Of a DNA stretch of 64,000 bases, positions 1 to 64,000 are shown in pieces (positions within the stretch are counted from its first letter, which is position 1; each line of letters opens with the position of its first letter). The notes under the pieces were generated by a model. That model saw only the letters and a program-made list of their open reading frames with translations. It did not search any database and was not told the DNA's origin. The position numbers and the translations under genes were made by a program. The stretch is from Natronobacterium texcoconense. GTDB lineage: Archaea; Halobacteriota; Halobacteria; Halobacteriales; Natrialbaceae. Where the stretch lies: NCBI RefSeq assembly GCF_900104065.1, contig NZ_FNLC01000002.1, positions 354,995 through 418,994 of the forward strand, written 5' to 3'.

Positions 1-486
1 GCCGACCAGTTCGGCACGACCGACGACCTCCCACAGGGAGACGGCTACCTCGACTCACACTGTCTCGAGTGGCACGGACTCCCCGAGGACGAGACGGTCA
101 ACTACGGTGAGGTCGAGGTCGAAGGCGAGAACGCCGACGACGTCGAGGTCGTCGGGTACGTCCAGCAAGCCCACGATAGCTGGGACAGCGACGTCGATCC
201 GATCGAGGCCGCCGAACCGTACGAGGAGGCGGGCGGCTGGACCTACTACGAGGGCGGCTCGCACGGTCAGGCCGTCGTCGTTCTCCAGCTCGACGGTGAC
301 GGCGACGCAACCGGCGGTGAAACCGACGATAGCGACGGGTCGGACGACTCGAGTTCCGACGATAACGGTGGAACCGACAGTTCGAACCCCGACGACACTG
401 GCGCTGACGAAACGCCCGGCTTCGGCGCAGTCGCCGTCCTCGTCGCACTGCTCTCGGTGCTTGCTCTCCGCTCCCGGCCGGAGTAA
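1..486 (+). CDS. PGF-CTERM surface protein, 3' part
   Basis: The window opens inside this gene; frame 1 is open from the first base to a TAA at 484-486, so only the last 161 residues are visible. The visible part is very acidic. It ends in a Ser/Thr/Asp/Gly-rich linker (about residues 103-137), then DETPGF, a hydrophobic stretch of about 18 residues, and a basic tail (RSRPE). That tripartite end is the PGF-CTERM signal, which in haloarchaea is processed by archaeosortase A and exchanged for a lipid anchor. The mature protein should therefore sit on the outer cell surface, with the linker probably glycosylated. The N-terminal domain is outside the window, so the protein's role cannot be told. 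Confidence 0.8.
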   Translation, partial: ADQFGTTDDLPQGDGYLDSHCLEWHGLPEDETVNYGEVEVEGENADDVEVVGYVQQAHDSWDSDVDPIEAAEPYEEAGGWTYYEGGSHGQAVVVLQLDGDGDATGGETDDSDGSDDSSSDDNGGTDSSNPDDTGADETPGFGAVAVLVALLSVLALRSRPE

Positions 487-566
487 CGGTCCCTCCGTGG
501 ACGGGACTCACCGCAATGCCGCCGGAACCAATTAGGTTTTGACCGTCGCCTCGAGACATCCCATAA

Positions 567-788
567 ATGCCACCCAGTAATCCAGACGGGGACGAACCGC
601 GCGTTCCGGTCGTCTGCCCCGACTGCGAGACGACCTCGCGGGTTCCGCTCTCCGATCTCGCCGACTCGATCGAGCGACACAACGACCAGCTACACGACGG
701 CGAGGACGTCGCCGAAGTCGACCCAGACGTCGCCGACAGCCTCGCCGACCTTGTCGCAACCGACCTCGGCCTGCTCGAGGAAGAGTAG
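567..788 (+). CDS. small CPxC zinc-ribbon-like protein
   Basis: Encodes 73 residues, strongly acidic, with a single CPDC knuckle near residues 17-20 followed by a helix-forming acidic tail. One knuckle supplies only two metal ligands, so zinc binding would need a dimer or a partner. An AT-rich element around 531-541 lies about 30 nt upstream of the ATG, fitting leaderless transcription. Haloarchaea carry many such CPxCG-type microproteins, mostly of unknown role. Function is not assigned. It is one of three small Cys-rich proteins in the first 7 kb. Confidence 0.75.
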   Translation: MPPSNPDGDEPRVPVVCPDCETTSRVPLSDLADSIERHNDQLHDGEDVAEVDPDVADSLADLVATDLGLLEEE

Positions 789-789
789 C

Positions 790-942
790 CTACGGTTTCA
801 GCAGCGAACGAATTCTCGAGACGAGCGACCGATCCGCGTCGTGATCGTCGGTCCGCCTGTCTCCGCTTCCGTCACGACGGGTGACGACGCCGTCCTCGTC
901 CGGCTTGTCGTCGAGTCGAACGTCAGGTCGTTTGGAGTCCAT
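790..942 (-). CDS. charged microprotein ending in an amphipathic SRIRS motif
   Basis: A 50-residue reading frame from an ATG at 940-942 to a stop at 790-792. It is very hydrophilic (Asp, Arg, Lys) up to about residue 38 and then ends in LVSRIRSLLKP, which would form a short amphipathic basic helix. No known domain is recognised. The same layout (acidic disordered body plus V-SRI-basic-S-hydrophobic end) occurs in the 29-residue frame at 30170-30259, which is the main reason for calling it a gene. A longer upstream extension in the same frame has no haloarchaeal composition and was not used. Confidence 0.5.
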   Translation of the reverse strand: MDSKRPDVRLDDKPDEDGVVTRRDGSGDRRTDDHDADRSLVSRIRSLLKP

Positions 943-1056
943 ACCAGTCGTTGCTCGTGGAGTACAGACAAGCACGTGCTTGCGAGTGAGCGGTCGCCGG
1001 CGCGAATCGTTTCCGTCGGCGCATTCTTTATCGCTTCTCGGCGAGACGCATCCCCT

Positions 1057-1221
1057 ATGGCACGAGCAACGCACGACTGCGTCTGCGGTGCCGTCCTCCG
1101 ATTCAAACAGGACATGGAGAAAGAACCGGGTACCGTCTCGCCGACCTGGCGCTGCAAGGACTGCGGGACGCAGATTCCGGGAACGGTCGCCGAGATGATC
1201 AGCCACCAGGACCCCTCCTGA
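1057..1221 (+). CDS. 54-residue two-knuckle zinc-ribbon protein
   Basis: A 54-residue protein with CVCG near residue 9 and CKDCG near residues 33-37, the four-cysteine pattern of a rubredoxin-type zinc ribbon. The ATG at 1057 is preceded by a TTTATC element centred near 1030, about 27 nt upstream, which supports a leaderless transcript from this start and not from the longer in-frame extension upstream. Probably a nucleic-acid- or protein-binding small ribbon. No specific partner can be inferred from the neighbours. Confidence 0.75.
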   Translation: MARATHDCVCGAVLRFKQDMEKEPGTVSPTWRCKDCGTQIPGTVAEMISHQDPS

Positions 1222-1279
1222 TCGCTTCCAGCGGTCGCGATCCCGTTCCTTCTTGACCGGGCGTCGATTAGACGAACGT

Positions 1280-1618
1280 ATGACTTCGGACGATTCCGAC
1301 CCAGAGGAGGAGACGACCCAGCGAGCGTCTCCGATGGGCTTCGAGAGCTTCGAACCCGGCCCCGACTGGTTCGAGGCCGACGACGAGGCGGTACTCGAGG
1401 TACTGCGGGAGAACCACAACTTCGCGCCGAGCCACGTCGACGAAGCGGGCGTCTGTCGCGGCCGAGACGCCGCCCACCGCTGTCGCGTCCTCGCGGATCA
1501 CGGACTTCTGAAGAAAGTCGCGACCGGCATGTACGATATCACCGACCTCGGCGAGCAGTTGCTCGACGGCGAGATCGAACCAATGGATCTGCCGGACGCC
1601 GAAGAGGACGACTCCTGA
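1280..1618 (+). CDS. winged-helix protein, PhiH1-repressor-like
   Basis: Encodes 112 residues. The core (about 20-95) reads as a winged helix: a helix around AVLEVLRENHNFAPSHV, a recognition-type segment with CRGRDAAHRCRVLADHGLL, then a beta wing (KKVATGMYDITDLGEQLL). Haloarchaea have a large family of such small wHTH proteins related to the phage PhiH1 repressor. Both termini are acidic tails. It is likely a DNA-binding regulator, target unknown; there is no operon partner, since the next gene runs convergently. The ATG at 1280 was chosen because residues before it look non-coding. Confidence 0.75.
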   Translation: MTSDDSDPEEETTQRASPMGFESFEPGPDWFEADDEAVLEVLRENHNFAPSHVDEAGVCRGRDAAHRCRVLADHGLLKKVATGMYDITDLGEQLLDGEIEPMDLPDAEEDDS

Positions 1619-1626
1619 GCCAGCCG

Positions 1627-2097
1627 TCACTCCCGAACGGCCCGTATCCGTTCCAGGGACTCCTCCGAGAAGTTGCGTTCCATCAGCGGAACGTCGTACT
1701 CGTAACACCAGTACGTCACGAGCGACGGATGGACGCCGGTGAGTAGGCCGATCCACCACAGCGTCCGCTCTCGCTCCCAGAACAGTTCCTCGAGTCGGTC
1801 GCGGTCCGGACGCCGGTCGACGAGCGAACGGTATTCGCCATCCGCCTCGTCATCACCTGGTGTGATGATCCCTTCTTTCTCCAGTAGATACGCGGTGACG
1901 AACGGTTCTCCGAGACTGGGGACGGTCCGGTCGACGTCCTCGGCGTACAGCGCGTCGTGGATCGTTTTCACCGCTTCGTACGGGTCGGCATCGTACACTT
2001 CGTCCTGCAGTCGCTCGACGTGCGTCGTGACTTCGTCGGCTGGAGGACCGGTCGCTTCTTCGACGGTTTCCCACTGAACTGGGTCGAATTTACCCAT
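1627..2097 (-). CDS. conserved hypothetical with C-terminal helix-turn-helix-like region
   Basis: A 156-residue acidic protein of no family I recognise. Residues about 110-156 hold an aromatic-rich segment (LFWERERTLWWIGLL) followed by a VHPSLVTYWCYEYDVPLMERNFS stretch that resembles the helix-turn-helix of resolvase or homeodomain-like DNA-binding regions. That resemblance is an inference. An ATATTTAT element centred near 2125 sits about 27 nt upstream of the ATG at 2095-2097, so transcription is probably leaderless. It ends 8 nt from the convergent wHTH gene. Confidence 0.65.
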   Translation of the reverse strand: MGKFDPVQWETVEEATGPPADEVTTHVERLQDEVYDADPYEAVKTIHDALYAEDVDRTVPSLGEPFVTAYLLEKEGIITPGDDEADGEYRSLVDRRPDRDRLEELFWERERTLWWIGLLTGVHPSLVTYWCYEYDVPLMERNFSEESLERIRAVRE

Positions 2098-2154
2098 CTC
2101 TCCACAAAGTATAGCCTATCACATAAATATTGTCTGCTCAACACTTCTCACCGA

Positions 2155-4641
2155 TCAGGACACCGACGCCGGCGGCCGTCGTTTCTCGGATTCATCCGTT
2201 GCAGTCGTCGCCTCCTCCTCGAGCGTCTCCTCACCCAGCAACGCGTCGATCACGTCCGTCGCCGCTGGCCCGTACAGCGGTCGATTGTCGTTTCCACAGC
2301 GGTCGTCCATCAGACAGGCGGGACAGCCCTCGTCGCGACCGCAGTCGCAGTCGACGATCAGTTCTCGAGCACGTCGGGCGACCGCCTCGTACTCCTCGTA
2401 GATCCGCCGCGAGAAGCCGACGCCGCCCTCGACGCCGTCGTAGATGAACCACCCGCTCGTATCGGGCGTCTCGGGGAGGCGGTTGGTCGCCAGTCCGCCG
2501 AGATCGTTCGCGTCGACGGTCAACTCGAGCGGCGTGACGCCGATCATGGCGTGTTCGATGGCGTGGATGCCACCGAGGTAGCCGTGCAGTCGCGGCGGCA
2601 GGTCCTCACACTCCTCGTTGTGGTACTCCGAATGGGCCTCCGTTACGGCCCGCTCGACGTCGGTGGGAACCTCCGCCCAGCATAGTTGGGTTCGCATCTC
2701 GAGCGGCCCCAGTCCCGTCTCGAGGCCGATAGCGCGAACGTCGCCGGTGTCGATCTCGCGTCTGGTGTACGTGGGATAGCGGACCGTCACCGTGCCATAG
2801 CCCCAGTTGAGCCGGAAGCCGCTCTCGAGTTCCCGCGACTCGTGAACCTCGGTGTCGTAGATCGCAACCTGGCGCTGTGACTGGGTGTAGTAGTCGACGT
2901 CGACCGGCTCGAGTTTGACGTACGGCTGTGGCCTGTCCTCCCTGAACTCCCGGACCTCGTACTGGTCGCCCTGGTAGAGCACCGTCGCTCCCACGTGGTA
3001 GTCCCGATAGGCCCGTGCCTTCCCGATGGGCTCGTGATCGATCGTCTCGTCGCCGGCCACCCTGACCTCGACGGAGTTCCCGCCGGAGGCGTAGATGTCC
3101 ACCTCGTTCTGCGGACGGTCGCGTCGAGCGTAGGTCACGCCGCCCTCGATCGATCCCTCGAGGTCGCCAGTCCGATGGCCGTACTCGACGGCTCGCTCGA
3201 GTCGCTCCAGGCCGCCGAGGAGGTCGGCGTCGTCGCGGGTGACGGGCAACTCCTGGGCGGCACAGCGGAGGTGCTCGAGGAAAACCGGGTTGTTCGCGAG
3301 GTCGACGACGGCGTCCTCGGGGTCGCCCTCGAGGAGGTACTCCGGGTGGTTGCAGACGTACTGGTCGAGGGTCGCGTGATCCGGGACGAAGACGGAGAGG
3401 GCGTCGCGGCGGCCACGCCCCGAGCGACCGATCCGCTGCCAGAAGGAGCTCCGGGAGCCAGGATACCCCATCAGGACGGTGCCGTCGATACCGCCGACGT
3501 CGATTCCGACCTCGAGGGCGCTGGTGGTCGCGACGCCGTCGAGTTGCCCGGATTTGAGTCGGCGTTCGGTCTCGCGGCGTGATTCCTTGCCGTGGCCGGC
3601 GTTGTACGGCTCGAGATCGACCCCTCCGTGGTAGGGAAGCGTCGGATTCGCCACGTAGTCGGTCGCCCGGTCGACGGCCAGTTCCGTCTGTTTGCGCGAG
3701 TCACAGAACAGCAACGACGGGACGCCGTGATAACAGCAGTGCGCCCACAGCTCCGGTCCCTCGACGGTGGCGGGACGTTTGCTCGGTAGGGCGTCGTCGC
3801 CGTCCTCGTTTCCGTCGCCACTACTCCCGTCGTCGGACGGCGGCTCCCAGAATACGAGGTGTCTGCGGCCGTTCGGCGAGCCGTCCTCGTCGACCACCGT
3901 CGCCGGTTCGCCCGTCAGCGCCTGCGCGTGGTCGCCCGGATTTCCGATGGTCGCACTCGTCAGCACGTACTGAGGGTCGCCGCCGTACCAGTCGATCACG
4001 CGCTGAGCCCTACGGAGAATCCAGGCTGCGTGCATGCCGCTGATCCCCGTCCACGAGTGGGCTTCGTCGACGACGATCAGGTCACAGTTCGCGTGAAAGC
4101 GGGCCCAGCGGTGGTGTCCCTCGAGGTACTGGTTCAACCCCGCGACGTTCGTGATGACGACGTTTGCCTCCTCGCGGATTCGAGACTTGTCCTCCGCGCT
4201 CGTATCGCCGTCGTAGACCCCGACGGTGACGTCAAGCGCCAGTTCGTCGAACAGGTCCTCGAGTTCCCGTTCCTGGTCGCGGCTGAGTGCCTTCGTCGGG
4301 TAGACGATCAGCGCACGCACCTCTGGGTTCTCGAGTGCGCGGCGAGCGATCTCGAGCCCGTAGACGTAGGTCTTCCCGGAGGACGTAGAGGTCGCGACAC
4401 AGACGTTCTCACCGTCGGCGAGCGCCTCGAGCGCCTCGGCCTGGTGGCTCCAGGGGTCGACTGCGAGCCGGGCCGCCAGCTCCGCCGGGAGGACGGTTTC
4501 GGCGGGGACGTGGTTGGCCGACTGCGAAGGAAGCGTGATTCGTTCCTCGAGCTGTCCGCTGTAGCGCTCACGCGGGTAGCTCTCCCGGAGTTCGTCGCCG
4601 GTGAGCGCGAGGTCGTCGGTAGCGTCGTGATCGGTATCCAT
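2155..4641 (-). CDS. MrfA-like DEAH-box helicase with DUF1998 domain
   Basis: An 828-residue superfamily 2 helicase. Walker A is TSTSSGKT (about 84-91), motif II is DEAH (about 190), and the second RecA domain carries the QRIGRSGRGR motif VI. The C-terminal third matches DUF1998 with a four-Cys cluster (CDC...CPAC...C, about 770-790), the zinc-binding layout of Bacillus MrfA (YprA). MrfA is a 3'-5' DNA helicase that repairs mitomycin C lesions with the exonuclease MrfB. The upstream gene, 1 nt away, encodes an MrfB-type nuclease, which strengthens the assignment. An acidic low-complexity loop lies near 275-290. Acting on DNA in the cytoplasm is inferred from the family. Confidence 0.85.
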   Translation of the reverse strand: MDTDHDATDDLALTGDELRESYPRERYSGQLEERITLPSQSANHVPAETVLPAELAARLAVDPWSHQAEALEALADGENVCVATSTSSGKTYVYGLEIARRALENPEVRALIVYPTKALSRDQERELEDLFDELALDVTVGVYDGDTSAEDKSRIREEANVVITNVAGLNQYLEGHHRWARFHANCDLIVVDEAHSWTGISGMHAAWILRRAQRVIDWYGGDPQYVLTSATIGNPGDHAQALTGEPATVVDEDGSPNGRRHLVFWEPPSDDGSSGDGNEDGDDALPSKRPATVEGPELWAHCCYHGVPSLLFCDSRKQTELAVDRATDYVANPTLPYHGGVDLEPYNAGHGKESRRETERRLKSGQLDGVATTSALEVGIDVGGIDGTVLMGYPGSRSSFWQRIGRSGRGRRDALSVFVPDHATLDQYVCNHPEYLLEGDPEDAVVDLANNPVFLEHLRCAAQELPVTRDDADLLGGLERLERAVEYGHRTGDLEGSIEGGVTYARRDRPQNEVDIYASGGNSVEVRVAGDETIDHEPIGKARAYRDYHVGATVLYQGDQYEVREFREDRPQPYVKLEPVDVDYYTQSQRQVAIYDTEVHESRELESGFRLNWGYGTVTVRYPTYTRREIDTGDVRAIGLETGLGPLEMRTQLCWAEVPTDVERAVTEAHSEYHNEECEDLPPRLHGYLGGIHAIEHAMIGVTPLELTVDANDLGGLATNRLPETPDTSGWFIYDGVEGGVGFSRRIYEEYEAVARRARELIVDCDCGRDEGCPACLMDDRCGNDNRPLYGPAATDVIDALLGEETLEEEATTATDESEKRRPPASVS

Positions 4642-4642
4642 G

Positions 4643-6085
4643 CTAGAAGTCGGTCAGGCCGGTCTGGGTGGTTCCGTGGTCGTCTGTCGATTCCGTTCGA
4701 GCGGGCTCCGGATCGGCTTCCTCGATGGCCTCGTGGACGGCGGCCAGTTCGCGAATGTCGGCCTCACAGTAGCGGCGGGCGCGGTTCCAGTCGACGTCCT
4801 CGTCGTCGCTCGAGGACTCGAGCAGCCGCCGAATCCGTTTGCCGAGCGTCCGGCCGTCGATCGGTTCCGCGTCGCGTTCCTCGACGCGGCCGAGTGCCGT
4901 GGCGACGTCCTCGAGGCGGTTCGTTCGACCGGGGAGGACGGCGTTGTCCCGCCGGACGGCCCAGTCGTAGAGGTCGTACTCGAACACGTCCTCGCGCCAG
5001 AACTCGTGGAAGGCGGGCGCGTACTCGGCGACGAACCGCTCGAGGTGCTCGAAGTCGAACTCGTGGCCGTTCCAGGCGACCAGCGCGGGCCGGTCGTATT
5101 CGGCGGCCAGCCAGTCGACGAACTCCCGGGTTGCACGGCCAGGGTCGTCTTTCGACGGGGAGGTGTCGACGAAGTCGACGTACGCATCGCGAGCAGGGTC
5201 GTAGACGCCGATCAACCAGACGACAGTGGGATGCAGACCGTCCGTCTCGATGTCGACGAAAATCGGCGTTCGATCGGCGGGCGGGACGGGGTCCTCGGTC
5301 CGACGGACGACACGCCCGTCCACGAGCGCCCGCGCACTCTCGCGGATCGTCCGCGCCGTCGTGGTCCCAATCCCGCGTACCGACTCGAGGTCGTCGACCG
5401 ACGCCTCGGCGACCGCCGCTCGACGGTCGTATCCCTGCTCTCGGAGTCGATCGGCCGTCGAGGGGCCGACGCCCTCGAGCGCCGTCAACCCGAACCGATC
5501 CGCAGGAACCGACGAGACGGCAACCGAACCGTCCTCTCCGCAGGTGAGACAGGCGAGTTCGGCCGAACCCGCGCGTCGAATCGGCCCGAGACCGCGAACC
5601 GGGAGGCGAACGCGCTCGCCGTCGACGATGGCGGTCCAGACGTGATCGTAGTTCGCCTCGAGCGCGCCGGTGAGAAACGTCGTCTCGGCCGATCGGATTC
5701 GAGCCTGATACCGGCCGATCGCGTCCCGTCCCTCGAGACCGACCTCGAGCGAGATACGATCCGTCTCGACCGTCAGGTCATCACAGACGACGTAGTCCGC
5801 GCCGGCCGGGGCCCGGTCCTCGAGTGCTGTCGTCGCGGTCGCGAAGACGACGGTCTGTCCCGCGACCGTCTCCGTTCGGAGGTCCTCGGCACCAGCGGCG
5901 TGGACGACAGAACCGTCGAACGATCGGCGGAGACGACTCGCGACCCGCGGATCGAAGCCGTCACGGACCACGTAGACGAGGTCAGGTCCGAAGTACGTGA
6001 GGAGGTCCTCGAGCGCCCGGTCGCTTCGCTCGGCCAGCGTCTCACACTGGACGGAAAGCAGGGTTACACCGCTACCGGCCGTCAT
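4643..6085 (-). CDS. MrfB-like RNase H-fold exonuclease with helix-hairpin-helix
   Basis: A 480-residue protein. The C-terminal part (about 285-455) is an RNase H-like DEDD exonuclease of the YprB/MrfB type: FVDIETDG supplies the first Asp/Glu pair, WNGHEFDFEHL the second Asp, and YCEADIRELA the last Asp. Residues about 200-262 hold two helix-hairpin-helix motifs (ALEGVGPSTADRL and SVRGIGTTTARTI), a non-specific DNA-binding module. The N-terminal 190 residues are of unclear fold and include a CLTC pair near 190. In Bacillus, MrfB works with helicase MrfA in excision of mitomycin adducts. Here the helicase gene starts 1 nt after this stop, so the two are surely co-transcribed. Confidence 0.82.
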   Translation of the reverse strand: MTAGSGVTLLSVQCETLAERSDRALEDLLTYFGPDLVYVVRDGFDPRVASRLRRSFDGSVVHAAGAEDLRTETVAGQTVVFATATTALEDRAPAGADYVVCDDLTVETDRISLEVGLEGRDAIGRYQARIRSAETTFLTGALEANYDHVWTAIVDGERVRLPVRGLGPIRRAGSAELACLTCGEDGSVAVSSVPADRFGLTALEGVGPSTADRLREQGYDRRAAVAEASVDDLESVRGIGTTTARTIRESARALVDGRVVRRTEDPVPPADRTPIFVDIETDGLHPTVVWLIGVYDPARDAYVDFVDTSPSKDDPGRATREFVDWLAAEYDRPALVAWNGHEFDFEHLERFVAEYAPAFHEFWREDVFEYDLYDWAVRRDNAVLPGRTNRLEDVATALGRVEERDAEPIDGRTLGKRIRRLLESSSDDEDVDWNRARRYCEADIRELAAVHEAIEEADPEPARTESTDDHGTTQTGLTDF

Positions 6086-6136
6086 AGCAGGGTGGTTCGA
6101 CCGGGCGATGGTAAATGTTCGTACCTGGGACGAGTC

Positions 6137-6484
6137 TCACGCGTCCTCGGCGACGGCCTCGGGTGCGTGATCCTCGATGAAGCTGACGACCGCGTCGCCG
6201 CCGAGGAACCCGTCGGCGACCTCCCCGACCGGTTCGCCATCCCGGAACAGGACGAGCATCGGGACGGACCGGACCTCGAACGCCTCGAGCAGTTCGGGGT
6301 CGTCGCCGGGATTCGCCAGCCCCACGGGGATATCCGTCGACCGGGCGACGTTCCCGAGTACTGGCTCCATCGACTGGCACTTCGGGCAACCGCTCGTGTA
6401 GAGTTCGACGAGCGCCACGTCGTGGTCCGTGACGAACCGCTCGAGGTCCTCGCTGTCCTCGAGTCGGACGGGCTTCGGGCTCAT
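6137..6484 (-). CDS. thioredoxin-fold protein
   Basis: A 115-residue single-domain thioredoxin. The redox site is C33-P-K-C36 in TSGCPKC, and the cis-proline loop is RSVPML near 74. CPKC differs from the classical CGPC, which usually shifts redox potential and specificity, so this may be a specialised reductase or a glutaredoxin-like partner. It is cytoplasmic, with no signal peptide. It is a single gene 51 nt upstream of the start of the MrfB-like gene on the same strand, so it could lead that operon, but no functional link is shown. Confidence 0.85.
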   Translation of the reverse strand: MSPKPVRLEDSEDLERFVTDHDVALVELYTSGCPKCQSMEPVLGNVARSTDIPVGLANPGDDPELLEAFEVRSVPMLVLFRDGEPVGEVADGFLGGDAVVSFIEDHAPEAVAEDA

Positions 6485-6580
6485 ACCCGACGTACGCGTC
6501 CAGTTCAGATACGGCTGACGGATGCGAACGGAAAACCGTTATAAAAAGGGCATTTATCGCCTGGGCACCTAGGGGCGTCG

Positions 6581-6814
6581 ATGAACCGATCGAAAGCACA
6601 CGACGGGCGAACGGACCGTCGCAAGTCGACGCTGTTCTGCTGGGAGTGTGACCACGCCAGCCCGATCGACGGCGACTGGCTCCGGCAGTCGCAGGACGGA
6701 CGCGTCGCCTGCATCTGTCCCGTCTGCGAGACGACGATCGTCGAGCAGCCCGGAGAAAGCGTTTCTTCCGGGAAAGTTCGGTCGGACGAACGACGAACGG
6801 TGTCTTCTCAGTAG
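6581..6814 (+). CDS. small two-knuckle zinc-ribbon protein
   Basis: A 77-residue protein with CWEC near 20-23 and CICPVC near 55-60, giving a treble-clef or zinc-ribbon ligand set. The segment between reads as two short beta hairpins (CDHASPIDGDWLR). The ends are hydrophilic and probably disordered. An ATTTATC element centred near 6555 lies 26 nt upstream of the ATG. It is of a family common in haloarchaea with unknown role. It stands immediately before glnA but is separated from it by 232 nt with promoter signals. Confidence 0.75.
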   Translation: MNRSKAHDGRTDRRKSTLFCWECDHASPIDGDWLRQSQDGRVACICPVCETTIVEQPGESVSSGKVRSDERRTVSSQ

Positions 6815-6950
6815 GTTCGTTCGATCGTTGGTCAACCCCTTCTGACACCATTGGTGAATAGCTCTGGCGGTCGCGACCCGATACGAGATTTCTCGAATTT
6901 CGTCTTCAATTTTCGTGCGACGACAACCCCGCTCGCAGATATTGCGCCAA

Positions 6951-7016
6951 CATTTTATAATCGTCCAGGTTTGAGATCATTCTCAGATATTCGCCCACAA
7001 CAGTAGAGTTTTAGTG
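6951..7016 (+). promoter_or_regulatory. glnA promoter region with palindrome
   Basis: Two TATA-like elements are visible before glnA: TTTATAA near 6954-6960 and TTTTAG near 7009-7014, the latter about 35 nt upstream of the chosen ATG. Between them, 6972-6985 is an inverted repeat, TGAGA-TCAT-TCTCA, with perfect 5-bp arms. Its place between the upstream TATA and the gene suits a nitrogen-responsive operator, but no regulator is proven by sequence alone. Confidence 0.4.
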
Positions 7017-7046
7017 GTGGGAACTGTGGTCTTATCCGAACAAAAG

Positions 7047-8402
7047 ATGGCAAACGGAAAGCTGACTTCGGCAGAACAGGACGTACTGGACGAAATCGAG
7101 GAAAACGACGTCGACTTCCTCAGGCTCCAGTTTACGGACATCCTGGGAACGGTCAAGAACGTCGCTGTTCCGGCCCGCCAGGCCGAGAAAGCCTTCACCG
7201 AGGGAATCTACTTCGACGGTTCCTCGATCGAGGGGTTCGTCCGCATTCAGGAGTCGGACATGCGTCTGGTTCCCGACCCGGACACGTTCGCGATCCTCCC
7301 GTGGAGACAGGACGAGGAGAGCGCCGCAGCCCGGATGATCTGTGACGTCTACGACACCTCGACGGACGAACCGTTCGAAGGTGACCCACGCTACGTCCTC
7401 AAACAGGCCATCGAGCGTGCAAAGGACATGGGCTACGAGGTCAACTTCGCACCCGAACCCGAGTTCTTCATGTTCGAGGAGGACGAGGACGGCCGCGCGA
7501 CGACCGAAACCGCCGACCACGGCGGCTACTTCGACCTTGCGCCGAAAGACCTCGCGAGCGACGTCCGCCGGGACATCATCTACGGCCTCGAGGACATGGG
7601 CTTCGAAATCGAGGCCAGTCACCACGAGGTCGCACGCGGCCAGTACGAGATCAACTTCGAGTACGACGACGCACTCTCGACGGCGGACAACGTCGGGACG
7701 TTCCGGACCGTCGTCCGCGCAATCGCCGCCCAGCACGACCTGCACGCCACGTTCATGCCCAAGCCGATCCCGAAGATCAACGGCTCGGGGATGCACACAC
7801 ACATGTCGCTGATGACCGAAGACGGCGAGAACGCCTTCCACGACGAGGACGACGAGTTCGATCTCTCGGAGACGGCTCACTCCTACCTCGCCGGTATCCT
7901 CGAGCACGCGCCGGCGATCACCGCCGTGGCGAACCCGACCGTCAACAGCTACAAGCGCCTGGTCCCGGGCTACGAGGCACCGGTCTACGTCGCCTGGTCC
8001 GACCGCAACCGTTCGGCACTCGTGCGAAAGCCAGCCGCCCGCGTTCCGGCCGCCTCGCGCGTCGAACTGCGCTCGCCCGACCCGTCGTGTAACCCGTACC
8101 TCGCTTTCGCCGTCATGATCCACGCCGGTCTCGACGGCATCGAGAAGGACCTCGAGTGTCCGGACCCGATCCGCGAGAACATCTACGAATTCGACGAACA
8201 GAAACGCGAAGAGTACGGTATCGACACGCTCCCGTCGAACCTCGGGGAAGCGGTCGACGCCCTGGAAGAGGACGAAGTCATCTACGACGCGCTGGGCGAA
8301 CACGTCGCACCGAAATTCGTCGAGGCCAAGAGCCAGGAGTTCGAGGAGTACCTCGTCGACGTCTCCGAGTGGGAGATCGATCGCTACCTCGAGACGTTCT
8401 GA
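7047..8402 (+). CDS. glnA: glutamine synthetase type I
   Basis: A 451-residue GSI-type glutamine synthetase, which makes glutamine from glutamate, ammonia and ATP in the cytoplasm as a dodecamer. Family motifs are clear: [10 protein letters not shown] early, PEPEFFMFE (metal-binding Glu), [11 protein letters not shown] (ammonia/ATP site), [22 protein letters not shown], and the [16 protein letters not shown] glutamate-binding segment. The ATG at 7047 gives the usual MANGKLT-type N-terminus and leaves a short leader after the TTTTAG element; an upstream in-frame GTG adds atypical residues. No Tyr adenylylation loop typical of GSI-beta was recognised. It is monocistronic, followed by a MITE-like repeat. 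Confidence 0.97.
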
Positions 8403-8483
8403 GGCGACTCCACTCATTCCTGTCAGGCATTTCGGCCGGTGGCCGTACCCCCACTTTCCATTCGACACACCAACCGTTGACGA

Positions 8484-8571
8484 GTATAGTAACAACTGAA
8501 ACTGCTTGCACACCGATCGCACCACTGTCGTGCGACTGGGTACGCACTGACTTTCAGTGGCTACTATAGCT
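8484..8571. repeat. MITE-like repeat, copy 1
   Basis: An element of about 85 bp with imperfect terminal inverted repeats: TATAGTA-C-ACTGAAA at 8484-8500 pairs with 8552-8568 (15 of 17 positions). The right end also forms a hairpin, CACTGA-CTT-TCAGTG (8545-8559). The last 27 bp (8545-8571) match copy 2 (22522-22548) with one mismatch. It lies between the convergent glnA and the TrmB-like gene. No transposase and no clear target duplication are visible, so it may be a non-autonomous mobile element, a terminator cassette, or both. Confidence 0.65.
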
Positions 8572-8597
8572 ACGCCGGGACTGCGTCGACAGGAGTC

Positions 8598-8834
8598 TTA
8601 CGCGACGACGTACTCTTCGCCTCGCTTCGCGACGAAATCGCGACTCGAGAGCGAGTTCAGCACGCTCAGAATGTCGATTTTCTTCATTGCCAGTGCCTCT
8701 CCGAGGTCGTCGATGGTCGCTCCGTCCGCTGCCTCGAGATAGATGTAGACGAGTTTCGCCTGTGCGGATTCGAGGCTCTCGGGGACCGACGCAACCGCTT
8801 TCGCGGAACGGTGTTTCTGTGTTTGCATTGTCAT
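8598..8834 (-). CDS. small TrmB-like winged-helix protein
   Basis: A 78-residue protein that is essentially one winged helix: a helix (SAQAKLVYIYLEAAD), then GATIDDLGEALAMKKIDILSVLNSLSSRDFV as the helix-turn-helix with recognition helix, and a short wing (AKRGEEYVVA). This matches the DNA-binding domain of TrmB-type archaeal regulators without the sugar-binding domain. A TATATAAA element at 8855-8862 and a 6-bp inverted repeat at 8884-8897 stand directly upstream, suggesting autoregulation. ATG 8834 sits about 24 nt from the TATA centre; an ATG two codons in is possible. Confidence 0.8.
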   Translation of the reverse strand: MTMQTQKHRSAKAVASVPESLESAQAKLVYIYLEAADGATIDDLGEALAMKKIDILSVLNSLSSRDFVAKRGEEYVVA

Positions 8835-8854
8835 CTGGTCGGACCACGTTCTGG

Positions 8855-8897
8855 TATATAAACCGTCCTCTGGTTGGAATTATATCTACCTGTAGAT
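8855..8897 (-). promoter_or_regulatory. promoter and candidate operator of the TrmB-like gene
   Basis: On the minus strand a TTTATATA box lies at 8855-8862. Further upstream is ATCTAC-CT-GTAGAT (8884-8897), an inverted repeat with perfect 6-bp arms and a 2-bp spacer. A palindrome about 22 bp from the TATA box of a single-domain wHTH gene is a typical place for that protein's own binding site; this is inference. Confidence 0.4.
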
Positions 8898-8998
8898 CCT
8901 AGTATGAGGCGTGTACCCAGCCGTCAGATGTCGTATTGCTGTTTTCTCGAGTCGTCGAAAGACGGCTTTACGGATCTCCCCGCTCGAGGTGAACACGA

Positions 8999-9280
8999 AT
9001 GAGTGAGGGAGAGAAACCGACACCGCCAGCGGATCTCGAGGACGACCTCTCCGAGGCGCTCGAGGCGCTCTCGAAGCGCGATCCGGAGACGATCGACGCG
9101 GTCGCGACGTACGTCTCCGAGCTGGCGGCGTGGGCCGAGTCGACGTCCGAATCCAAGTATCCCGACGGTGTCCCCGAACGAGCGACCGTCTCGAAAACCG
9201 AAATCGCGGGGACGACCTACCGCTACTACCAGTGGCGCGACGGTGACGAGATCAGGTCGGAGACGGTCGCACTCGACTAA
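8999..9280 (+). CDS. conserved hypothetical protein
   Basis: A 93-residue acidic protein with an N-terminal half of predicted helices (DLSEALEALSKRDPETIDAVATYVSELAAWAE) and a C-terminal beta-rich part (ATVSKTEIAGTTYRYYQWRDGDEIRSETVALD). Not recognised; no metal site or signal peptide. A CTTTACG element centred near 8969 is about 30 nt upstream. Its stop codon interlocks with the stop of the convergent SDR gene in a shared CTAA (9277-9280). Confidence 0.65.
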   Translation: MSEGEKPTPPADLEDDLSEALEALSKRDPETIDAVATYVSELAAWAESTSESKYPDGVPERATVSKTEIAGTTYRYYQWRDGDEIRSETVALD

Positions 9281-9996
9281 GCTTCCCCGTAGACCGGAAC
9301 CGCCGCGCCGCTGGTCACTGCGGCGGCGTCGCTACAGAGGAATCCCATCACGTCCGCGATTTCGGCCGGTTCGACCCACGAGTCGTGATCCGCGTCGGAC
9401 ATCATCTCCCGGTTCATCGGCGTGTCGATCACGCTCGGCATCACGCAGTTCGCCCGGACCGTTCCACGGTTTTCCTCGGCGAGCGTCTCGGTCAGCAGCC
9501 GAATTCCGGCCTTCGAGATGCGGTAGGGGCCGTCTCCTTCGCCGCCCTCGAGCGAGGAGCGAGCACTGACGCTGACGATCGCTCCCTCCCGTTCCTGGAG
9601 GTGTGGGAGCGCGTGTTTCGAGGCGAGAAACGCCGTCTTCAGGTTGACGTCTAGCAGGAACTCGAACTCCTCTCCGTCGGTCTCTTCGATCGGATCGCCG
9701 CCGCGCCAGGTGCCAGCAATGTTCAGCAGGTAATCGATGCGGTCGTGATCGTTGACGACCCGGTCGACGAGGTCGGCGACATCGCTCTCGTCGGTCAGAT
9801 CCGCCTCGTAGAAGTGAGTTCGATCGTCGGGCTCGAGCAGGCTGTCCTCGTCGTCCGGTCCGACGACGTCGACGGCACAGACGGTCGCTCCTGCGTCGCG
9901 AAAGCGATCGGCGACTGCGCTTCCGAGCGCACCGCTTGCACCAGTGACGACCGCGACGGTCCCATCGAAATCGAACTCGAAGTCGCTCGAGGTCAT
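9277..9996 (-). CDS. short-chain dehydrogenase/reductase
   Basis: A 239-residue classical SDR. The Rossmann dinucleotide motif is TGASGALG (about 16-23), the NNAG-type motif appears as NIAGTW, the catalytic Ser lies in SVSARSS and the catalytic Tyr-Lys in YRISK. A DVVG after the second strand suggests an acidic residue that would favour NAD(H) over NADP(H). Substrate unknown; 3-oxoacyl reductase or alcohol dehydrogenase roles are equally possible. It is monocistronic, with its 3' end overlapping the convergent gene by 4 nt. Confidence 0.88.
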   Translation of the reverse strand: MTSSDFEFDFDGTVAVVTGASGALGSAVADRFRDAGATVCAVDVVGPDDEDSLLEPDDRTHFYEADLTDESDVADLVDRVVNDHDRIDYLLNIAGTWRGGDPIEETDGEEFEFLLDVNLKTAFLASKHALPHLQEREGAIVSVSARSSLEGGEGDGPYRISKAGIRLLTETLAEENRGTVRANCVMPSVIDTPMNREMMSDADHDSWVEPAEIADVMGFLCSDAAAVTSGAAVPVYGEA

Positions 9997-10039
9997 ACGC
10001 CGACAACCACGGCCGAACGGATCAATACCGGGGGCTACC

Positions 10040-10486
10040 CTACGGCGAACTACTCGGTAGCATGGCCTGCCTGAACCAGAACTCCGCGATCGCCTCGACT
10101 ATCGACGCGTAGTCGCTGGGATCGGTCGGTTTGGTCAGGTAAGCGTTGGCCGCGAGGTCGTAGCTCTCGAGGACGTCTTCCGTAGCCCTCGAGCGGGTTA
10201 GCACGAGCACCGGCAGACGTGCGAGAACGCCGTCGTTCCGGATCGTCTCGAGGAACTCGAATCCGTCCATCCCGGGAAGACCCAGGTCCAGAAGAACCAG
10301 GTCGGGAACCGTTTTGGCGGCATCGTCACACCGGTCCTCGAGGCGGTCGACGGCATCGGCACCGTCGGAGATCACGGTCAGCATCACGTCGATTGAGAGT
10401 TCACCGAACGCTTCCCGAAGGAGTCGAACGTCTTCGGGATCGTCTTCGACGAGTAGTATTTCGAGCGGATCTTCGGTATTCGTCAT
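10040..10486 (-). CDS. single-domain response regulator (Rcp1/CheY-like)
   Basis: A 148-residue receiver domain without an output domain. The acidic pocket is E14-D15-D16, the phospho-acceptor is D67 in LLDLGLPGMDG, the switch Thr is T97 and the invariant Lys is K119 in YLTKPTD. The long alpha-4/beta-5 loop and the Lys-Pro-Thr-Asp motif resemble Rcp1-type regulators that pair with phytochrome-like or PAS histidine kinases. No kinase is encoded nearby, so its partner lies elsewhere. The ATG at 10484-10486 gives a proper domain start. A CTTATAGG element near 10582-10590 may be its promoter, implying a leader of about 75 nt. Confidence 0.9.
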   Translation of the reverse strand: MTNTEDPLEILLVEDDPEDVRLLREAFGELSIDVMLTVISDGADAVDRLEDRCDDAAKTVPDLVLLDLGLPGMDGFEFLETIRNDGVLARLPVLVLTRSRATEDVLESYDLAANAYLTKPTDPSDYASIVEAIAEFWFRQAMLPSSSP

Positions 10487-10702
10487 CGATAGTCCATCAC
10501 AGTGGCCTCCACGACGGCAGTTGTCCAGCGCACATCGATCGATGTACGTGTCTCGGTATTCCGTCAGGATAAGGACACATCCTATAAGATTTGGAAAATG
10601 CGTGTCGGACGTAACATTAGCTACGGACGGGACGGCGCTACGAGTCGCATCGCACTGAAATCGGCGAGCAACGTAAGTCCGACGCTCCGGTACTAGCGAC
10701 GA

Positions 10703-11368
10703 ATGCGACTGATCGCCCATCGCGGGTTCGCGTCGACGGCACCCGAGAATACGATCCGCGCCGTCCAGTCGGCAGCCGACCGCGCAGACGCCGTCGAGTT
10801 CGACGTTCGACGCTGTGGCTCCGGCGAACTCGTCGTCGTCCACGACGAAACGATCGACCGCGTCACCGACGGAACCGGTACCGTCACCGAAACGAGCCTC
10901 GAGGACCTCGAGCGCTACACCGTCCTCGAGTCGGACGAACGAATTCCGACGCTGGCGGAGATGCTCGAGGCCGTCCCGTCGACCGTCGAGATCAACCTCG
11001 AGATGAAGGCACCCGGTATCGCGGCGGACGTCCTCGCCGCGCTCGAGGATGCTGACCTCGAAAACCGCGTCGTGACGACCTCCTTTCTCGAGTCCGAACT
11101 CCGGGCCATCCGCGAAATCGATCCCGAGCAGCCGACCGGATTGCTCGCCAGTCGCCACCAGGAGCGACCGGTGACCACGGCGGTCGAACTCGACTGCGAC
11201 GTCATCGGCGCGAACTACTGGCGCTGCCTGTCGACGCGACTCGTGCCGCGAGCGAAGCAGGTCGGACTCGAGATCCACGCCTGGTCGCTCGAGCGGTCGC
11301 TCACGGCCAAGTTGCTCGGGTTACGTGGCGTCGACTGCGTGTCGGCGGACCGGCCGCTCCGAATCTGA
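10703..11368 (+). CDS. glycerophosphodiester phosphodiesterase (GDPD family)
   Basis: A 221-residue GDPD/UgpQ-type TIM barrel. It begins LIAHRG (catalytic His 6), has APENT, EFDVRRC for metal-binding Glu/Asp, VVHDETIDR with the second catalytic His, and EINLEMK. These enzymes hydrolyse glycerophosphodiesters to glycerol 3-phosphate and an alcohol. No signal peptide is present, so it should act inside the cell on lipid breakdown products. It is slightly shorter than typical bacterial UgpQ. Its stop directly abuts the stop of the convergent YjbQ-type gene. Confidence 0.9.
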   Translation: MRLIAHRGFASTAPENTIRAVQSAADRADAVEFDVRRCGSGELVVVHDETIDRVTDGTGTVTETSLEDLERYTVLESDERIPTLAEMLEAVPSTVEINLEMKAPGIAADVLAALEDADLENRVVTTSFLESELRAIREIDPEQPTGLLASRHQERPVTTAVELDCDVIGANYWRCLSTRLVPRAKQVGLEIHAWSLERSLTAKLLGLRGVDCVSADRPLRI

Positions 11369-11764
11369 TCACCCGTTCCCGCCGACCGTCGTCACCGACA
11401 CCGTCCGGGTTCGCGGCCCGTCACACTCGACGAGCAGGATCGACTGCCACGTCCCGAGCGCGAGTTGCCCGTCCTCGACCGGCACAGTCACGTCCGGACC
11501 AAGCAGCGTCGCCCGGAGGTGCGAGTCGGCGTTACCGTCCAGCTGGTCGTGAGCGTGGCCCTCGTCAGGGACGAGATCCGAAAGAAACGACTCGAGGTCC
11601 TCGCGCAGTCGCGGTTCGTTCTCTTGAACGACGAGTCCGGACGTGGTGTGGCGGACGAACGCGGTGCAAGTTCCCGACTCGAGGTCGTCGGGAACGGCCT
11701 CAGCGACGCGGTCGGTGACATCGACGGTCGTCAGTCGCGAATCGGTCTCGACTGGAAACTCCAT
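11369..11764 (-). CDS. UPF0047 / YjbQ-family protein
   Basis: A 131-residue protein of the YjbQ/UPF0047 family. Family marks are FVRHTTSGLVVQENEP, DGNADSHLRATLLGP and LALGTWQSILLVECDGPRTR. The family forms compact trimers, and some members have weak thiamin phosphate synthase activity; the physiological role is unsettled. Start choice: ATG 11764 (MEFPVE) is preferred to an ATG three codons upstream (11773) because it gives the usual family N-terminus. A TATA-like AATATATG near 11826-11834 would give a leader of about 35 nt. Confidence 0.88.
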   Translation of the reverse strand: MEFPVETDSRLTTVDVTDRVAEAVPDDLESGTCTAFVRHTTSGLVVQENEPRLREDLESFLSDLVPDEGHAHDQLDGNADSHLRATLLGPDVTVPVEDGQLALGTWQSILLVECDGPRTRTVSVTTVGGNG

Positions 11765-11930
11765 ACGGGACATACGCGTCCCATCATCCCGTTGTTTGCG
11801 GTCGATGGGATCCGCTGAAGCGTTCAATATATGTTAGGAGACCGTCCGCTGAATACAGAGCATGGAGCAACACAGCGATCTCGTTTGTTTCACGACGAAG
11901 TCAGTGAGCCAGCCTAGCTCGCCCTTTCAC

Positions 11931-12221
11931 TTAGCCCATCACCATTTCCGGAGCAAATGCGAGGAGAACCATGAAACTGACGAGGATACTAACTGCAAGT
12001 ATTCGCAATATTCCTGCTAAACGTCGTCGGTCCGTAGGTAGAGATTCAGCGAACCCAGAGAAGGCGAGTGCAACACCCAAGATGAGCAAATTATGGGGAC
12101 CATCGAGTAGAACACCAAAATACACCCAACTCATAAGGCAAATGAATGACGTGGACAAGAAAATGAACCCTATCGTTCGCCCATTTGGTTCATTAAACAC
12201 TACTCTTGGGTGTAGTATCAT
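11931..12221 (-). CDS. small three-helix membrane protein, low GC
   Basis: A 96-residue hydrophobic protein with three likely membrane helices (about 17-39, 45-61 and 68-92) and a charged loop, PTDRRRLAG. Not recognised. The gene and its 5' flank are visibly poorer in GC and CTCGAG than their neighbours, and codon third positions are often A or T, a sign of recent transfer or relaxed selection. It stands alone between two housekeeping-type genes. Confidence 0.6.
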   Translation of the reverse strand: MILHPRVVFNEPNGRTIGFIFLSTSFICLMSWVYFGVLLDGPHNLLILGVALAFSGFAESLPTDRRRLAGILRILAVSILVSFMVLLAFAPEMVMG

Positions 12222-12470
12222 GATATATCTTCTATTTACGTCAACTAAAGTATTTGTATGACTGAATCTGATCAGTGGTATTTCTTTTGTCTGTACTGAA
12301 CAGTACTATAACAGGATAGTCAGCTCTCTACTCACGCTACATTCGCTATTCAGAACAATTCGGTGGACCCCAGTGCGCTCCGACAAATGTCCGAACGTTC
12401 AGTTATCACCGGTAGTGGTCGCTCTACGAGAATAACCATCGACAGAATAGGACTTCGACAGCGTCAGCCG

Positions 12471-13160
12471 TTACGCGATCCGCTCGAGTGCCCACTTCGC
12501 ACGTTCGCGGACTGACGACTCCGGGTCGTCGCTTGCGAGCGTCTCGAGTGGCTCGCGTGCGTCGGTCACGTCGCCGTGGCCGAGCGCCGCACACGCGTTC
12601 GCCCGGACGCGAGGGTGATCGTCTTCGAGCGCAGCGAGCAAGCGTTCCTGTGGCAGGTCGAGCGATTCCCCGTCGTCCGCGACGCGGGCGAGCGTGATGG
12701 CTGCGTCGGCACGCGCTGCTGGCTCGTCGCGCTCGAGGACAGCCGCGAGTGCGTCGACGTGTTCCGAGAGCGCAGCGGGTCGTTCGGTTGCGACGGCGGC
12801 GAGACAGCGGACCAGTTCCGGCGTTGCTTCGTGTGACTCGTGGTCGGCGACGAAGGCAGCGATCACGTCCGTCGACGGTGCCACGTCGGTCGGCGACGCT
12901 ACCGCGAGTTCGGCGAGACAGTACGCGACCCGGTCGAGAAAGGGGAGATCCGGTTGTTCGAGTAACGCTCGAAGTTTCGGTACCGTCGGCAAGCACCGTT
13001 CGGGGCGATCGTCGAGCGTCTCCTGGATCTGCTCGAGGGCGTCTCGCTGTGCGTCCGGACTGTGTTCGTCGAGTCGCGCGAGTACCGCCGGAACGTCGAG
13101 TTTCGACCCGGATTTCTGGCTCCGGTACTGTCCGACGGCCTTTCCCCCGTCCCCATCCAT
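12471..13160 (-). CDS. HEAT-repeat protein
   Basis: A 229-residue alpha-helical solenoid. At least four HEAT-like units are visible, the clearest at the C-terminus (ARADAAITLARVADDG, PRVRANACAALGHGDV, SVRERAKWALERI), with further ones from about residue 40. Such repeats act as protein-binding scaffolds. It lies 75 nt downstream of the spoVR-family gene on the same strand, but has its own TTATTTCA box centred near 13187, about 27 nt before its ATG. It may serve the PrkA-SpoVR system or be independent. Confidence 0.8.
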   Translation of the reverse strand: MDGDGGKAVGQYRSQKSGSKLDVPAVLARLDEHSPDAQRDALEQIQETLDDRPERCLPTVPKLRALLEQPDLPFLDRVAYCLAELAVASPTDVAPSTDVIAAFVADHESHEATPELVRCLAAVATERPAALSEHVDALAAVLERDEPAARADAAITLARVADDGESLDLPQERLLAALEDDHPRVRANACAALGHGDVTDAREPLETLASDDPESSVRERAKWALERIA

Positions 13161-13235
13161 ATCATCCGCTCAATATTCGATCTGAAATAAAAGCCTTCCG
13201 GATTTTAGTCCGAACTTATATCAACGAAATGAATC

Positions 13236-15263
13236 CTATGCGAGCCAGTCCTCGGGCTTGGTGTCGTAGTCGACGTCGTCGGCCGACAGGTGTTCGACGT
13301 CCTCCCAGGGGACGGTCTCGGTCGTCACCTCATCGCCGTCGTACCGGATCAGTTTCCCGCGTTCTTCGGCCTCGGGTTCGCGGTTGCGGCGTTTCGCGAC
13401 TTCGACGTCGTGTTCGTCGACTTCCTTGACGATCGTCAGCAGGTTCACGGGCCGCCCCCAGAGTTCGAAGATGCGCTTGAGGGTTTCGCGTGCCTGACCC
13501 AGATCCAGCATGACGCCGTTGTACTGGTGGCCAAGCAGGAGTTCGTTGGCGTTGTTGTAGTTGCCGTCGTAGACCGCGATCGTCGGCTTCCCGAAGTTCG
13601 TGAACTGCAAGAGGAGTTTCTTCTTGACGTCCTCCGCAGCGTCGCTTGCCACGTGGAACTGCCCCGTCGCCTTCGAGTGCTCGTAGGTGAAGTAGTTGTT
13701 CTCCGTGATGAACTCCTCCGTGAGGAACTCGTCCAGGAAGGTGACGTCGTTGTGACTCTCCCGCACGTCGAACATCCGGTCCCAGCCGGCCGAAAAGTCC
13801 ACGTCCTCGAGTGCCTCCTCGACCGACGAGTAACGGGCGTCGTCGAACAGGTAGCGACCGATTCGCTCGAGTTCGTTCTGGTTCACCCGGCTCAGGAACC
13901 CGCGGTTCTGCCGTTTGACCAACGAGTAGTGGCGCCGGGCGAGCCCCTCGTAGGTGAGCACCTTCCAGGGATACGTTTCGACGTCTATCTCACCGTCGTG
14001 GGCCGCCTCTAGCGCCTCGCCGTCGACCCACTCGTCGGGTAGTTCCTCGAGGTCGTCGAGCGTCTCGGACGTAATTCTGTCGAGCGACTCGGGTGGCTCG
14101 AGCGTCTCGAGCACGTCGTCGAAGTCGACGACGTCGGTGAGATTGCGCCAGGAGATCCCTTCGACGCGAAGCAGGCGCTCGAGGACTTCCTGTCGGTTGG
14201 TCGTGTTCTCGACGTACTCCCATAGCTCCATGCCGAGGCTGTAGGGATTGAGCCCGCCGGAGGCGAGGACTTTCGCCATGTGGTCGGCGTAGTTGAGGAA
14301 CTCGTCGTCGCCGGCGAATCGCTCGTCGGTCATCATCGTCGACTCCCAGTAGGCGGCCCACCCCTCGTTCATCACCTTCGTCATCTTCTGGGCGGCGAAG
14401 TAGTACGCCTCTGCCCGCATCATGTCGAGTACGTCGCGTTGCCACTCCTCCATCTCGACCGCACGACCGGCTTCGTCGTCGTACTGTTTGCCGTGCTCGC
14501 GGACGAACGCGAGCAGGTCCTTCTGGGGTTCCTCGGGGAACGTAATCGAACCGTCCGCCTCCTCGAGTTTCTCGACCCATGCGTCGTCGAAGACCTCTCC
14601 TTTGATCTCGTCGGAGAGTTCGAGTTCGTCCAGTTTCTCCGCGAGGTCGGCGTCGAGTTCCTCGCTTGGACCGTCGACGTCCAACCGTCGCTCGAAGACC
14701 CGATGCTGGTCGATGTTGTCCTCGAGCGAGAGACAGTGATCGATCCACTTCTCGACCTCCGCACGGTCGATATCGGGATCGGACATGTAGTCGTCGATCG
14801 CTCGTGCGTGACGCTCGAGCATCGCGGCGGCGTTGACCTGCTCCTCGTCGGCGCGGCCGCTCGTGAAGAGGCCGAACCACTCGTTCTCCGAGAAGAAGTC
14901 GGAGTGGGCCTCGACGTGGGTGATGACGGCCTTCTGGTCGGCCAGCGTGTTCGACTCCTGGAGGAACGCGTGGGCCGGATTGTCGTTGTTGACGATCTCG
15001 AAGGCCTTCCCGCCGCCGTACTGCCCCTGTTTGCGCTGCTTGTCGTACTGCATCCCCCACCGCCAGTGTGGGTAGCGGCTCTGGAAGCCGCCGTAGGCGA
15101 TGAGTTCGTTCATCTCGTCGTAGTCGATGATCCAGTACTTGACCGGGTAGGGCTCGAGACCCAGTTTCTCGGCCAGGTTGCGGGCCTCCTCGACCGGCTC
15201 TTTCAGATCGCTCGCGATCGCCTGTTTGCGGAACCTGTCCGCGTTGGAGTTGCGTTTACTCAT
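13236..15263 (-). CDS. SpoVR/YcgB family protein
   Basis: A 675-residue SpoVR-family protein. Characteristic segments are YGGFQSRYPHWRWGMQYDKQ, HAFLQESNTLADQKAVITHVEAHSDFF and MNEGWAAYWESTMM. SpoVR is needed for spore cortex formation in Bacillus; in non-sporulating bacteria its homologue YcgB is stress-induced and linked to PrkA (YeaG) and YeaH. The biochemical activity is unknown. His/Glu pairs in the conserved N-terminal half suggest metal binding, which is inference. ATG 15263 is preferred to a GTG three codons upstream. It is the last gene of the prkA-prkA-DUF444-spoVR operon, 21 nt after the DUF444 gene. Confidence 0.93.
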   Translation of the reverse strand: MSKRNSNADRFRKQAIASDLKEPVEEARNLAEKLGLEPYPVKYWIIDYDEMNELIAYGGFQSRYPHWRWGMQYDKQRKQGQYGGGKAFEIVNNDNPAHAFLQESNTLADQKAVITHVEAHSDFFSENEWFGLFTSGRADEEQVNAAAMLERHARAIDDYMSDPDIDRAEVEKWIDHCLSLEDNIDQHRVFERRLDVDGPSEELDADLAEKLDELELSDEIKGEVFDDAWVEKLEEADGSITFPEEPQKDLLAFVREHGKQYDDEAGRAVEMEEWQRDVLDMMRAEAYYFAAQKMTKVMNEGWAAYWESTMMTDERFAGDDEFLNYADHMAKVLASGGLNPYSLGMELWEYVENTTNRQEVLERLLRVEGISWRNLTDVVDFDDVLETLEPPESLDRITSETLDDLEELPDEWVDGEALEAAHDGEIDVETYPWKVLTYEGLARRHYSLVKRQNRGFLSRVNQNELERIGRYLFDDARYSSVEEALEDVDFSAGWDRMFDVRESHNDVTFLDEFLTEEFITENNYFTYEHSKATGQFHVASDAAEDVKKKLLLQFTNFGKPTIAVYDGNYNNANELLLGHQYNGVMLDLGQARETLKRIFELWGRPVNLLTIVKEVDEHDVEVAKRRNREPEAEERGKLIRYDGDEVTTETVPWEDVEHLSADDVDYDTKPEDWLA

Positions 15264-15284
15264 GAAAACCACCGGCTTGCTCCG

Positions 15285-16613
15285 TTACTCATCCGTCTCA
15301 CCCTCCGTGCTGAGGATCTCGTAAATCGCGTCGGTCACGTCCTCTTTGCTGTTGACGTACGCGACCGCGACCTCGTCGTCGTCCATCCCGAAGTGCCGCT
15401 CGAGTTCCTCGGCGTGGGTCGCGTTGATCGCGTTGCCGCTTGGCTGGGTCTCCACGTAGGCGTGGAGGTTCGCCGGAATCTGCTCCATCAGCGGGATCAC
15501 GCGCTCTTCGGTGTCGTTCGAGGAGTTCTCGGAGTCACCTGCGGCGAAGACGTACCGGTTCCAGTCCGCCCAGGGGTACTCTTCGAGCAGTTCGGCGGCC
15601 AGTTCGTACGCGCTCGAGATTTTCGTCCCGCCGCCGGAGCGGATGCCGAAGAAGTCGTCGCGTTCGACCCGCCAGGCTTCTGCGTCGTGGGCGATGTAGA
15701 CGAACTCGGCGTTGTCGTACTTCCCCTGGAGGTACCAGTCCAGCGGTGTGAAGGTGCGCTCGACGAGTTCGCGTTTCTTCTCGCGCATCGAGCCCGAGAC
15801 GTCACGGATATTGACGACGACGACGTTCTTCTCTTTCTCCTCGATGATCTCGGGGTAGCGGTAGCGTTCGTCCTCGCGGCGGAAGGGGACGTGTTTGATC
15901 CCCTCCCGGCGGATCTGCTGCTGGACGGACTCGCGTTCGACGTTCGCCTCGAGTTCGTCGACCGAGTCCCACTCGTTGCGGTCGTCCTCGGGAATTTCGT
16001 CGTAGGCCTCTTCGATCCAGGCCATCGAGACGGGAATACTCTCGCCGCGGGCCCACTCGAAGACGTCGCGCGGGCCGAAGCCCTCGACTTTGCAGACCTC
16101 CTTGAGGAACTCCTCGTCGAAGTCCATCGCGAGCTTGCGCTTGAGTCCTTCCTTGAACATCCGCTCGAAGTCGAGCGTGCTGTCGGGACCCGTCCGAGTC
16201 ATGTCGGTGAAGGGACCTTCCTTCTCCTCGATGACCTTCTTGCCCTTCGGGTCGAGGTCGAGGCCGAGTTCCTCGTCGAGTTCCTGGGCGAACTCCTCGG
16301 GGTCCATCTCGTAGTACTCGTGCTCGCCGCCCTCTTCGCCGGGTTCGTCGCCGTCGCCGTCGTCGTCACCCGGCTGTGGCTGTGGCTGGCCGACCGGCTG
16401 GCCGGTGTCGGGCGTTCCGCCGTCACCCTGCCCGACGCCGCCCTGGTCGCGCTGGTCGTACTCGAACTCCGGCAGGGAGACGATCTTGACCGGGATGTTG
16501 ATCTGGTCCGGTCTGCTCCCGCCGAGTTCGCCGTACTGGATGAAGTCGGCCAGGTCCTCGCGGCGCTTTTCGCCCACTTCCCGGAATCGCTCGAGGTCGT
16601 CTCTCAGTCCCAT
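15285..16613 (-). CDS. YeaH/YhbH-type DUF444 protein with von Willebrand A fold
   Basis: A 442-residue UPF0229/DUF444 protein. A Gly/Asp/Pro/Gln-rich disordered region (about 55-100) precedes a C-terminal von Willebrand A-like domain whose MIDAS motif is D271-x-S273-x-S275 (RDVSGSM), with a supporting [10 protein letters not shown] loop. In E. coli, yeaH is co-transcribed with the kinase gene yeaG, and DUF444 proteins are thought to act as partners or adaptors of PrkA. Its 5' end overlaps the second prkA by 10 nt, so translation is probably coupled. Confidence 0.93.
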
Positions 16614-18889
16614 CTGTAGCTCACCTGTCCCATGACGTGTCTGCTGGTCAGTTCCGCCGACGCCTCGGAGTAGTCGAACTCCTCGATCAGCGTCTCGATC
16701 GTGTTCTCCTTGACGGTCTCCGTCTCGGTGTCACTCGGCGGGTCGTCCCACTGCCGGGGGTCGAAGTCCTCGAAGGTCCGCCGGACGTCGTCCCAGTCGT
16801 GGCTCTCGAGGACGGACTTGATGACCGGGATCGCCGTGAGGTCGACGTCTTCGACGGAGAAGTCCTCGTTACGGTGCTCCCAGGCGTGGCGGTTCAGCGA
16901 CGTGATCACCTTCTCGCGTCGGAAGTTTCGGACGCTCTCGCGGGGAAGGTTCCCTTCGTAGTCGGCCTCGGAGAACCGCCCGAGGTGTTCGACCTCGAAC
17001 AGCTTCATCTTCAGCGGATCCGGCTCGACCCGCTCGCCGCGGTCGTTGTACAGCGGCTCCTCGGTCTCCCAGGCGTAGACGTGTTCGACGTACTCGGCGA
17101 CGGTCTCCTCGTCGACGCGTTTGTCGTACATGATGGCCTCGATGACGTCGGCCTCCTGTCGGTCGTAGACGTAGTTCTTGACCGGGACGACCCGGTTCTC
17201 GAACTCCGAACGCTCGCCGGCCGAGAACACCGGCGCGTTCGCGAGCCCTTCGGCCATCGCGTTCAGAACGTCACGTGGCATGACGACGTTCTCGACCGGT
17301 AACTCCGCGTGATGGCGATCGCGGTCAGTCTGGAGCAGTTCCGCGAGCGTGTCTCGAGTGTAAGTAACCGGAATGCCGTGTTCGCCGTCGGCACCGTCGT
17401 CGTCGAAGTCGAACTCCTCTTTCTCCCGGCGGGTGTCGCCCTCCTGCAGATAGCCCTGATCGTATATCTTGGCCTTGTCGACGAGATCCAGCCCGTTCGG
17501 GAGGTCCTCCTCGTCCAACCGGGTGACGACCGCGTACAGCGCGGCCGCCTCGATTGCGTGTGGCGCGAACTCCTGGGTCCGGACGTCGCCGTCCTGATCC
17601 TTGATCGTCACCGTCACCGGCTCCCGGATACGTTCCTCGAGTTCGTCGTAGCCGTTTGCCTCCCAGACCTCGGTCTCGTTGGTCAACTCGCGGCGGATGA
17701 GTTCCGACTCGAGGCTGAGGTTGGTCAGGTAACCAAAGCGGTGCTTGTCGAGCCGTCGTTTGAGCGCCTTCAGCGGGTCCATCCCGTTGCGGTCGGCGTG
17801 CTGGTTCAGTTGTGCCTCGAGGTCGGGGTTCGAGATGATCAGCATCTGGGTGTCGACGTCCATCCCGATTCCCTTGTCGAGTTTGACGGACTGCTCGTCG
17901 GGGACGTTCAGCAGCTTCTGGAGCAGGTCGGCGTGCTGGGCTGCATCCTCGACGATGGTGAGGACGCCGTTCCCTTGCGACAGGACGCCGTCGTAGCTGA
18001 ACGCCTGTGGGTTCTTGCGCCCGCGGGAGTCGAGTTCCTGGAGCATCCCGTGCATCCACGAGCCGACGAGTCGTTCCTTCGGTCGCCCCTCGTCCTCGCT
18101 GTGGAGGACGCCGACGCCCTGTCCGACGTCAACGACGTAGTTTTTCACACGGAGGTGGTTCTCGTCGCTGATCGCCGAGAACAGCTCTTTCTCGCCGTTC
18201 CGTCGGTACCGCTCCTCGAGGTAGTCGTAGGCCTCCCGCGAGAACGGGTCGAGTTCGGTGTCGACCCGGACGGGAACGTGGTCGTCGAGTTCGCCGTTCA
18301 GGTCCTCGAGGATTCGCTCTCGGACCTCCTCGGGGAAGGCCGACAGGGGATGGGTCTGGACGGGACTCTCGTACCAGTTCTGCTCGTCGCCTGCGGTCGG
18401 GTCGCTCCCGTAGCTCAGGCCGCGCTCGCCCGACTGGGCCGTCGCGACGTTCCACTCGAGCGTATAGCGCCGGCCATCCGGCGTCTTCGAGTACTCGCGC
18501 AGCCCGTTGACCAGACAGCGCTTGAGCTCCGACTTGCCCGTCGCGGTCGGCCCCTCGAACCAGATGATCTTCTCGTCTTTCGCTCGTCCGGCGGCGATCG
18601 ACCGGAGGTCGTCGACGAACCCGTTCAGGACCTCGGTGTTGCCGAGGATGGCGTGTTCGCCGCCGTTGTGCGGATCGTCGAAGAAGCGGTATCGCTCCTT
18701 CTCCTCGCCCTCTTCGACGACGGTCCGAGTGCCTGCGGCCTCGATCGCCTCGAGCAGGTACTTCGAGGCGTGGGAGGCGATCGTCGGGTTCTCGAAGATC
18801 CGGTCGACGTACGCCGCGAGGCTCATCGGCTCCTCGTAGGTCGCCTCGAGTTCGCGGTCGGCCTCGGTGACGTAGTCGTTGCCGGTCAT
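16604..18889 (-). CDS. PrkA-family serine protein kinase, second paralogue
   Basis: A 761-residue PrkA (YeaG) homologue. The N-terminal AAA+ domain has Walker A GPTATGKS (about 113-120) after IIWFE. The C-terminal third is the PrkA kinase-like domain. PrkA proteins of bacteria show serine kinase activity, and some AAA-dependent proteolysis has been reported for the Bacillus protein. Compared with the upstream paralogue it is about 70 residues longer and has an acidic insertion near 520-540. It starts 1 nt after the first prkA, and the pair may form a hetero-oligomer. Confidence 0.93.
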
Positions 18890-18890
18890 G

Positions 18891-20963
18891 TTACTCTTCG
18901 ATCTCCGCTTTAGCGACCTCCGCGCCGGCGAACTCGAGCACTTCCTTCGCGCCGCCCTCGGAGTAGCCCTGCTCCATCAGCGCGTCGATCCACGAGGACC
19001 GTTCGTCGTCGTCGAACTCGTTGGCGCTGACCAGCGCGGAGAAGTTGATGTTGTGCTTCTTGTCCTCCCAGAGTTTGCGCTCTAGGGCGCGGCGCAGGCG
19101 CTCGTTGTCCTGCGGGTTGAACGCCTCGCCCTCTCGAGCGCGACGGGAGACCCAGTTACTCACTTCCTGCCGGAAGTCGTCCTTGCGGTCCTCCGGGATG
19201 TCGAGTTTCTCCTCGACCGACCGCAGGAACGTCTCGTCCGGTTCCTGCTCGCGACCAGTCAACTCGTCCTCGATCGTGTCGTCGTCGATGTAGGCCATGA
19301 CGTGGTCCATGTACTTCTCGCCCTGGCGCTGGATCTCGTCGACGTCGTAGGCCAGTGCGTGGCGGACGTCCTCGATCGCCCGGTCCTTGTACTCCTCGCG
19401 GACCGTCTCCAGGTAGCGGTAGTAGGTCTCGAACTGATCCTCCGGAATCGAGCCGTGGTGCTCTAGGTTCTCCTCGAAGAAGTTGAACACCGTAAGCGGC
19501 GAGAGGAATCCGCGACTGCGGTGTTTCGAGTCCATGATCGCCTCGGCGATCTCGTCGCCGATGAACCGCGGCGAGATGCCGACCATGCCCTCGCCGATCT
19601 CGGCCTTCTGTTCTGCCTCCTCGCGGAGCTTCTTGACGTCGATGTCGTCGCCCTCGTCGATCTCGCCGTTGTACGCCTTGGCCTTCGAGAGGAGGTCGAC
19701 CGTCTCGGCGTCGGGTTCCTCGATACGCGTGAGGACGCCGAACAGCCCCGCCATCTCGAGGGTGTGGGGCTCGACGTTGATGTCGGGGACGTCGGCGTTG
19801 TTGAGCATCTTCCAGTAGATCTGGGACTCGTCTTCGTAACTGAGGACGTAGGGGAAGTCGATCCGCTTGGTGCGGTCGTTAAAGGCCTCCATCTTCTCGT
19901 CGCCCTTCTTGTCCTTGTACTCGGGCATGTTGGTGCGGCCGACGATCACCTGGTCGATGTCGATCCGGGGGTTGTTCTTGGGTTTGATCGTCTGTTCCTG
20001 GGTGGCGTGGAGGAAGTCGTAGAGGAACTCTCGCTGGAGTTTGAGGAGTTCCTCGCCGGAGAAGATGCCGCGGTTGGCGTTACAGAAGGCACCGGAGTAG
20101 TCGAACGCGCGTGGGTCGGACTCGCCGTAGATGGCGATCTTCGAGTAGTTGACGTCGCCTGTCAACTCGGTCTCGTCCTGGTTCTTCTTGTCCTTGGGTT
20201 CGAACGTCTCGAGACCCTGGCGCTTGTTCTCGTCGGCGACAAAGCGGATGATCTCGACGTGGTTCTCGAGCACCTGCTGGAGGTCGTCGTCGTAGTACGC
20301 CAGCAGTTTGTCCATGTAGAACTCGCTTTCGGGATCCAGCGCCTGCTCGTTCTGGATGGTGTAGGGTGCGTCGAGTCGTTCGTTCAGGTCGTCGATGACT
20401 CGCTGGCGCTGTTCCTGTGGGAGTAACACGAGCGGATCCTGATTCATCGGGGAGCGGACGGTGTCGTCGGCCGGATCCTGGTCCTGGACGACGTCACAGA
20501 GGTTGGTCCACTTGAACGTGTACATCCGGCCCTCGTCGCGGAGGGTGTAATCCTCGAAGTACTGTCGAACCTGCTTGTCGAAGTGAGACTTCCCGGAGCC
20601 GACTGGACCGAGCAGGAGTTTGATACGCCGCTCCGGGCCGAGCCGTCTCGCGCCCGACTTGACCTTGTTGACGAACTCGTGGATCGACTGGTGGATTACG
20701 CGACCGTAGAAGGTATTTTCGCCGTCGTTGAGCGGGTCTTCGCTGGCCAGTTGGTACTCGACGACGCCCTCGGTCTCGTCGTAGGTCGTCCCGTAGTAGT
20801 CGAACATATCCGCGACGCGCTGGTGGGCGTTCCGGGCGACCTTCGGGTCCTCGTATATCTCCTCGAGGTACCAGTCGAAGGACTTCGTCTCCCGCAGATC
20901 CGCGGGCATCGATTCCTTGTACTCCGTGCTAAGCTCTTCGAGCGTTTCGATATCGCCGTTCAT
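18891..20963 (-). CDS. PrkA-family serine protein kinase, first paralogue
   Basis: A 690-residue PrkA protein, first gene of the operon. The AAA+ part has Walker A GPVGSGKS (about 119-126) in RIKLLLGPVGSGKSHFDK; the middle carries the conserved FNDRTKRIDFPYVLSY segment, and the C-terminus the PrkA domain. It probably phosphorylates or remodels proteins under nutrient or osmotic stress, by analogy with E. coli YeaG, which is needed for survival of long nitrogen starvation. The size is close to bacterial PrkA. The nearest convincing TATA signal on this strand is about 310 nt upstream, implying a long leader. Confidence 0.94.
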   Translation of the reverse strand: MNGDIETLEELSTEYKESMPADLRETKSFDWYLEEIYEDPKVARNAHQRVADMFDYYGTTYDETEGVVEYQLASEDPLNDGENTFYGRVIHQSIHEFVNKVKSGARRLGPERRIKLLLGPVGSGKSHFDKQVRQYFEDYTLRDEGRMYTFKWTNLCDVVQDQDPADDTVRSPMNQDPLVLLPQEQRQRVIDDLNERLDAPYTIQNEQALDPESEFYMDKLLAYYDDDLQQVLENHVEIIRFVADENKRQGLETFEPKDKKNQDETELTGDVNYSKIAIYGESDPRAFDYSGAFCNANRGIFSGEELLKLQREFLYDFLHATQEQTIKPKNNPRIDIDQVIVGRTNMPEYKDKKGDEKMEAFNDRTKRIDFPYVLSYEDESQIYWKMLNNADVPDINVEPHTLEMAGLFGVLTRIEEPDAETVDLLSKAKAYNGEIDEGDDIDVKKLREEAEQKAEIGEGMVGISPRFIGDEIAEAIMDSKHRSRGFLSPLTVFNFFEENLEHHGSIPEDQFETYYRYLETVREEYKDRAIEDVRHALAYDVDEIQRQGEKYMDHVMAYIDDDTIEDELTGREQEPDETFLRSVEEKLDIPEDRKDDFRQEVSNWVSRRAREGEAFNPQDNERLRRALERKLWEDKKHNINFSALVSANEFDDDERSSWIDALMEQGYSEGGAKEVLEFAGAEVAKAEIEE

Positions 20964-21346
20964 GGTATCATTGCCAGTTGTCTTCCCCGCGTTCGGTTGC
21001 TCGTGTGGTCGGCGTCGTTCGTGTCACTGTCCGTCGACGTCCTGCCGTCGTGGGACACACTAAGCGCAGCCATCGGTGACCGACAGTTCCGTCTCGGAAC
21101 CGAACCGATACCCGCCGCTCCGTTACGAACGTCAGCGTCTGGGCTCCCGAAGCGTGAAATCCGCCGGGCGGCTTCGTTTTCCCGTGCCATGTGTGATCTG
21201 TACCCACTCGCCTTGCGCGACGACCGGGTCGTCGGTTGTCGCGGTACCTGCGCCGGGGACGGGCGCAAAGTGGATCGGTCCGGTAATCGGATACCGATAG
21301 TATTTAATGAGTGAGTAATCCAGGTACTTAACCTTGGCCCCAAAAG

Positions 21347-21378
21347 GTATTTGCCACGAGGTAATCGCAGGCAAATAC
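21347..21378. promoter_or_regulatory. 9-bp-arm inverted repeat upstream of the prkA leader
   Basis: GTATTTGCC (21347-21355) and GGCAAATAC (21370-21378) are perfect reverse complements separated by 14 bp, about two helical turns from centre to centre. It sits about 40 bp upstream of the minus-strand TATA-like element near 21300, where an activator of the prkA operon would bind. Confidence 0.4.
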
Positions 21379-21550
21379 TGCCAAAATAGCTGGCTGTCAA
21401 TTGGTATCTCACCTCATGTTGGACGACCGGCGCATTGAACGAACGGCTTGCAACTGCCGGGCTCGCTCGTGCGCGCTCGTTCGTCGATGGTTACAGGTTC
21501 CAGAATTTATAGCCGGCTGCAGTCTTCACTGCGTGATACAGCGATATCGG

Positions 21551-21584
21551 CGACGAACGACGACGAACGACGACGGTGATTTAG
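21551..21584 (+). promoter_or_regulatory. phased 10-bp tandem repeat and TATA before the 21608 gene
   Basis: CGACGAACGA occurs twice in tandem at 21551-21570, followed by a partial third copy (CGACG). The 10-bp period places each unit on the same DNA face. ATTTAG at 21579-21584 follows at once and is 26 nt before the ATG at 21608, so a leaderless start is likely. The repeat may bind an activator or may be simple-sequence drift. Confidence 0.35.
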
Positions 21585-21607
21585 GCAGGCCGACCATATT
21601 CCCGGAT

Positions 21608-22003
21608 ATGACCGGCCTGACGGAGCTTCCCGACACATGGAACGTCTGGTCCGACGAGGACGACGGTCGCCTCGTCCTCGCATACCGTCCGGACGTCTTC
21701 GACGCCGAGGAGTTTCCCGCTCCCTGTCTCCCGACGCTGTACCTGACCCACGGCAAACGAACCCGCCGCCCCGGAACGAACCCGGCCAATACGACCGACG
21801 CCGACGACTGGTTCGTCACCCTCTATCTCGAGCCAGACGTCACCATCGAGGGAAACCACCGGTTCCCGACGCGGGCCGACGCTCTCGAGTACGCCGTCGA
21901 CCTCGCCGGTGCGTTCGACGCCGGCGAAATCGACTACCGAGACTGCTACCAGGTCCCCAGGGACCGATACCTCGATCGACTCGACGAACTCACGGGTACG
22001 TGA
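21608..22003 (+). CDS. conserved haloarchaeal protein (DUF5820-like)
   Basis: A 131-residue acidic protein with a mixed alpha/beta pattern: WNVWSDEDDGRLVLAYRPDVFDAEEFPAPCLPTLYLTHGKR near the N-terminus, then DDWFVTLYLEPDVTIEGNHRFPTRADALEYAVDLAGAFDAGEIDYRDCYQVPRDRYLDRL. It looks like a haloarchaea-restricted family that I associate with DUF5820, from memory only. No catalytic residues are evident. ATG 21608 is supported by the TATA position; the longer upstream extension is non-coding in character. It is followed 32 nt later by the UPF0179 gene. Confidence 0.75.
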   Translation: MTGLTELPDTWNVWSDEDDGRLVLAYRPDVFDAEEFPAPCLPTLYLTHGKRTRRPGTNPANTTDADDWFVTLYLEPDVTIEGNHRFPTRADALEYAVDLAGAFDAGEIDYRDCYQVPRDRYLDRLDELTGT

Positions 22004-22035
22004 GCCTTAACCGCCTGTAGCGAGTATCCAGCGCT

Positions 22036-22482
22036 ATGTCGACTGTCACGCTGATCGGAACCCGGCTGGCCGAGTCGGGTACCGAGTTCGTCTACGAGGG
22101 CGAAGCCGACGGCTGTGCCGGCTGTCCCTACCGCAGTCAGTGTCTCAATCTCTCGTCGGGAACGAAGTATCGCGTCACCGCCGTCCGCGAGAACGCGCAA
22201 ACGCTAGAATGTGCGATGCACGACGGCGGCGTCCGCGCCGTCGAGGTCGAACCCGTCACCGTCACGGCGAACATCGCGTCGAAAGGCGCCTTCGCCGGGA
22301 GCAAGACCAGTCTCTCCGGCCCGTGTCCGTACGTCGAGTGCCCGAGCCACGAGTACTGCGAACCCGACGGCCTCGAGTTCGACGAGGAGTACCGCATTCG
22401 GGAGATCGTCGGCGACCCGCCACACGAGGTCTGCCATCTCGACCGGTCGCTCGAACTGGTCGAACTCGAGGGCGACGAGTAG
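22036..22482 (+). CDS. UPF0179 family archaeal protein
   Basis: A 148-residue member of the archaeal UPF0179 family. Two Cys clusters are conserved in position: C-AGCPYRSQC near 29-37 and CPYVECPSHEYC near 97-108, plus CHLD at the end, suggesting a metal or Fe-S site. Start MSTVTLIG is typical of the family. A TTAACC element around 22008 is 28 nt upstream. The function is unknown. Its stop lies 13 nt before a copy of the MITE-like repeat. Confidence 0.9.
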   Translation: MSTVTLIGTRLAESGTEFVYEGEADGCAGCPYRSQCLNLSSGTKYRVTAVRENAQTLECAMHDGGVRAVEVEPVTVTANIASKGAFAGSKTSLSGPCPYVECPSHEYCEPDGLEFDEEYRIREIVGDPPHEVCHLDRSLELVELEGDE

Positions 22483-22495
22483 TCATACAGTTCTT

Positions 22496-22548
22496 CTTTA
22501 GTGACAACTGGAATGTTTGCACACTGACTGTCAGTGGCTACTATAGCT
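22496..22548. repeat. MITE-like repeat, copy 2
   Basis: A shorter copy of the repeat at 8484-8571. Its right 27 bp (22522-22548) differ from copy 1 at one position and contain the same hairpin, CACTGA-CTG-TCAGTG (22522-22536). The left end, ending in ACAACTG, resembles the left end of copy 1, but about 30 bp of internal sequence is missing. It lies between convergent genes, and its right terminus supplies the stop codon and last codon of the HxlR gene (22541-22546). Confidence 0.65.
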
Positions 22549-22870
22549 CGAGCCAGCTATTCGCCCAGCACTCGATCTCGTCGAAGACAGGTTCCAGGGA
22601 TTCGCCTTTCTCCGTGAGGCTATAGTAGGTCGCGATCGGTGCCTCTTCCTCCATGCGGCGTTCGACGAATCCCATCTCGCCGAGATCGTCTAACACGCGC
22701 GAGAGGGTGCGGGCGTTCGCGTTCGTCGACCGCTTGAGTTCGTTGAACCGCTGTTCGCCGTCCTGCAGTTCGTGTAACACTGCCAGTCGCCACTGGGAGC
22801 CGATCTGCTCGAGGGATTCGATGACGGGGCAGGCACCGGACGCCTTCTCGCGGGTCTGGGGCTGTGACAT
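22541..22870 (-). CDS. HxlR-family transcriptional regulator
   Basis: A 109-residue winged-helix regulator of the HxlR type: CPVIESLEQIGSQWRLAVLHELQDGEQRFNELKR, then the recognition helix NARTLSRVLDDLGEMGFVERR and a wing ending YYSLTEKG. The N-terminal Cys 14 is the residue that senses electrophiles or redox state in several family members. A CTATAG box centred near 22897 is 27 nt upstream, flanked by a palindrome (22902-22917). It is divergent from the ABC exporter operon across 184 bp, so it may control that operon. Confidence 0.9.
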   Translation of the reverse strand: MSQPQTREKASGACPVIESLEQIGSQWRLAVLHELQDGEQRFNELKRSTNANARTLSRVLDDLGEMGFVERRMEEEAPIATYYSLTEKGESLEPVFDEIECWANSWLEL

Positions 22871-22893
22871 TGATACCCGATTGGCGCTCGACG

Positions 22894-22917
22894 GCTATAG
22901 TGGTTCGGAAACGAACC
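22894..22917 (-). promoter_or_regulatory. HxlR gene promoter with GGTTCG palindrome
   Basis: The CTATAG core (about 22894-22900) is at the leaderless distance from the HxlR ATG. Directly upstream, GGTTCG-GAAA-CGAACC (22902-22917) has perfect 6-bp arms and would overlap the BRE position, a classic site for autorepression. It also faces the divergent ABC operon. Confidence 0.5.
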
Positions 22918-23054
22918 TGGTAACGCGAAGGCATCTGATAGTTCCACCCGAAAAGGTTCGATCGTGACAGGCGAACTATCGGAATTCGCCGTCTCACGGG
23001 ACTGTCACTGGGCACTAGACTTTACTGGGGTGGGTTCCTCCATCGAGCCAACGA

Positions 23055-24017
23055 ATGGCGATACTCGAAGTGGACGACCTCCGAAAAGAGTACGGTGGCT
23101 TCACCGCGGTCGAGGGCAGTAGCTTCTCGATCGACCGCGGCGAGGTGTTCGGCGTCGTCGGCCCCAACGGTGCGGGCAAGACGACGACGCTGAAGATGCT
23201 CGCCGGACTCGTCGAACCGACCGACGGCGCGGCCGTCGTCGCCGGCCACACCCCCGGCGAACGAGCGATGCAGCGAAAACTCGGCTTCCTCCCCGAGGAG
23301 TCCCCGCTGTACGAGGAGATGACTGCGACCGACTATCTCGAGTTCTTCGCCGACCTCTACGACGTACCGGAAGACGTCGCCAGCGAACGCATCGAGTCCT
23401 CGCTTGATCGACTGGACCTGGAGCACCGCGACCGCCAGATCGGGAACATGTCGAAGGGGATGAAACGGAAGGTCGCAATCGCTCGCGCTCTGATCAACGA
23501 CCCCGAGGTACTGATCTTCGACGAACCCGCATCCGGACTCGATCCGCTGACGACCAACCACGTCATCGAGTTCACCGAGGAGTTGAGCGAGGAAGGAAAA
23601 ACGATCGTCTTCAGCGCGCACAACCTCTTTCACGTCGAAAGCGTCTGCGACCGGGTCGTTATCATGAACGACGGTCGGATCGTCGCTCGCGGCAGCGTCG
23701 AGGAGATTCGCGACGACCACGGCGGCACCGAGTATCACGTCTACGCCACGGTCGACGCGAGCGACGCCCTCGAGGACGTCCCGAGCGAACCCGTCGACGA
23801 CGAGGTCCGTCACGTCGTCGAGGACATGGACGCGGTCGAGACGATCCGCGAGGCCGTCGAGGAAAGCGGAGGGACACTTACCGACATCCAGACGAAGTCG
23901 CCGAGCCTCGAAGAGATCTTCCTCGAGGTGGCAAGCGGCAAGGAGGAAGACGCCGAACGACGGCAGGACAGCCAGGATCCCGACGGCGAGACGCGCGAAC
24001 AGGTGGTCGATACGTGA
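23055..24017 (+). CDS. ABC transporter ATP-binding protein
   Basis: A 320-residue ABC ATPase of the exporter (NatA/CcmA) type. Walker A is GPNGAGKT (36-43), the signature is MSKGMKRKVAIARAL and Walker B is LIFDEPASGLDP. The C-terminal 100 residues form the acidic extension common to ABC-2 exporters, ending in a disordered charged tail. ACTTTACT about 29 nt upstream fits a leaderless start. It overlaps the next gene through GTGA (24014-24017). With the two permeases it should form an exporter with substrate unknown; NatAB-like sodium export or peptide/lipid export are possible. Confidence 0.95.
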   Translation: MAILEVDDLRKEYGGFTAVEGSSFSIDRGEVFGVVGPNGAGKTTTLKMLAGLVEPTDGAAVVAGHTPGERAMQRKLGFLPEESPLYEEMTATDYLEFFADLYDVPEDVASERIESSLDRLDLEHRDRQIGNMSKGMKRKVAIARALINDPEVLIFDEPASGLDPLTTNHVIEFTEELSEEGKTIVFSAHNLFHVESVCDRVVIMNDGRIVARGSVEEIRDDHGGTEYHVYATVDASDALEDVPSEPVDDEVRHVVEDMDAVETIREAVEESGGTLTDIQTKSPSLEEIFLEVASGKEEDAERRQDSQDPDGETREQVVDT

Positions 24018-25993
24018 GCGACGACGGCGATACCGACGGCTCCGACCGGGAGGCGAGCGGCGAGACCGTCTCGAGAACCATCCGCAGTCTTCTCGACTCT
24101 CTCGCGAGAACCGGCCGCGTCGCTCGCTGGGAGATCTCGCGTAGCACCGGTACCGTCGACCGGAAGACCGTCTTCGTGGTGGTCGCGATGCTGATCGCGG
24201 TCGGCGTCGTCGGCCTCTCGGTCGCCGACGAGGGACTCGGTCTCGAGGACGAGATTTACGTCGTCGGCGTCGACGAAACCGATCCCTACCACGACGTCGC
24301 AGTCGCGAGCGATCGGTTCCGGACAGTTCCGGCCCCCGAGGGCGGACTTGAGGGCGTCTACTACGTCGACGATCCGGGCGTCGACCTCGTGATCGAGCGC
24401 GGGGAAATCGGCCACGTCGGGGAGAACGGACCGGCCGCCTACGATGCGTTCCGCAACGCCGTCGAACGCTACAACGAGGGCCTGATGGCCCAGGAGAACG
24501 ACGAGGCGGCCGCCTATCCGGTACGGGTCTCGATCGACTACGAGGACCGGAGCTACGAAGGGGCGATCGCACCGCCCGGCGAAGGGACGGACGGGCCGAC
24601 TCGAGACGACGAGACGGAGACCGACCGGGTTACGTCGGTAGACGGTGAGACGTCTCCGGACGACGAAACGGCAGCTCCGGACGACGGCACGTCTGGGGAC
24701 GGCGAATCAGCCGGAGACGACGAGACCGAATCGGACGATGGCATCGACCTCCGGAGCGATGCCGACGGCACTGACGAACAGACCACTACCGAGATCCCCG
24801 AGTTCGACGATCTGGACGACGAGGCGGGCTATGGATCGCCGAGTACGCTCTCGCCGCCGTTTCCCTTCCAGTCGCTCATCCTCGCGTTCCTGTTTATCGT
24901 ACCGATGAACTTCGTCATCCAGGCCTACGGGAGCACGATCATGGACGAGCGAATCAAGCGGCGGGGCGAACTCCTGCTGGTCTCGCCGGCCTCGAGCCGT
25001 GAAATCGTCGCGGGCAAGACCCTGCCGTACCTGATCGGACTCGTCGGTATCGTCGTCGCGATTACGGTCGCGATCCGCGGCGGCGTGCTTTCGGTAGCGG
25101 CGACCGTTCCCATCGCGTTGCTGTTTCTCGCGGCTACGTTCGCGGGCGCGATGTTCGCCCGCTCGTTCAAGGAACTGACCTTCGTCACCGTTACGATCAG
25201 CGTCGTCCTGACGACCTACGCGTTCATTCCGGCGATCTTTACCGACGTAACGCCGATCGCGCTGATTTCGCCGCTGACGCTCGTCGTGATGGACCTCCAG
25301 GGCGAGAGTCCGACGCTCGCCGCGTACCTGGTCTCGACCGGCCCCGCCTATCTCACCGCAGGCGTCTTCTTCCTGCTCGGTCTCGGGACCTACCGCGAAG
25401 AGGATATGTTCGCCCAGAAGCCCGTGCCGACGAAGGCGATCGACGCGATCGCGACTCGAGTCAAGGGCAAACGGAGCATTCCCGCCCTCACGGTCGTCTT
25501 CGTCCCCTTCGTCTTCGCCGCACAGTTGCTCGCGATCGCATTACTGTTCGCCGCACCAGCGACGATAGCGATTCCGATCATCGTCCTCTTCGCGGCGGCC
25601 GTCGAGGAACTGGCCAAGAGCATCCACGTCTACGCCGGGTTCAGTCGGAGCCGACTCGAGTCGACGGTCGGCATGGCCGTCGTCCTCGGGGTGCTTTCGG
25701 GAGCCGCGTTCTTCCTCGCGGAGAAAGTGACCCAGATCGTCCAGCTGGTCGGTCTCCACGAGTTCGACAGCGCGATCGCGGCGTTCGGCCCCGAAATCGC
25801 GGGCGCAGACGCTGCAGGCGGCCCGCTCGTCTACGCCGGCATCCTGCTCGCGCCGCTCGTTCTCCACGCGGTGACGGCGACCGTCTCCGCTGTCGGCGCG
25901 ACGCGTGGTCGAACCAGCTACGTGATCGCAGTTACCGCCGCGACAGTCGTCCATGCCGGCTACAACATCGGGGTGATCCTCCTTGTCGCGTGA
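24014..25993 (+). CDS. ABC-2 permease fused to a PrsW-type intramembrane protease
   Basis: A 659-residue fusion. Residues 1-480: NatB/ABC-2 permease, with one helix near 55-72, a large outside domain containing an acidic Ser/Thr/Asp/Glu/Gly-rich linker (about 190-260), then five to six helices including NFVIQAYGSTIMDERIKRRGELLLVSPASS. Residues about 490-659: a PrsW glutamic-protease-like module with AAAVEELAKS (EExxK), GAAFFLAEK, LHAVTATVSAVGA and HAGYN, the four family motifs in order. PrsW cleaves an anti-sigma factor in Bacillus; here the target is unknown. The start is GTG at 24014, coupled to the upstream stop. Confidence 0.85.
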   Translation: MSDDGDTDGSDREASGETVSRTIRSLLDSLARTGRVARWEISRSTGTVDRKTVFVVVAMLIAVGVVGLSVADEGLGLEDEIYVVGVDETDPYHDVAVASDRFRTVPAPEGGLEGVYYVDDPGVDLVIERGEIGHVGENGPAAYDAFRNAVERYNEGLMAQENDEAAAYPVRVSIDYEDRSYEGAIAPPGEGTDGPTRDDETETDRVTSVDGETSPDDETAAPDDGTSGDGESAGDDETESDDGIDLRSDADGTDEQTTTEIPEFDDLDDEAGYGSPSTLSPPFPFQSLILAFLFIVPMNFVIQAYGSTIMDERIKRRGELLLVSPASSREIVAGKTLPYLIGLVGIVVAITVAIRGGVLSVAATVPIALLFLAATFAGAMFARSFKELTFVTVTISVVLTTYAFIPAIFTDVTPIALISPLTLVVMDLQGESPTLAAYLVSTGPAYLTAGVFFLLGLGTYREEDMFAQKPVPTKAIDAIATRVKGKRSIPALTVVFVPFVFAAQLLAIALLFAAPATIAIPIIVLFAAAVEELAKSIHVYAGFSRSRLESTVGMAVVLGVLSGAAFFLAEKVTQIVQLVGLHEFDSAIAAFGPEIAGADAAGGPLVYAGILLAPLVLHAVTATVSAVGATRGRTSYVIAVTAATVVHAGYNIGVILLVA

Positions 25994-27143
25994 GCGTGAT
26001 TCGTCTCGAGAGCTGTCGTTCGACGCCGACGAGCGAGAGCCACGAGGCCCGAACCCGCCGAAACCGACGGAGGAAAGCGGGCGAGCGTCGCGGTTCGGCC
26101 CCCGCTGGGCCGTCGCCCGCCGCGAACTCCAGTCGCTTCGGTCGGAGAAGACGATCATCCTCGCGATCGCCATCCAGCTGTTTATCGCGGCCTTCTCCTC
26201 GTTTCTGGTCGTCGGCTTCGTCTCCATGTACGACCCCGACGGACTCGGCGGCTACGAGATCGACGTCGCGGTCACCGGCGACGACCGCGAGGCACTCGAG
26301 GCCGCGGCGACCCAGCGCGACGGTCTGTCGACGGTCTACTACGACGATCCCGACGCCGCCCACGCTGCCTTCGACGGGGGTGACGTGGCGGCCGTCCTCG
26401 AGACGGCCAGAACCGACCACGACCAACTCGTGGTCGACGTGACCGCGCCCGAGGAAGGGATCGAGACCACGCTGCTGGTCGTCCAGCTTCGGGACACCCT
26501 CGAGGCGGTCGAACACGCCGAACGCGTCGGCAACGTCGATCGTCTCGACTCGGCGCCGATTTCGGTGCCGGCGGAGGTCGACGCGAGTCCGTACGTCGAC
26601 TTCACCTACACGATCCTGGTGCCGCTGTTGCTGTTCCTGCCGGCGTTCATCAGCGGCTCGATCGTCGTCGACTCGCTGTCCGAGGAACGCGAGCGCGGAA
26701 CGCTCGAGTTGCTCCGCGTGACGCCGCTGTCGCTTACCGATATCGTCGACGCGAAACTCGTCGCGACGGCCGCGATCGCGCCCGTCCAGGCGGTCGCCTG
26801 GCTCGCCCTGCTCGCGGTCAACGGGACGACCGTCGCCCGGCCGGGCGTGCTAATCGCTCTGGTCGCGGCGCTATCGTTGCTTGTCGTCGGCGTCGGGACG
26901 GTCGTCGCGCTCGTCGCCCCCGACAGACGGCAGGCACAGCTGCTGTACTCGGTGGCGATCGTCGGCGCGCTCGTGGTCGCGACGGTGCTTCCCGAACATC
27001 CGGCGAATACGGTGGCGAAGTTCGCACTGGGAAGTGCGACGGCGACGAGCTGGCTGCTGGTCGGCCTCTACTGTCTGCTCGGGGTCGTCGCTGTTTTCGC
27101 CGTCAGAGCGACCGTGGGGCGGGTCGATCCGGCGGAACTGTAG
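25983..27143 (+). CDS. ABC-2 type exporter permease
   Basis: A 386-residue permease. A hydrophilic N-terminus (about 45 residues) leads to one membrane helix (about 60-82), an extracellular domain of about 130 residues, then five helices, with SEERERGTLELLRVTPLSLTDI marking the ABC-2 coupling region. The best start is a TTG at 25983 that overlaps the previous gene by 11 nt; no ATG or GTG in this frame lies before the first helix, so the exact start is uncertain. Together with the upstream permease it should complete a heteromeric exporter. Confidence 0.87.
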   Translation: MSRERDSSRELSFDADEREPRGPNPPKPTEESGRASRFGPRWAVARRELQSLRSEKTIILAIAIQLFIAAFSSFLVVGFVSMYDPDGLGGYEIDVAVTGDDREALEAAATQRDGLSTVYYDDPDAAHAAFDGGDVAAVLETARTDHDQLVVDVTAPEEGIETTLLVVQLRDTLEAVEHAERVGNVDRLDSAPISVPAEVDASPYVDFTYTILVPLLLFLPAFISGSIVVDSLSEERERGTLELLRVTPLSLTDIVDAKLVATAAIAPVQAVAWLALLAVNGTTVARPGVLIALVAALSLLVVGVGTVVALVAPDRRQAQLLYSVAIVGALVVATVLPEHPANTVAKFALGSATATSWLLVGLYCLLGVVAVFAVRATVGRVDPAEL

Positions 27144-27218
27144 GACTCCCTTACTCGATCCTAGGGAGTTCCGATGGACATGACAGTTATGTGGATTCGG
27201 CGGGACGTACCAATAACC

Positions 27219-29705
27219 GTGAAACGCGAGACCACACGGCGTGGCCTCCTCGCGGGAGCCCTCGCCGCCGGAATCGGCGGGCTCACCGTGAGCGGTGCCG
27301 GGGAACTGCTCGATTCGTTCGCGCCGCTGTCGGGCCGCGCCTGGAACGCCGCGGACAGAGAACTCTCGGAGTCGGTGGAGAACCCGTACGGCGACGCCAC
27401 CGTCCGGTACGACGACTACGGCGTCCCGACGATCGAGGGCGACGACGAGGAGGCGGCGTACTTCGTCGTCGGCTACGTCCAGGCCTACGACCGGCTCTTC
27501 CAGCTCGACCTGCAGCGTCGAGTCATGCGCGGACAGGTCTCCGAACTCGTCGGCGAGGCGACCCTCGAGGACGACGAGTTCCACGTCGCGATGGACTTCG
27601 CCGGTGCCGCGGAAGCGACCTGGGAGCACGTCGCCGACACACCTGCGGGGCCGCTGGTCGAGGCCTACGCGGACGGCGTCAACGCGGCGATGGAGCGAGA
27701 ACAGCTCCCGCTCGAGTTCGAACTGCTCGACTACGAGCCCCGCGAGTGGACGCCGGTCGACTCGATGCTGATGGAAAAACAGATCTCCTGGGACCTGACG
27801 GGAAGTTTCAGCGAGCTTCGGCGTGCGGTGATCGCCGACCGACTGGGCGAGGACGTCCTCGAGGAGCTGTATCCCGAGCGGATGGACCACGACGTGCCGA
27901 TCCTCCGGGAGACAGTCGAAGAGAACGACGAAAACGGGAACGGCAACGACGGAAACGACTCGCCGTTCAGTACTCTCGAGAACGATGCCGTCGGCCGGGA
28001 GCTGACGAGTTGGCTCTCGCGGTTCGAGTCCCCGACGGGCGTCGGCTCGAATAGCTGGGTCGTCGCCGGCGAGCACACCGAGAGCGGTTCACCCATCGTC
28101 GCCTACGATCCCCACCTCACGCTGATGACGCCGCCGCTGTGGTACGAACAGCACGTCGAGACGCCCGAGACGTCGGTCCGAGGTGCGACGTTTCCGGGCG
28201 TCCCGTTCATCATCACCGGCGCGAACGAGACGGGGACGTGGTCGTTCACCAACGTCGGCGCGGACGTGCTGGACTGTTACGAGTACGACCTGCGGGAGTC
28301 GAACGAGGGCTCGAGCGACGACGGAGACGAGAACAGTGACGATCACCACCTCTCGAGTACCGACGCCGACGAGTATCGCTACGGCGACGAGTGGCGCGAG
28401 TTCGAGACCGAAGAACGGACGATTCCCGTCGCCGACGGCGAGGATCGAACGTTCACGATCAAGAAGACCGTCCACGGCCCCGTCCTCGAGCGCGAGGGAC
28501 AGACGGTCGGCGTCGCCTGGACCGGCCACACCGCGACGCGGACGACGGAAGCGATCTACGAGTTCGAACGCAGCGGGGGGCTGGAGGAGGTTCTCGAGGC
28601 GACGCGGCGGTTCGACCTGCCGACCCAGAACCTCGTCTACGCCGACGCGGACGGCCGGACGATGTACTTCGTCACCGGAAAACTCCCCGTCCGAACGATC
28701 GACGGCGAGGTCGTCACGGGCAACCAGATCTTCGACGGCTCCGAAGGCGAAGGCGAGTGGACCGGTTTCACGCCCTTCGGCGAGTCGTCGTGGGACGAAG
28801 AGGGTGCAGGGTTCGTCCCGTTCGCGTCGAAACCTCACGCGATCGATCCCGACGTGCTCGCGACCGCAAACCAGCGCGTGACGGACGACCCCACCTACTA
28901 CGTCGGGGTCGACTACGCGACGCCGTACCGCGGCGGGCGGATCTACGATCGGCTCGACGACCGACTCGAGAACGGCGAGTCGACCGACCTCGAGTTCCAC
29001 CGCGAACTGCAAAACGACACGTACGACGGCCGAGCGACCCAGCTAGTGCCAGACCTCGTCGAAGCTGTCGAGAACTACGGGACGATTTCGGATGTCCTCG
29101 ACGACGCCGCCGAGACGCTCGCGGAGTGGGAGTACCACATGGATCGGGACTCGTACCCCGCACTACTGTTCGCCCGCTGGCTCGAGCACTACCGCCGGGA
29201 AGTCTTCGAACCCGAGTTCGAGGAGGCCGACCTGGACGACTCCTACTACCCGAACGACTGGGTGCTCGCGACGCTTCCCGAGGATAGCGACTGGTTCGAC
29301 GACTCGCGGGACGAACGGATGGTCGCCGCGCTCGAGACGGCGCTCGAGGAGATCGACGCAGAGGGCTGGGAAACCTACGGCGACTGGAACACGACGGCTC
29401 CGATCGAGCACCCCTTCGGCGTCGAAGCGCCGTTTCTCGACTACGAGAAGCGGCCGGCCGACGGCTCGGAGGCGACGGTCAAGAACTACCGCGTCGACTC
29501 CGCGGTCGGCGCGAGCTGGCGGATGGTCGTCGAACCCGGCGGCGAGGCACAGGCGATCCTCCCCGGCGGCAACTCGGGAGACTACTTCTCGGACCACTAC
29601 GGCGACCAGTTCGAGATGTGGCTCGAGGGAGAACAGAAACCGATGGATCGAACGATCGAAGGAGACGTCGACGTCTCCTTTGAGCAATCGGAGGGGGCCG
29701 AATGA
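27219..29705 (+). CDS. penicillin acylase-family Ntn hydrolase, Tat-exported
   Basis: An 828-residue precursor. The N-terminus TTRRGLLAGALAAGIGGL is a Tat signal. The penicillin-amidase fold follows; GVGS277NSW is the autocleavage site, with Ser 277 becoming the N-terminal nucleophile of the beta chain. NETGTWSFTNVGADVLD and QRV-type segments match the family. Substrates could be N-acyl amides, beta-lactams or acyl-homoserine lactones. The GTG at 27219 is preferred to an ATG 45 nt upstream because it puts the RR pair at residues 7-8 and sits about 30 nt after an AGTTATG promoter element. Acidic loops (about 232-244 and 365-385) are halophilic insertions. It acts outside the cell. Confidence 0.88.
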   Translation: MKRETTRRGLLAGALAAGIGGLTVSGAGELLDSFAPLSGRAWNAADRELSESVENPYGDATVRYDDYGVPTIEGDDEEAAYFVVGYVQAYDRLFQLDLQRRVMRGQVSELVGEATLEDDEFHVAMDFAGAAEATWEHVADTPAGPLVEAYADGVNAAMEREQLPLEFELLDYEPREWTPVDSMLMEKQISWDLTGSFSELRRAVIADRLGEDVLEELYPERMDHDVPILRETVEENDENGNGNDGNDSPFSTLENDAVGRELTSWLSRFESPTGVGSNSWVVAGEHTESGSPIVAYDPHLTLMTPPLWYEQHVETPETSVRGATFPGVPFIITGANETGTWSFTNVGADVLDCYEYDLRESNEGSSDDGDENSDDHHLSSTDADEYRYGDEWREFETEERTIPVADGEDRTFTIKKTVHGPVLEREGQTVGVAWTGHTATRTTEAIYEFERSGGLEEVLEATRRFDLPTQNLVYADADGRTMYFVTGKLPVRTIDGEVVTGNQIFDGSEGEGEWTGFTPFGESSWDEEGAGFVPFASKPHAIDPDVLATANQRVTDDPTYYVGVDYATPYRGGRIYDRLDDRLENGESTDLEFHRELQNDTYDGRATQLVPDLVEAVENYGTISDVLDDAAETLAEWEYHMDRDSYPALLFARWLEHYRREVFEPEFEEADLDDSYYPNDWVLATLPEDSDWFDDSRDERMVAALETALEEIDAEGWETYGDWNTTAPIEHPFGVEAPFLDYEKRPADGSEATVKNYRVDSAVGASWRMVVEPGGEAQAILPGGNSGDYFSDHYGDQFEMWLEGEQKPMDRTIEGDVDVSFEQSEGAE

Positions 29706-30142
29706 CGGTAGATAATCGGGTGGAAACGACGGAAGAGGGGGCCGTAGAACAGGTCGTAGAGGTAGAGGACGGAGCCGGTGACGACTCCGAGGCCGACGTC
29801 GAACCCAGGGATCGGCTCGAGTACGCTCTCGAGCGAGCACGGACCGAACCGCGAGCACACGCGGTCGCAGTCGCCGGAGCAGTGATTGTCGGTCTCGTCT
29901 TCTCGTGGCTCCACTGGATCGGACTCGTCCTCGGCGGGGCACTCGTCGGGCTCGTCTCGCCGACGCTCCCTCGAGCGTTGCTGGGTGGCGTCGGCTTCGG
30001 CGTGATCGTTCTCGCCGTCTTCGCGCTGACGCTCGGCGGGTCGGCGGTCGTCGTCGCCGGAACGACGCCGATCGTCTACGTTGCTCTCGCGGCCGCGATC
30101 GGGCTACCGCTGTTCGGATCGCTGGCCAGATTGATCTACTAA
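29702..30142 (+). CDS. hypothetical membrane protein coupled to the acylase
   Basis: A 146-residue protein: an acidic cytoplasmic N-terminus (about 1-45) then about four tightly spaced membrane helices rich in Val, Leu, Ala and Gly. Its ATG overlaps the acylase stop by ATGA, so the two are translationally coupled. Family not recognised. A role in retaining, maturing or exporting the acylase, or immunity to its product, is possible but is inference. Confidence 0.75.
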   Translation: MTVDNRVETTEEGAVEQVVEVEDGAGDDSEADVEPRDRLEYALERARTEPRAHAVAVAGAVIVGLVFSWLHWIGLVLGGALVGLVSPTLPRALLGGVGFGVIVLAVFALTLGGSAVVVAGTTPIVYVALAAAIGLPLFGSLARLIY

Positions 30143-30169
30143 AGAAACGTGCCGACGGTCGAAGACCGC

Positions 30170-30259
30170 TTAGTCGCGGCTGAAAACGCTCTTGATTCGG
30201 GAAACGATACCATTGTCGTCGCTCTGACTGTCGTCGTTGTCGTCGTGTTCGTCCGTCAT
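30170..30259 (-). CDS. 29-residue microprotein with SRIKS motif
   Basis: The frame runs from ATG (30257-30259) to TAA (30170-30172). It encodes an acidic stretch, MTDEHDDNDDSQSDDN, followed by GIVSRIKSVFSRD, an amphipathic basic helix. The layout matches the 50-residue frame at 790-942, whose end is LVSRIRSLLKP. A run of T on the coding strand near 30289-30297 about 34 nt upstream may be its TATA signal. No known domain is recognised; it could bind membrane or a partner through the helix. Confidence 0.5.
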   Translation of the reverse strand: MTDEHDDNDDSQSDDNGIVSRIKSVFSRD

Positions 30260-30497
30260 AGGCAACTGGAAATAGTAATTCACCCGTCTAAAAAATGACG
30301 GCCCTTCTGAATTTTTAAATCAGGCCAATAGTATCCGGTGAGAAAGTCTCTATCGAACAATTTGCTGCTGCCGTTCGACGTCTCCGACGAATACCGACCC
30401 CATCGAAAATCGACATCCTGCAGCGTTCTCCGCCCGCTGTCGCGATGGGATTGCCGGGCCACGTACTGTTTTGAGCCCCGTCCTCCTACAGCGGGAC

Positions 30498-31472
30498 ATG
30501 GAGTATACGACCCTCGGAAACACCGGTATGGAGGTCAGTCGACTCTGCCTCGGTTGCATGAGCTTTGGCTCGAGCGACTGGCGCGAGTGGGTGCTCGAGG
30601 ACGAGGAGAGCAAGGAGATCATCGAGCGAGCGATCGACCTCGGGATCAACTTCTTCGATACGGCGAACATGTACTCGAAAGGCGAGTCCGAACGCATCCT
30701 CGGCGAAGCCCTCGAGGGCCACCGCGAGGAGTCGGTCGTCGCGACGAAAGGCTACTTCCAGATGCGCGAAGACGACCCCAACTCGGGTGGACTCTCCCGA
30801 AAGGCCGTAGAGCAGGAACTCGAGGCCAGCCGCAAACGACTGGGGATGGACACGGTCGACCTATACCAGATCCACCGCTGGGATTACGACACACCAATCG
30901 AGACGACGCTGAAAACGCTGAATGATGCCGTTCGACGCGGACACGTCCGCTATATCGGCGCGTCGTCGATGTGGGCTCACCAGTTCGCCGAGTCGCTGTA
31001 CACGAGCGACGAACTGGGCCTCGAGCGGTTCGTCACGATGCAAAACCACTACAACCTGGTCTATCGCGAGGAAGAACGCGAGATGCTGCCTCTCTGCGAG
31101 AAGGAAAATATCGGCGTCATGCCGTGGTCGCCGCTCGCCAGAGGCTATCTCACCCGTCCGCACGAGGAGATCGACGCGACGGAACGGGGCGAGGCCGAAG
31201 AGAACATGTACGAACACCCCTACCGCGAGGGCGGGGGCCGGGAGATCAACGAGCGCGTCGCCGAACTCGCCGCCGACAACGGTGTGACGATGGCCCAGAT
31301 CGCGCTGGCCTGGCTGCTGGACAAGGAGTGGGTCGACGCGCCGATCATCGGCACGACGAGCGTCGAACACCTGGAACAGGCCGTCGAAGCGCTCGAGATT
31401 TCGCTGTCGGCTTCTGACGTGGCCTATCTCGAGGAGCCGTACGAGCCGGTTCCAGTGTCGGGCCACGACTGA
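30498..31472 (+). CDS. aldo/keto reductase
   Basis: A 324-residue AKR with a TIM barrel. The catalytic tetrad is readable: D in FFDTANMYS (Asp and Tyr), K in VVATKGYF, and His in YQIHRWD. The C-terminal NADPH-binding segment includes APIIGTTSVEHLEQ. It is closest in style to the bacterial YajO/Tas-like group. Substrate unknown; general carbonyl detoxification is likely. ATG 30498 gives MEYTTLGNTGMEVSRLCLG, a normal family start; an earlier in-frame codon adds unsupported residues. Confidence 0.93.
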   Translation: MEYTTLGNTGMEVSRLCLGCMSFGSSDWREWVLEDEESKEIIERAIDLGINFFDTANMYSKGESERILGEALEGHREESVVATKGYFQMREDDPNSGGLSRKAVEQELEASRKRLGMDTVDLYQIHRWDYDTPIETTLKTLNDAVRRGHVRYIGASSMWAHQFAESLYTSDELGLERFVTMQNHYNLVYREEEREMLPLCEKENIGVMPWSPLARGYLTRPHEEIDATERGEAEENMYEHPYREGGGREINERVAELAADNGVTMAQIALAWLLDKEWVDAPIIGTTSVEHLEQAVEALEISLSASDVAYLEEPYEPVPVSGHD

Positions 31473-31531
31473 GCGGCGCTACAGCCCGTTCGACAGATTC
31501 GTTCGTCCCTCCGTTCTGAACGCCCGATTTT

Positions 31532-31999
31532 CGGGTCTATTGAAATCCACAATCGGTGATGGGCTCAGGAGGCGTGCTGACTAGAGGGTGTGAACGTTCG
31601 ACGAGGCGAGTGACGATCTGCGAGGGTCGTGGTTGGTCAGTACAGCAACTGGACTTACCGATTGCCTCGGCCGGAGTCAGTTTCCCTATCGTCGTTATCC
31701 AGCGTGAAATTTTTCAAGACGGGGTCGACATAGTCGGGGCCGAAAAACGACCGCAAGGCGAATGTTGTCCCAAGGTACGACGCAAGGAAGAGGACACCAA
31801 AGCCGACAACGACGCTAATAATCAGTTCGGCGACCATGCGCGTAGTCAACCAACTGTTGGAATAAATAACATACGGTGTTCAGTAAGCACGTGTCGTGAG
31901 TAGATGGTTCACCGACCTCGGGGTGAAACAGATGTAGTCGTCGTGCTGCACTCATCCTCTGTATTCACTATCCGCTTCTGAGTGTTTCAATAGAGCCCG
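31532..31999. repeat. segment bounded by inverted TCTATTGAAA repeats
   Basis: CGGGTCTATTGAAA (31532-31545) and TTTCAATAGAGCCCG (31985-31999) are inverted copies that match at 14 positions allowing one gap. They enclose about 440 bp containing the small membrane gene at 31655-31839. No transposase and no clear target duplication are visible. It could be a decayed or non-autonomous mobile element carrying one gene, or chance. Confidence 0.35.
31655..31839 (-). CDS. 60-residue single-helix membrane protein
   Basis: Starts MVAELIISVVVGFGVLFLASYLG, one clear membrane helix (about 5-27), followed by an acidic cytoplasmic-type tail (NFTLDNDDRETDSGRG). A TTATTTATT box at 31862-31870 is 27 nt upstream of the ATG, the textbook leaderless spacing, which is the main support for so short a gene. 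A TTG 12 nt upstream is an alternative start. Unknown family. It lies inside a segment with inverted ends. Confidence 0.6.
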
Positions 32000-32040
32000 T
32001 TCTTTCGCTCGGTACGGGTGAGACGACGGGGACGTTCCCG

Positions 32041-32718
32041 TTACTCCTCGATTGCCGTCGTCTCCCACCCTTCCTGCGTGTACGCCATCTCCCAGAACTG
32101 GTGCTCGAGTCGGGCACTCGTCAGGAACGCCTCGCGCATGGCTTCGTGTTCGCCGGGGTGGCGTTCGCCACAGCGGTCGACGAACGCGCGCATCCAGTCG
32201 ACGGCCTCGCGGAACTCGTCGCTGGTGTACTTCTCGACGAACGGGACGTAGGGGTTGTCCGCCGTTTCAAGGTTTTCCGCCATGTGCTCGGCGATGTCGA
32301 GGTAGCCCTGTCCGCAGGGGTAGATCGCCGCTGCGATTTCGGCGAGCGAACCCTCGTGAGCGGTCCGCACGAGGTAGTTCGTGTAGGCGACGCAAGTCGG
32401 CGACTTCTGGACGGTCTCGAGTTCCGTAGGTTCGATCCCGTAGTCGGCGGCGAACTCGCGGTGGAGGTCCATCTCGAAGTCCAATATTTCGTGGGCGACG
32501 CCTAGCAGGTGCGTCATCGTCTCCTCGTCGCGGGCCTTCGCGCCGCCGATAGCGAAGACTCGAGCGTAGTCCAGCAGGTACCGGTAATCCTGGCGGACCC
32601 AGGTCAGGAACGCCTCCTCGTCCAAGGTCCCTGCTGCGAGTTCCCGAACGAAGGGGTGTCGCTTCTGTGCGTCCCAGATCGATTCGCCGTCCTCGAGGAG
32701 TTGATCGCTGAACGCCAT
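32041..32718 (-). CDS. tenA: TenA-family thiaminase II / aminopyrimidine aminohydrolase
   Basis: A 225-residue all-alpha TenA protein. Nucleophile Cys 135 is in YPCGQGY, and the catalytic Glu is in SARLEHQFWEMAY. TenA hydrolyses aminopyrimidine breakdown products of thiamin, salvaging HMP for thiamin synthesis. D44 (VRQD) and the Tyr-rich YRYLLDYARVF helix also match the family. The promoter is clear: TATA centred near 32747 with a 5-bp palindrome between it and the start (32726-32740). No thiamin genes adjoin it. Confidence 0.9.
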   Translation of the reverse strand: MAFSDQLLEDGESIWDAQKRHPFVRELAAGTLDEEAFLTWVRQDYRYLLDYARVFAIGGAKARDEETMTHLLGVAHEILDFEMDLHREFAADYGIEPTELETVQKSPTCVAYTNYLVRTAHEGSLAEIAAAIYPCGQGYLDIAEHMAENLETADNPYVPFVEKYTSDEFREAVDWMRAFVDRCGERHPGEHEAMREAFLTSARLEHQFWEMAYTQEGWETTAIEE

Positions 32719-32725
32719 CGACCGA

Positions 32726-32752
32726 ACCTACGTATTAGGTAGTAATATAATC
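32726..32752 (-). promoter_or_regulatory. tenA promoter with ACCTA/TAGGT palindrome
   Basis: Minus-strand GATTATATTAC (about 32742-32752) is at the leaderless distance from the tenA ATG. Between them ACCTA-CGTAT-TAGGT (32726-32740) has perfect 5-bp arms. A site between TATA and the start codon would block polymerase, as expected for a thiamin-responsive repressor; the regulator is not identified here. Confidence 0.45.
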
Positions 32753-32846
32753 TAGTTATCCTCGGTCGTACTGGTTCCTCGCGAACGGTACCGACGCGTC
32801 CCGACGTCGAACGCGGTGAACGTGTGAACGTCGTCGAAAAGAGTCG

Positions 32847-33926
32847 TTAGTCGTCCGCCGTCGCGGTATCCATGCTGTCGACGCTGACCGTCTCCCACTC
32901 GTCGTCGGTGTGGGCTCCCTCCCGTTCCCTGGCGCTCGCCGCGACGCGGATGAACTCCGCCGTCGCTCGCGCGTCCGGAATCGTGTGGCCGCCGCAGTAG
33001 GAGAGCCCAGACTTGATGCCGGCACAGAACTCCGAGGCGACGTCTTCGACGGGTCCCTTGTACGGCGTCAGCCCCTCGACGCCCTCGTCGGCGCGGACGT
33101 TCTCGCTCTTGTCGTTTCGTTCGTTCGCCGCCGCGGTCGTCGCCATGCCGCGGGATCGCTTGTACCGAACGCCGTCGACTTCGACGATCTCGCTCGGCGC
33201 TTCCTCGGTGCCGGCGAAGAGACTCCCGAGCATCACCGTGTCCGCGCCGGCCATCAGCGCCTTCACCGCGTCGCCGGAGGTCCGGATTCCGCCGTCGGCG
33301 ACGACAGTGACGTCGAGTTTCCGGGCGACGTCGGCACAGTCGTCGACGGCCGTCAACTGTGGTACGCCGGCCCCCGCGACTTTCCGGGTCGTACAGTGAG
33401 AGCCCGGTCCGACGCCGACCTTGACGCAGTCTGCACCGGCCTCGGCGAGATCTTCGACGCCCTCGGGCGTCGCTACGTTCCCCACGATCAGGTCGACGTC
33501 GGGGAACGTCGAGCGAAGTTCCTCGGTCGCCTCAAGCGTTCGTTCCATGTGTCCGTGGGCGACGTCGACGACGATCGCCGACGCGCCGGCCTCGAGCAGG
33601 GCCGCCGTCCGGTCACAGTAGTTCTCGTTGATGCCGACTGCGGCAGTGACTGGTTGCCCGGCGTCTGCGACGGCTTCGACCTCGGCTGCCTGGTCTTCGA
33701 CGGTCAGGAACCGGTGGATCGTTCCGATGCCGCCGGCTTCCGCGAGCGCAATCGCGAGATCGGCCTCCGTGACCGTGTCCATCGCGGCCGAGACCAGTGG
33801 CGTCTCGAGTTCGATATTCGGCGTGAGGTTCGTCGAGAGATCGACGTCGCTACGACTATCGACGGGCGATCGTTGCGGAACCAGCAGCACGTCACCGTAG
33901 CTGAGTCCCGTCCTGATGTCGTTCAT
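32847..33926 (-). CDS. IMP dehydrogenase/GMP reductase-like protein without CBS domains
   Basis: A 359-residue TIM-barrel enzyme. The catalytic loop is [11 protein letters not shown] with Cys 178; the phosphate site is [17 protein letters not shown]. The two CBS domains usually inserted after the HRFLTVEDQ region are absent, as in GMP reductase. The flap reads [12 protein letters not shown]...[15 protein letters not shown], similar to the IMPDH EGIEG motif but lacking the Arg-Tyr pair used as the IMPDH base. It may therefore be a GMP reductase or a divergent paralogue. A TTATTTCC box lies about 30 nt upstream of the ATG. Confidence 0.88.
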
Positions 33927-34036
33927 AACCCCTCAAACGAAAGAGCCAGATGGAAATAAATCCGTTGTCTCGATATGGTGAGTATCTTCGCTCGTGAGAC
34001 TCCCGATTTACGGGTTCGGACAGTGAACGGACGGCC

Positions 34037-35458
34037 ATGACCGAGACGTTCGTGATCGTCGGCGGTGACGCAGCGGGTATGTCCGCAGCGAGCAAAGCGA
34101 AACGCGACGACCCCGACCTCGAGGTGGTCGTCTTCGAGAAAGGCGAGTGGGTTTCCTATGGGGCCTGCGGGCTTCCCTACTACGTCAAAGGCGAGATCCA
34201 GTCGCTCGAGTCCCTCGTCTCGGTGACGCCCGAGGAGTTCCGCGAGGAACGAGGGATCGATCTGCGGACCGGCCACGAGGTCGTCGCGATCGACCCCGAC
34301 GAACGGACGGTCACTGCCGAGAGTCCGTCGGGCGAGGTCGTCCAGCCGTACGATCACCTGCTGCTCGCGACCGGAGCCGAGGCCGTCGTCCCGCCGATCG
34401 AGGGCACCGACCGCGAGGGCGTCTACACGCTCGGCTCGATGAGCGACGGAAAAGAACTCAGGGAGTACGTCGCTCGCGCCCGCACCGGCGAGTCCTTCCA
34501 GCAACCGGACCGCGGGCCGGCCTGTCGCTATCTCGAGGACTGTGCCGGCCCCGTCGCGGTCGTCGGCGGCGGGTACGTCGGGATCGAGATGGCCGAGGCG
34601 CTGGCCGCGAACGACTTCGAGGTGACGCTGTTCCAGCGGGGTGACCGGCTGCTGAAAGGGTTTAGCGAGGCGACGAGCGACCGCGTGGTGACCCACCTCG
34701 AGGAGCAGAGTGTCGACGTACGGCTCGGCGCCGAAGTCCAGAAAATCGCCGGAGATGACATCGTCGAGGCGGTCGTCACCCCGACCGCCCGGATTCCTGT
34801 GGAGATGGTGTTGCTCGGAACGGGCGTCCGACCCCGAACCGCTCTCGCGGAGGATGCCGGGATCGAACTCGGGTCGACCGGTGCGATCGCGACCGACGCC
34901 TATCGGGAGACGAACGTTCCCGACGTCTACGCGGCCGGCGACTGTGCCGAGGCGTTCCACGTCGTTACCGGAGAACCGACCTACGCACCGCTGGCACTCA
35001 CCGCCAACCGCCACGGTCGTGCGGTCGGGCAAACCGTCGGGGGAACGCCGACCGAAGGCGGCGGCGTCGCGGGAACGGCCGCCGTCAAAGCGTTCGACGT
35101 CGAGGCCGCACGAACCGGACTGCTCGACCTCGAGGAGGGTCGAGCGGCCGGGTTCGATCCCGTCGCCGAGACGATCACCGCGAAATCGCGGGCTGGGTAC
35201 TATCCCGAGGGTGGCGACGTGACGGTCACGCTGACCGCCGACCGCGACACCGGCCGGGTGCTGGGCGCGAGCCTCGTCAGCGAGTACGGCGAAGGTGCGG
35301 TTCACCGCAGCCACGCGATCGTCGGGGCACTCGAAGAGGACGCGACCGTCTTCGACCTCGAGAACTACGACCTCGCGTACGCACCGCCTTTCAACACGAC
35401 GTGGGACCCCGTACTCGTCGCTGCGAAGGTGCTCGGTGGGAACCTGCGGTCGGCGTAG
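34037..35458 (+). CDS. CoA-disulfide reductase / NADH oxidase-like flavoprotein
   Basis: A 473-residue pyridine nucleotide-disulfide oxidoreductase. The FAD motif is VIVGGDAAGMSAA (6-18), the NAD motif is VAVVGGGYVGIEMAE (about 168-182) and the second FAD motif is VYAAGDCAE. Cys 44 in SYGACGLPYY replaces the SYANCGLPYY of CoA-disulfide reductases, so a single redox Cys is kept. The family uses NAD(P)H to reduce CoA-disulfide or polysulfide, or O2. The C-terminal dimer domain begins near 345. It probably protects thiols under oxidative stress. The gene is single, with the AhpD-like gene 50 nt downstream. Confidence 0.9.
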   Translation: MTETFVIVGGDAAGMSAASKAKRDDPDLEVVVFEKGEWVSYGACGLPYYVKGEIQSLESLVSVTPEEFREERGIDLRTGHEVVAIDPDERTVTAESPSGEVVQPYDHLLLATGAEAVVPPIEGTDREGVYTLGSMSDGKELREYVARARTGESFQQPDRGPACRYLEDCAGPVAVVGGGYVGIEMAEALAANDFEVTLFQRGDRLLKGFSEATSDRVVTHLEEQSVDVRLGAEVQKIAGDDIVEAVVTPTARIPVEMVLLGTGVRPRTALAEDAGIELGSTGAIATDAYRETNVPDVYAAGDCAEAFHVVTGEPTYAPLALTANRHGRAVGQTVGGTPTEGGGVAGTAAVKAFDVEAARTGLLDLEEGRAAGFDPVAETITAKSRAGYYPEGGDVTVTLTADRDTGRVLGASLVSEYGEGAVHRSHAIVGALEEDATVFDLENYDLAYAPPFNTTWDPVLVAAKVLGGNLRSA

Positions 35459-35508
35459 TACAGTCGAGAGCAACACTCTTTTGTTCCGACTGGACCTTCC
35501 GCCGGGAG

Positions 35509-36084
35509 ATGACACACGTCCCATACCGCGATCCGGACGACCTCGAGGCGAGTCAGCGCGAGCGGTTGATCGACCCGTGGCGGGAGCACTTCGGCTACGT
35601 CTCCCTGTTCCGGAAGGTGTTGTTGCACGATCCGGACACGCTCGCGGCCTGGGACCGGTACTACCGCGGCGTGATGACAGACGGCGAGGACATCAGCGGC
35701 GCCGAGAAGGAAATCGCGTTCGTCGTCGCCGCGGCCGTCGACGACTGTCCGTACTGTATCGCCAACCACGGCGAGTGGCTCGTCGAGGAACACGGCTACT
35801 CGATGGCGGAGTTCGAGCGACTCGTCGTCGGCGAGTTCGAGGGATTCACCGACCGCGAGCGAGCCGTCGCGACCGTCGCGGAACAGCTCGCCCGCGATCC
35901 CTCGGGCGTGACGGGGGAACACCTGCGCTCGCTTCGCGAGGTCGGTTTCGACGACAGCGATATCGTGGAACTGTTCGTCGCGATCTGTACGCTTTTGTCC
36001 GCCAGCGCGCTGATGCAGGGGCTGGACGTCGATCCGGGCGACGCCGACCGGGATCTCGCGGCGTACGCGCCCGACGGCCGCTGA
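35509..36084 (+). CDS. AhpD/carboxymuconolactone decarboxylase-like peroxidase
   Basis: A 191-residue AhpD-like protein of the longer two-domain uncharacterised peroxidase type. The redox site is C80-P-Y-C83 with H87 (CPYCIANH), the CxxC(x3)H signature of alkylhydroperoxidase AhpD. It lies 50 nt downstream of a CoA-disulfide reductase-like flavoprotein, and the two may form an oxidative stress unit. ATG 35509 was chosen over an upstream in-frame extension that overlaps the previous gene. Confidence 0.87.
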   Translation: MTHVPYRDPDDLEASQRERLIDPWREHFGYVSLFRKVLLHDPDTLAAWDRYYRGVMTDGEDISGAEKEIAFVVAAAVDDCPYCIANHGEWLVEEHGYSMAEFERLVVGEFEGFTDRERAVATVAEQLARDPSGVTGEHLRSLREVGFDDSDIVELFVAICTLLSASALMQGLDVDPGDADRDLAAYAPDGR

Positions 36085-36120
36085 TCGAGACTCTCGCAGG
36101 ATCGACGCAACCGACTCGCG

Positions 36121-36954
36121 TCAGGACGCCAGGAACTCCTCCAGGTGCTCGAGGTACTCCTCGGGCCGGTCCTCGGGCACCCAGTGGTTGGCCTCGAGGC
36201 CGACGAGTTCGGCGTCGTCGACGTCCTCCTCGAGTCGTTCGGCGTACTCGATCGGCTGAAACTCGTCTTCCGCACCCCACAGCACGAGCGTCTCGGCCTC
36301 GACTGCGGTGTGATCGATCTCGGTGGTGTGGGAGGTGTTCGTCCCGATGGCGTTCCGCGAGAGCGAGGTCTTGGCTTCTTCGGAGGCCCACTGACCGACC
36401 ATCCCCTCGACGAACTCTTCGGCGGGATCGTCGGCGTACAGGGTCCCCTCGTAGATTCCGCGGAGCATCTCCTGGAGTTCGTCGACGGTCGTGTCCTCGA
36501 TGGTATCGGGCAGTCCGAGGTCGACGATCCGCTGGATCGGCCACGAGTCGTAACAGACCGCGTTCGAGAGCACCAGTTTCGAGACGGCGTCTGGCTGGTG
36601 GACCGCGTACCGGAGGCCGACGCCGCCACCGAGGTCGTGACCGACGAACGAGACGGACTCGAGTCCCAGTCCCTCGAGCAGGTCGTCGATCATCGCCTCC
36701 TGGGCGCGAATCGAGCGGTCGAACCCGTCGTACATCGCCGAGTTGCCGTAACCGACCATGTCGGGCGCGATCACGCGGTAGTCGTCGGCCAGTTCGGGCG
36801 CGGCGTGACGCCAGAGAAACGACGACGTCGGAATGCCGTGACAGAACACGACCGGCTCCCCCGACCCCTCGTCGTAGTAGGCGACCTCGAGGTCGTGGCC
36901 GTCGACGGTCACCGTCGTTTCGTCCTGTTTGTCGGACCACGTCTCCCAGTCCAT
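36121..36954 (-). CDS. alpha/beta hydrolase with Asp nucleophile (epoxide hydrolase/haloalkane dehalogenase-like)
   Basis: A 277-residue alpha/beta hydrolase. The nucleophile elbow is GHD107LGG, Asp and not Ser, which marks epoxide hydrolases and haloalkane dehalogenases. HGIPTSS (39-45) supplies the oxyanion loop, the cap domain spans about 135-210, the acid is in WGAEDEF and the catalytic His in EANHWVPED. PTSSFLW after HG also fits dehalogenases. Substrate unknown. It is a single gene convergent with the AhpD-like gene. Confidence 0.88.
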   Translation of the reverse strand: MDWETWSDKQDETTVTVDGHDLEVAYYDEGSGEPVVFCHGIPTSSFLWRHAAPELADDYRVIAPDMVGYGNSAMYDGFDRSIRAQEAMIDDLLEGLGLESVSFVGHDLGGGVGLRYAVHQPDAVSKLVLSNAVCYDSWPIQRIVDLGLPDTIEDTTVDELQEMLRGIYEGTLYADDPAEEFVEGMVGQWASEEAKTSLSRNAIGTNTSHTTEIDHTAVEAETLVLWGAEDEFQPIEYAERLEEDVDDAELVGLEANHWVPEDRPEEYLEHLEEFLAS

Positions 36955-37021
36955 GGGCCGCGCTCCACCGTCGAGGTCGAAAGTCGTTGGTGTGGCAACT
37001 GCGTGGCCGCACGGCCCGTCG

Positions 37022-37546
37022 TTACTCGTCGTCTTCGACAGCGATCCGTTCGGATCCGCGAGCGGTACTATCGACCAGGCGCTCGGCCTTCTCCGCGCTC
37101 AGATCGTCGACGAGGTCGAGAGCCTCGTTCGTCCAGGTCACCAGGCCGAGTTTGAACTGCCGGCGAACGGCGTCGACCGGCCGGTGGGTGTACACGTTGA
37201 CGCGCCCGCCACTGGAGCGGACCCGTGACTGCTTCTCGACGACGCCGAGTTCGACGAGGTGGTCGAGGTGCCGGGTGACGACGCTGCGGTCGCGATCGAC
37301 TGCCTCTGTGAGTTCTCGAATCGTCGCCTCCTCCATCGCCATCATCTGCCGACAGATCTCGAGTTCCGTTTCGGAGACGTCGAACACGGTCCCCATGACC
37401 TCCGCCTCGTCCGGCGAGTCGATCGGCACGGTGTCGTCGGCAGCGATCGGCTCGACGTCACAACAGGTAGACTCGTCCGTTCCCAGTGCGTAGTCGCCAC
37501 ACGAACCACAACGGTACACCGCGACCTCTGCGTTAGGTGTTCCCAT
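37022..37546 (-). CDS. winged-helix regulator with N-terminal zinc ribbon
   Basis: A 174-residue DNA-binding protein. Residues 13-30 have CGSCG and CC, a small zinc ribbon; about 58-125 is a wHTH (TELEICRQMMAMEEATIRELTEAVDRDRSVVTRHLDHLVELGVVEKQSR). The C-terminal helices (about 130-165) may dimerise. This layout is common in haloarchaeal MarR/ArsR-like regulators. A CCTTTAAC box centred near 37574 is about 28 nt upstream. Target unknown; neighbours on either side are an alpha/beta hydrolase and an isochorismatase-like gene. Confidence 0.82.
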   Translation of the reverse strand: MGTPNAEVAVYRCGSCGDYALGTDESTCCDVEPIAADDTVPIDSPDEAEVMGTVFDVSETELEICRQMMAMEEATIRELTEAVDRDRSVVTRHLDHLVELGVVEKQSRVRSSGGRVNVYTHRPVDAVRRQFKLGLVTWTNEALDLVDDLSAEKAERLVDSTARGSERIAVEDDE

Positions 37547-37720
37547 CGGGCGTGGTACACTGGCTCTCCGTTAAAGGCTTTCAGCCGCAGTGTCCGGCCG
37601 TGGTCGACGGTTTGCTCGCGTGATCGGTAAGAACGACTGTCGTCCAGAATTCAGCGAGTGTGTGCGAGCGTCCCACAGTCGACGAGGGCTTATCCGCGCG
37701 ACGGGCGGACGACCGGTCGT

Positions 37721-38371
37721 ATGGGAGACATCACGATCGATCCACGAAACACGGCCGTTCTGTTCACCGACCCCCAGGTCGACGCGCTCAAACCCGAGGG
37801 CGTCATGTGGGACCAGGTCGGCGACCTCGTCGAGGAACACGACGTCGTCTCGAAACTCGAGCGCCTGCAGGACGCCGCCCGCGAGGGCGACGTCCCGGTG
37901 TTCTACTCGCCGCACTACTACGACGACGACGAGTTCGAAAGCTGGGAAGAGCTGAACGGGATCGACCAGAAGATGTTCGACGCCGAGATGTATCACGTCG
38001 ACGGAGAGGGGAGCAACATCATCCCCGAACTCGAGCCCGACGACAACACGTTCGTGCTCTCGTCGCACAAACACCTCAGCGGCTTCTGGGCGAACGACAT
38101 CCAGGCCCAGTTCACGAAACGCGGAATCGACACGATCGTCATCGCGGGGATGTTCGCGAACCTCTGTGTCGAATCCCACATCCGTGACGCCATCGAGAAC
38201 GGATTCAAGGTCGTCGCCGTCACCGACGCGACTGCGGCACCGGGCGAAGACTTCCTCGAGGCGGCAAAGACGAACGCCGAAATGCTGGCCCACGAGACGG
38301 CACAGACTGACGACGTCGTCGATCGGCTTCGAAACGCGCCACAGACCAGCCCGATCGAAGCAGAAGAGTGA
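37721..38371 (+). CDS. isochorismatase-family cysteine hydrolase
   Basis: A 216-residue hydrolase with the triad D17 (FTDPQVD), K117 (SSHKHLSGF) and C149 (MFANLC). Family members hydrolyse amides such as nicotinamide, N-carbamoylsarcosine or ureidoacrylate, or isochorismate. The C-terminus is a disordered acidic tail. ATG 37721 follows a CTTATCC box at about 28 nt, supporting leaderless expression. The conserved cis-peptide region GMFANLCVESH matches the family. Substrate cannot be told from sequence. Confidence 0.9.
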   Translation: MGDITIDPRNTAVLFTDPQVDALKPEGVMWDQVGDLVEEHDVVSKLERLQDAAREGDVPVFYSPHYYDDDEFESWEELNGIDQKMFDAEMYHVDGEGSNIIPELEPDDNTFVLSSHKHLSGFWANDIQAQFTKRGIDTIVIAGMFANLCVESHIRDAIENGFKVVAVTDATAAPGEDFLEAAKTNAEMLAHETAQTDDVVDRLRNAPQTSPIEAEE

Positions 38372-38523
38372 GCGGATCGGTCCTCGACGTCCTGAACCCG
38401 GACATTCCGCCGTTGTTCCGGGTGCATGGTCCGCTTTTTTGCTGGTGGCTTCCGTACGAGCGGTATGTGCGTCACTTCGGCGCCCGACGCGTTCGGGCTC
38501 GCCGTACGCGGTAGGTGGTCGCG

Positions 38524-40386
38524 ATGACTGAGGCCGAGGAGTACCCGCCCATCGAGGCCTACGGCGTCGTCGGCAACCTCGAGACCTGTGCGCTCGTCGC
38601 GCCGGACGGCTCGATCGACTGGTTCCCGTTTCCCCACCTCGAGTCCCCGACGATCCTCGCGGCGATCCTCGACGCCGACCGCGGCGGCCGGTTCCGGATC
38701 ACCCCGACCGACGGGTTCGAGTCGGAACGCCGGTACGTCGGCGACACGAACGTCCTCGAGACGACCTTCCGTACCGACGAGGGAACGGCGACAGTGACGG
38801 ACTTCCTGCCGCCGGCGAGTCGGGTGGACCACCCGAAGAAGGTCCTCTACCGCAAGGTCGGCTGTGCTGATGGAACGGTCGACTTCGCGGTCGAACTCGA
38901 GCCACAGTTCGACTACGGCCGTGCGGACGCGACCATCGAATCGGTCGACGACGGCGTCCTCGCCGAGGGTGGTGACGAACGAACGCTGCTAGAGTCCCCG
39001 ATCGACCTCGAAATCGAGGACGGCCGTATCACCGGCGACCTCTCGCTCCAGGCCGGAGAGGAAGCGTGGTTCCTGCTTCGGTGTACGGGCGCCGAGGACG
39101 CGAACACCGACCCGGAAGCCGCGCTCGAGGAGACGATCGCGTACTGGACCGACTGGGTCCACGACTGCGACGCGGACGACGACTGTGCCTTCGAGGGGCC
39201 GTGGCACGACTCCGTCGTTCGCTCGCAACTGGTGCTCAAACTGCTTACGCACGCCGAATCGGGTGCGATCGCGGCCGCACCGACGGCGTCGCTCCCCGAG
39301 GACGTCGGCGGCGTCCGGAACTGGGACTACCGGTTCAACTGGCTGCGCGACACAGGGTTCACGGTCCAGGCGCTGATGAACCTCGGAACCGCCGACGAGG
39401 GACGGGACTACTTCGACTGGTTCATGGACCTCTGTCAGGCCGACGACCCCGCGGCGATCCAGCCGCTGTACGGCCTCCACGGCGAGTCCGACCTCGAGGA
39501 GCGCGAACTCGACCACCTCGAGGGGTATCGCGGCTCCAGTCCCGTCCGCATCGGAAACGGGGCTGCCCAGCAGCGCCAGCACGACGTCTACGGCGAACTT
39601 CTGCTGGCCGTCGACGAGATGCGCCAGCACGGCCGAGGACTGTCCGACGACGAGTGGACGCGAATCCGGGATATCGTCGACTACGTCCGCGAGATCTGGG
39701 ACGAACCGGACGCCGGTATCTGGGAAGTCCGCGGCGGCGACCGGCACTTCGTCCACTCGAAGGTCCTGTGCTGGGTCGCTCTCGATCGCGGCCTCGCCAT
39801 CGCGACCGACGGCGGCCACGACGCCCCGCTCGAGGCGTGGCGTGAGACCCGCGAGACGATCCGCGAGGACGTACTCGAGCACGGGTACGACGAGGACCTC
39901 GGGGCGTTCGTCCAGGCTTACGGGACGGACGCGGTCGACGCGACGGGGCTGTTGCTCCCGATCGTCGGCTTCCTCCCGTTCGACGACGAGCGCGTCCAAG
40001 GGACGATCGCCGCGATCGAGGATCGGCTGCTCGAGGACGAGATCTTCGTTCTGCGGTACGACGGCGACGACGGACTTCCGGGCGAAGAGGGTGCGTTCGT
40101 GCTCTGTTCGTGCTGGCTGATCGACGCGCTCGCGCTCTCGGGCCGCGTCGACGACGCGCAGTCGCGATTCGAGACGCTGCTCGAGTACCTGAGCCCGCTG
40201 GGCTTGCTCGCGGAGGAACTCGACCCCGAAACCGGCAGCCACCTCGGGAACTACCCGCAGGCGTTCAGCCACGTCGGGATCGTCAACAGCGCCCTCTACC
40301 TGGGTTACGCTCGCGGTCACGAGACACCCGGGCCGCCACCGATGGGGATTCGGCTCGGGGAGCCGAGCGTCGACCTCGAGAGTTGA
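38524..40386 (+). CDS. GH15 family glucoamylase / trehalase-like glycoside hydrolase
   Basis: A 620-residue GH15 protein. An N-terminal beta-sandwich (about 10-245) has IEAYGVVGNLETCALVAPDGSIDWFPFP, and the (alpha/alpha)6 barrel follows with RNWDYRFNWLRDTGF. The general acid is in GEEGAFVLCSCW, and the second catalytic Glu is in LAEELDPETGSHLGNYPQAFSHVG. No signal peptide, so it is intracellular. GH15 enzymes release glucose from starch-like oligosaccharides, and related archaeal proteins hydrolyse trehalose, which may serve osmolyte turnover. The ATG is preferred to a GTG three codons upstream. Confidence 0.92.
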   Translation: MTEAEEYPPIEAYGVVGNLETCALVAPDGSIDWFPFPHLESPTILAAILDADRGGRFRITPTDGFESERRYVGDTNVLETTFRTDEGTATVTDFLPPASRVDHPKKVLYRKVGCADGTVDFAVELEPQFDYGRADATIESVDDGVLAEGGDERTLLESPIDLEIEDGRITGDLSLQAGEEAWFLLRCTGAEDANTDPEAALEETIAYWTDWVHDCDADDDCAFEGPWHDSVVRSQLVLKLLTHAESGAIAAAPTASLPEDVGGVRNWDYRFNWLRDTGFTVQALMNLGTADEGRDYFDWFMDLCQADDPAAIQPLYGLHGESDLEERELDHLEGYRGSSPVRIGNGAAQQRQHDVYGELLLAVDEMRQHGRGLSDDEWTRIRDIVDYVREIWDEPDAGIWEVRGGDRHFVHSKVLCWVALDRGLAIATDGGHDAPLEAWRETRETIREDVLEHGYDEDLGAFVQAYGTDAVDATGLLLPIVGFLPFDDERVQGTIAAIEDRLLEDEIFVLRYDGDDGLPGEEGAFVLCSCWLIDALALSGRVDDAQSRFETLLEYLSPLGLLAEELDPETGSHLGNYPQAFSHVGIVNSALYLGYARGHETPGPPPMGIRLGEPSVDLES

Positions 40387-40458
40387 GAGCTTCGAGACAC
40401 GAAGGCGACCCCAGCTATTGCCACGCCGACGCTTTTTCGACTGGTAGCAAAAGTCCGG

Positions 40459-41472
40459 ATGATGTCACTGACATCGTTAGCTGTGAGTAGCGGGAGTATC
40501 TTCGTCTTCGATCTCACGACCGCGCTCACTCCCGTGACGTTTTCCGACCTCGTCGCGGTTCTCAGTAACCCGTGGGTGTTGGCGACGCTGATAGTGATCG
40601 TCGCGTGGTACGGTTCGAAGTTCGTCACCAATCGAATTCGGCCGCGACTCGAGGATCGCCTCAGAACGTCGACGACGAACCTGTTGCTCGTGGCGTTCCG
40701 TATCGCCGTCGTATTCTACGCGTTCGTCCCCTTCGCTGGACTGCTCGGATTCCGTCCTCAGAACGTGCTTCTCTCGTTTACGGTCCTCTCGTTGATCCTG
40801 GGCGCGATTCTCGCTCCCGTCGGGCGAAGCTACATCAGCGGCCTGTTCATCGTCTACAACCGGCCGTACGAGGTGGGAGACATGATCGAACTCGTCGAAC
40901 GCGAAGAACGCGGCTACGTCGAGGAGATCACACTCGGCTACACGAAAGTCTCGACGCTCGAGAACTCGTTTCTGGTCATCCCGAACGAGTCGATGCGCGA
41001 ACGGGACATCCGTAACCTCTCGGCGGACGGCGAACGAATTCGGGCGACGATCACCGTCGATATAACGTACGAAAGCGACCTCGACGAGGCCTGCAGACTT
41101 CTGGAGGAGGCCGCACGATCGGTCGACGGCGTCATCACCGACGAGTCGACGATCCGTGTCGGTCGGTCGCGATTTCCAGCCGACCCCAAAGCACTGGTCG
41201 ACGAGTTCGCCGACCACGGTATCCGCGTCGTGCTCAAGTTCTGGGTCGAAGAGCCGTACCTGCCAGCCGCGATTCGATCGGACGTCCAACGAACTGCGTG
41301 GGACGCCTTCGAGAATGCCGACGTCGAAATCGCGTATCCGCACACCCACGTCGTCTTCGACGAAACGAGCGGGCGAGCGAAGATCGACCTCGACTCCCGG
41401 GACTTCGATCGCAACGGCGATGCCGACCGGTCGGCCGCCCGTGACGACCCGTCGGAGGTGGACTCCCGGTAG
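40459..41472 (+). CDS. MscS-family mechanosensitive channel
   Basis: A 337-residue channel. Three helices lie near 22-55, 72-95 and 105-125, the last one pore-lining (LGAILAPVGRSYISGLFIVYNRPYEVGD), followed by the beta domain (IELVEREERGYVEEITLGYTKVSTLENSFLVIPNESM) and an alpha/beta domain. A hydrophilic acidic tail closes the protein. It opens under membrane tension to release osmolytes. A second Met one codon downstream is an equally good start. It is a single gene. Confidence 0.92.
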   Translation: MMSLTSLAVSSGSIFVFDLTTALTPVTFSDLVAVLSNPWVLATLIVIVAWYGSKFVTNRIRPRLEDRLRTSTTNLLLVAFRIAVVFYAFVPFAGLLGFRPQNVLLSFTVLSLILGAILAPVGRSYISGLFIVYNRPYEVGDMIELVEREERGYVEEITLGYTKVSTLENSFLVIPNESMRERDIRNLSADGERIRATITVDITYESDLDEACRLLEEAARSVDGVITDESTIRVGRSRFPADPKALVDEFADHGIRVVLKFWVEEPYLPAAIRSDVQRTAWDAFENADVEIAYPHTHVVFDETSGRAKIDLDSRDFDRNGDADRSAARDDPSEVDSR

Positions 41473-41596
41473 GGGATAGATCCTGTCGGCTCACGCTCGA
41501 AAGATCGACGTCTTCCTCTGCCTGGACGCAGAAGGACCCCGAGAGTTGGATACAATCGCGCTACAGTCGACCACTTCGACGCCCGATTCCGGTCGC

Positions 41597-42130
41597 TCAG
41601 TCGTTGGTGACTGCCTTCTCCGCGAACTTCTCGCGGACCTTCTCGACTTTCGGCGCCGCGTGCATCGTACAGTAAGCGTCGTTCGGGTTCTTTTCGAAAT
41701 AGTTCTGGTGGTACTCTTCGGCCTCGTAGAAGGTCTCGAGCGGCTCGATCTCTGTCACGATCCCCTCGTACAGCCCTTCGGCCTCGAGCTCGTCGGCGAA
41801 CGCCCGGGCCGTCTCGAGTTGCTCGTCGTCGTGGGCGTAGATCGCAGACCGGTACTGCGAGCCGACGTCCGGCCCCTCGCGGTCTTTCGTCGTCGGGTCG
41901 TGAATCGTGAAGAAGACCTCGAGTAGGTCCTCGTAGACCACGACGTCGGGGTCGTACTCGAGCTGGACGACCTCGGTGTGACCCGTTTTTCCGGTACAGA
42001 CTTCCTCGTACGTTGGGTCCTCGGCGTGGCCGCCTGCGTATCCGGAGGTGACAGATTCGACGCCCTCGAGTTCTTCGAAGGCCGCTTCGACACACCAGAA
42101 ACAGCCGCCGCCGAACGTAGCACGTTCCAT
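41597..42130 (-). CDS. msrA: peptide methionine sulfoxide reductase A
   Basis: A 177-residue MsrA. GGGCFWC gives the catalytic Cys 10; further family marks are SGYAGGHAEDPTYEEVCTGKTGHTEVV, FFTIHDPTTKDREGPDVGSQYRSAIY and EEYHQNYFEKNP. It reduces methionine-S-sulfoxide in damaged proteins. The ATG at 42128-42130 gives the usual start; a longer upstream frame is not coding. A candidate resolving Cys lies in AYCTMH. No msrB is adjacent. Confidence 0.95.
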   Translation of the reverse strand: MERATFGGGCFWCVEAAFEELEGVESVTSGYAGGHAEDPTYEEVCTGKTGHTEVVQLEYDPDVVVYEDLLEVFFTIHDPTTKDREGPDVGSQYRSAIYAHDDEQLETARAFADELEAEGLYEGIVTEIEPLETFYEAEEYHQNYFEKNPNDAYCTMHAAPKVEKVREKFAEKAVTND

Positions 42131-42192
42131 ACGTGACTGAACGGGCCACGAGAGGAAAGATGTGACGGGTTCACGACCGACTGACGGTGAAA

Positions 42193-42633
42193 CTACTCGG
42201 GTCCAGTATCGGGTTCGAGGTGTCGAAACCCGAGTGCCAACTGGAGCAGATATTCGACCCCACCGATGAGAAGAGCACCGAAAAGCGGGAGAAACCAGCC
42301 CCAGAGGTAGAGATCGAAAATCATCGGCGTTGCACTCAGCGCGGCGCCTACCTCGTAGGCATCGAGTATGCTCGAGTACGAATGCAGGGCGGCGTAGGAG
42401 TAGAGTCCGACGGTACAGATGAGCGGTGTGACGAGCCGAGCCCGGAGTATACAGTACACTGGAACCGCTCCCAGAGCAAACGCCCCTGCGAGTTTCCACA
42501 GTACTCCTACTCCCGAAAGTGGCGAATATCCAAGCGGCATGAAGAGACGATACTGAATTACCAGCGTGACCGTGACGAGAAGGAGGCCACTGACGAGAGA
42601 CGCCACGCTGTATTCGTCGAGTCGGGAGCCCAT
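42193..42633 (-). CDS. four-helix membrane protein, hypothetical
   Basis: A 146-residue membrane protein with four likely helices (about 9-32, 44-66, 68-90 and 105-132) and an acidic C-terminal tail. Not recognised. A TTTGTATAGT box centred near 42656 is 24-27 nt before the ATG. GC content and codon use are lower than the neighbours, as with the gene at 11931. It lies 62 nt upstream of msrA on the same strand but without overlap. Confidence 0.7.
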   Translation of the reverse strand: MGSRLDEYSVASLVSGLLLVTVTLVIQYRLFMPLGYSPLSGVGVLWKLAGAFALGAVPVYCILRARLVTPLICTVGLYSYAALHSYSSILDAYEVGAALSATPMIFDLYLWGWFLPLFGALLIGGVEYLLQLALGFRHLEPDTGPE

Positions 42634-42689
42634 ACGGTCAGTATTGTCTAACTATACAAATCGATTTGTACGGTCGTTCACTCGTCGTG

Positions 42690-43364
42690 TCACTCCCCGC
42701 CGTCCGCCGTCCAGGTCAACAGGACGCCGTCGTCGATCCGATCGACACTCTCGAGTGCGAGCGTCGGGAACTCCTCGACGAATCCCTCGCCGTCGGCCAG
42801 CGTCGGCGCGTCGCGGCCGCCGATTACCTTTGGACCGACGAAAACGCGTAGCTCGTCGACCAGACCGACCTCGAACAGCGAGAAAATGAGTTCGCCGCCG
42901 CCCTCGACCATGATCTGCTCGAGGCCTTCCGCCTGCAGCGCCGCGAACGCCCGCAGGAGGTCGACCCGATCCTCGCCTGCGGTCACGAGTTCGGTGTCTG
43001 GCCGGTCGGCCAGTTCCATCCGTCGGTCGACCGGCGCGGCCTCGCTCACGCAGACGTAGGTCCTCGCCGCGTCGTCGGCGATTTCGGCGTCGAGTGGCGT
43101 TCGGGCCTTCGAGTCGACGACGACTCGAGCGGGATTTGCGGGTTCGCCGTCCTCGAGTCGCCGTTCTCTTCGGTCGGCGTCCTTGACGGTGAGACTCGGA
43201 TCGTCCGCGAGGACGGTGCCGACGCCGACGACGACGGCGTCGCTGTCTGCGCGGAGCCGGTCGACCCGGTCGAAGTCGGCCTCGCCACTGATCGCGATCT
43301 GTTCGCGGCGTCTCGAGGAGAGTTTCCCGTCCGCGCTCGCGGCGGCGTTGACGACGACGTGCAT
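42690..43364 (-). CDS. 2,5-diamino-6-ribosylamino-pyrimidinone 5'-phosphate reductase
   Basis: A 224-residue RibD C-terminal-domain reductase without the deaminase half, as in archaea and fungal RIB7. Motifs: NAAASADGKL, GEADFDRVDRLRADSDAVVVGVGTVLADDPSLTVK, VEGGGELIFSLFEVGLVDELRVFVGPKVIGGRDAPTL. It uses NADPH to reduce the ribose ring of the first riboflavin pathway intermediate. Divergent from the uridine kinase across 89 bp. No other rib genes are in the window. Confidence 0.92.
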   Translation of the reverse strand: MHVVVNAAASADGKLSSRRREQIAISGEADFDRVDRLRADSDAVVVGVGTVLADDPSLTVKDADRRERRLEDGEPANPARVVVDSKARTPLDAEIADDAARTYVCVSEAAPVDRRMELADRPDTELVTAGEDRVDLLRAFAALQAEGLEQIMVEGGGELIFSLFEVGLVDELRVFVGPKVIGGRDAPTLADGEGFVEEFPTLALESVDRIDDGVLLTWTADGGE

Positions 43365-43453
43365 ACCGGTTCTGCCGGGCGGATCGTAAAGAAGCCAGCG
43401 TCTGCTCGATCCGTATCAGGGAATTGATTACGGACGGCACCCAGCCTCGAGTG

Positions 43454-44143
43454 ATGACTATCCCGTCGTTCGTCATCGGGATCGCTGGGGGAACGGGGGC
43501 CGGCAAGACCACGGTCGCACGGACGCTGGCAGACGAAGTCGGCGAACCCGTCACGCGCATCCCGCTGGACAACTACTACGAGGACCTCTCGCATCTCGAG
43601 TACGAGGAGCGCGAGGAGGTCAACTACGACCACCCGTCGGCCTTCGAGTGGGAACTGCTGCGGGAGCAACTCGATACGCTGTTGCTGGGCCAGCCGGTCG
43701 AGATGCCTCAGTACGACTTCGAGGTCCACAACCGCAAGGACGACGGCGTGACCGTCGAGCCGACGGACGTGATCGTTCTCGAGGGCATCTTCTCGCTGTA
43801 CGACGAGGAGATCCTCGATATGCTCGACCTCCGAATTTACGTGATGACCGACGCCGACGTCCGCATCCTGCGCCGGATCGAACGCGACGTCGTCGACCGC
43901 GGACGCGACCTGGAGGGCGTGATAGCGCAGTACCTCGAGACGGTCAAACCGATGCACGAGCAGTTCGTCGAACCGACGAAGAAGGAGGCCGACGTGATCA
44001 TTCCGGAGGGTGCGAATCGGTCTGCGCTGGAGCTTCTGATCGAGAAAGTCGAGTCCGAACTCGACGACGACCGAGAGGATCCCGACGCATTCGGACGGGA
44101 CCGGGACGACGAACCGATCGTCGACGGTTCGACGACCCGCTAA
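43454..44143 (+). CDS. udk: uridine kinase
   Basis: A 229-residue P-loop kinase of the uridine kinase/phosphoribulokinase family. Walker A is GGTGAGKTT (10-18), RIPLDNYYEDL holds a catalytic Asp, NYDHPSAFEW and YDFEVHNRKDDGVTVEPTDVIVLEGIFSLYDE match uridine kinase. It phosphorylates uridine/cytidine for pyrimidine salvage. The final 30 residues are an acidic tail. ATG 43454 gives MTIPSFVIGIAGGTGAGKT. Its TAA stop interlocks with the convergent transporter stop in one CTAA. Confidence 0.93.
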   Translation: MTIPSFVIGIAGGTGAGKTTVARTLADEVGEPVTRIPLDNYYEDLSHLEYEEREEVNYDHPSAFEWELLREQLDTLLLGQPVEMPQYDFEVHNRKDDGVTVEPTDVIVLEGIFSLYDEEILDMLDLRIYVMTDADVRILRRIERDVVDRGRDLEGVIAQYLETVKPMHEQFVEPTKKEADVIIPEGANRSALELLIEKVESELDDDREDPDAFGRDRDDEPIVDGSTTR

Positions 44144-45093
44144 CGCTCAGTGCTGGTTTCCTCGGCTTCACCCTCGAGGTCGACGCCTTCGGTCTCGACT
44201 CCTTTTCGCCGCTCGCGTTCGATCGTCGTCACGTAGATGCCGGCGAGCACCACGAGTCCGCCGACGACCGTGATCGCGTCGGGTACCTCCGCGAGCAGGA
44301 ACAGCGCGAGGATCGTCGCCCCCACGGGTTCGCCGAGCCAGGTGACGCTGACGACCACCGACTCGAGGTGTTTCAGCACCCAGTTGACGACGGTGTGGCC
44401 GAAGACGCCGGGACCGATGGCCATCCCCAGGAAGAGCAGCCACTCACGGGCGGGGTAGGCGACGAACTCGTGACCCTGCGTGCCGACGAGAAGCCCGAGC
44501 GTCAACGCACAGGCCGTGTAGACGACGGTGACGTAGGGGAACAGCGAGACGCGTTGCCGGATCGATCGGCCGGCGAGTACGTAGCCCGCGACGGTCACCG
44601 CGCCGAGCAACGCGAGCGCGTTGCCGTACGTCGTGGCGTCCGACAGGGGTGCTTGCCCGGCGTCGCCGAACGACATCGCCGTCGCACCGACGATCGCGAT
44701 GGCGATGCCGGCGACGGTCTCCGCCGAGACCCGCTCGCCGAGCACAAGCGCAGCGCCGAGTGCGACGAATATCGGCTGGGTCTGGACCAGCGTGACGCTC
44801 GCGGCGACGCTCGTGTGGTTCAGGCTCTCGAACCAGGCCGCAAAGTGGACCGCAAGCGCGACTCCGGCGAGGACCGCGAATCCGAAGTCTCGACTCGAGA
44901 GCCGTGCGAACTCCTCGCGGTACCAGACAAAGGCGATGGGTGCGACCATCGCCGTCGTAAAGAGCACGCGGTAGAACGCCGCCACCGAGCTAGGAGCGTG
45001 GCTCCAGCGGACGAGGATCGCGCTCGTACTCGCCGCGAAGATAGCGAAGGCGAGTGCCACGTACGGGGTCGTCTCGAGGTCGGGGACGCGCAC
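44140..45093 (-). CDS. EamA/DMT-superfamily transporter
   Basis: About 317 residues with ten hydrophobic segments in two EamA repeats (about 6-130 and 150-290). Typical elements: AIFAASTSAILVRWS, FAAWFESLNHTSVAASVTLVQTQPIFVALGAALVLGERVS, VLKHLESVVVSVTWLGEPVGATILALFLLAEVPDAITVVGGLVVLAGIYV. Such proteins export metabolites, mainly amino acids or sugars; the substrate is unknown. The start is uncertain: GTG 45093 gives VRVPDLETTPY, and a TTG at 45123 would add 10 residues. Confidence 0.88.
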   Translation of the reverse strand: MRVPDLETTPYVALAFAIFAASTSAILVRWSHAPSSVAAFYRVLFTTAMVAPIAFVWYREEFARLSSRDFGFAVLAGVALAVHFAAWFESLNHTSVAASVTLVQTQPIFVALGAALVLGERVSAETVAGIAIAIVGATAMSFGDAGQAPLSDATTYGNALALLGAVTVAGYVLAGRSIRQRVSLFPYVTVVYTACALTLGLLVGTQGHEFVAYPAREWLLFLGMAIGPGVFGHTVVNWVLKHLESVVVSVTWLGEPVGATILALFLLAEVPDAITVVGGLVVLAGIYVTTIERERRKGVETEGVDLEGEAEETSTER

Positions 45094-45149
45094 GTTGCTC
45101 TGGACACTCGAGCGAACACCCAAACGCCTTGCGAATCGACGCCTGCGTG

Positions 45150-45629
45150 TTACTCGAATCTGGCTTTCGTCCTGCGATGGCGTTCGCGGAACATGGCCTC
45201 GAAGCCGAGCGGCGAGAACGGTGACGCCGCATCACCCAGCGGCCCAAGCGGGAGGTCGTACTCGACGTGATCCCGGAGGATCGTTCGGTCGCCGTCGGCG
45301 TAGAAGGTGTGGGTGTGAATCCAGTGATCGAACGGCCCGTAGACCATCTCGTCGCGGAAGTACGCCGTTCCGTCCTGCCGTTTACGGTCCGTGATGACGG
45401 AGGTCCAGTGCTGGCGCGGCCCGACACCGAACGGACGGATCGACAGTGCGACTTCCGATCCCGGCTCGAGCACGTCTGGATCGGCTTCGCCGTCGGGTCC
45501 GATCACGGCTTCGACCCGCAGGTCCAGCCAGTCGGGAGTCAGTGCCTCGAGTCCGGATACCCGCGAGTGGAAGTCCCAGACCTCCTCGAGGGGTGCGCGA
45601 ACGGTCGTTCTGCGCTCGTAGGTCGGCAT
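45150..45629 (-). CDS. SRPBCC/START-like domain protein
   Basis: A 159-residue protein. It begins MPTYERRTTVRAPLEEVWDFHSRVSGLEALTPDW, the START/SRPBCC-fold signature with a hydrophobic ligand cavity, and ends with the amphipathic C-terminal helix containing AMFRERHRRTKARF. Related proteins bind lipids or polyketides, or act as cyclases or ligand sensors. HTHTFYADGDRTILRDHVEYDLPLGPLG covers the last strands. No ligand can be assigned. Confidence 0.85.
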   Translation of the reverse strand: MPTYERRTTVRAPLEEVWDFHSRVSGLEALTPDWLDLRVEAVIGPDGEADPDVLEPGSEVALSIRPFGVGPRQHWTSVITDRKRQDGTAYFRDEMVYGPFDHWIHTHTFYADGDRTILRDHVEYDLPLGPLGDAASPFSPLGFEAMFRERHRRTKARFE

Positions 45630-45675
45630 ACGTACTGCCTACCACGACCGCCCTCAAAACGTTCTGGCCGCCGAT

Positions 45676-46671
45676 TCAGGGACTGGGTGCTGCCTTCTGG
45701 AGAACCGTCTCGGCAACGTTACCACCGTAGTCACCGCTCCGGGAGAGCGAATCGAGGATCAGGCCGAGCGACTGGGCCTGGACGGAGTCGAGGTCCCGAA
45801 GCATGTCGTCGATACGCCGCGTGTGTTCGTCGATCTCGAGCACCGACTCGAGTGCGTCGTGACCCAGTTCCGTCGCCTCGTCGCTGTCCTCGGCGAACAG
45901 CGCGTCCATCGACTTCTCGATGATGTCGGCGGTATCCGCGTGCAGTTCGAGCAGTGCCTCCGCGACGCCCTCGGGAACGTCCTCGAGTTTGAGCGCGAGC
46001 TTGCTGATCTTGACCGCGTGGTCGGCGACCCGCTCGAGCTGGCGTGCACTCGAGTGGTAGTCGAAACAGTCCTCGCGGGAGACGCCGAGTTCCTCGGCAG
46101 CACCGGGCGATCGGAGCGTTGCCCGGAAAATTCGTGAGACGACCAGCCAGAGCCGGTCGACGTCGTCGTCGCGTTCGATCACGTCGTAGGCGACGTCGTC
46201 GTCGTTCTCGACTAACGCCGTCATCGCGTCCTCGAGCATCGAGGTCGCGATCAGCCGCATCCGGGTGACGGCGTTGACGATCGACAGCTCCGAGGAGTCG
46301 AGCAGATCCTGGACGACGACGCAGTCAGTCGTCTCCTCGACAACCTCGACGCCGATCAACCCCTGTATCGCAGAGCGGATCGCCCGCCGCTGCTCGGTCG
46401 TGATTCGGCCGGCCTCGAGGCGGATAACGTCGAATCCGCTGACGTACATCGTCAGCACCGCCCGCGTAAGTCGCTCGTCCTCGAGCGTCGAGATCTCGAG
46501 TGTTCCTTCCTGGTGTTCGGTATCGCTCCGAGGCGTGACGAGCAGCGTATCGTCCTCGGAGTAAATTTCGACGGTGTCGCCGCTGGTTACCTCGTTTTCC
46601 GTCGCCCAGTCCTTGGGGAGTGAGACGGTGTACGTCGAGCCACCCGTTACCTGGACCTTTCGGGTCTCCAT
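45676..46671 (-). CDS. AbrB-PhoU fusion regulator
   Basis: A 331-residue protein. Residues 1-45 are a SpoVT/AbrB-type DNA-binding domain (RKVQVTGGSTYTVSLPKDWATENEVTSGDTVEIYSEDDTLLVTP). The rest is a PhoU-type helical domain of two three-helix bundles, with ERVADHAVKISKLAL and LGHDALESV metal-binding-type segments. A DNA-binding PhoU is well placed to be the phosphate-responsive regulator of the divergent pst operon. Transcription is probably leaderless: GATTTATATTC centred near 46697 is 26 nt upstream of the ATG. Confidence 0.88.
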   Translation of the reverse strand: METRKVQVTGGSTYTVSLPKDWATENEVTSGDTVEIYSEDDTLLVTPRSDTEHQEGTLEISTLEDERLTRAVLTMYVSGFDVIRLEAGRITTEQRRAIRSAIQGLIGVEVVEETTDCVVVQDLLDSSELSIVNAVTRMRLIATSMLEDAMTALVENDDDVAYDVIERDDDVDRLWLVVSRIFRATLRSPGAAEELGVSREDCFDYHSSARQLERVADHAVKISKLALKLEDVPEGVAEALLELHADTADIIEKSMDALFAEDSDEATELGHDALESVLEIDEHTRRIDDMLRDLDSVQAQSLGLILDSLSRSGDYGGNVAETVLQKAAPSP

Positions 46672-46692
46672 GTGGCGCGCTTTTCGCGGATA

Positions 46693-46702
46693 GAATATAA
46701 AT
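46693..46702 (-). promoter_or_regulatory. TATA element of the AbrB-PhoU gene
   Basis: GATTTATATTC on the minus strand, centred near 46697, is about 26 nt from the ATG at 46669-46671, matching leaderless haloarchaeal promoters. Confidence 0.55.
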
Positions 46703-46824
46703 CCCCACACATCTATAGAGGATTGGCGAATGGCTCGATTAGTGCCTCATGAAGCACCTAAGGACTTGGTTTGGAGTTTGGGGAAGAACGTACTAATACT
46801 GTCTCAGAAATAGGCCTCTGTATA

Positions 46825-46843
46825 AATATGTAGGAATATGTAG
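46825..46843. promoter_or_regulatory. tandem AATATGTAG pair, candidate phosphate box
   Basis: AATATGTAGG (46825-46834) is followed at once by AATATGTAG (46835-46843), an exact repeat with a 10-bp period, so both copies face the same side of the helix. A third copy is at 47056-47065 near the pstS promoter. Three copies in the 468 bp between a PhoU-type regulator and pstS suggest a phosphate regulator's binding site; this is inference. Confidence 0.45.
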
Positions 46844-46853
46844 TCGGGAATTC

Positions 46854-47018
46854 TGGACGAGACAGACTGCCTTCGACGAGCAGTATAACTGCGGACACGT
46901 TCGGCGATAAGAGCGTATTCGACACGAATTCGAACGTGAGGTGGATTCTATCGCGAGCCAAGATATCGACGACAGTGATCGCTCACTCATCGGCCAGAAT
47001 ATCCGTTCTGATACCTGA
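46854..47018 (+). pseudogene. possible decayed reading frame between the PhoU-like gene and pstS
   Basis: One forward frame reads FDEQYNCGHVRR, then a TAA (46908-46910), then ERIRHEFEREVDSIASQDIDDSDRSLIGQN to a TGA at 47016-47018. The second part has haloarchaeal acidic composition but no start, and one internal stop breaks it. It may be the remnant of a lost gene, or chance. Confidence 0.2.
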
Positions 47019-47055
47019 GGCCCCCAAATTGCCCAGTTGCGGCACACTACGTACC

Positions 47056-47118
47056 AATATGTAGGGATCTATCGAGATACTCGAATAGATATATAGGTAT
47101 TAGCATCTTCTTTATAGG
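47056..47118 (+). promoter_or_regulatory. pstS promoter with AATATGTAGG, palindrome and TATA boxes
   Basis: In order: AATATGTAGG (47056-47065), a near-perfect inverted repeat TCTATCGAG-ATA-CTCG-A-ATAGA (47068-47089), an AT-rich ATATATAGG (47089-47097), and TTTATAGG (47111-47118). The last is 26 nt before the ATG at 47140, so it is the likely TATA box of a leaderless pstS transcript; the upstream elements look like operator sites for phosphate control. Confidence 0.5.
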
Positions 47119-47139
47119 AACCGGGGCAGGTTTGACGTG

Positions 47140-48177
47140 ATGACGGACAACACGTCCGCAAATGGTAGCAAGGGGGTTGCATCGAGACGGAAGTTCCTCG
47201 CTGGCGCTGGCTCGGCAGGGATCATCGCGGTTGCAGGCTGCAGCGCGATGGGTGGTGACGGAGACGGCCTCTCCGGAACGATCGACGCCTCGGGTTCGAA
47301 CACAGTCGCACCGATCACCTCGTGGGCCGGTGAACAGTTCGAAAACGAGTTTCCGGATGTCCTCGTAGACGTCGCGCCGGAGGGTACTGGTGCCGGTTTT
47401 CAAGAGTTCTGTCGTGCCAACTCTGACGTCCAGAGCGCGAGCCGAATGATCACGGAGGAGGAAGTCGATCTCTGTGACGACAACGACGTTAACTACGGTT
47501 TCCTCGAGGTCGGCCTCGACGGACTCTCGGTCGTCAAGAATTCCGAGAACGACTGGGTCGACAACATTACGCTCCAGGAACTCCAGACCGTCTGGGAGTT
47601 CGAAGCGACCGACGAAGTCACCCTCTGGAGCGACGTTCGCGACGAGTGGCCCGACGAAGAGATGCAACTACACGCCTGTGATAGTGCGTCCGGGACGTTC
47701 GATTACTTCACTCGCGAGATCAACGGTGAGATCGGCAACGTCCGCGACGACTACTCCGCGACCAGCCAGACCAACGAGATCATGGCCGCAGTCGCCGACA
47801 ACGAACACGGCTTCGGCTGGGGTGGTCTCGGGTACCTGCGCGATATCGAAGACGATCAGCCCATCGAGGCCGTTCCGGTCGAGAGCGACGTCGACGGCGA
47901 CTTCTACCTCCCGACCCAAGAAAACATCGAGGAGGGGCTGTACTCGCCGCTCGCTCGCCCGCTGTTCGCGTTCGTGAACATCGCGAGTCTCGAAGAGCGA
48001 ACGGACCTCATCGGCTCGTTCGCGCGGTTCTACACTAACGACGCCCAGCAGTTCGCCCGTGACGAGGGCTTCTACGCTGCCCCCGACGCAGTTACCGAGG
48101 AGAACCACGAGAAGATCGACGACTGGCTCGATCAAGTCGGTGCGTCGCCTGACGACCTCACCGTCCAGCGCGAATAA
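47140..48177 (+). CDS. pstS: phosphate-binding lipoprotein PstS
   Basis: A 345-residue phosphate ABC transporter substrate-binding protein. The N-terminus has a Tat RR (R16-R17) and lipobox AVAG-C34, so it is exported folded and lipid-anchored outside. The phosphate site is marked by SGSNTVAPITSWAG, RMITEEE and DSASGTFDYFTREI (SGT-F motif). ATG 47140 is preferred to the GTG one codon upstream because it lies 26 nt from the TATA box. First gene of pstSCAB-phoU; the next gene begins 14 nt downstream. Confidence 0.97.
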   Translation: MTDNTSANGSKGVASRRKFLAGAGSAGIIAVAGCSAMGGDGDGLSGTIDASGSNTVAPITSWAGEQFENEFPDVLVDVAPEGTGAGFQEFCRANSDVQSASRMITEEEVDLCDDNDVNYGFLEVGLDGLSVVKNSENDWVDNITLQELQTVWEFEATDEVTLWSDVRDEWPDEEMQLHACDSASGTFDYFTREINGEIGNVRDDYSATSQTNEIMAAVADNEHGFGWGGLGYLRDIEDDQPIEAVPVESDVDGDFYLPTQENIEEGLYSPLARPLFAFVNIASLEERTDLIGSFARFYTNDAQQFARDEGFYAAPDAVTEENHEKIDDWLDQVGASPDDLTVQRE

Positions 48178-48191
48178 GCCCCGACAACGCA

Positions 48192-49193
48192 ATGAGTACC
48201 GAACTACACAACAGGTCAGGTCCCGGCATCAGCGGCGATGGGGCTGCCGAAGCGGACAACGCGGCCGACCGTCGAGCCCGGCGCGTCCTGTTCGGCTGTG
48301 CCGCAATTACGGTCCTGACTACGCTCACAATTTTTTTCGTATTGATCGACAACGCGGCGAGTTACTTCTTCGGTGCACGGTTCACCGAGATGTTGCTCGG
48401 CGCGGGCGTCGAACGAACGGTGACGTTCACCGAATTCTTCACCGGCACGCGGTGGGCACCCGACCACGCGACGCCTGCTCACGGGGTCCTCCCGATCGTC
48501 TTCGGAACCCTTGCGATTACGGTCGGTGCAGCGTTCGTCTCAGTTCCGATCGGGACGGCAACCGCGATCTACCTTTCGGAGTATGCTTCCGAGGGTGTCC
48601 GTTCGAAGCTCAAACCGACGCTCGAGGTTCTTGCCGGGATTCCGACGATCGTCTACGGCTACTTCGCGATTTCCTTTATCAACCCGGTCTTTGTCGCACC
48701 GATCGCCGAGATGCTGTTTGGCATCAACATGGGTCGATACAGTCTGCTCTCTGGGATGTTGGTCGTCGGCATCATGACAATTCCGATGGTTTCGTCGATC
48801 AGCGAGGACGCGATGTCGGCCGTCCCGGACGACCTCAGAAACGGTGCGTACGCCCTCGGAGCGACGAAGTTCGATGTCTCGACGCGAATCGTCGTTCCGG
48901 CGTCGGTTTCGGGAATCTTCGCATCGTACATCCTCGCCGTCTCCCGGGCGATCGGTGAGACGATGGCGGTCGCTCTCGCGGCCGGGATGCAACCCCAGAT
49001 CACGGCCAACCCGTTCGCCGAAATCATGACGATGACGGCGTACATGGTAAAGATGGCACGCGGGACGACCGCGGTCGGAACCGTCGAGTACCAGTCGCTG
49101 TTCGCCGTCGGCCTACTGTTGTTCGTCATGACGCTCACGATGAATCTGCTCAACGACTGGTTCAAACGCCGCTTCCAGGAGGAATACCGATGA
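48192..49193 (+). CDS. pstC: phosphate ABC transporter permease PstC
   Basis: A 333-residue permease with six membrane helices and a large outside loop (about 60-100). Family marks: IGTATAIYLSEYASEGVRSKLKPTLEVLAGIPTIVYGYFA and the EAA-type loop LRNGAYALGATKFDVSTRIVVPASVSGIFASYILAVSRAIGET. A charged N-terminal region (about 35 residues) precedes the first helix. It overlaps pstA by ATGA (49190-49193). Confidence 0.96.
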   Translation: MSTELHNRSGPGISGDGAAEADNAADRRARRVLFGCAAITVLTTLTIFFVLIDNAASYFFGARFTEMLLGAGVERTVTFTEFFTGTRWAPDHATPAHGVLPIVFGTLAITVGAAFVSVPIGTATAIYLSEYASEGVRSKLKPTLEVLAGIPTIVYGYFAISFINPVFVAPIAEMLFGINMGRYSLLSGMLVVGIMTIPMVSSISEDAMSAVPDDLRNGAYALGATKFDVSTRIVVPASVSGIFASYILAVSRAIGETMAVALAAGMQPQITANPFAEIMTMTAYMVKMARGTTAVGTVEYQSLFAVGLLLFVMTLTMNLLNDWFKRRFQEEYR

Positions 49194-50089
49194 GTACCGA
49201 GACGGACCACGACCTGTTCGGCGATATCGACCTCGGGTGGGAACACCGGAAGAATCGACTCTTCCTCGGGATCATCGTCACGGCATCGATGTTCGGCGTC
49301 GTTATGCTGGCGCTGCTGTTGTTCGACGTCGCCGCCGACTTCTACGTCGGGCTGACCGAGTACAACATTAGCTTGGTCGAGTTTTTCACTCGAGACGGCT
49401 CTCGGCGCGAGGAGCTGTCCGGTTTCAGAGGCGCGATCGTGGCGTCGATCATGCTGATGATCCTGGTCACGGTCCTGTCGTTTTTCGTCGGCGTCGGCTC
49501 TGCGATCTATCTCGAGGAGTACGCGCCGGACAACCACGTTACGCGACTCATCGAGGCGAACCTCGCGAACCTCGCAGGTGTGCCCTCGATCGTCTACGGG
49601 CTGCTCGGACTGGCGGCGTTCGTCAACGGGATCGGAATGGGACCGATCCTGCTGGCCGGTGCGATCGCACTCGGACTGCTCGTAATGCCGATCATCATCG
49701 TCTCGTCGCAGGAGGCGTTGCGTTCGGTTCCCGACGGCGTCCGAAACGGCTCCTACGCGACCGGCGCGACGAAATGGCAGACGATCCGTCGCGTTGTGCT
49801 CCCGGCGGCGATGCCGGGCATTATGACCGGAACGATTCTGGCACTTGCGCGTGCGATCGGCGAAACGGCCCCGCTGATCATGGTCGGAGCGATCTTCGTC
49901 AACCGGATGCCGCTCGGACCGTTCGACCGGTTCAGCGCGATGCCTACCCAGATCTACAACTGGGCGAACGAACCGAGTCAACACTTCATCCACCTCGCTG
50001 CGGTCGGGATCGTGGTACTGCTCTCGTTCCTGTTCGTGATGAATGCAGTCGCGATCTACATCCGGCACAAGTACGAGACGGAGGTCTAA
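49190..50089 (+). CDS. pstA: phosphate ABC transporter permease PstA
   Basis: A 299-residue PstA permease. [40 protein letters not shown] and the coupling loop [47 protein letters not shown] are diagnostic. It forms the channel with PstC. Its ATG overlaps the pstC stop by 4 nt, giving coupled translation; pstB starts 1 nt after its stop. Confidence 0.96.
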
Positions 50090-50090
50090 C

Positions 50091-50927
50091 ATGGCAACAC
50101 AAGAGAACGAGAACTCGCTGATCACAACTGAAGTACAGACCGAGAACACGGGACGATCCGATCGTTCACACGAGACCGTCCTCGAGGCCCAGAGCCTCGA
50201 CGTCTACTACGGCGACGATCGAGCGCTGTCGGACGTCTCGATCGAGATTCCCGAACACGAAGTGACCGCGATCATCGGCCCGTCGGGCTGTGGGAAATCG
50301 ACGTTCCTGCGCTCGATCAATCGGATGAACGACCAGATCGACGTCTGTCGCGTCGACGGCGAACTCCACTTCCGCGGGAAGAACGTCTACGACGCCGACG
50401 TCGATCCGGTCGCCTTGCGTCGGAAAGTCGGTCAGGTCTTCCAGAAGCCCAACCCGTTCCCCAAGTCGATCTACGACAACGTCGCCTACGGGCTCCGCGT
50501 CCAGGGGAAAGCCGACGACGTCGATCTCGACGATGCCGTCGAACGTGCCCTACGAGGGGCGGCGCTGTGGGACGAAGTCCACGACAAACTCGATAGCTCC
50601 GGGCTCGACCTCTCGGGCGGCCAGCAACAGCGGCTCTGTATCGCCCGCGCGATCGCGACCGATCCCGAGGTCATCCTGATGGACGAACCGACCTCGGCGC
50701 TCGATCCCGTCGCAGCCTCGAAGATCGAAGATCTCATCGACGACCTCGTCGAGGACTATACGGTCGTCATCGTCACCCACAACATGCAGCAGGCGGCCCG
50801 TATCTCCGACAAGACTGCCGTCTTCCTCACCGGTGGCGAACTCGTCGAGTTCGACGACACTGCAACGATCTTCGAGAATCCCGAAGACGACCGTGTCGAG
50901 GACTACATTACCGGAAAATTCGGATAA
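50091..50927 (+). CDS. pstB: phosphate ABC transporter ATPase PstB
   Basis: A 278-residue ATPase. Walker A is GPSGCGKS; the PstB-specific [24 protein letters not shown] follows; the signature is [16 protein letters not shown] and Walker B is [14 protein letters not shown] non-conserved N-terminal extension of about 30 residues precedes the domain. ATG 50091 follows the pstA stop by 1 nt; a frame opening earlier inside pstA is not needed. Confidence 0.97.
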
Positions 50928-50929
50928 CC

Positions 50930-51589
50930 ATGTCACGACAAGAGTACCAACAACAGCTCGATACGTTGCGCGAGGACGTCCTCGAGATGAGCGATATCGT
51001 CTGCAGTCGCCTCCGGAAGGCACTCGAAGCACTCGAGACGAAAGACGAAGCCCTCGCCGAGGAGGTGATCACCGGCGATCACGAGATCAACGAACTGTAC
51101 CTCGAACTCGAAGGCGACTGTATCGACCTGCTGGCGCTCCAGCAGCCGGTAGCTGGCGACCTCCGGTTTGTTGCCGCCTCGTTCAAGATCATCACCGATC
51201 TCGAGCGGATCGCCGACCTCGCGACGAATCTGGGCGAGTACACCAAACGAGCGGATCGGGACCGCTATCCCGACATCGACATCCGTCACATCGGGACGGA
51301 AACCGTCGAGATGCTGGAAGCAGCGATGGCCGCGTACGCGAGCGACGACGCCGACGCGACGTACGACATCGCCGCGATGGACGAACGGGTAGATCACCTC
51401 TGTGAACAGGCGAGCGAGGTCGTCGTCAGGGACCTGCTCGAGACCGACATCGGCGACGACTCGCTGCTCGAGGACGTCGAGCGGATGCTGTTGACGATCC
51501 GCGATCTCGAGCGCATCGGTGACCACGCGGTCAACGTCGCCGCGCGAACGCTGTACATGGTCGAGAACGACGACGAGTTGATCTACTGA
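50930..51589 (+). CDS. phoU: phosphate regulator PhoU
   Basis: A 219-residue PhoU with two PhoU repeats (about 15-105 and 115-210). Metal-binding-type motifs are FKIITDLERIADLATNL and RDLERIGDHAVNVAAR. PhoU restrains Pst uptake when phosphate is plentiful. It starts 2 nt after the pstB stop, the last gene of the operon, and is convergent with fetB 10 nt later. Confidence 0.95.
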   Translation: MSRQEYQQQLDTLREDVLEMSDIVCSRLRKALEALETKDEALAEEVITGDHEINELYLELEGDCIDLLALQQPVAGDLRFVAASFKIITDLERIADLATNLGEYTKRADRDRYPDIDIRHIGTETVEMLEAAMAAYASDDADATYDIAAMDERVDHLCEQASEVVVRDLLETDIGDDSLLEDVERMLLTIRDLERIGDHAVNVAARTLYMVENDDELIY

Positions 51590-51599
51590 TTCGTGACGG

Positions 51600-52424
51600 T
51601 TAGGCGTCGATCGCCTCGATCACCGTCTCGTCTAGCTGTTTCGCGTCGGTGAACACCCGCCGGCTGAGCAAGAGCGTGTTCGCGACGACCGTCAGACCGC
51701 CGGCGGCGAAGATCATCAGCATGATCACGAACTGGTACTGTGCCGCGTAGATCGGGTTCGCGCCGGCGATGATCATCCCCGCCATCAGCCCGGGGATCTT
51801 GACGATTCCGAGGCTCTTGATGGCGTCGAGCGTCGGGATCAGCGCGGCGTAGACGCTCGTCGATACGTACTCGGTGATGGCCTCGTCGGGCGATGCGCCG
51901 ACGCTCAACAGCGCCTCGATCTCGTTGCGGTTGGACGCGATCTCGCCGGTAAATCGATCGAGCGCGAGGGAGTTCGTCTGCATCGCGTTCGCGATAATCA
52001 TACTCCCGATGACGACGAGATCTCGCATCGTCGTCTCGATTGCGCCCGCGAACGTCATCGCGACAATGGTCAGACCGGCTCCGAATCCGATCGAGACGAT
52101 CGAGGTCCTGAACACGCCCGGCAGCGCCGTCCCCCGCTTGTAGGAGATCCACGCCGCGACGACGATCATGAACGCGAGGACGACGCCGGCCCACGCGACG
52201 TGTGCTGCGAGCAGTATGTCGATGACCGCGCCGGCCGCAACCACCTGTATCAGGCCGCGAACGGCGGTCGTGACGACCTCCCGTTCGAATCCCAGCTGTC
52301 GGAGGTAGACGACGCCGAGGACGAGCACCGTCAGGACGGCGGCGATAGCGATCTGGACGAATCCCGTGACGACGACCGATTCCGTCGCGTACTCGAGGAA
52401 GGTCTCGAGCGCGGCGTCCGTCAT
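51600..52424 (-). CDS. fetB: FetB-type ABC permease (YbbM family)
   Basis: A 274-residue permease with about seven membrane helices. FetB-family sequence: RQLGFEREVVTTAVRGLIQVVAAGAVID, ISYKRGTALPG, and the conserved ETTMRDLVVIGSMIIANAMQTNSLALDRF plus PTLDAIKSLGIVKIPGLMAGMIIAGANPIYAAQYQFVIMLMI. In E. coli FetAB exports iron and lowers oxidative stress. The gene overlaps fetA by ATGA (52421-52424), so both are translated together. Confidence 0.9.
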   Translation of the reverse strand: MTDAALETFLEYATESVVVTGFVQIAIAAVLTVLVLGVVYLRQLGFEREVVTTAVRGLIQVVAAGAVIDILLAAHVAWAGVVLAFMIVVAAWISYKRGTALPGVFRTSIVSIGFGAGLTIVAMTFAGAIETTMRDLVVIGSMIIANAMQTNSLALDRFTGEIASNRNEIEALLSVGASPDEAITEYVSTSVYAALIPTLDAIKSLGIVKIPGLMAGMIIAGANPIYAAQYQFVIMLMIFAAGGLTVVANTLLLSRRVFTDAKQLDETVIEAIDA

Positions 52425-53092
52425 GCGATCACCTCCTCGGGCGTCCCCTCGGCGACGACCGCGCCACCGTCGAACTCGGCGACGCGGTCACCGAGTCGCT
52501 CGGCCTGTGAGGTGTCGTGGGTGACGAGGACGCAGGTCAGGTTGTCGGTCTGTATGAGTTCCTCGAGGAGCCGTTCGATTTTCGACTCCGTCTCCGTATC
52601 CAGGTGGGAGGTCGGCTCGTCGAGCAACAGCACCTCGGGATCGACGTAGAGCGTCCGCGCGATAGCGACCCGCTGTCGCTCGCCACCCGAGAGGTCGTCG
52701 ACGCTCCGGTCCTCGTACCCCGGTAATTGCAGTCGCTCGAGCAGACGCCGCACCCGTTCGTCGTCGATCGGTTCGTCACGGATTCGGTCGCCGACGCCGA
52801 CGTTCTCCCGGACGGTCCCGGGGCGAAGCGCCGGGTCCTGCGGGACGAACCCGACCCGCTGGCGTAGCTCCTGAGGTTCGATCTCGCGGTAGTCGGTGCC
52901 CTCGAGATAGACCGTCCCGTCGGTGGGCTCGTCGAGACGGTTGAGCAGCCGCAGGAACGACGACTTCCCGGCCCCCGACGATCCGATGACGGCGAGGACG
53001 TTCGATTCGTGAACGGAGAGCGAGACGGCGTCGACGATCCGCTCGCCGTCGACGACCCGCGTCAGAGAGTCGGTTTCGAGCTTCGCGACCAT
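52421..53092 (-). CDS. fetA: FetA-type ABC ATPase (YbbL family)
   Basis: A 223-residue ABC ATPase. Walker A is GSSGAGKSS, the signature is DLSGGERQRVAIARTLYVDPE, Walker B is VLLLDEPTSHLD and the H-loop is VLVTHDTSQAERLG. With the downstream FetB permease it forms a probable metal exporter (E. coli FetA is part of an iron exporter). Separated by 144 nt from the upstream lrp-type gene on the same strand. Confidence 0.92.
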   Translation of the reverse strand: MVAKLETDSLTRVVDGERIVDAVSLSVHESNVLAVIGSSGAGKSSFLRLLNRLDEPTDGTVYLEGTDYREIEPQELRQRVGFVPQDPALRPGTVRENVGVGDRIRDEPIDDERVRRLLERLQLPGYEDRSVDDLSGGERQRVAIARTLYVDPEVLLLDEPTSHLDTETESKIERLLEELIQTDNLTCVLVTHDTSQAERLGDRVAEFDGGAVVAEGTPEEVIA

Positions 53093-53236
53093 CCTATCGG
53101 ACGTTCTCGCTCGTGCTCAATAGCCACGCGGGCCAGCACCTGCTCGGACCCGAAGGGCGTTCCCGCCGATCGCGAACGGAGAAGAGAGCCGAAAACGGCG
53201 ACGGACGAACCAGGAACCGATCCCCCGACTGCCCTC

Positions 53237-53665
53237 TTACTTGAGCCGCTCCTGCAGGAACGACGGATGTGCAGCGGTGACGCCTTCGATCTCGAGTAGC
53301 TCTTCGGAGATGAACTCGCCGAGTTCGTCGCCGTCGGCGGCGCGCACTTCGGCCATCAGCATGTGGTCGCCGCTCGAGCTATACAGCGCTTCGATCTCCT
53401 CGAGGGCTTTCAGCGCCTTCGTCGCCTCGACGTAGCGTTCGCTGGCGACGTCGAGGCCGACCAGCGCGATCGTCTGGCTCGAGAGTTTCTTGGGGTCGAT
53501 TTCGGCGGAGTAGCCGACGATGACGCCCTCTTCCTCTAGTTGGTTGATGTACTTGCGAACCGTTGGTTTCGAGACGTCCGCCCGTTCCGCGATCTCGGCG
53601 TACGACGCCTGTGCATCCTCTTCGAGTACTTCGAGGATGCGATCTTCCGTCGCCTGGGTACTCAT
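53237..53665 (-). CDS. Lrp/AsnC-family regulator
   Basis: A 142-residue Lrp protein. N-terminal wHTH: TEDRILEVLEEDAQASYAEIAERADVSKPTVRKYINQLEEEGVIVGYSAEIDPKKL. C-terminal RAM domain (about 65-140) with IALVGLDVASERYVEATKALKALEEIEALYSSSGDHMLMAEV, the amino-acid or effector-binding fold. An ATATT-type TATA (53691-53697) and a palindrome around a GTATAC (53697-53713) lie directly upstream of the ATG at 53663-53665, typical of autoregulation. The target may include the downstream fet genes. Confidence 0.92.
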   Translation of the reverse strand: MSTQATEDRILEVLEEDAQASYAEIAERADVSKPTVRKYINQLEEEGVIVGYSAEIDPKKLSSQTIALVGLDVASERYVEATKALKALEEIEALYSSSGDHMLMAEVRAADGDELGEFISEELLEIEGVTAAHPSFLQERLK

Positions 53666-53690
53666 GAGAGAGTGTTTTGCTCCGACGGGA

Positions 53691-53713
53691 AAATATCTTT
53701 TGTATACGAAAAG
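53691..53713 (-). promoter_or_regulatory. Lrp-gene promoter and candidate autoregulatory site
   Basis: CTTTT-GTATAC-GAAAAG (53697-53713) is a near-palindrome with 5-bp A/T arms around a GTATAC, and AAGATATTTT of the TATA region (about 53690-53699) sits next to it, 27-35 nt from the start codon. AT-rich partial palindromes are typical of Lrp sites. Confidence 0.4.
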
Positions 53714-53818
53714 GTCGGATCTGCTATCGGTAGGTCGGTGTTCGAGTAAGTGCTGAACCACCGCTCGAGCGGCTATCGTCGGACTTATTCGCGTTCCCTG
53801 CCCACCCTCGAGGAGGAG

Positions 53819-54139
53819 ATGGTCGATCCGAACTACATCAGCGGTGCCGTCTGGCTTCTCTGTGGACTCGCAATTCTGTATCTCGGCTACCTCATCGCCA
53901 TCCGCGGGCGAGCGGATCTACACCAGAATTACGACGACGAGAGTCCGGTCGACCCCGCCTACGTCTCGCGGTGGGCCGGTGGAACAGCACTTTTGATGGG
54001 GGTGCTCGTGGTCGTCTACGCGATCAGAGAGATGCTCTACGGCTTTCAGCCGTACGCACTCGGCGCGCTCGTGGTCACGCTACTGGTCCTGAGCTACGTG
54101 ACGAAACTGTTCGCTCGCGGCTACGGCTACCGCGGCTGA
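53819..54139 (+). CDS. small three-helix membrane protein
   Basis: A 106-residue membrane protein with helices near 7-27, 52-70 and 76-95, between a short N-terminus and a basic end (RGYGYRG). No catalytic motif. Haloarchaeal proteins of this layout resemble DUF3784-type small membrane proteins, but I am not sure. Divergent from the Lrp gene and followed, 54 nt later, by the next gene on the same strand. Confidence 0.7.
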   Translation: MVDPNYISGAVWLLCGLAILYLGYLIAIRGRADLHQNYDDESPVDPAYVSRWAGGTALLMGVLVVVYAIREMLYGFQPYALGALVVTLLVLSYVTKLFARGYGYRG

Positions 54140-54193
54140 TCCCCGGACTCTCGAGTCGTCGCCCTTATGCCTCGGCCGGCCGAACGACGCCCA

Positions 54194-54730
54194 ATGGCAG
54201 AGCCCCGCGTCCCGGGTTCCGATCCCGAGCGACACCTCGAGTTACCCTGCGGGCAGACGATCGACCCTCACGACATCGACCTCGGCATGCGCGAGTACTC
54301 CTGTTCCTGCGGGGAGTCTCACGCGGTCGTTACCGACGCCCACCCGCCCTCGCGGTTCTTCCCGGAGTCGCTGGTCGCCGTCCTCCGGGAGACGATCGAG
54401 ACCGACGACGAGTTCGACCAGTTCGGCACGCCACACCTGATGGGCGTCGCTCTGGAAGAGTTCCCCGAGAAAGTCGCCACGTACGACGCCAGCGACGACG
54501 GCGCAGTCGGCTACGCAATGGTGTGGCTCTTCGACTTCGACTCCCGACGACTCCACGAGGTCGTCGTCGAACTCGTCGTCGAACTGATGGAACACGCGAT
54601 CAGCCACGCCGACGACGATTCCGCGATCAGCGAGTTCGAATCCCAGATGCTCGAGTTCGACGTCAGCGAGTTCGTCGAACAGTACCGGGCCCAGCGGGAT
54701 TTCGACGGTGCAGGCGACCGACCCGTCTGA
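54194..54730 (+). CDS. conserved haloarchaeal protein (DUF5815-like) with Cys pair
   Basis: A 178-residue acidic protein. Near the N-terminus LPCGQTIDPHDIDLGMREYSCSCGESHAVV has three cysteines and two His residues that could bind zinc; the rest is helical (FFPESLVAVLRETIETDDEF, then VVVELVVELMEHAISHADDD). I associate this layout with the haloarchaeal family DUF5815, from memory. ATG 54194 was taken as the start since upstream codons look non-coding. Function unknown. Confidence 0.72.
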   Translation: MAEPRVPGSDPERHLELPCGQTIDPHDIDLGMREYSCSCGESHAVVTDAHPPSRFFPESLVAVLRETIETDDEFDQFGTPHLMGVALEEFPEKVATYDASDDGAVGYAMVWLFDFDSRRLHEVVVELVVELMEHAISHADDDSAISEFESQMLEFDVSEFVEQYRAQRDFDGAGDRPV

Positions 54731-54739
54731 GATTCTTCT

Positions 54740-55174
54740 TCACCAGTCCGTCAGGTCGACGGTCGTCGAGTACGTCTTACCGAAGACGTGATGTTCGGTC
54801 ACGGAAACGCGTCGAAGGTCGTCGGGGGCCGTCGCCTCGACGCGATACCCCGTCGCGACGAGGTCGTCCGTACAACTGAACCGCCACCGCGAGTCGTCGG
54901 CAGCGACCACGAGCAGATCCAGTCGATGCTGTGAACGTTCGTAGTTCGCGTGTGCCAGGTCGACCGTGCCACATCTGCTCGAGCCGTACTGGATCGTTCC
55001 GCGAGCAGTGACGGTATCGTCGTCGACGGTGACCTCCGGTGGGTCGTCGACGCTCACCTGTCCGTCGACCGTTTCGAACTCCGTATCGAGTCCGAGTCCG
55101 GGTATTCGGTCGAGGCAGCCGGCGAGTCCCGTCAGTGCCACGCCAGCGCCGGCCATCATCGTTCGGCGTTTCAT
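54740..55174 (-). CDS. Tat-type lipoprotein, hypothetical
   Basis: A 144-residue exported protein. N-terminus MKRRTMMAGAGVALTGLAG-C20 is a Tat signal with lipobox. The mature part is beta-rich (EFETVDGQVSVDDPPEVTVDDDTVTARGTIQYGSSRCGTVDLAHANYE), with a Cys pair (C-GT... and SCTDD) that may form a disulfide, then EHHVFGKTYSTTVDLTDW. Function unknown. It would be anchored outside the membrane; convergent with the preceding gene. Confidence 0.78.
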   Translation of the reverse strand: MKRRTMMAGAGVALTGLAGCLDRIPGLGLDTEFETVDGQVSVDDPPEVTVDDDTVTARGTIQYGSSRCGTVDLAHANYERSQHRLDLLVVAADDSRWRFSCTDDLVATGYRVEATAPDDLRRVSVTEHHVFGKTYSTTVDLTDW

Positions 55175-55307
55175 AGTCTTCAGTTATCGAATGCGAGCAA
55201 GTGTCTTCGGCCGGGTCAAAGCGCCGTTTGAGTTCTCGGCCGCGGTCCACCGGTCCGTGCCGTCACGTGACCAGAGCTATGTCGATCGAGTAACAACTGG
55301 CGAGACG

Positions 55308-57176
55308 ATGCCACTCGATCCGACTCGGATCGTGCTGACGGTCTCTGTCCTCGTCGCACTGGGGTTCGGCTGGTACTACGGGGGCCGAAAACGCTGGCGG
55401 GCGCTGGTCGCGGACCGATTTCTCTACGGCGTCCCCTGGGGAACGCTGGTCACCGTTGCAGTCGTCGTCGCGTTCTACGCGCTGGCACAGGGCGGGATCG
55501 TTCGCTGGCACGACCCACTGACGCTGCCGTTTATCACCTGGTCGTACTTCTACCCGACCGGACTGCTCACCGCAGGAGTCGCTCACGGCTCGCCACAGCA
55601 CCTGGCGTCGAACATGGCGGGAACGCTGGCGTTCGCACCGATCGCGGAGTACGCCTGGAGTCACTACCCGCCCTCGAGCGGGCGCTCCCGGACACGGTCC
55701 GACGACGGCCTGCTCTCGAGGCCCTGGATCCGTGCGGTCGTCGTCTTCCCAGCGGCGTTGCTCGGTATCGCCGTCCTGACGGCGGTACTCGCGCTGGGGC
55801 CGGGACTCGGGTTCTCCGGGGCCGTCTTCGCTATCGCCGGCTTCGCGGTCGTGAACTACCCCGTCACGACCGTCGTCGCCGTCGTCGCCGCGAGCGCGAT
55901 CCAGACGCTGTTCGACGCGCTCGGCCAGCCAGTCGTTCGCGAGACGCTCGAGGCGGGAGCACCTGGCCCGCCGGCGTGGGCCGGGGTCGGGTTCCAGGCG
56001 CACTTGCTCGGGTTCCTGCTGGGGGCGATCCTCGGGATCTTGCTGTTGCGCCGTCGAGAACGACGGCCGTCCGTCGGTCGGATCTTCGTCGGGGTCGTGC
56101 TGTTCGGGATGGCACAGTCATTGTGGCTGCTCGTCGTCCCCGGTGACGAGGTCTACGCCCTCTATCAGGGAGTTGGCGTCGTCATGGTGCTCGGTATCGC
56201 GGCGGTGACGGCGGTCGCCGTCGCGGGGAGCGAAGGCCCGCTGCCGCGACCGCTCGCCGTGCTGGGACTCCCTTGGGTCCCCTCACGTCGACAGCTCGCG
56301 ATCGGTTGGCTGCTCGTGCTCACACTCGGATTCCTCGCGGGCGTCGCGGGAGCCGTCTTCGAGGAGCAACCGCTCGCACCAGCGGTACTCGGACTGGCGC
56401 TGGTCGCCGTCCTGCTCGCAGTGCCGGCGTTGCCGCCGGTCGTCCCCGACCGCTGGTTCCCGACGCCAGTCTCTCGGCGCGGCACCGCGGTCGCCTGTCT
56501 GCTGGTGCTGGTGGTGCTCGTGGCGCTCCCGAGCGTGCCGTTCAACCTCCTCGTGGTCGGCGACGATACCGTTCCAGGCAGCGGCGAAGTCGACGTCGGC
56601 GGTTACGCCGTCACCTACGAGCAAAACGCCACGACCGGACAGTCGCTGATCGCCAGTCCGGGAGCCGAGCCGGAAAACGAGACGCTCGAGACCACCCACA
56701 ACGGCGTCATCGTCGTCAACGAGGATCGCGAGATCTGGACCGTCGGGACACAGAACTACACCCTCGAGCACGAGGGCAACGCCTCGGTCGTCGTCGGCGG
56801 TCTCGGGTGGCACGAAACCGTCGAGGTCACTCGGACCGGCTGGGAGGTACTGGGTAACGAGACGGCATACGGCGTCGACCTCGAGGTCGACGGCGAGACG
56901 ACGCGGTCGTTCGCGTCCGAGCCGATCCGGGCCAACGCTCAGATCGACGGCCACGAAGTCGGCGTCGCACCGGCGGACGACGCCGACGAGCCGTTCGAAC
57001 TCCAGGTCGAGCGCGACGGAAGCGACGTCGACACGACCGAGATCCCGTCGGTCAACGAGACGACGACGGCCGGCGACCTCGAGTTCGCGGTCGAGGAATC
57101 GGACGGTGCCCTCGAGTTGATCGCGTCGGCGGACGACACCGCCGTGTTGATCGCCGAGCGAGAGACCGACGGGTAG
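55308..57176 (+). CDS. rhomboid-family intramembrane protease with large C-terminal extension
   Basis: A 622-residue protein. The rhomboid core (about 45-260) has HLASN (His 98, Asn 102), catalytic Ser 170 in GFSGAVFAI, and a His in GFQAHLLGFLLG after it, so the Ser-His dyad is intact. Beyond the core, four to six further helices (about 265-420) and a soluble C-terminal part of about 200 residues, probably extracellular, with N-glycosylation-type NxT/NxS sites. ATG 55308 begins just before the first helix. Rhomboids cut membrane-spanning substrates; the substrate here is unknown. Confidence 0.88.
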   Translation: MPLDPTRIVLTVSVLVALGFGWYYGGRKRWRALVADRFLYGVPWGTLVTVAVVVAFYALAQGGIVRWHDPLTLPFITWSYFYPTGLLTAGVAHGSPQHLASNMAGTLAFAPIAEYAWSHYPPSSGRSRTRSDDGLLSRPWIRAVVVFPAALLGIAVLTAVLALGPGLGFSGAVFAIAGFAVVNYPVTTVVAVVAASAIQTLFDALGQPVVRETLEAGAPGPPAWAGVGFQAHLLGFLLGAILGILLLRRRERRPSVGRIFVGVVLFGMAQSLWLLVVPGDEVYALYQGVGVVMVLGIAAVTAVAVAGSEGPLPRPLAVLGLPWVPSRRQLAIGWLLVLTLGFLAGVAGAVFEEQPLAPAVLGLALVAVLLAVPALPPVVPDRWFPTPVSRRGTAVACLLVLVVLVALPSVPFNLLVVGDDTVPGSGEVDVGGYAVTYEQNATTGQSLIASPGAEPENETLETTHNGVIVVNEDREIWTVGTQNYTLEHEGNASVVVGGLGWHETVEVTRTGWEVLGNETAYGVDLEVDGETTRSFASEPIRANAQIDGHEVGVAPADDADEPFELQVERDGSDVDTTEIPSVNETTTAGDLEFAVEESDGALELIASADDTAVLIAERETDG

Positions 57177-57297
57177 CTGTCGTCTTCGACCGTTGAGATC
57201 AGTTTGTCCGGAATTGGTCGACCTCGAGAGACCGTTCGCCGACGACGAAGATTCGAATTTCGAAAAGCCATTTCGAGATTCGTACTGTATCGTGGGG

Positions 57298-57304
57298 CTT
57301 ATTA
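57298..57304 (+). promoter_or_regulatory. carB TATA element
   Basis: CTTATTA centred near 57301 lies 34 nt before the carB ATG at 57335, so the transcript would have a very short leader of about 8 nt. Upstream at 57252-57264, TTCGAA occurs twice with a 7-bp period (TTCGAA-T-TTCGAA) and could bind a regulator. Confidence 0.4.
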
Positions 57305-57334
57305 CGATGTGCGAACTCCGGATGAACAAGACCA

Positions 57335-60300
57335 ATGAGCACGGAGACCGACGACGCTGCAGGGGACGGACGCAAGATCCTGCTTATCGGCAGCGGACCG
57401 ATTCAGATCGGACAGGCTGCCGAATTCGACTACTCGGGTGCACAGGCGTGTCGCGCGCTCCAGGAGGAGGGCGCGGAGGTCGTCCTCGTCAACTCCAATC
57501 CGGCGACGATCATGACGGATCCGGAGATGGCAGACGAAGTCTACATCGAACCCATCACGACCGACGCCATCGCCGAGATCATCCGGAAGGAGAACCCCGA
57601 CGGCGTCATCGCCGGTCTGGGCGGCCAGACGGGATTGAACGTCACGGCGGAACTCGCCGAGGAGGGCGTTCTCGACGAGTACGACGTCGAGATCATGGGG
57701 ACGCCGCTCGATACGATCTACGCGACCGAGGACCGCGACCTCTTCCGCCAGCGTATGGAGAAGATCGGCCAGCCGGTTCCGGGATCGACGACCATCTCGC
57801 TCGAGGAGGGCGAGTCGGTCTCCGAACTGACCGAAGAGGACCTCAGAGAGCGCGTCGAGGAAGCCGTCGAGGAAGTCGGCGGACTCCCCGTCATCGCCCG
57901 CACGACGTACACGCTCGGTGGTTCCGGATCGGGCGTCGTCCACGATTTCGACGAACTCCTCCAGCGCGTCCGGAAGGGCCTGCGTCTCTCTCGTAACAGC
58001 GAGGTGCTCATCACCGAGTCTATCGCTGGCTGGGTCGAATACGAGTACGAGGTCATGCGCGACGCCGACGACTCGTGTATCATCATCTGTAACATGGAGA
58101 ACATCGACCCGATGGGCATCCACACCGGGGAGTCGACGGTCGTCACGCCCTCGCAGATCGTCCCCGACGAGGGCCACCAGGAGATGCGTACGGCAGCGCT
58201 CGACGTCATCCGCGAACTCGGCATCCAGGGTGGCTGTAACATCCAGTTCGCCTGGCACGACGACGGCACGCCGGGCGGCGAGTACCGCGTCGTCGAGGTC
58301 AACCCCCGCGTCTCCCGCTCCTCCGCGCTCGCCTCGAAAGCGACCGGCTACCCGATCGCTCGCGTGACCGCGAAAGTCGCGCTCGGCAAGCGCCTCCACG
58401 AGATCGAAAACGAAATCACGGGCGAGACGACCGCTGCCTTCGAGCCAGCGATCGACTACGTCGTCACGAAGGTTCCGCGCTGGCCCAAGGACAAGTTCGA
58501 CGACGTCGACTTCGAACTCACCACGGCGATGAAATCGACCGGCGAGGCGATGGCCATCGGCCGCACCTTCGAGGAATCCCTCCTGAAAGCCCTCCGATCG
58601 TCGGAGTACGAACCCGACGTCGACTGGGACGACGTGAGCGACGAGGAACTCGAGGAACGCTACCTCGAGCGTCCATCCCCCGACCGTCCGTACGCGATGT
58701 TCGAGGCCTTCGAGCGCGGCTACACGGTCGATGAAGTCGTCGAACTCACCGGCATCTTCGAGTGGTATACCGAACGTTACAAGCTCATCGCGGAGTCGAC
58801 CCGTGCCGCACAGGAAGGCGACTTCGCGGAGGCTGCGATCGCCGGACACACGAACGCGACGATCGCTGCGACCGCGGGAGCCGACGTCGGCACGGTCGAA
58901 CAGGAGGTTCCCGACCGCACGTACAAGCAGGTCGACACCTGCGCCGGCGAGTTCGAGGCCGAGACGCCGTACTACTACTCGGCGCGCAAGAACGAGTTCG
59001 AATCCGATCCGCTCGACGACGACGGCGTCGCGGGCGAACTCGAGGTCGACCCCGATCTCGAGAGCGTCATCGTCGTCGGCGGCGGCCCGATCCGTATCGG
59101 ACAGGGTGTCGAGTTCGACTACTGTTCGGTCCACGCGGTCCGTGCCCTGCGCGACCTGGGAATCGACGCCCACGTCGTCAACAACAACCCCGAGACGGTC
59201 TCGACGGACTACGACACCTCGGACGGCCTGTTCTTCGAGCCGATCACCGCCGAGGAGGTCGCCGACGTCGCCGAAGCTACGGGCGCGGACGGCGTGATGG
59301 TCCAGTTCGGCGGCCAGACGTCGGTCAACGTCGGCGAGCCTCTCGAGGAGGAACTCGCCCGGCGCGGCCTCGACTGCGAGGTCATGGGAACGAGCGTCGA
59401 GGCGATGGACTTAGCGGAGGACCGCGACCGGTTCAACGCCCTGATGGACGAACTCGAGATCGCACAGCCCGACGGTGGCACCGCCTTCTCGAAGGAGGAG
59501 GCGCTGGAACTCGCCCACGACATCGGCTACCCCGTGCTCGTCCGTCCCTCCTACGTGCTCGGCGGCCGCGCGATGGATGTCGTCTACGACGACGAGGAAC
59601 TCGAGACCTACATCGAGGAAGCCGTCCGCGTCTCCCCGGACAAGCCGATCCTCGTGGACGACTTCCTCGAGGACGCGATCGAACTCGACGTCGACGCCGT
59701 CGCCGACGGCCGCGACGTCCTGATCGGTGGCATCATGGAACACGTCGAAACGGCGGGCGTCCACTCCGGCGACTCCGCGTGTATGATCCCGCCGCGCTCG
59801 CTCGACGAGGACACCCTAGAGCGCGTCCGCGAGGTCACCGAGGACATCGCCGAGGCGCTGAAGACGAAGGGACTGTTGAACGTCCAGCTTGCCGTCCGTG
59901 ACGGCGAGGTGTACGTCCTCGAGGCCAACCCGCGTTCCTCGCGTACCGTTCCGTTCGTCTCGAAGGCGACCGGCGTTCCGATCGCCAAACTCGCGGCGAA
60001 AGTCATGGCCGGCGAGACCCTGAGCAGTCTCGAGGCCGAGGAACAGATCCCGGAACACACCTCGATCAAGGAGGTCGTCCTGCCGTTCGACCGCCTGCCG
60101 GGTTCGGATCCACGTCTCGGCCCCGAGATGAAATCGACGGGCGAAGTGATGGGCACGGCAAGCGACTTCGGGACGGCCTACTGGAAGGCTCAACAGGCCG
60201 CCCACAACGCGGTGGACGAGGGTACGGCGGTCGTCGACCTCGACGTCGACGGCTTCGACGAGCACTTCGACGTCGCGGACTTCGACGACGTCCCGCAAGC

Positions 60301-60505
60301 GATCCGCGAGGGCGAAGTCGACTTCGTCGTCAGCCGCGACCGCGACTCCCTCGAGATGGCCGTCGAAGAGGAGATTCCGTACCTCTCGACGGAAGCGAGC
60401 GCGGAAGCATACGTCGAGGCGCTCGAGAGTTTCGATGGTGATCTCGAGGTCGACACCGTCAGCGATCGTCCGAAACACGTCGCGAAGTGGGGGCTCGAGG
60501 AGTAG
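57335..60505 (+). CDS. carB: carbamoyl phosphate synthetase large subunit
   Basis: A 1056-residue CarB made of two homologous ATP-grasp halves (about 1-400 and 560-930) and a C-terminal MGS-like regulatory domain (about 940-1056). GSGPIQIGQAAEFDYSGAQACRAL and its twin GGGPIRIGQGVEFDYCSVHAVRAL mark the two halves; GGQTGLN/GGQTSVN and the glycine-rich ATP loops are intact. With CarA it makes carbamoyl phosphate for pyrimidines and arginine. carA is not next to it, so subunit genes are apart here. Size is typical. Confidence 0.97.
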   Translation: MSTETDDAAGDGRKILLIGSGPIQIGQAAEFDYSGAQACRALQEEGAEVVLVNSNPATIMTDPEMADEVYIEPITTDAIAEIIRKENPDGVIAGLGGQTGLNVTAELAEEGVLDEYDVEIMGTPLDTIYATEDRDLFRQRMEKIGQPVPGSTTISLEEGESVSELTEEDLRERVEEAVEEVGGLPVIARTTYTLGGSGSGVVHDFDELLQRVRKGLRLSRNSEVLITESIAGWVEYEYEVMRDADDSCIIICNMENIDPMGIHTGESTVVTPSQIVPDEGHQEMRTAALDVIRELGIQGGCNIQFAWHDDGTPGGEYRVVEVNPRVSRSSALASKATGYPIARVTAKVALGKRLHEIENEITGETTAAFEPAIDYVVTKVPRWPKDKFDDVDFELTTAMKSTGEAMAIGRTFEESLLKALRSSEYEPDVDWDDVSDEELEERYLERPSPDRPYAMFEAFERGYTVDEVVELTGIFEWYTERYKLIAESTRAAQEGDFAEAAIAGHTNATIAATAGADVGTVEQEVPDRTYKQVDTCAGEFEAETPYYYSARKNEFESDPLDDDGVAGELEVDPDLESVIVVGGGPIRIGQGVEFDYCSVHAVRALRDLGIDAHVVNNNPETVSTDYDTSDGLFFEPITAEEVADVAEATGADGVMVQFGGQTSVNVGEPLEEELARRGLDCEVMGTSVEAMDLAEDRDRFNALMDELEIAQPDGGTAFSKEEALELAHDIGYPVLVRPSYVLGGRAMDVVYDDEELETYIEEAVRVSPDKPILVDDFLEDAIELDVDAVADGRDVLIGGIMEHVETAGVHSGDSACMIPPRSLDEDTLERVREVTEDIAEALKTKGLLNVQLAVRDGEVYVLEANPRSSRTVPFVSKATGVPIAKLAAKVMAGETLSSLEAEEQIPEHTSIKEVVLPFDRLPGSDPRLGPEMKSTGEVMGTASDFGTAYWKAQQAAHNAVDEGTAVVDLDVDGFDEHFDVADFDDVPQAIREGEVDFVVSRDRDSLEMAVEEEIPYLSTEASAEAYVEALESFDGDLEVDTVSDRPKHVAKWGLEE

Positions 60506-60575
60506 CGTCGGTCGATTCGTTTTGAGAAGCGAGGGATTTTCGAGGGGCGCGATCGTGATTCACGCGCCATCCCGC

Positions 60576-61292
60576 CTACCGCTCCGACGGAAACCGGAAG
60601 AACGTGAGTCCGAAGACGGCAACGGCGGTCAACAGTAATCCGATTCCGAGGACCGACGAAGTTCTCGCCGGAAGAGACGCGACGGCAAGCGTCAGAAAAA
60701 CGGCGAACCCGGCGACGAGTCCCGTCGTCGCAGCGTTTGCAAACTCGAGTTCGGCTGTTTCAGTGTGGTTGTCGATCTGCTCGCCGAGCGAAATCCCGCG
60801 CTCGGCGGTATCCCAGGCGACGAGTAACAGTGAGACGGCACAGATTGACCGCCAGAGTGGCGGGTTCGCGATCACCGTGTTCGCGACGATCCCCAGGAAC
60901 ACTAGTGTCATCCCCGTGAGCATGAGTCCGCGGAGCCACCGAACGTACGTCGGGAAGAGGGCAAACGCCACGGAGACGAGACCAACGCTACAGAGCAGGA
61001 TCGGAACGAGTCCCAGTGGTGACGGAGCAAGGACGAACGCGCCGACACACGCGGTGACGACGACTGCGAGTCCGATTCCCGCGAGTATCCGTCCGCTGAC
61101 CCGGACGCCGCGGCGTCGAAGCGCCGTACCGCCGACGAAGAGCGCGAGTCCCGCCGTAAGAACGAGCAGTGGGGCAATCTGGAACGACCCCGTGAGACCG
61201 GCGAAGCACCCTGTGACGGCAGTGGCGAGCGAGAGATACCCGCTCGCCGCCGTCGGAGAGCCGCTCCCGGGACTGCTCGGAAGCGACGTCAC
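60576..61292 (-). CDS. multi-helix membrane protein (DUF7519-like)
   Basis: A 238-residue membrane protein with about seven helices spread through the protein and a short charged end. It is the last gene of a four-gene unit, starting by GTG that overlaps the DUF58 stop as GTGA (61289-61292). I associate it with the haloarchaeal family DUF7519, from memory. Function unknown; context points to an envelope-linked system. Confidence 0.75.
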   Translation of the reverse strand: MTSLPSSPGSGSPTAASGYLSLATAVTGCFAGLTGSFQIAPLLVLTAGLALFVGGTALRRRGVRVSGRILAGIGLAVVVTACVGAFVLAPSPLGLVPILLCSVGLVSVAFALFPTYVRWLRGLMLTGMTLVFLGIVANTVIANPPLWRSICAVSLLLVAWDTAERGISLGEQIDNHTETAELEFANAATTGLVAGFAVFLTLAVASLPARTSSVLGIGLLLTAVAVFGLTFFRFPSER

Positions 61293-62557
61293 GGTCGGAT
61301 CCCCCGTTGGATCGCCATCTCGAGCGAGCGGTCAGGCCGCCAGTCGATCACGTCAGTTCCGGATCTGCGGAGCGAGCCGATCCGATTGTCGCGCTGAAGG
61401 CGTGCCAGTTCGGTTCCGAGCGACCGGTCCGTCGTTACGTCGGGCGATAGCACCGCCACCGAACACCCCGCCGACTCGAGCGTTCGCGTCGCGTCGATCG
61501 GATCGTCGTCAAGGAGCGGGGAGAAGAGGACGACGTCGGCCTTGCGTGCGAGCCGTCCCCCGACCGTTCGAACCTGCTCGTCGAACGGGGCGGCTTCCGA
61601 CCGACGATTCGACGACGGTGGATCGACCGGGACGATCCCATCGGTCTCGAGTTCGAGCGCGCGTCGAACAGTCGCGACGTGGTGTGCGCTGCCTGGTGGA
61701 ATCCACTCGAATTTCGGCCCCAGGACCGCCGCACCGATCGGTTCGTCCCGTTTTTCGATCGCGTCGATCACCGCACGGGCGGCCGCGACCTCGCAGGCCA
61801 CCGCGTGTGGTTCGTCGGAACCGGCTGCGTGGTAGGACTGCGTTCGCGCGTCCAGACAGAGGACGATCGAGCGCGATCGTTCGTCGCGGAACCGCACCGT
61901 CGAGAGGGTTCCGGATCGGGCGTACCGGTTCCAGTCGATCCGGTTGACCGGATCACCTCGTCGATACTCCCGCACCGCGGCAAACTCGAGGCCATCGTCG
62001 GTCTCGATGGGGGTACTCGATCCGTGTCGACGCCGCATCGCCCGGTCGGTCGGAAGCGTCCGGACGGTCGGCTGGCACGCCAGCACCGTCTCGGTCTCGA
62101 GGGAATCTGCAACCTCGGTCCCGCCGGCGAGGTCTCGAACGAGAACGGACGCCGGTTCGAACCGGTGAACGCCGTGGGTCGCGACCACGGTGTACGAGAA
62201 CGTCGTCTCCTCGTCGGGGCCGAGTACCGCCGTGTGTCGAGCGGATCCGTCTTCCACGGAGAGCAGTCGGGGAACGCCATCCACGACGCGAAGATCGAAA
62301 ACCGGCCGTCGACCGGCGTTTCGAACCGTTGTCGTGACCTCGACCGTCTCTCCGTGTGCGGGGTGGTCCGCGGAGACCGTTCGCTCGATCTCGAGGGTCG
62401 TTCCGGACTTCGGCGCGAGGTGACCGTACGCCGCGAACACGAACGCGGGAACTGCCAACAGGAGCGTCGTCGGTTCCTCGAAGAAGACGCCCACACCGGC
62501 CGCGAACAACCCGGCAACGAGAGGGACGTTCCACCGAACGGTGCGTCGTAGCGTCAC
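61289..62557 (-). CDS. DUF58 protein with two N-terminal membrane helices
   Basis: A 422-residue DUF58 protein. Two membrane helices lie near 10-45, then a beta-sandwich region (TLEIERTVSADHPAHGETVEVTTTVRNAGRRPVFDLRVVDGVP) and the conserved DUF58 core REYRRGDPVNRIDWNRYARSG, followed by a vWA-like region (SIVLCLDAR). Start: GTG 62557 overlaps the upstream stop as GTGA and is preceded by a clear AGGAGGT Shine-Dalgarno (62568-62574); an earlier frame start would overlap the neighbour by 160 nt. DUF58 genes usually travel with MoxR ATPases in cell-surface assembly systems. Confidence 0.88.
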   Translation of the reverse strand: MTLRRTVRWNVPLVAGLFAAGVGVFFEEPTTLLLAVPAFVFAAYGHLAPKSGTTLEIERTVSADHPAHGETVEVTTTVRNAGRRPVFDLRVVDGVPRLLSVEDGSARHTAVLGPDEETTFSYTVVATHGVHRFEPASVLVRDLAGGTEVADSLETETVLACQPTVRTLPTDRAMRRRHGSSTPIETDDGLEFAAVREYRRGDPVNRIDWNRYARSGTLSTVRFRDERSRSIVLCLDARTQSYHAAGSDEPHAVACEVAAARAVIDAIEKRDEPIGAAVLGPKFEWIPPGSAHHVATVRRALELETDGIVPVDPPSSNRRSEAAPFDEQVRTVGGRLARKADVVLFSPLLDDDPIDATRTLESAGCSVAVLSPDVTTDRSLGTELARLQRDNRIGSLRRSGTDVIDWRPDRSLEMAIQRGIRP

Positions 62558-63141
62558 CGATCGTTCACCTCCTGTTCGGCAAGCACCAGTACCGCCTGCA
62601 CCGTTCGTCGCAGCCGTCGAGTGAACCGAAGCCGATCGATCGCCAACTCGAGACGGGTTCCCTCCCGATCCGGATCGGCTCGGACGAACTTGGCTGCGAT
62701 CGGATCGTTCGTCCACGTTCCGTTCTCGAGCATTGCTTCGGCTGTTGCCTGGTCACAGTCGGACCTGTGGACGAGCGTTCGAACGATGGTTTCGCGCAGT
62801 TGCTCTCGAAGTCGACGGCGACGGCTTTGCGGCAGCGACACCGGCCAGCGACGATCGACGATTCGTTCGACATCGCGTCCCGGAACCGGTGTCGTCGGAA
62901 CCTGTTCGGGGACGGTCGGTTCGGTCTCCGACGGGTCCTGCAGGGACCAGACACCGAGCGGAACCAGTGAAAACGCAAGCAGGAAAAACAGCGTGAAGGT
63001 CGCGGCAAGGAAGTGCTCGCCAGTCCACGGCCACTGAATCGCCGCAGCCGCGGTCGAGCTCACTACGAGAGCGAGCCCTGCGGCGAACGACAGGAGTCCT
63101 CCCGCAACGAGCGTCGTTCGAACGATAGCAATCGACCGCAT
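62554..63141 (-). CDS. two-helix membrane protein (DUF7269-like)
   Basis: A 195-residue protein: two N-terminal membrane helices (about 8-35 and 44-68), a proline-rich linker (PSETEPTVPEQVPTTPVPG), then a basic helical cytoplasmic domain (RRRRLREQLRETIVRTLVHRSDCDQATAEAMLENGTWTND). It matches the haloarchaeal family found between DUF4129 and DUF58 genes. Its start overlaps the DUF4129 stop by 1 nt and its stop overlaps the DUF58 start. Confidence 0.75.
   Translation of the reverse strand: MRSIAIVRTTLVAGGLLSFAAGLALVVSSTAAAAIQWPWTGEHFLAATFTLFFLLAFSLVPLGVWSLQDPSETEPTVPEQVPTTPVPGRDVERIVDRRWPVSLPQSRRRRLREQLRETIVRTLVHRSDCDQATAEAMLENGTWTNDPIAAKFVRADPDREGTRLELAIDRLRFTRRLRRTVQAVLVLAEQEVNDR
62568..62574 (-). 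promoter_or_regulatory. Shine-Dalgarno AGGAGGT for the DUF58 gene
   Basis: The minus strand reads AGGAGGT 10 nt before the GTG at 62557. It decides the start of the DUF58 protein; most genes in this window lack such a site and look leaderless. Confidence 0.7.
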
Positions 63142-63833
63142 CAGTCCTCACGGGATTCGTCCGCGTCAGTTTCGGCTCGATTTCGAGACGGCGATTCCTG
63201 GCGGTCCGGTCCGTACCGTGTTTCCCTGAACCGCCGCGTGACGGTCTCGACGTACGACTCGTTGTATCCGTCGTCGACGGCTGCGGTCGCCCACTCCGCT
63301 GGCGTCCGAGATCGGGGACGGCTCGCGTCGATCCCCTCGATCATCTCGAGCCACTCCCGACCGACGTCGTCCGGCGCGGTTTCGGGGGGCCAGGGATCGG
63401 ACGCCGTCTCGCTTCCCGTCGGTTCTCGAACCCACCACCGGGGATTCACTACGGCGTTCGCAGACATGAGCGTCAACGACTGGAGTCGGCGTCGAGAGAA
63501 CACGCCAGCGGCAACCACGAGAAGGACGACGAGACCGAGAAGAGCGACGAGATACGCGGCGTTTACGACGGCGACAAACACTTCGAGAGCCGATCCGGGT
63601 GCGGAAGCGGGCGTAGCTGGCTCGAGGTCGATCCCGAACACGCCAAGCACTGCGTCGAGAACGACCATCAACGCGGCGAGGAGTGATAGTCCCGACCCGT
63701 CGCCGTGTTCTCCCTCCAGGCCCGGTGCCGGGGACGACGATATCGACGCCGTCTCGAGTGCCGTCGCCGAGAGGCCAAGCGCGACGGCGGCGAGAAGCGC
63801 CGATCCAGCGACGACGGTTCGTTCGAACCGCAT
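63141..63833 (-). CDS. DUF4129-domain membrane protein
   Basis: A 230-residue protein. An N-terminal helix (about 4-28), a linker, a second helix pair (about 65-115) and a cytoplasmic C-terminal domain with SRTPAEWATAAVDDGYNESYVETVTRRFRETRYG, the DUF4129 signature. ATG at 63831-63833 begins MRFERTVVAG; a longer frame upstream is basic and non-coding. First gene visible of the cluster; a MoxR-type ATPase would be expected nearby in other haloarchaea but is not in this window. Confidence 0.82.
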   Translation of the reverse strand: MRFERTVVAGSALLAAVALGLSATALETASISSSPAPGLEGEHGDGSGLSLLAALMVVLDAVLGVFGIDLEPATPASAPGSALEVFVAVVNAAYLVALLGLVVLLVVAAGVFSRRRLQSLTLMSANAVVNPRWWVREPTGSETASDPWPPETAPDDVGREWLEMIEGIDASRPRSRTPAEWATAAVDDGYNESYVETVTRRFRETRYGPDRQESPSRNRAETDADESRED

Positions 63834-64000
63834 TTCATTCGATGGTTTCGTGGCAACACACAAAAATGTGCTCACGGCGACCGAGTGTGTTCGCTCGGCA
63901 GGGACAGCGTCGACGAGACCCACGGCAACAGGGGGCCGGCGACAGGAACGTCGAGAACGCGGGCGTGCGAAGGTGGTGCGCTGACCCATCGTCTCGTCGT

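Follow-up and report, generated by a model that had tools for sequence, protein, structure and literature searches.

A gene pair in a 64,000-nucleotide stretch of Natronobacterium texcoconense DNA (the window) encodes, as we propose with moderate confidence from the sequences, a two-subunit helicase-exonuclease machine that would carry out excision repair while tethered to PCNA, with function, PCNA binding and substrate all putative. The locus comprises the following features.

6137..6484 (-): thioredoxin-like gene, 51 nt upstream of the pair and on the same strand, found in the same place in 9/80 loci
4643..6085 (-): nuclease CDS, 480 aa, first gene of the pair, with a predicted degenerate metallophosphoesterase (MPE) domain, two helix-hairpin-helix (HhH) motifs, a DEDDy exonuclease domain and a C-terminal PIP motif
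5504..6085 (-): N-terminal domain (residues 1-194), for which a calcineurin-like MPE fold is predicted and in which catalytic residues are absent (AlphaFold pLDDT 93; VIA)
5318..5491 (-): two HhH motifs (residues 199-256), RadA/RAD51-N-domain-like (Pfam HHH_5/HHH; PDB matches RadA/L32e)
4709..5272 (-): DnaQ-like DEDDy 3'-5' exonuclease domain (residues 272-459; RNase_H_2 and structure comparison)
5246..5254 (-): ExoI motif D278-I-E280, of which D278 and E280 are unchanged in all 47 homologues
5054..5056 (-): ExoII aspartate D344, invariant in 47 homologues
4757..4771 (-): ExoIII motif Y439-C-E-A-D443 of the tyrosine type (DEDDy), with Y439 and D443 shared by all 47 homologues
4646..4666 (-): C-terminal PIP-box-like motif Q474-T-G-L-T-D-F480, preceded by a linker that is disordered and variable, in 79/80 homologues
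2155..4641 (-): CDS of the YprA/MrfA-family SF2 helicase (828 aa), the pair's second gene
3415..4449 (-): RecA1/RecA2 helicase core (residues 65-409; TSSGKT, DEAH, SAT and GRSGR motifs)
2311..2559 (-): MZB domain (MrfA Zn-binding, formerly DUF1998) with a CxC...CxxC cluster (PF09369, 70 bits, over cut-off)

Both reading frames were confirmed, as the earlier note had it, as an SF2 helicase and a DEDD exonuclease 1 nt apart: the helicase lies downstream of the nuclease on the same strand (-), and the gap is a single nucleotide because the junction (...GACTTCTAG-C-ATGGAT...) has a single C between the two. The arrangement also holds across the Halobacteria, where 118 copies of the nuclease gene were found in 110 of 292 genomes, in every case (118/118) with the helicase gene directly downstream on the same strand. 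The same pairing was seen in 80/80 loci of the homologue set, and among the matches listed in the Halobacteria genomes no helicase of this type occurred without the nuclease. The pairing is far beyond chance and, judged from gene order, is obligate and co-operonic. Its distribution is patchy (about 38% of the Halobacteria sampled), it is often plasmid-borne (36 plasmids), and copies that are 99% identical were found in different families. Such a patchy and often plasmid-borne occurrence is unlike that of a core repair factor, and to that extent speaks against the repair model.

The helicase is assigned by sequence similarity to the YprA/MrfA family and, by descent, to the MrfA branch. Its best PDB sequence match is YprA (6znp; E 5.7e-105, 356 bits), the next best having an E-value of 2.9e-19. 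Walker A, DEAH, motif III and motif VI of the SF2 core are all present, the Pfam scores are 90 bits for DEAD, 48 bits for Helicase_C and 70 bits for MZB, and the CxC...CxxC cluster (residues 765-776) recurs in 78/80 helicases of such pairs. The earlier description of this protein as an SF2 helicase with DUF1998 and a Cys cluster, and its suggested kinship to MrfA, were thus borne out.

The nuclease is, by fold and by its D-x-E, D and Y-x3-D residues, a DnaQ-like exonuclease of the DEDDy type with predicted 3'-5' activity, in agreement with the RNase H-fold DEDD exonuclease that had been read from the sequence. Pfam places RNase_H_2 at residues 275-453 (65 bits), and the exonuclease fold aligns over 170 residues with residues 163-354 of an archaeal family B polymerase (5mdn; VIA Z 15.6). 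Two HhH motifs had likewise been noticed ahead of the nuclease domain, and indeed HHH_5 (residues 200-252) covers two hairpins, GVGPST at 205 and GIGTTT at 238. A TPR domain is absent from the nuclease, as the exonuclease domain ends near residue 459 and is followed by a disordered tail.

The prediction for the N-terminus of the nuclease is a calcineurin-like phosphoesterase devoid of catalytic function. The earlier note had left these approximately 190 residues as being of unclear fold; this holds at the level of sequence families, as no Pfam family was detected before residue 198, but an MPE fold is now predicted for them (174 residues aligned with Rv0805 at VIA Z 11.2 and rmsd 3.7), the 50 matches listed being MPE-fold proteins. 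The MPE metal-binding motifs (DxH, GDxxD, GNH/D, GHxH) are missing, with counts of 0/37 for GHxH, 1/37 for GN[HD] and 2/37 for GD..D, and no His or Asn column of the domain is conserved at 80% or more. Profile comparison (hhalign) of the nuclease N-terminus with the proteins of MPE-HHH-DEDDy architecture described below was not significant (E 0.11), and therefore the MPE assignment draws on the predicted structure and on the equivalent position of the domain in these sister proteins. A RecB/PD-(D/E)XK domain, hinted at by a TIGR03491 match, was also considered for this region and rejected, the predicted fold being that of an MPE.

The conserved tail of the nuclease suggests a PCNA-docking motif. 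A terminal Q-x-x-h-x-x-a motif is found in 79/80 nuclease homologues versus 8/2594 background ORFs (0.3%). As controls from the same genome, FEN1 ends in QTGLDRW and NreA in QSNLAAF; the nuclease tail, QTGLTDF, is close to that of FEN1. PIP motifs are short in general, and that of the window nuclease has one aromatic residue at its end, not two. Neither this motif nor the MPE-fold N-terminus figured in the earlier reading of the sequence.

The likeness to Bacillus subtilis MrfA/MrfB (YprA/YprB) lies in a two-gene unit that combines a YprA-family MZB helicase with a 3'-5' exonuclease-type protein of PF13482 (RNase_H_2). From this, the pair could be taken as a plain haloarchaeal MrfAB orthologue, with the same helicase, the same nuclease by descent, mitomycin-specific repair and merely lineage-specific ornaments. 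The gene pairing, the helicase family and the shared PF13482 membership of the nucleases favour this view, and so does a chain of profile matches, in which the halo-pair nuclease links to MrfB-like archaeal nucleases (hhalign 99.2%, E 3e-19), which sit beside a YprA helicase and in turn match MrfB (E 8e-36). The direct profile match of the nuclease to MrfB, however, reached only E 0.061, and MrfB was not listed at E <= 1 in a phmmer search of the single nuclease sequence against the PDB. MrfB uses His258 and is thus of the DEDDh type (PMC11194089), whereas the haloarchaeal nuclease is DEDDy, lacks the TPR domain, and has instead the HhH pair, the predicted MPE-fold N-terminus and the C-terminal PIP motif. 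In an exonuclease tree built on about 190 columns, in which branches are long and the root is not fixed, the halo-pair nuclease grouped with proteins of MPE-HHH-DEDDy architecture (support 99/98), and the MrfB-like archaeal nucleases with MrfB (97/97). A single clade of all halo-pair, MrfB-like archaeal and MrfB nucleases was rejected (AU p 0.018), a result of modest strength in view of the long branches. The halo-pair nuclease hence does not seem to derive from the MrfB branch, and we regard plain orthology as improbable, the least probable of the alternatives considered here. The earlier claim of the same pairing as Bacillus YprA/YprB therefore stands for the helicase family and the adjacency of the genes, but not for the nuclease.

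Three further groups of nucleases bear on this descent. Elsewhere in the same archaeal phylum, MrfAB-like pairs (L125, L130-L133) also have an HHH and RNase_H_2 nuclease adjoining a YprA-family helicase, but these nucleases are of about 370-390 aa, are DEDDh (H-N-x-x-D), have a shorter N-terminus and no PIP motif, and group with MrfB. The MPE-HHH-DEDDy proteins (L134-L136, L158-L163; L128 partial), the nearest exonuclease relatives, have the same order of MPE domain, HHH-like region and DEDDy domain, but differ in their intact MPE motifs (GDD, GND, GHCH) and, in L134-L136, in the lack of a PIP motif; no YprA-like helicase was found in the region examined around L134-L136. Nucleases of the COG2251/TM0106 type share the RNase_H_2 domain, and the stretch from HHH to exonuclease of the haloarchaeal protein weakly matches TIGR03491, but they carry a PD-(D/E)XK-like domain (PMC3985635) rather than an MPE fold or a PIP motif.

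Two other functions have to be weighed. The pair might act at PCNA on stalled forks or on recombination intermediates, as a helicase with an exonuclease trimming 3' flaps or 3' ends, rather than excise bulky adducts; the PIP motif, the Rad51/RadA-type HhH and an MPE-fold domain, as common to Mre11 and polymerase B-subunits, would suit such a role. Yet the helicase is placed on the MrfA repair branch and not with Hef, Hel308 or RecQ, and the N-terminal domain has no Mre11-type catalytic residues, so that we consider this unlikely, albeit less so than the other alternatives. A role as an accessory module in defence against viruses or plasmids would fit the patchy, plasmid-associated distribution and the near-identical copies across families, and some plasmid copies adjoin ThiF/JAB, PLD and a second MZB helicase. 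Against this, the helicase scores 356 bits with MrfA versus 138 bits with the best PADLOC model, the nuclease matches no PADLOC model, and a separate DruE-like helicase is encoded in the same genome. The window has thioredoxin, glnA and two small ORFs with no family match above cut-off as neighbours of the pair, the thioredoxin and glnA neighbourhood is kept in sister genomes, and no partner defence genes of the DISARM, Druantia or ARMADA type are present at the window locus. There is no third conserved partner gene, the largest neighbour cluster covering 21/80 loci. A defence role thus appears doubtful, hardly more probable than plain orthology. The thioredoxin-like gene may be an operon partner, but solely in the subclade to which the window belongs. 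Scans for sigma-70 promoters and terminators gave nothing convincing above shuffled sequences, and sigma-70 models do not apply to archaeal promoters.

Returning to excision repair on PCNA, we propose that the HhH motifs together with the helicase would contact the DNA at a lesion or at a 3' end close by, that the helicase would open the duplex (B. subtilis MrfA has 3'-5' polarity), and that the exonuclease would digest the damaged strand 3'-5'. By keeping the pair on PCNA, the PIP tail may allow the gap to be passed to PolB or PolD and ligase on the same clamp. The predicted dead MPE domain could serve as a structural scaffold and might form the interface with the helicase, much as in the B-subunits of replicative polymerases. 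With a helicase of the MrfA branch and a nuclease seemingly not of the MrfB branch, the pair would have arrived at an MrfAB-like function by use of a different nuclease together with a clamp tether. We give an even chance to the broader proposal that haloarchaea independently built an MrfAB-like machine from a YprA-family helicase and a nuclease of the MPE-HHH-DEDDy lineage, whose phosphoesterase half would have degenerated into a scaffold and which would have gained a PCNA tail, resulting in a clamp-tethered excision pathway.

In B. subtilis, MrfAB does not depend on UvrABC (PMC11194089), and as UvrA and UvrC are encoded in the same genome as the present pair, the second excision-repair route beside UvrABC that had been suggested for haloarchaea is possible. 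That haloarchaea do have PIP-dependent mitomycin repair, through NreA (PMC4929162), speaks for the repair model. NreA of Haloferax volcanii is comparable as an archaeal repair protein with a C-terminal PIP motif and a part in PCNA-dependent mitomycin repair (PMC4929162), but it is an unrelated protein that acts with UvrABC and has no known nuclease domain or helicase partner. A further point against the repair model is that the PCNA-dependent mitomycin repair known from H. volcanii is due to NreA and not to the pair.

In the literature found, Bacillus is the only genus in which MrfAB has been worked out, and the handover of its product to repair synthesis is not described there; nor did we find a description of an excision pathway with a helicase-exonuclease tethered to a sliding clamp, and the main text of the YprA survey mentions neither PCNA nor 'metallophos'. 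The conserved, putative clamp-docking tail predicts that excision and gap filling are coupled on PCNA. The pair further suggests an exchange of nuclease partners under one helicase family, and a role for an inactivated phosphoesterase domain reminiscent of polymerase B-subunits. The prediction can be addressed in Halobacterium salinarum R1, an archaeon open to genetic work in which the pair is located on pHS3 (OE_RS12870/OE_RS12865).

The MrfA/MrfB-like pair proposed in the earlier note, after the MrfA helicase and MrfB exonuclease (YprA/YprB) of Bacillus subtilis, consists of two ORFs found at exactly the positions reported there, next to a thioredoxin-like gene:

2155-4641, minus strand: helicase ORF of 828 aa, second gene of the pair
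4643-6085, minus strand: nuclease ORF of 480 aa, first gene of the pair
6137-6484, minus strand: thioredoxin-like gene, 51 nt upstream of the nuclease

Nuclease and helicase are separated by a single base (stop TAG, C, ATG). The thioredoxin-like gene, present at the equivalent place in 9 of 80 loci, is possibly co-transcribed with the pair. The helicase matches the Pfam families DEAD, Helicase_C and MZB (MrfA Zn-binding), and both its helicase motifs and its CxC…CxxC cluster are intact. Its proposed likeness to MrfA was borne out among solved structures, where B. subtilis YprA/MrfA is the top relative (E 5.7e-105, 356 bits). A second MZB protein of this genome (L144, G000:C2:645137-645394) resembles the Druantia helicase DruE (224 bits, PADLOC).

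The pairing is conserved across Halobacteria: in 292 genomes searched, the nuclease occurs in 118 copies (110 genomes), and all 118 have the matching helicase directly downstream on the same strand; among the matches listed for these genomes, none was a pair-type helicase without the nuclease. The arrangement is identical in 80 of 80 loci of the genome collection, nearly all haloarchaeal, and on plasmid pHS3 of Halobacterium salinarum R1 the two genes (OE_RS12870, OE_RS12865) overlap by 4 bp. Pair helicases form one clade (100/100), apart from haloarchaeal family helicases that lack the nuclease. No third gene common to all pair loci was found; in the subclade of the window's copy the pair keeps its position, with glnA/thioredoxin on one side and a small ORF on the other. 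Horizontal transfer is indicated by copies that occur in different families yet are up to 99.4% identical. Further copies are plasmid-borne (36 plasmid records), and this carriage, together with the patchy distribution, would fit an antiviral defence module; that reading is disfavoured by the affinity of the helicase to MrfA and by the ordinary neighbour genes of the window's copy, and a role in repair is preferred.

In L095 the nuclease frame is broken beside an intact helicase ORF, through decay or sequencing error. On a Haloprofundus plasmid (L146:1337-13028), PLD-like and ThiF/JAB genes and a second MZB-domain helicase, which recurs in L051 and L056, lie upstream of the pair, a setting that is possibly a defence or repair island. 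On pHS3 the pair is immediately followed, in the same orientation, by the gene for a 214-aa RNase_H_2 protein that resembles PolB exonucleases (L145:12942-13586).

Pfam identifies HHH_5 and RNase_H_2 in the nuclease, and an AlphaFold model built with 47 homologues has pLDDT 92 and pTM 0.88. Two helix-hairpin-helix (HhH) motifs similar to those of RadA/RAD51 (residues 199-256) precede the nuclease domain, as had been noticed before. In the predicted model, residues 272-459 form a DnaQ-like exonuclease, closest to the proofreading exonuclease stretch of archaeal family B polymerases (5mdn: Z 15.6, 170 residues, rmsd 3.0). Since D278, E280, D344, Y439 and D443 are invariant in the 47-row alignment, the nuclease is, by sequence, of the DEDDy type, whereas MrfB is DEDDh with His258 (PMC11194089); a TPR domain is absent from the haloarchaeal nuclease. 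A second PF13482 protein of the genome (L154, G000:C1:1412161-1412607) combines an HHH-like stretch, GVGETTERRLWEHG, with a YNRAD motif (DEDDy type).

The N-terminus had been described as of unclear fold, and indeed Pfam detects no family in residues 1-197; modelled alone (pLDDT 93), however, they are predicted to adopt a calcineurin-like metallophosphoesterase (MPE) fold. The best match is Rv0805 (Z 11.2 over 174 residues), followed by GpdQ, Mre11, SbcD and purple acid phosphatases, and all 50 structural matches listed have this fold. Foldseek likewise returns MPE proteins, with weak matches to the B-subunits of three eukaryotic polymerases (alpha, delta and zeta) in addition. The catalytic motifs are lost in the homologue alignment (GHxH in 0 of 37, no conserved His or Asn column), so that a catalytically dead MPE fold is predicted. 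Sister haloarchaeal proteins of 486 aa (L134-L136) have Pfam Metallophos at the equivalent position with intact GDD, GND and GHCH motifs; an HHH-like region comes next in these proteins, and then a DEDDy exonuclease. The profile alignment of the nuclease with them begins in the last strands of the MPE domain (E 1.7e-22), and profiles restricted to the N-termini give no significant match, so the MPE assignment is based on the predicted fold and on the equivalent position. Rare one-chain proteins (L134-L136, L158-L163 and, partially, L128) join an intact-looking MPE to a C-terminal RNase H-fold region, which in L134-L136 and L128 is clearly a DEDDy exonuclease; L128 and L163 carry inserted or extra segments.

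Archaea of the same phylum outside Halobacteria encode proteins of the HHH + RNase_H_2 type, and a YprA-like helicase directly adjoins at least five of them (L125, L130-L133); for L126, L127 and L129 no such helicase was seen in the fetched region. These pairs are probably better candidates for an archaeal MrfAB than the haloarchaeal one, given the similarity of their nuclease profile to MrfB (E 8e-36), a histidine motif HN..D (DEDDh) and the most MrfA-like helicases of this analysis (475-511 bits). The haloarchaeal nuclease is homologous to theirs (hhalign E 3e-19), but the exonuclease tree joins it to the MPE-HHH-DEDDy proteins (99/98), with MrfB and the other archaeal nucleases in a separate group (97/97), and a constraint uniting both pairs with MrfB was rejected (AU p 0.018). 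With about 190 columns, long branches and a root that is not fixed, the tree is suggestive of descent apart from the MrfB branch; independent support for the grouping comes from the tyrosine and the domain order that its members have in common. Of the proposed MrfA/MrfB likeness, the helicase half thus stands, while the nuclease departs from it in catalytic type, lack of TPR and probable placement.

After a variable disordered linker, the nuclease ends in TTQTGLTDF. The pattern Q-x-x-[L/I]-x-[D/E/S]-[F/W] occurs within the last 11 residues in 79 of 80 homologues, the exception being the broken frame of L095, vs 8 of 2594 other ORFs of the same loci. The FEN1 and NreA families are known to bind PCNA in archaea, and in this genome FEN1 ends in SVTQTGLDRWT and NreA in QSNLAAFSESN. 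The published PCNA-interacting (PIP) peptide of A. fulgidus is KTTQSTLDSFFK (PMC4929162). Conservation above background and resemblance to these sequences strongly predict that the tail binds PCNA. It is absent from the sister MPE proteins, similar in domain order but with intact MPE motifs, and from the MrfB-like nucleases of other archaea, which are DEDDh and of about 370-390 aa whereas the haloarchaeal nuclease is DEDDy and of 480 aa.

Most likely, the helicase would open the DNA, the exonuclease, starting at the 3' end, would digest the strand that carries the damage, and the PIP tail would hold both enzymes on PCNA, where polymerase and ligase could then close the gap without a change of clamp. 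This model is based on the gene pairing, the intact catalytic residues, the HhH and PIP motifs and the predicted dead MPE fold; we infer complex formation, substrate and order of steps, and polarity from MrfA. As UvrA and UvrC are encoded in the genome, an excision route by the pair would stand beside UvrABC, as the earlier note suggested; a role against mitomycin damage is plausible only by analogy.

Helicases paired with MrfB/YprB homologues were already recognised in a survey of YprA (PMC12458937). The literature consulted, including the main text of that survey, yielded no account of a DEDDy partner, a clamp-docking tail or an MPE-fold domain. On a Natronomonas marina plasmid (L152:626-6307), a PCNA homologue (PCNA_N and PCNA_C matches) precedes another YprA-family helicase, from which it is separated by a few genes, a transposase among them.
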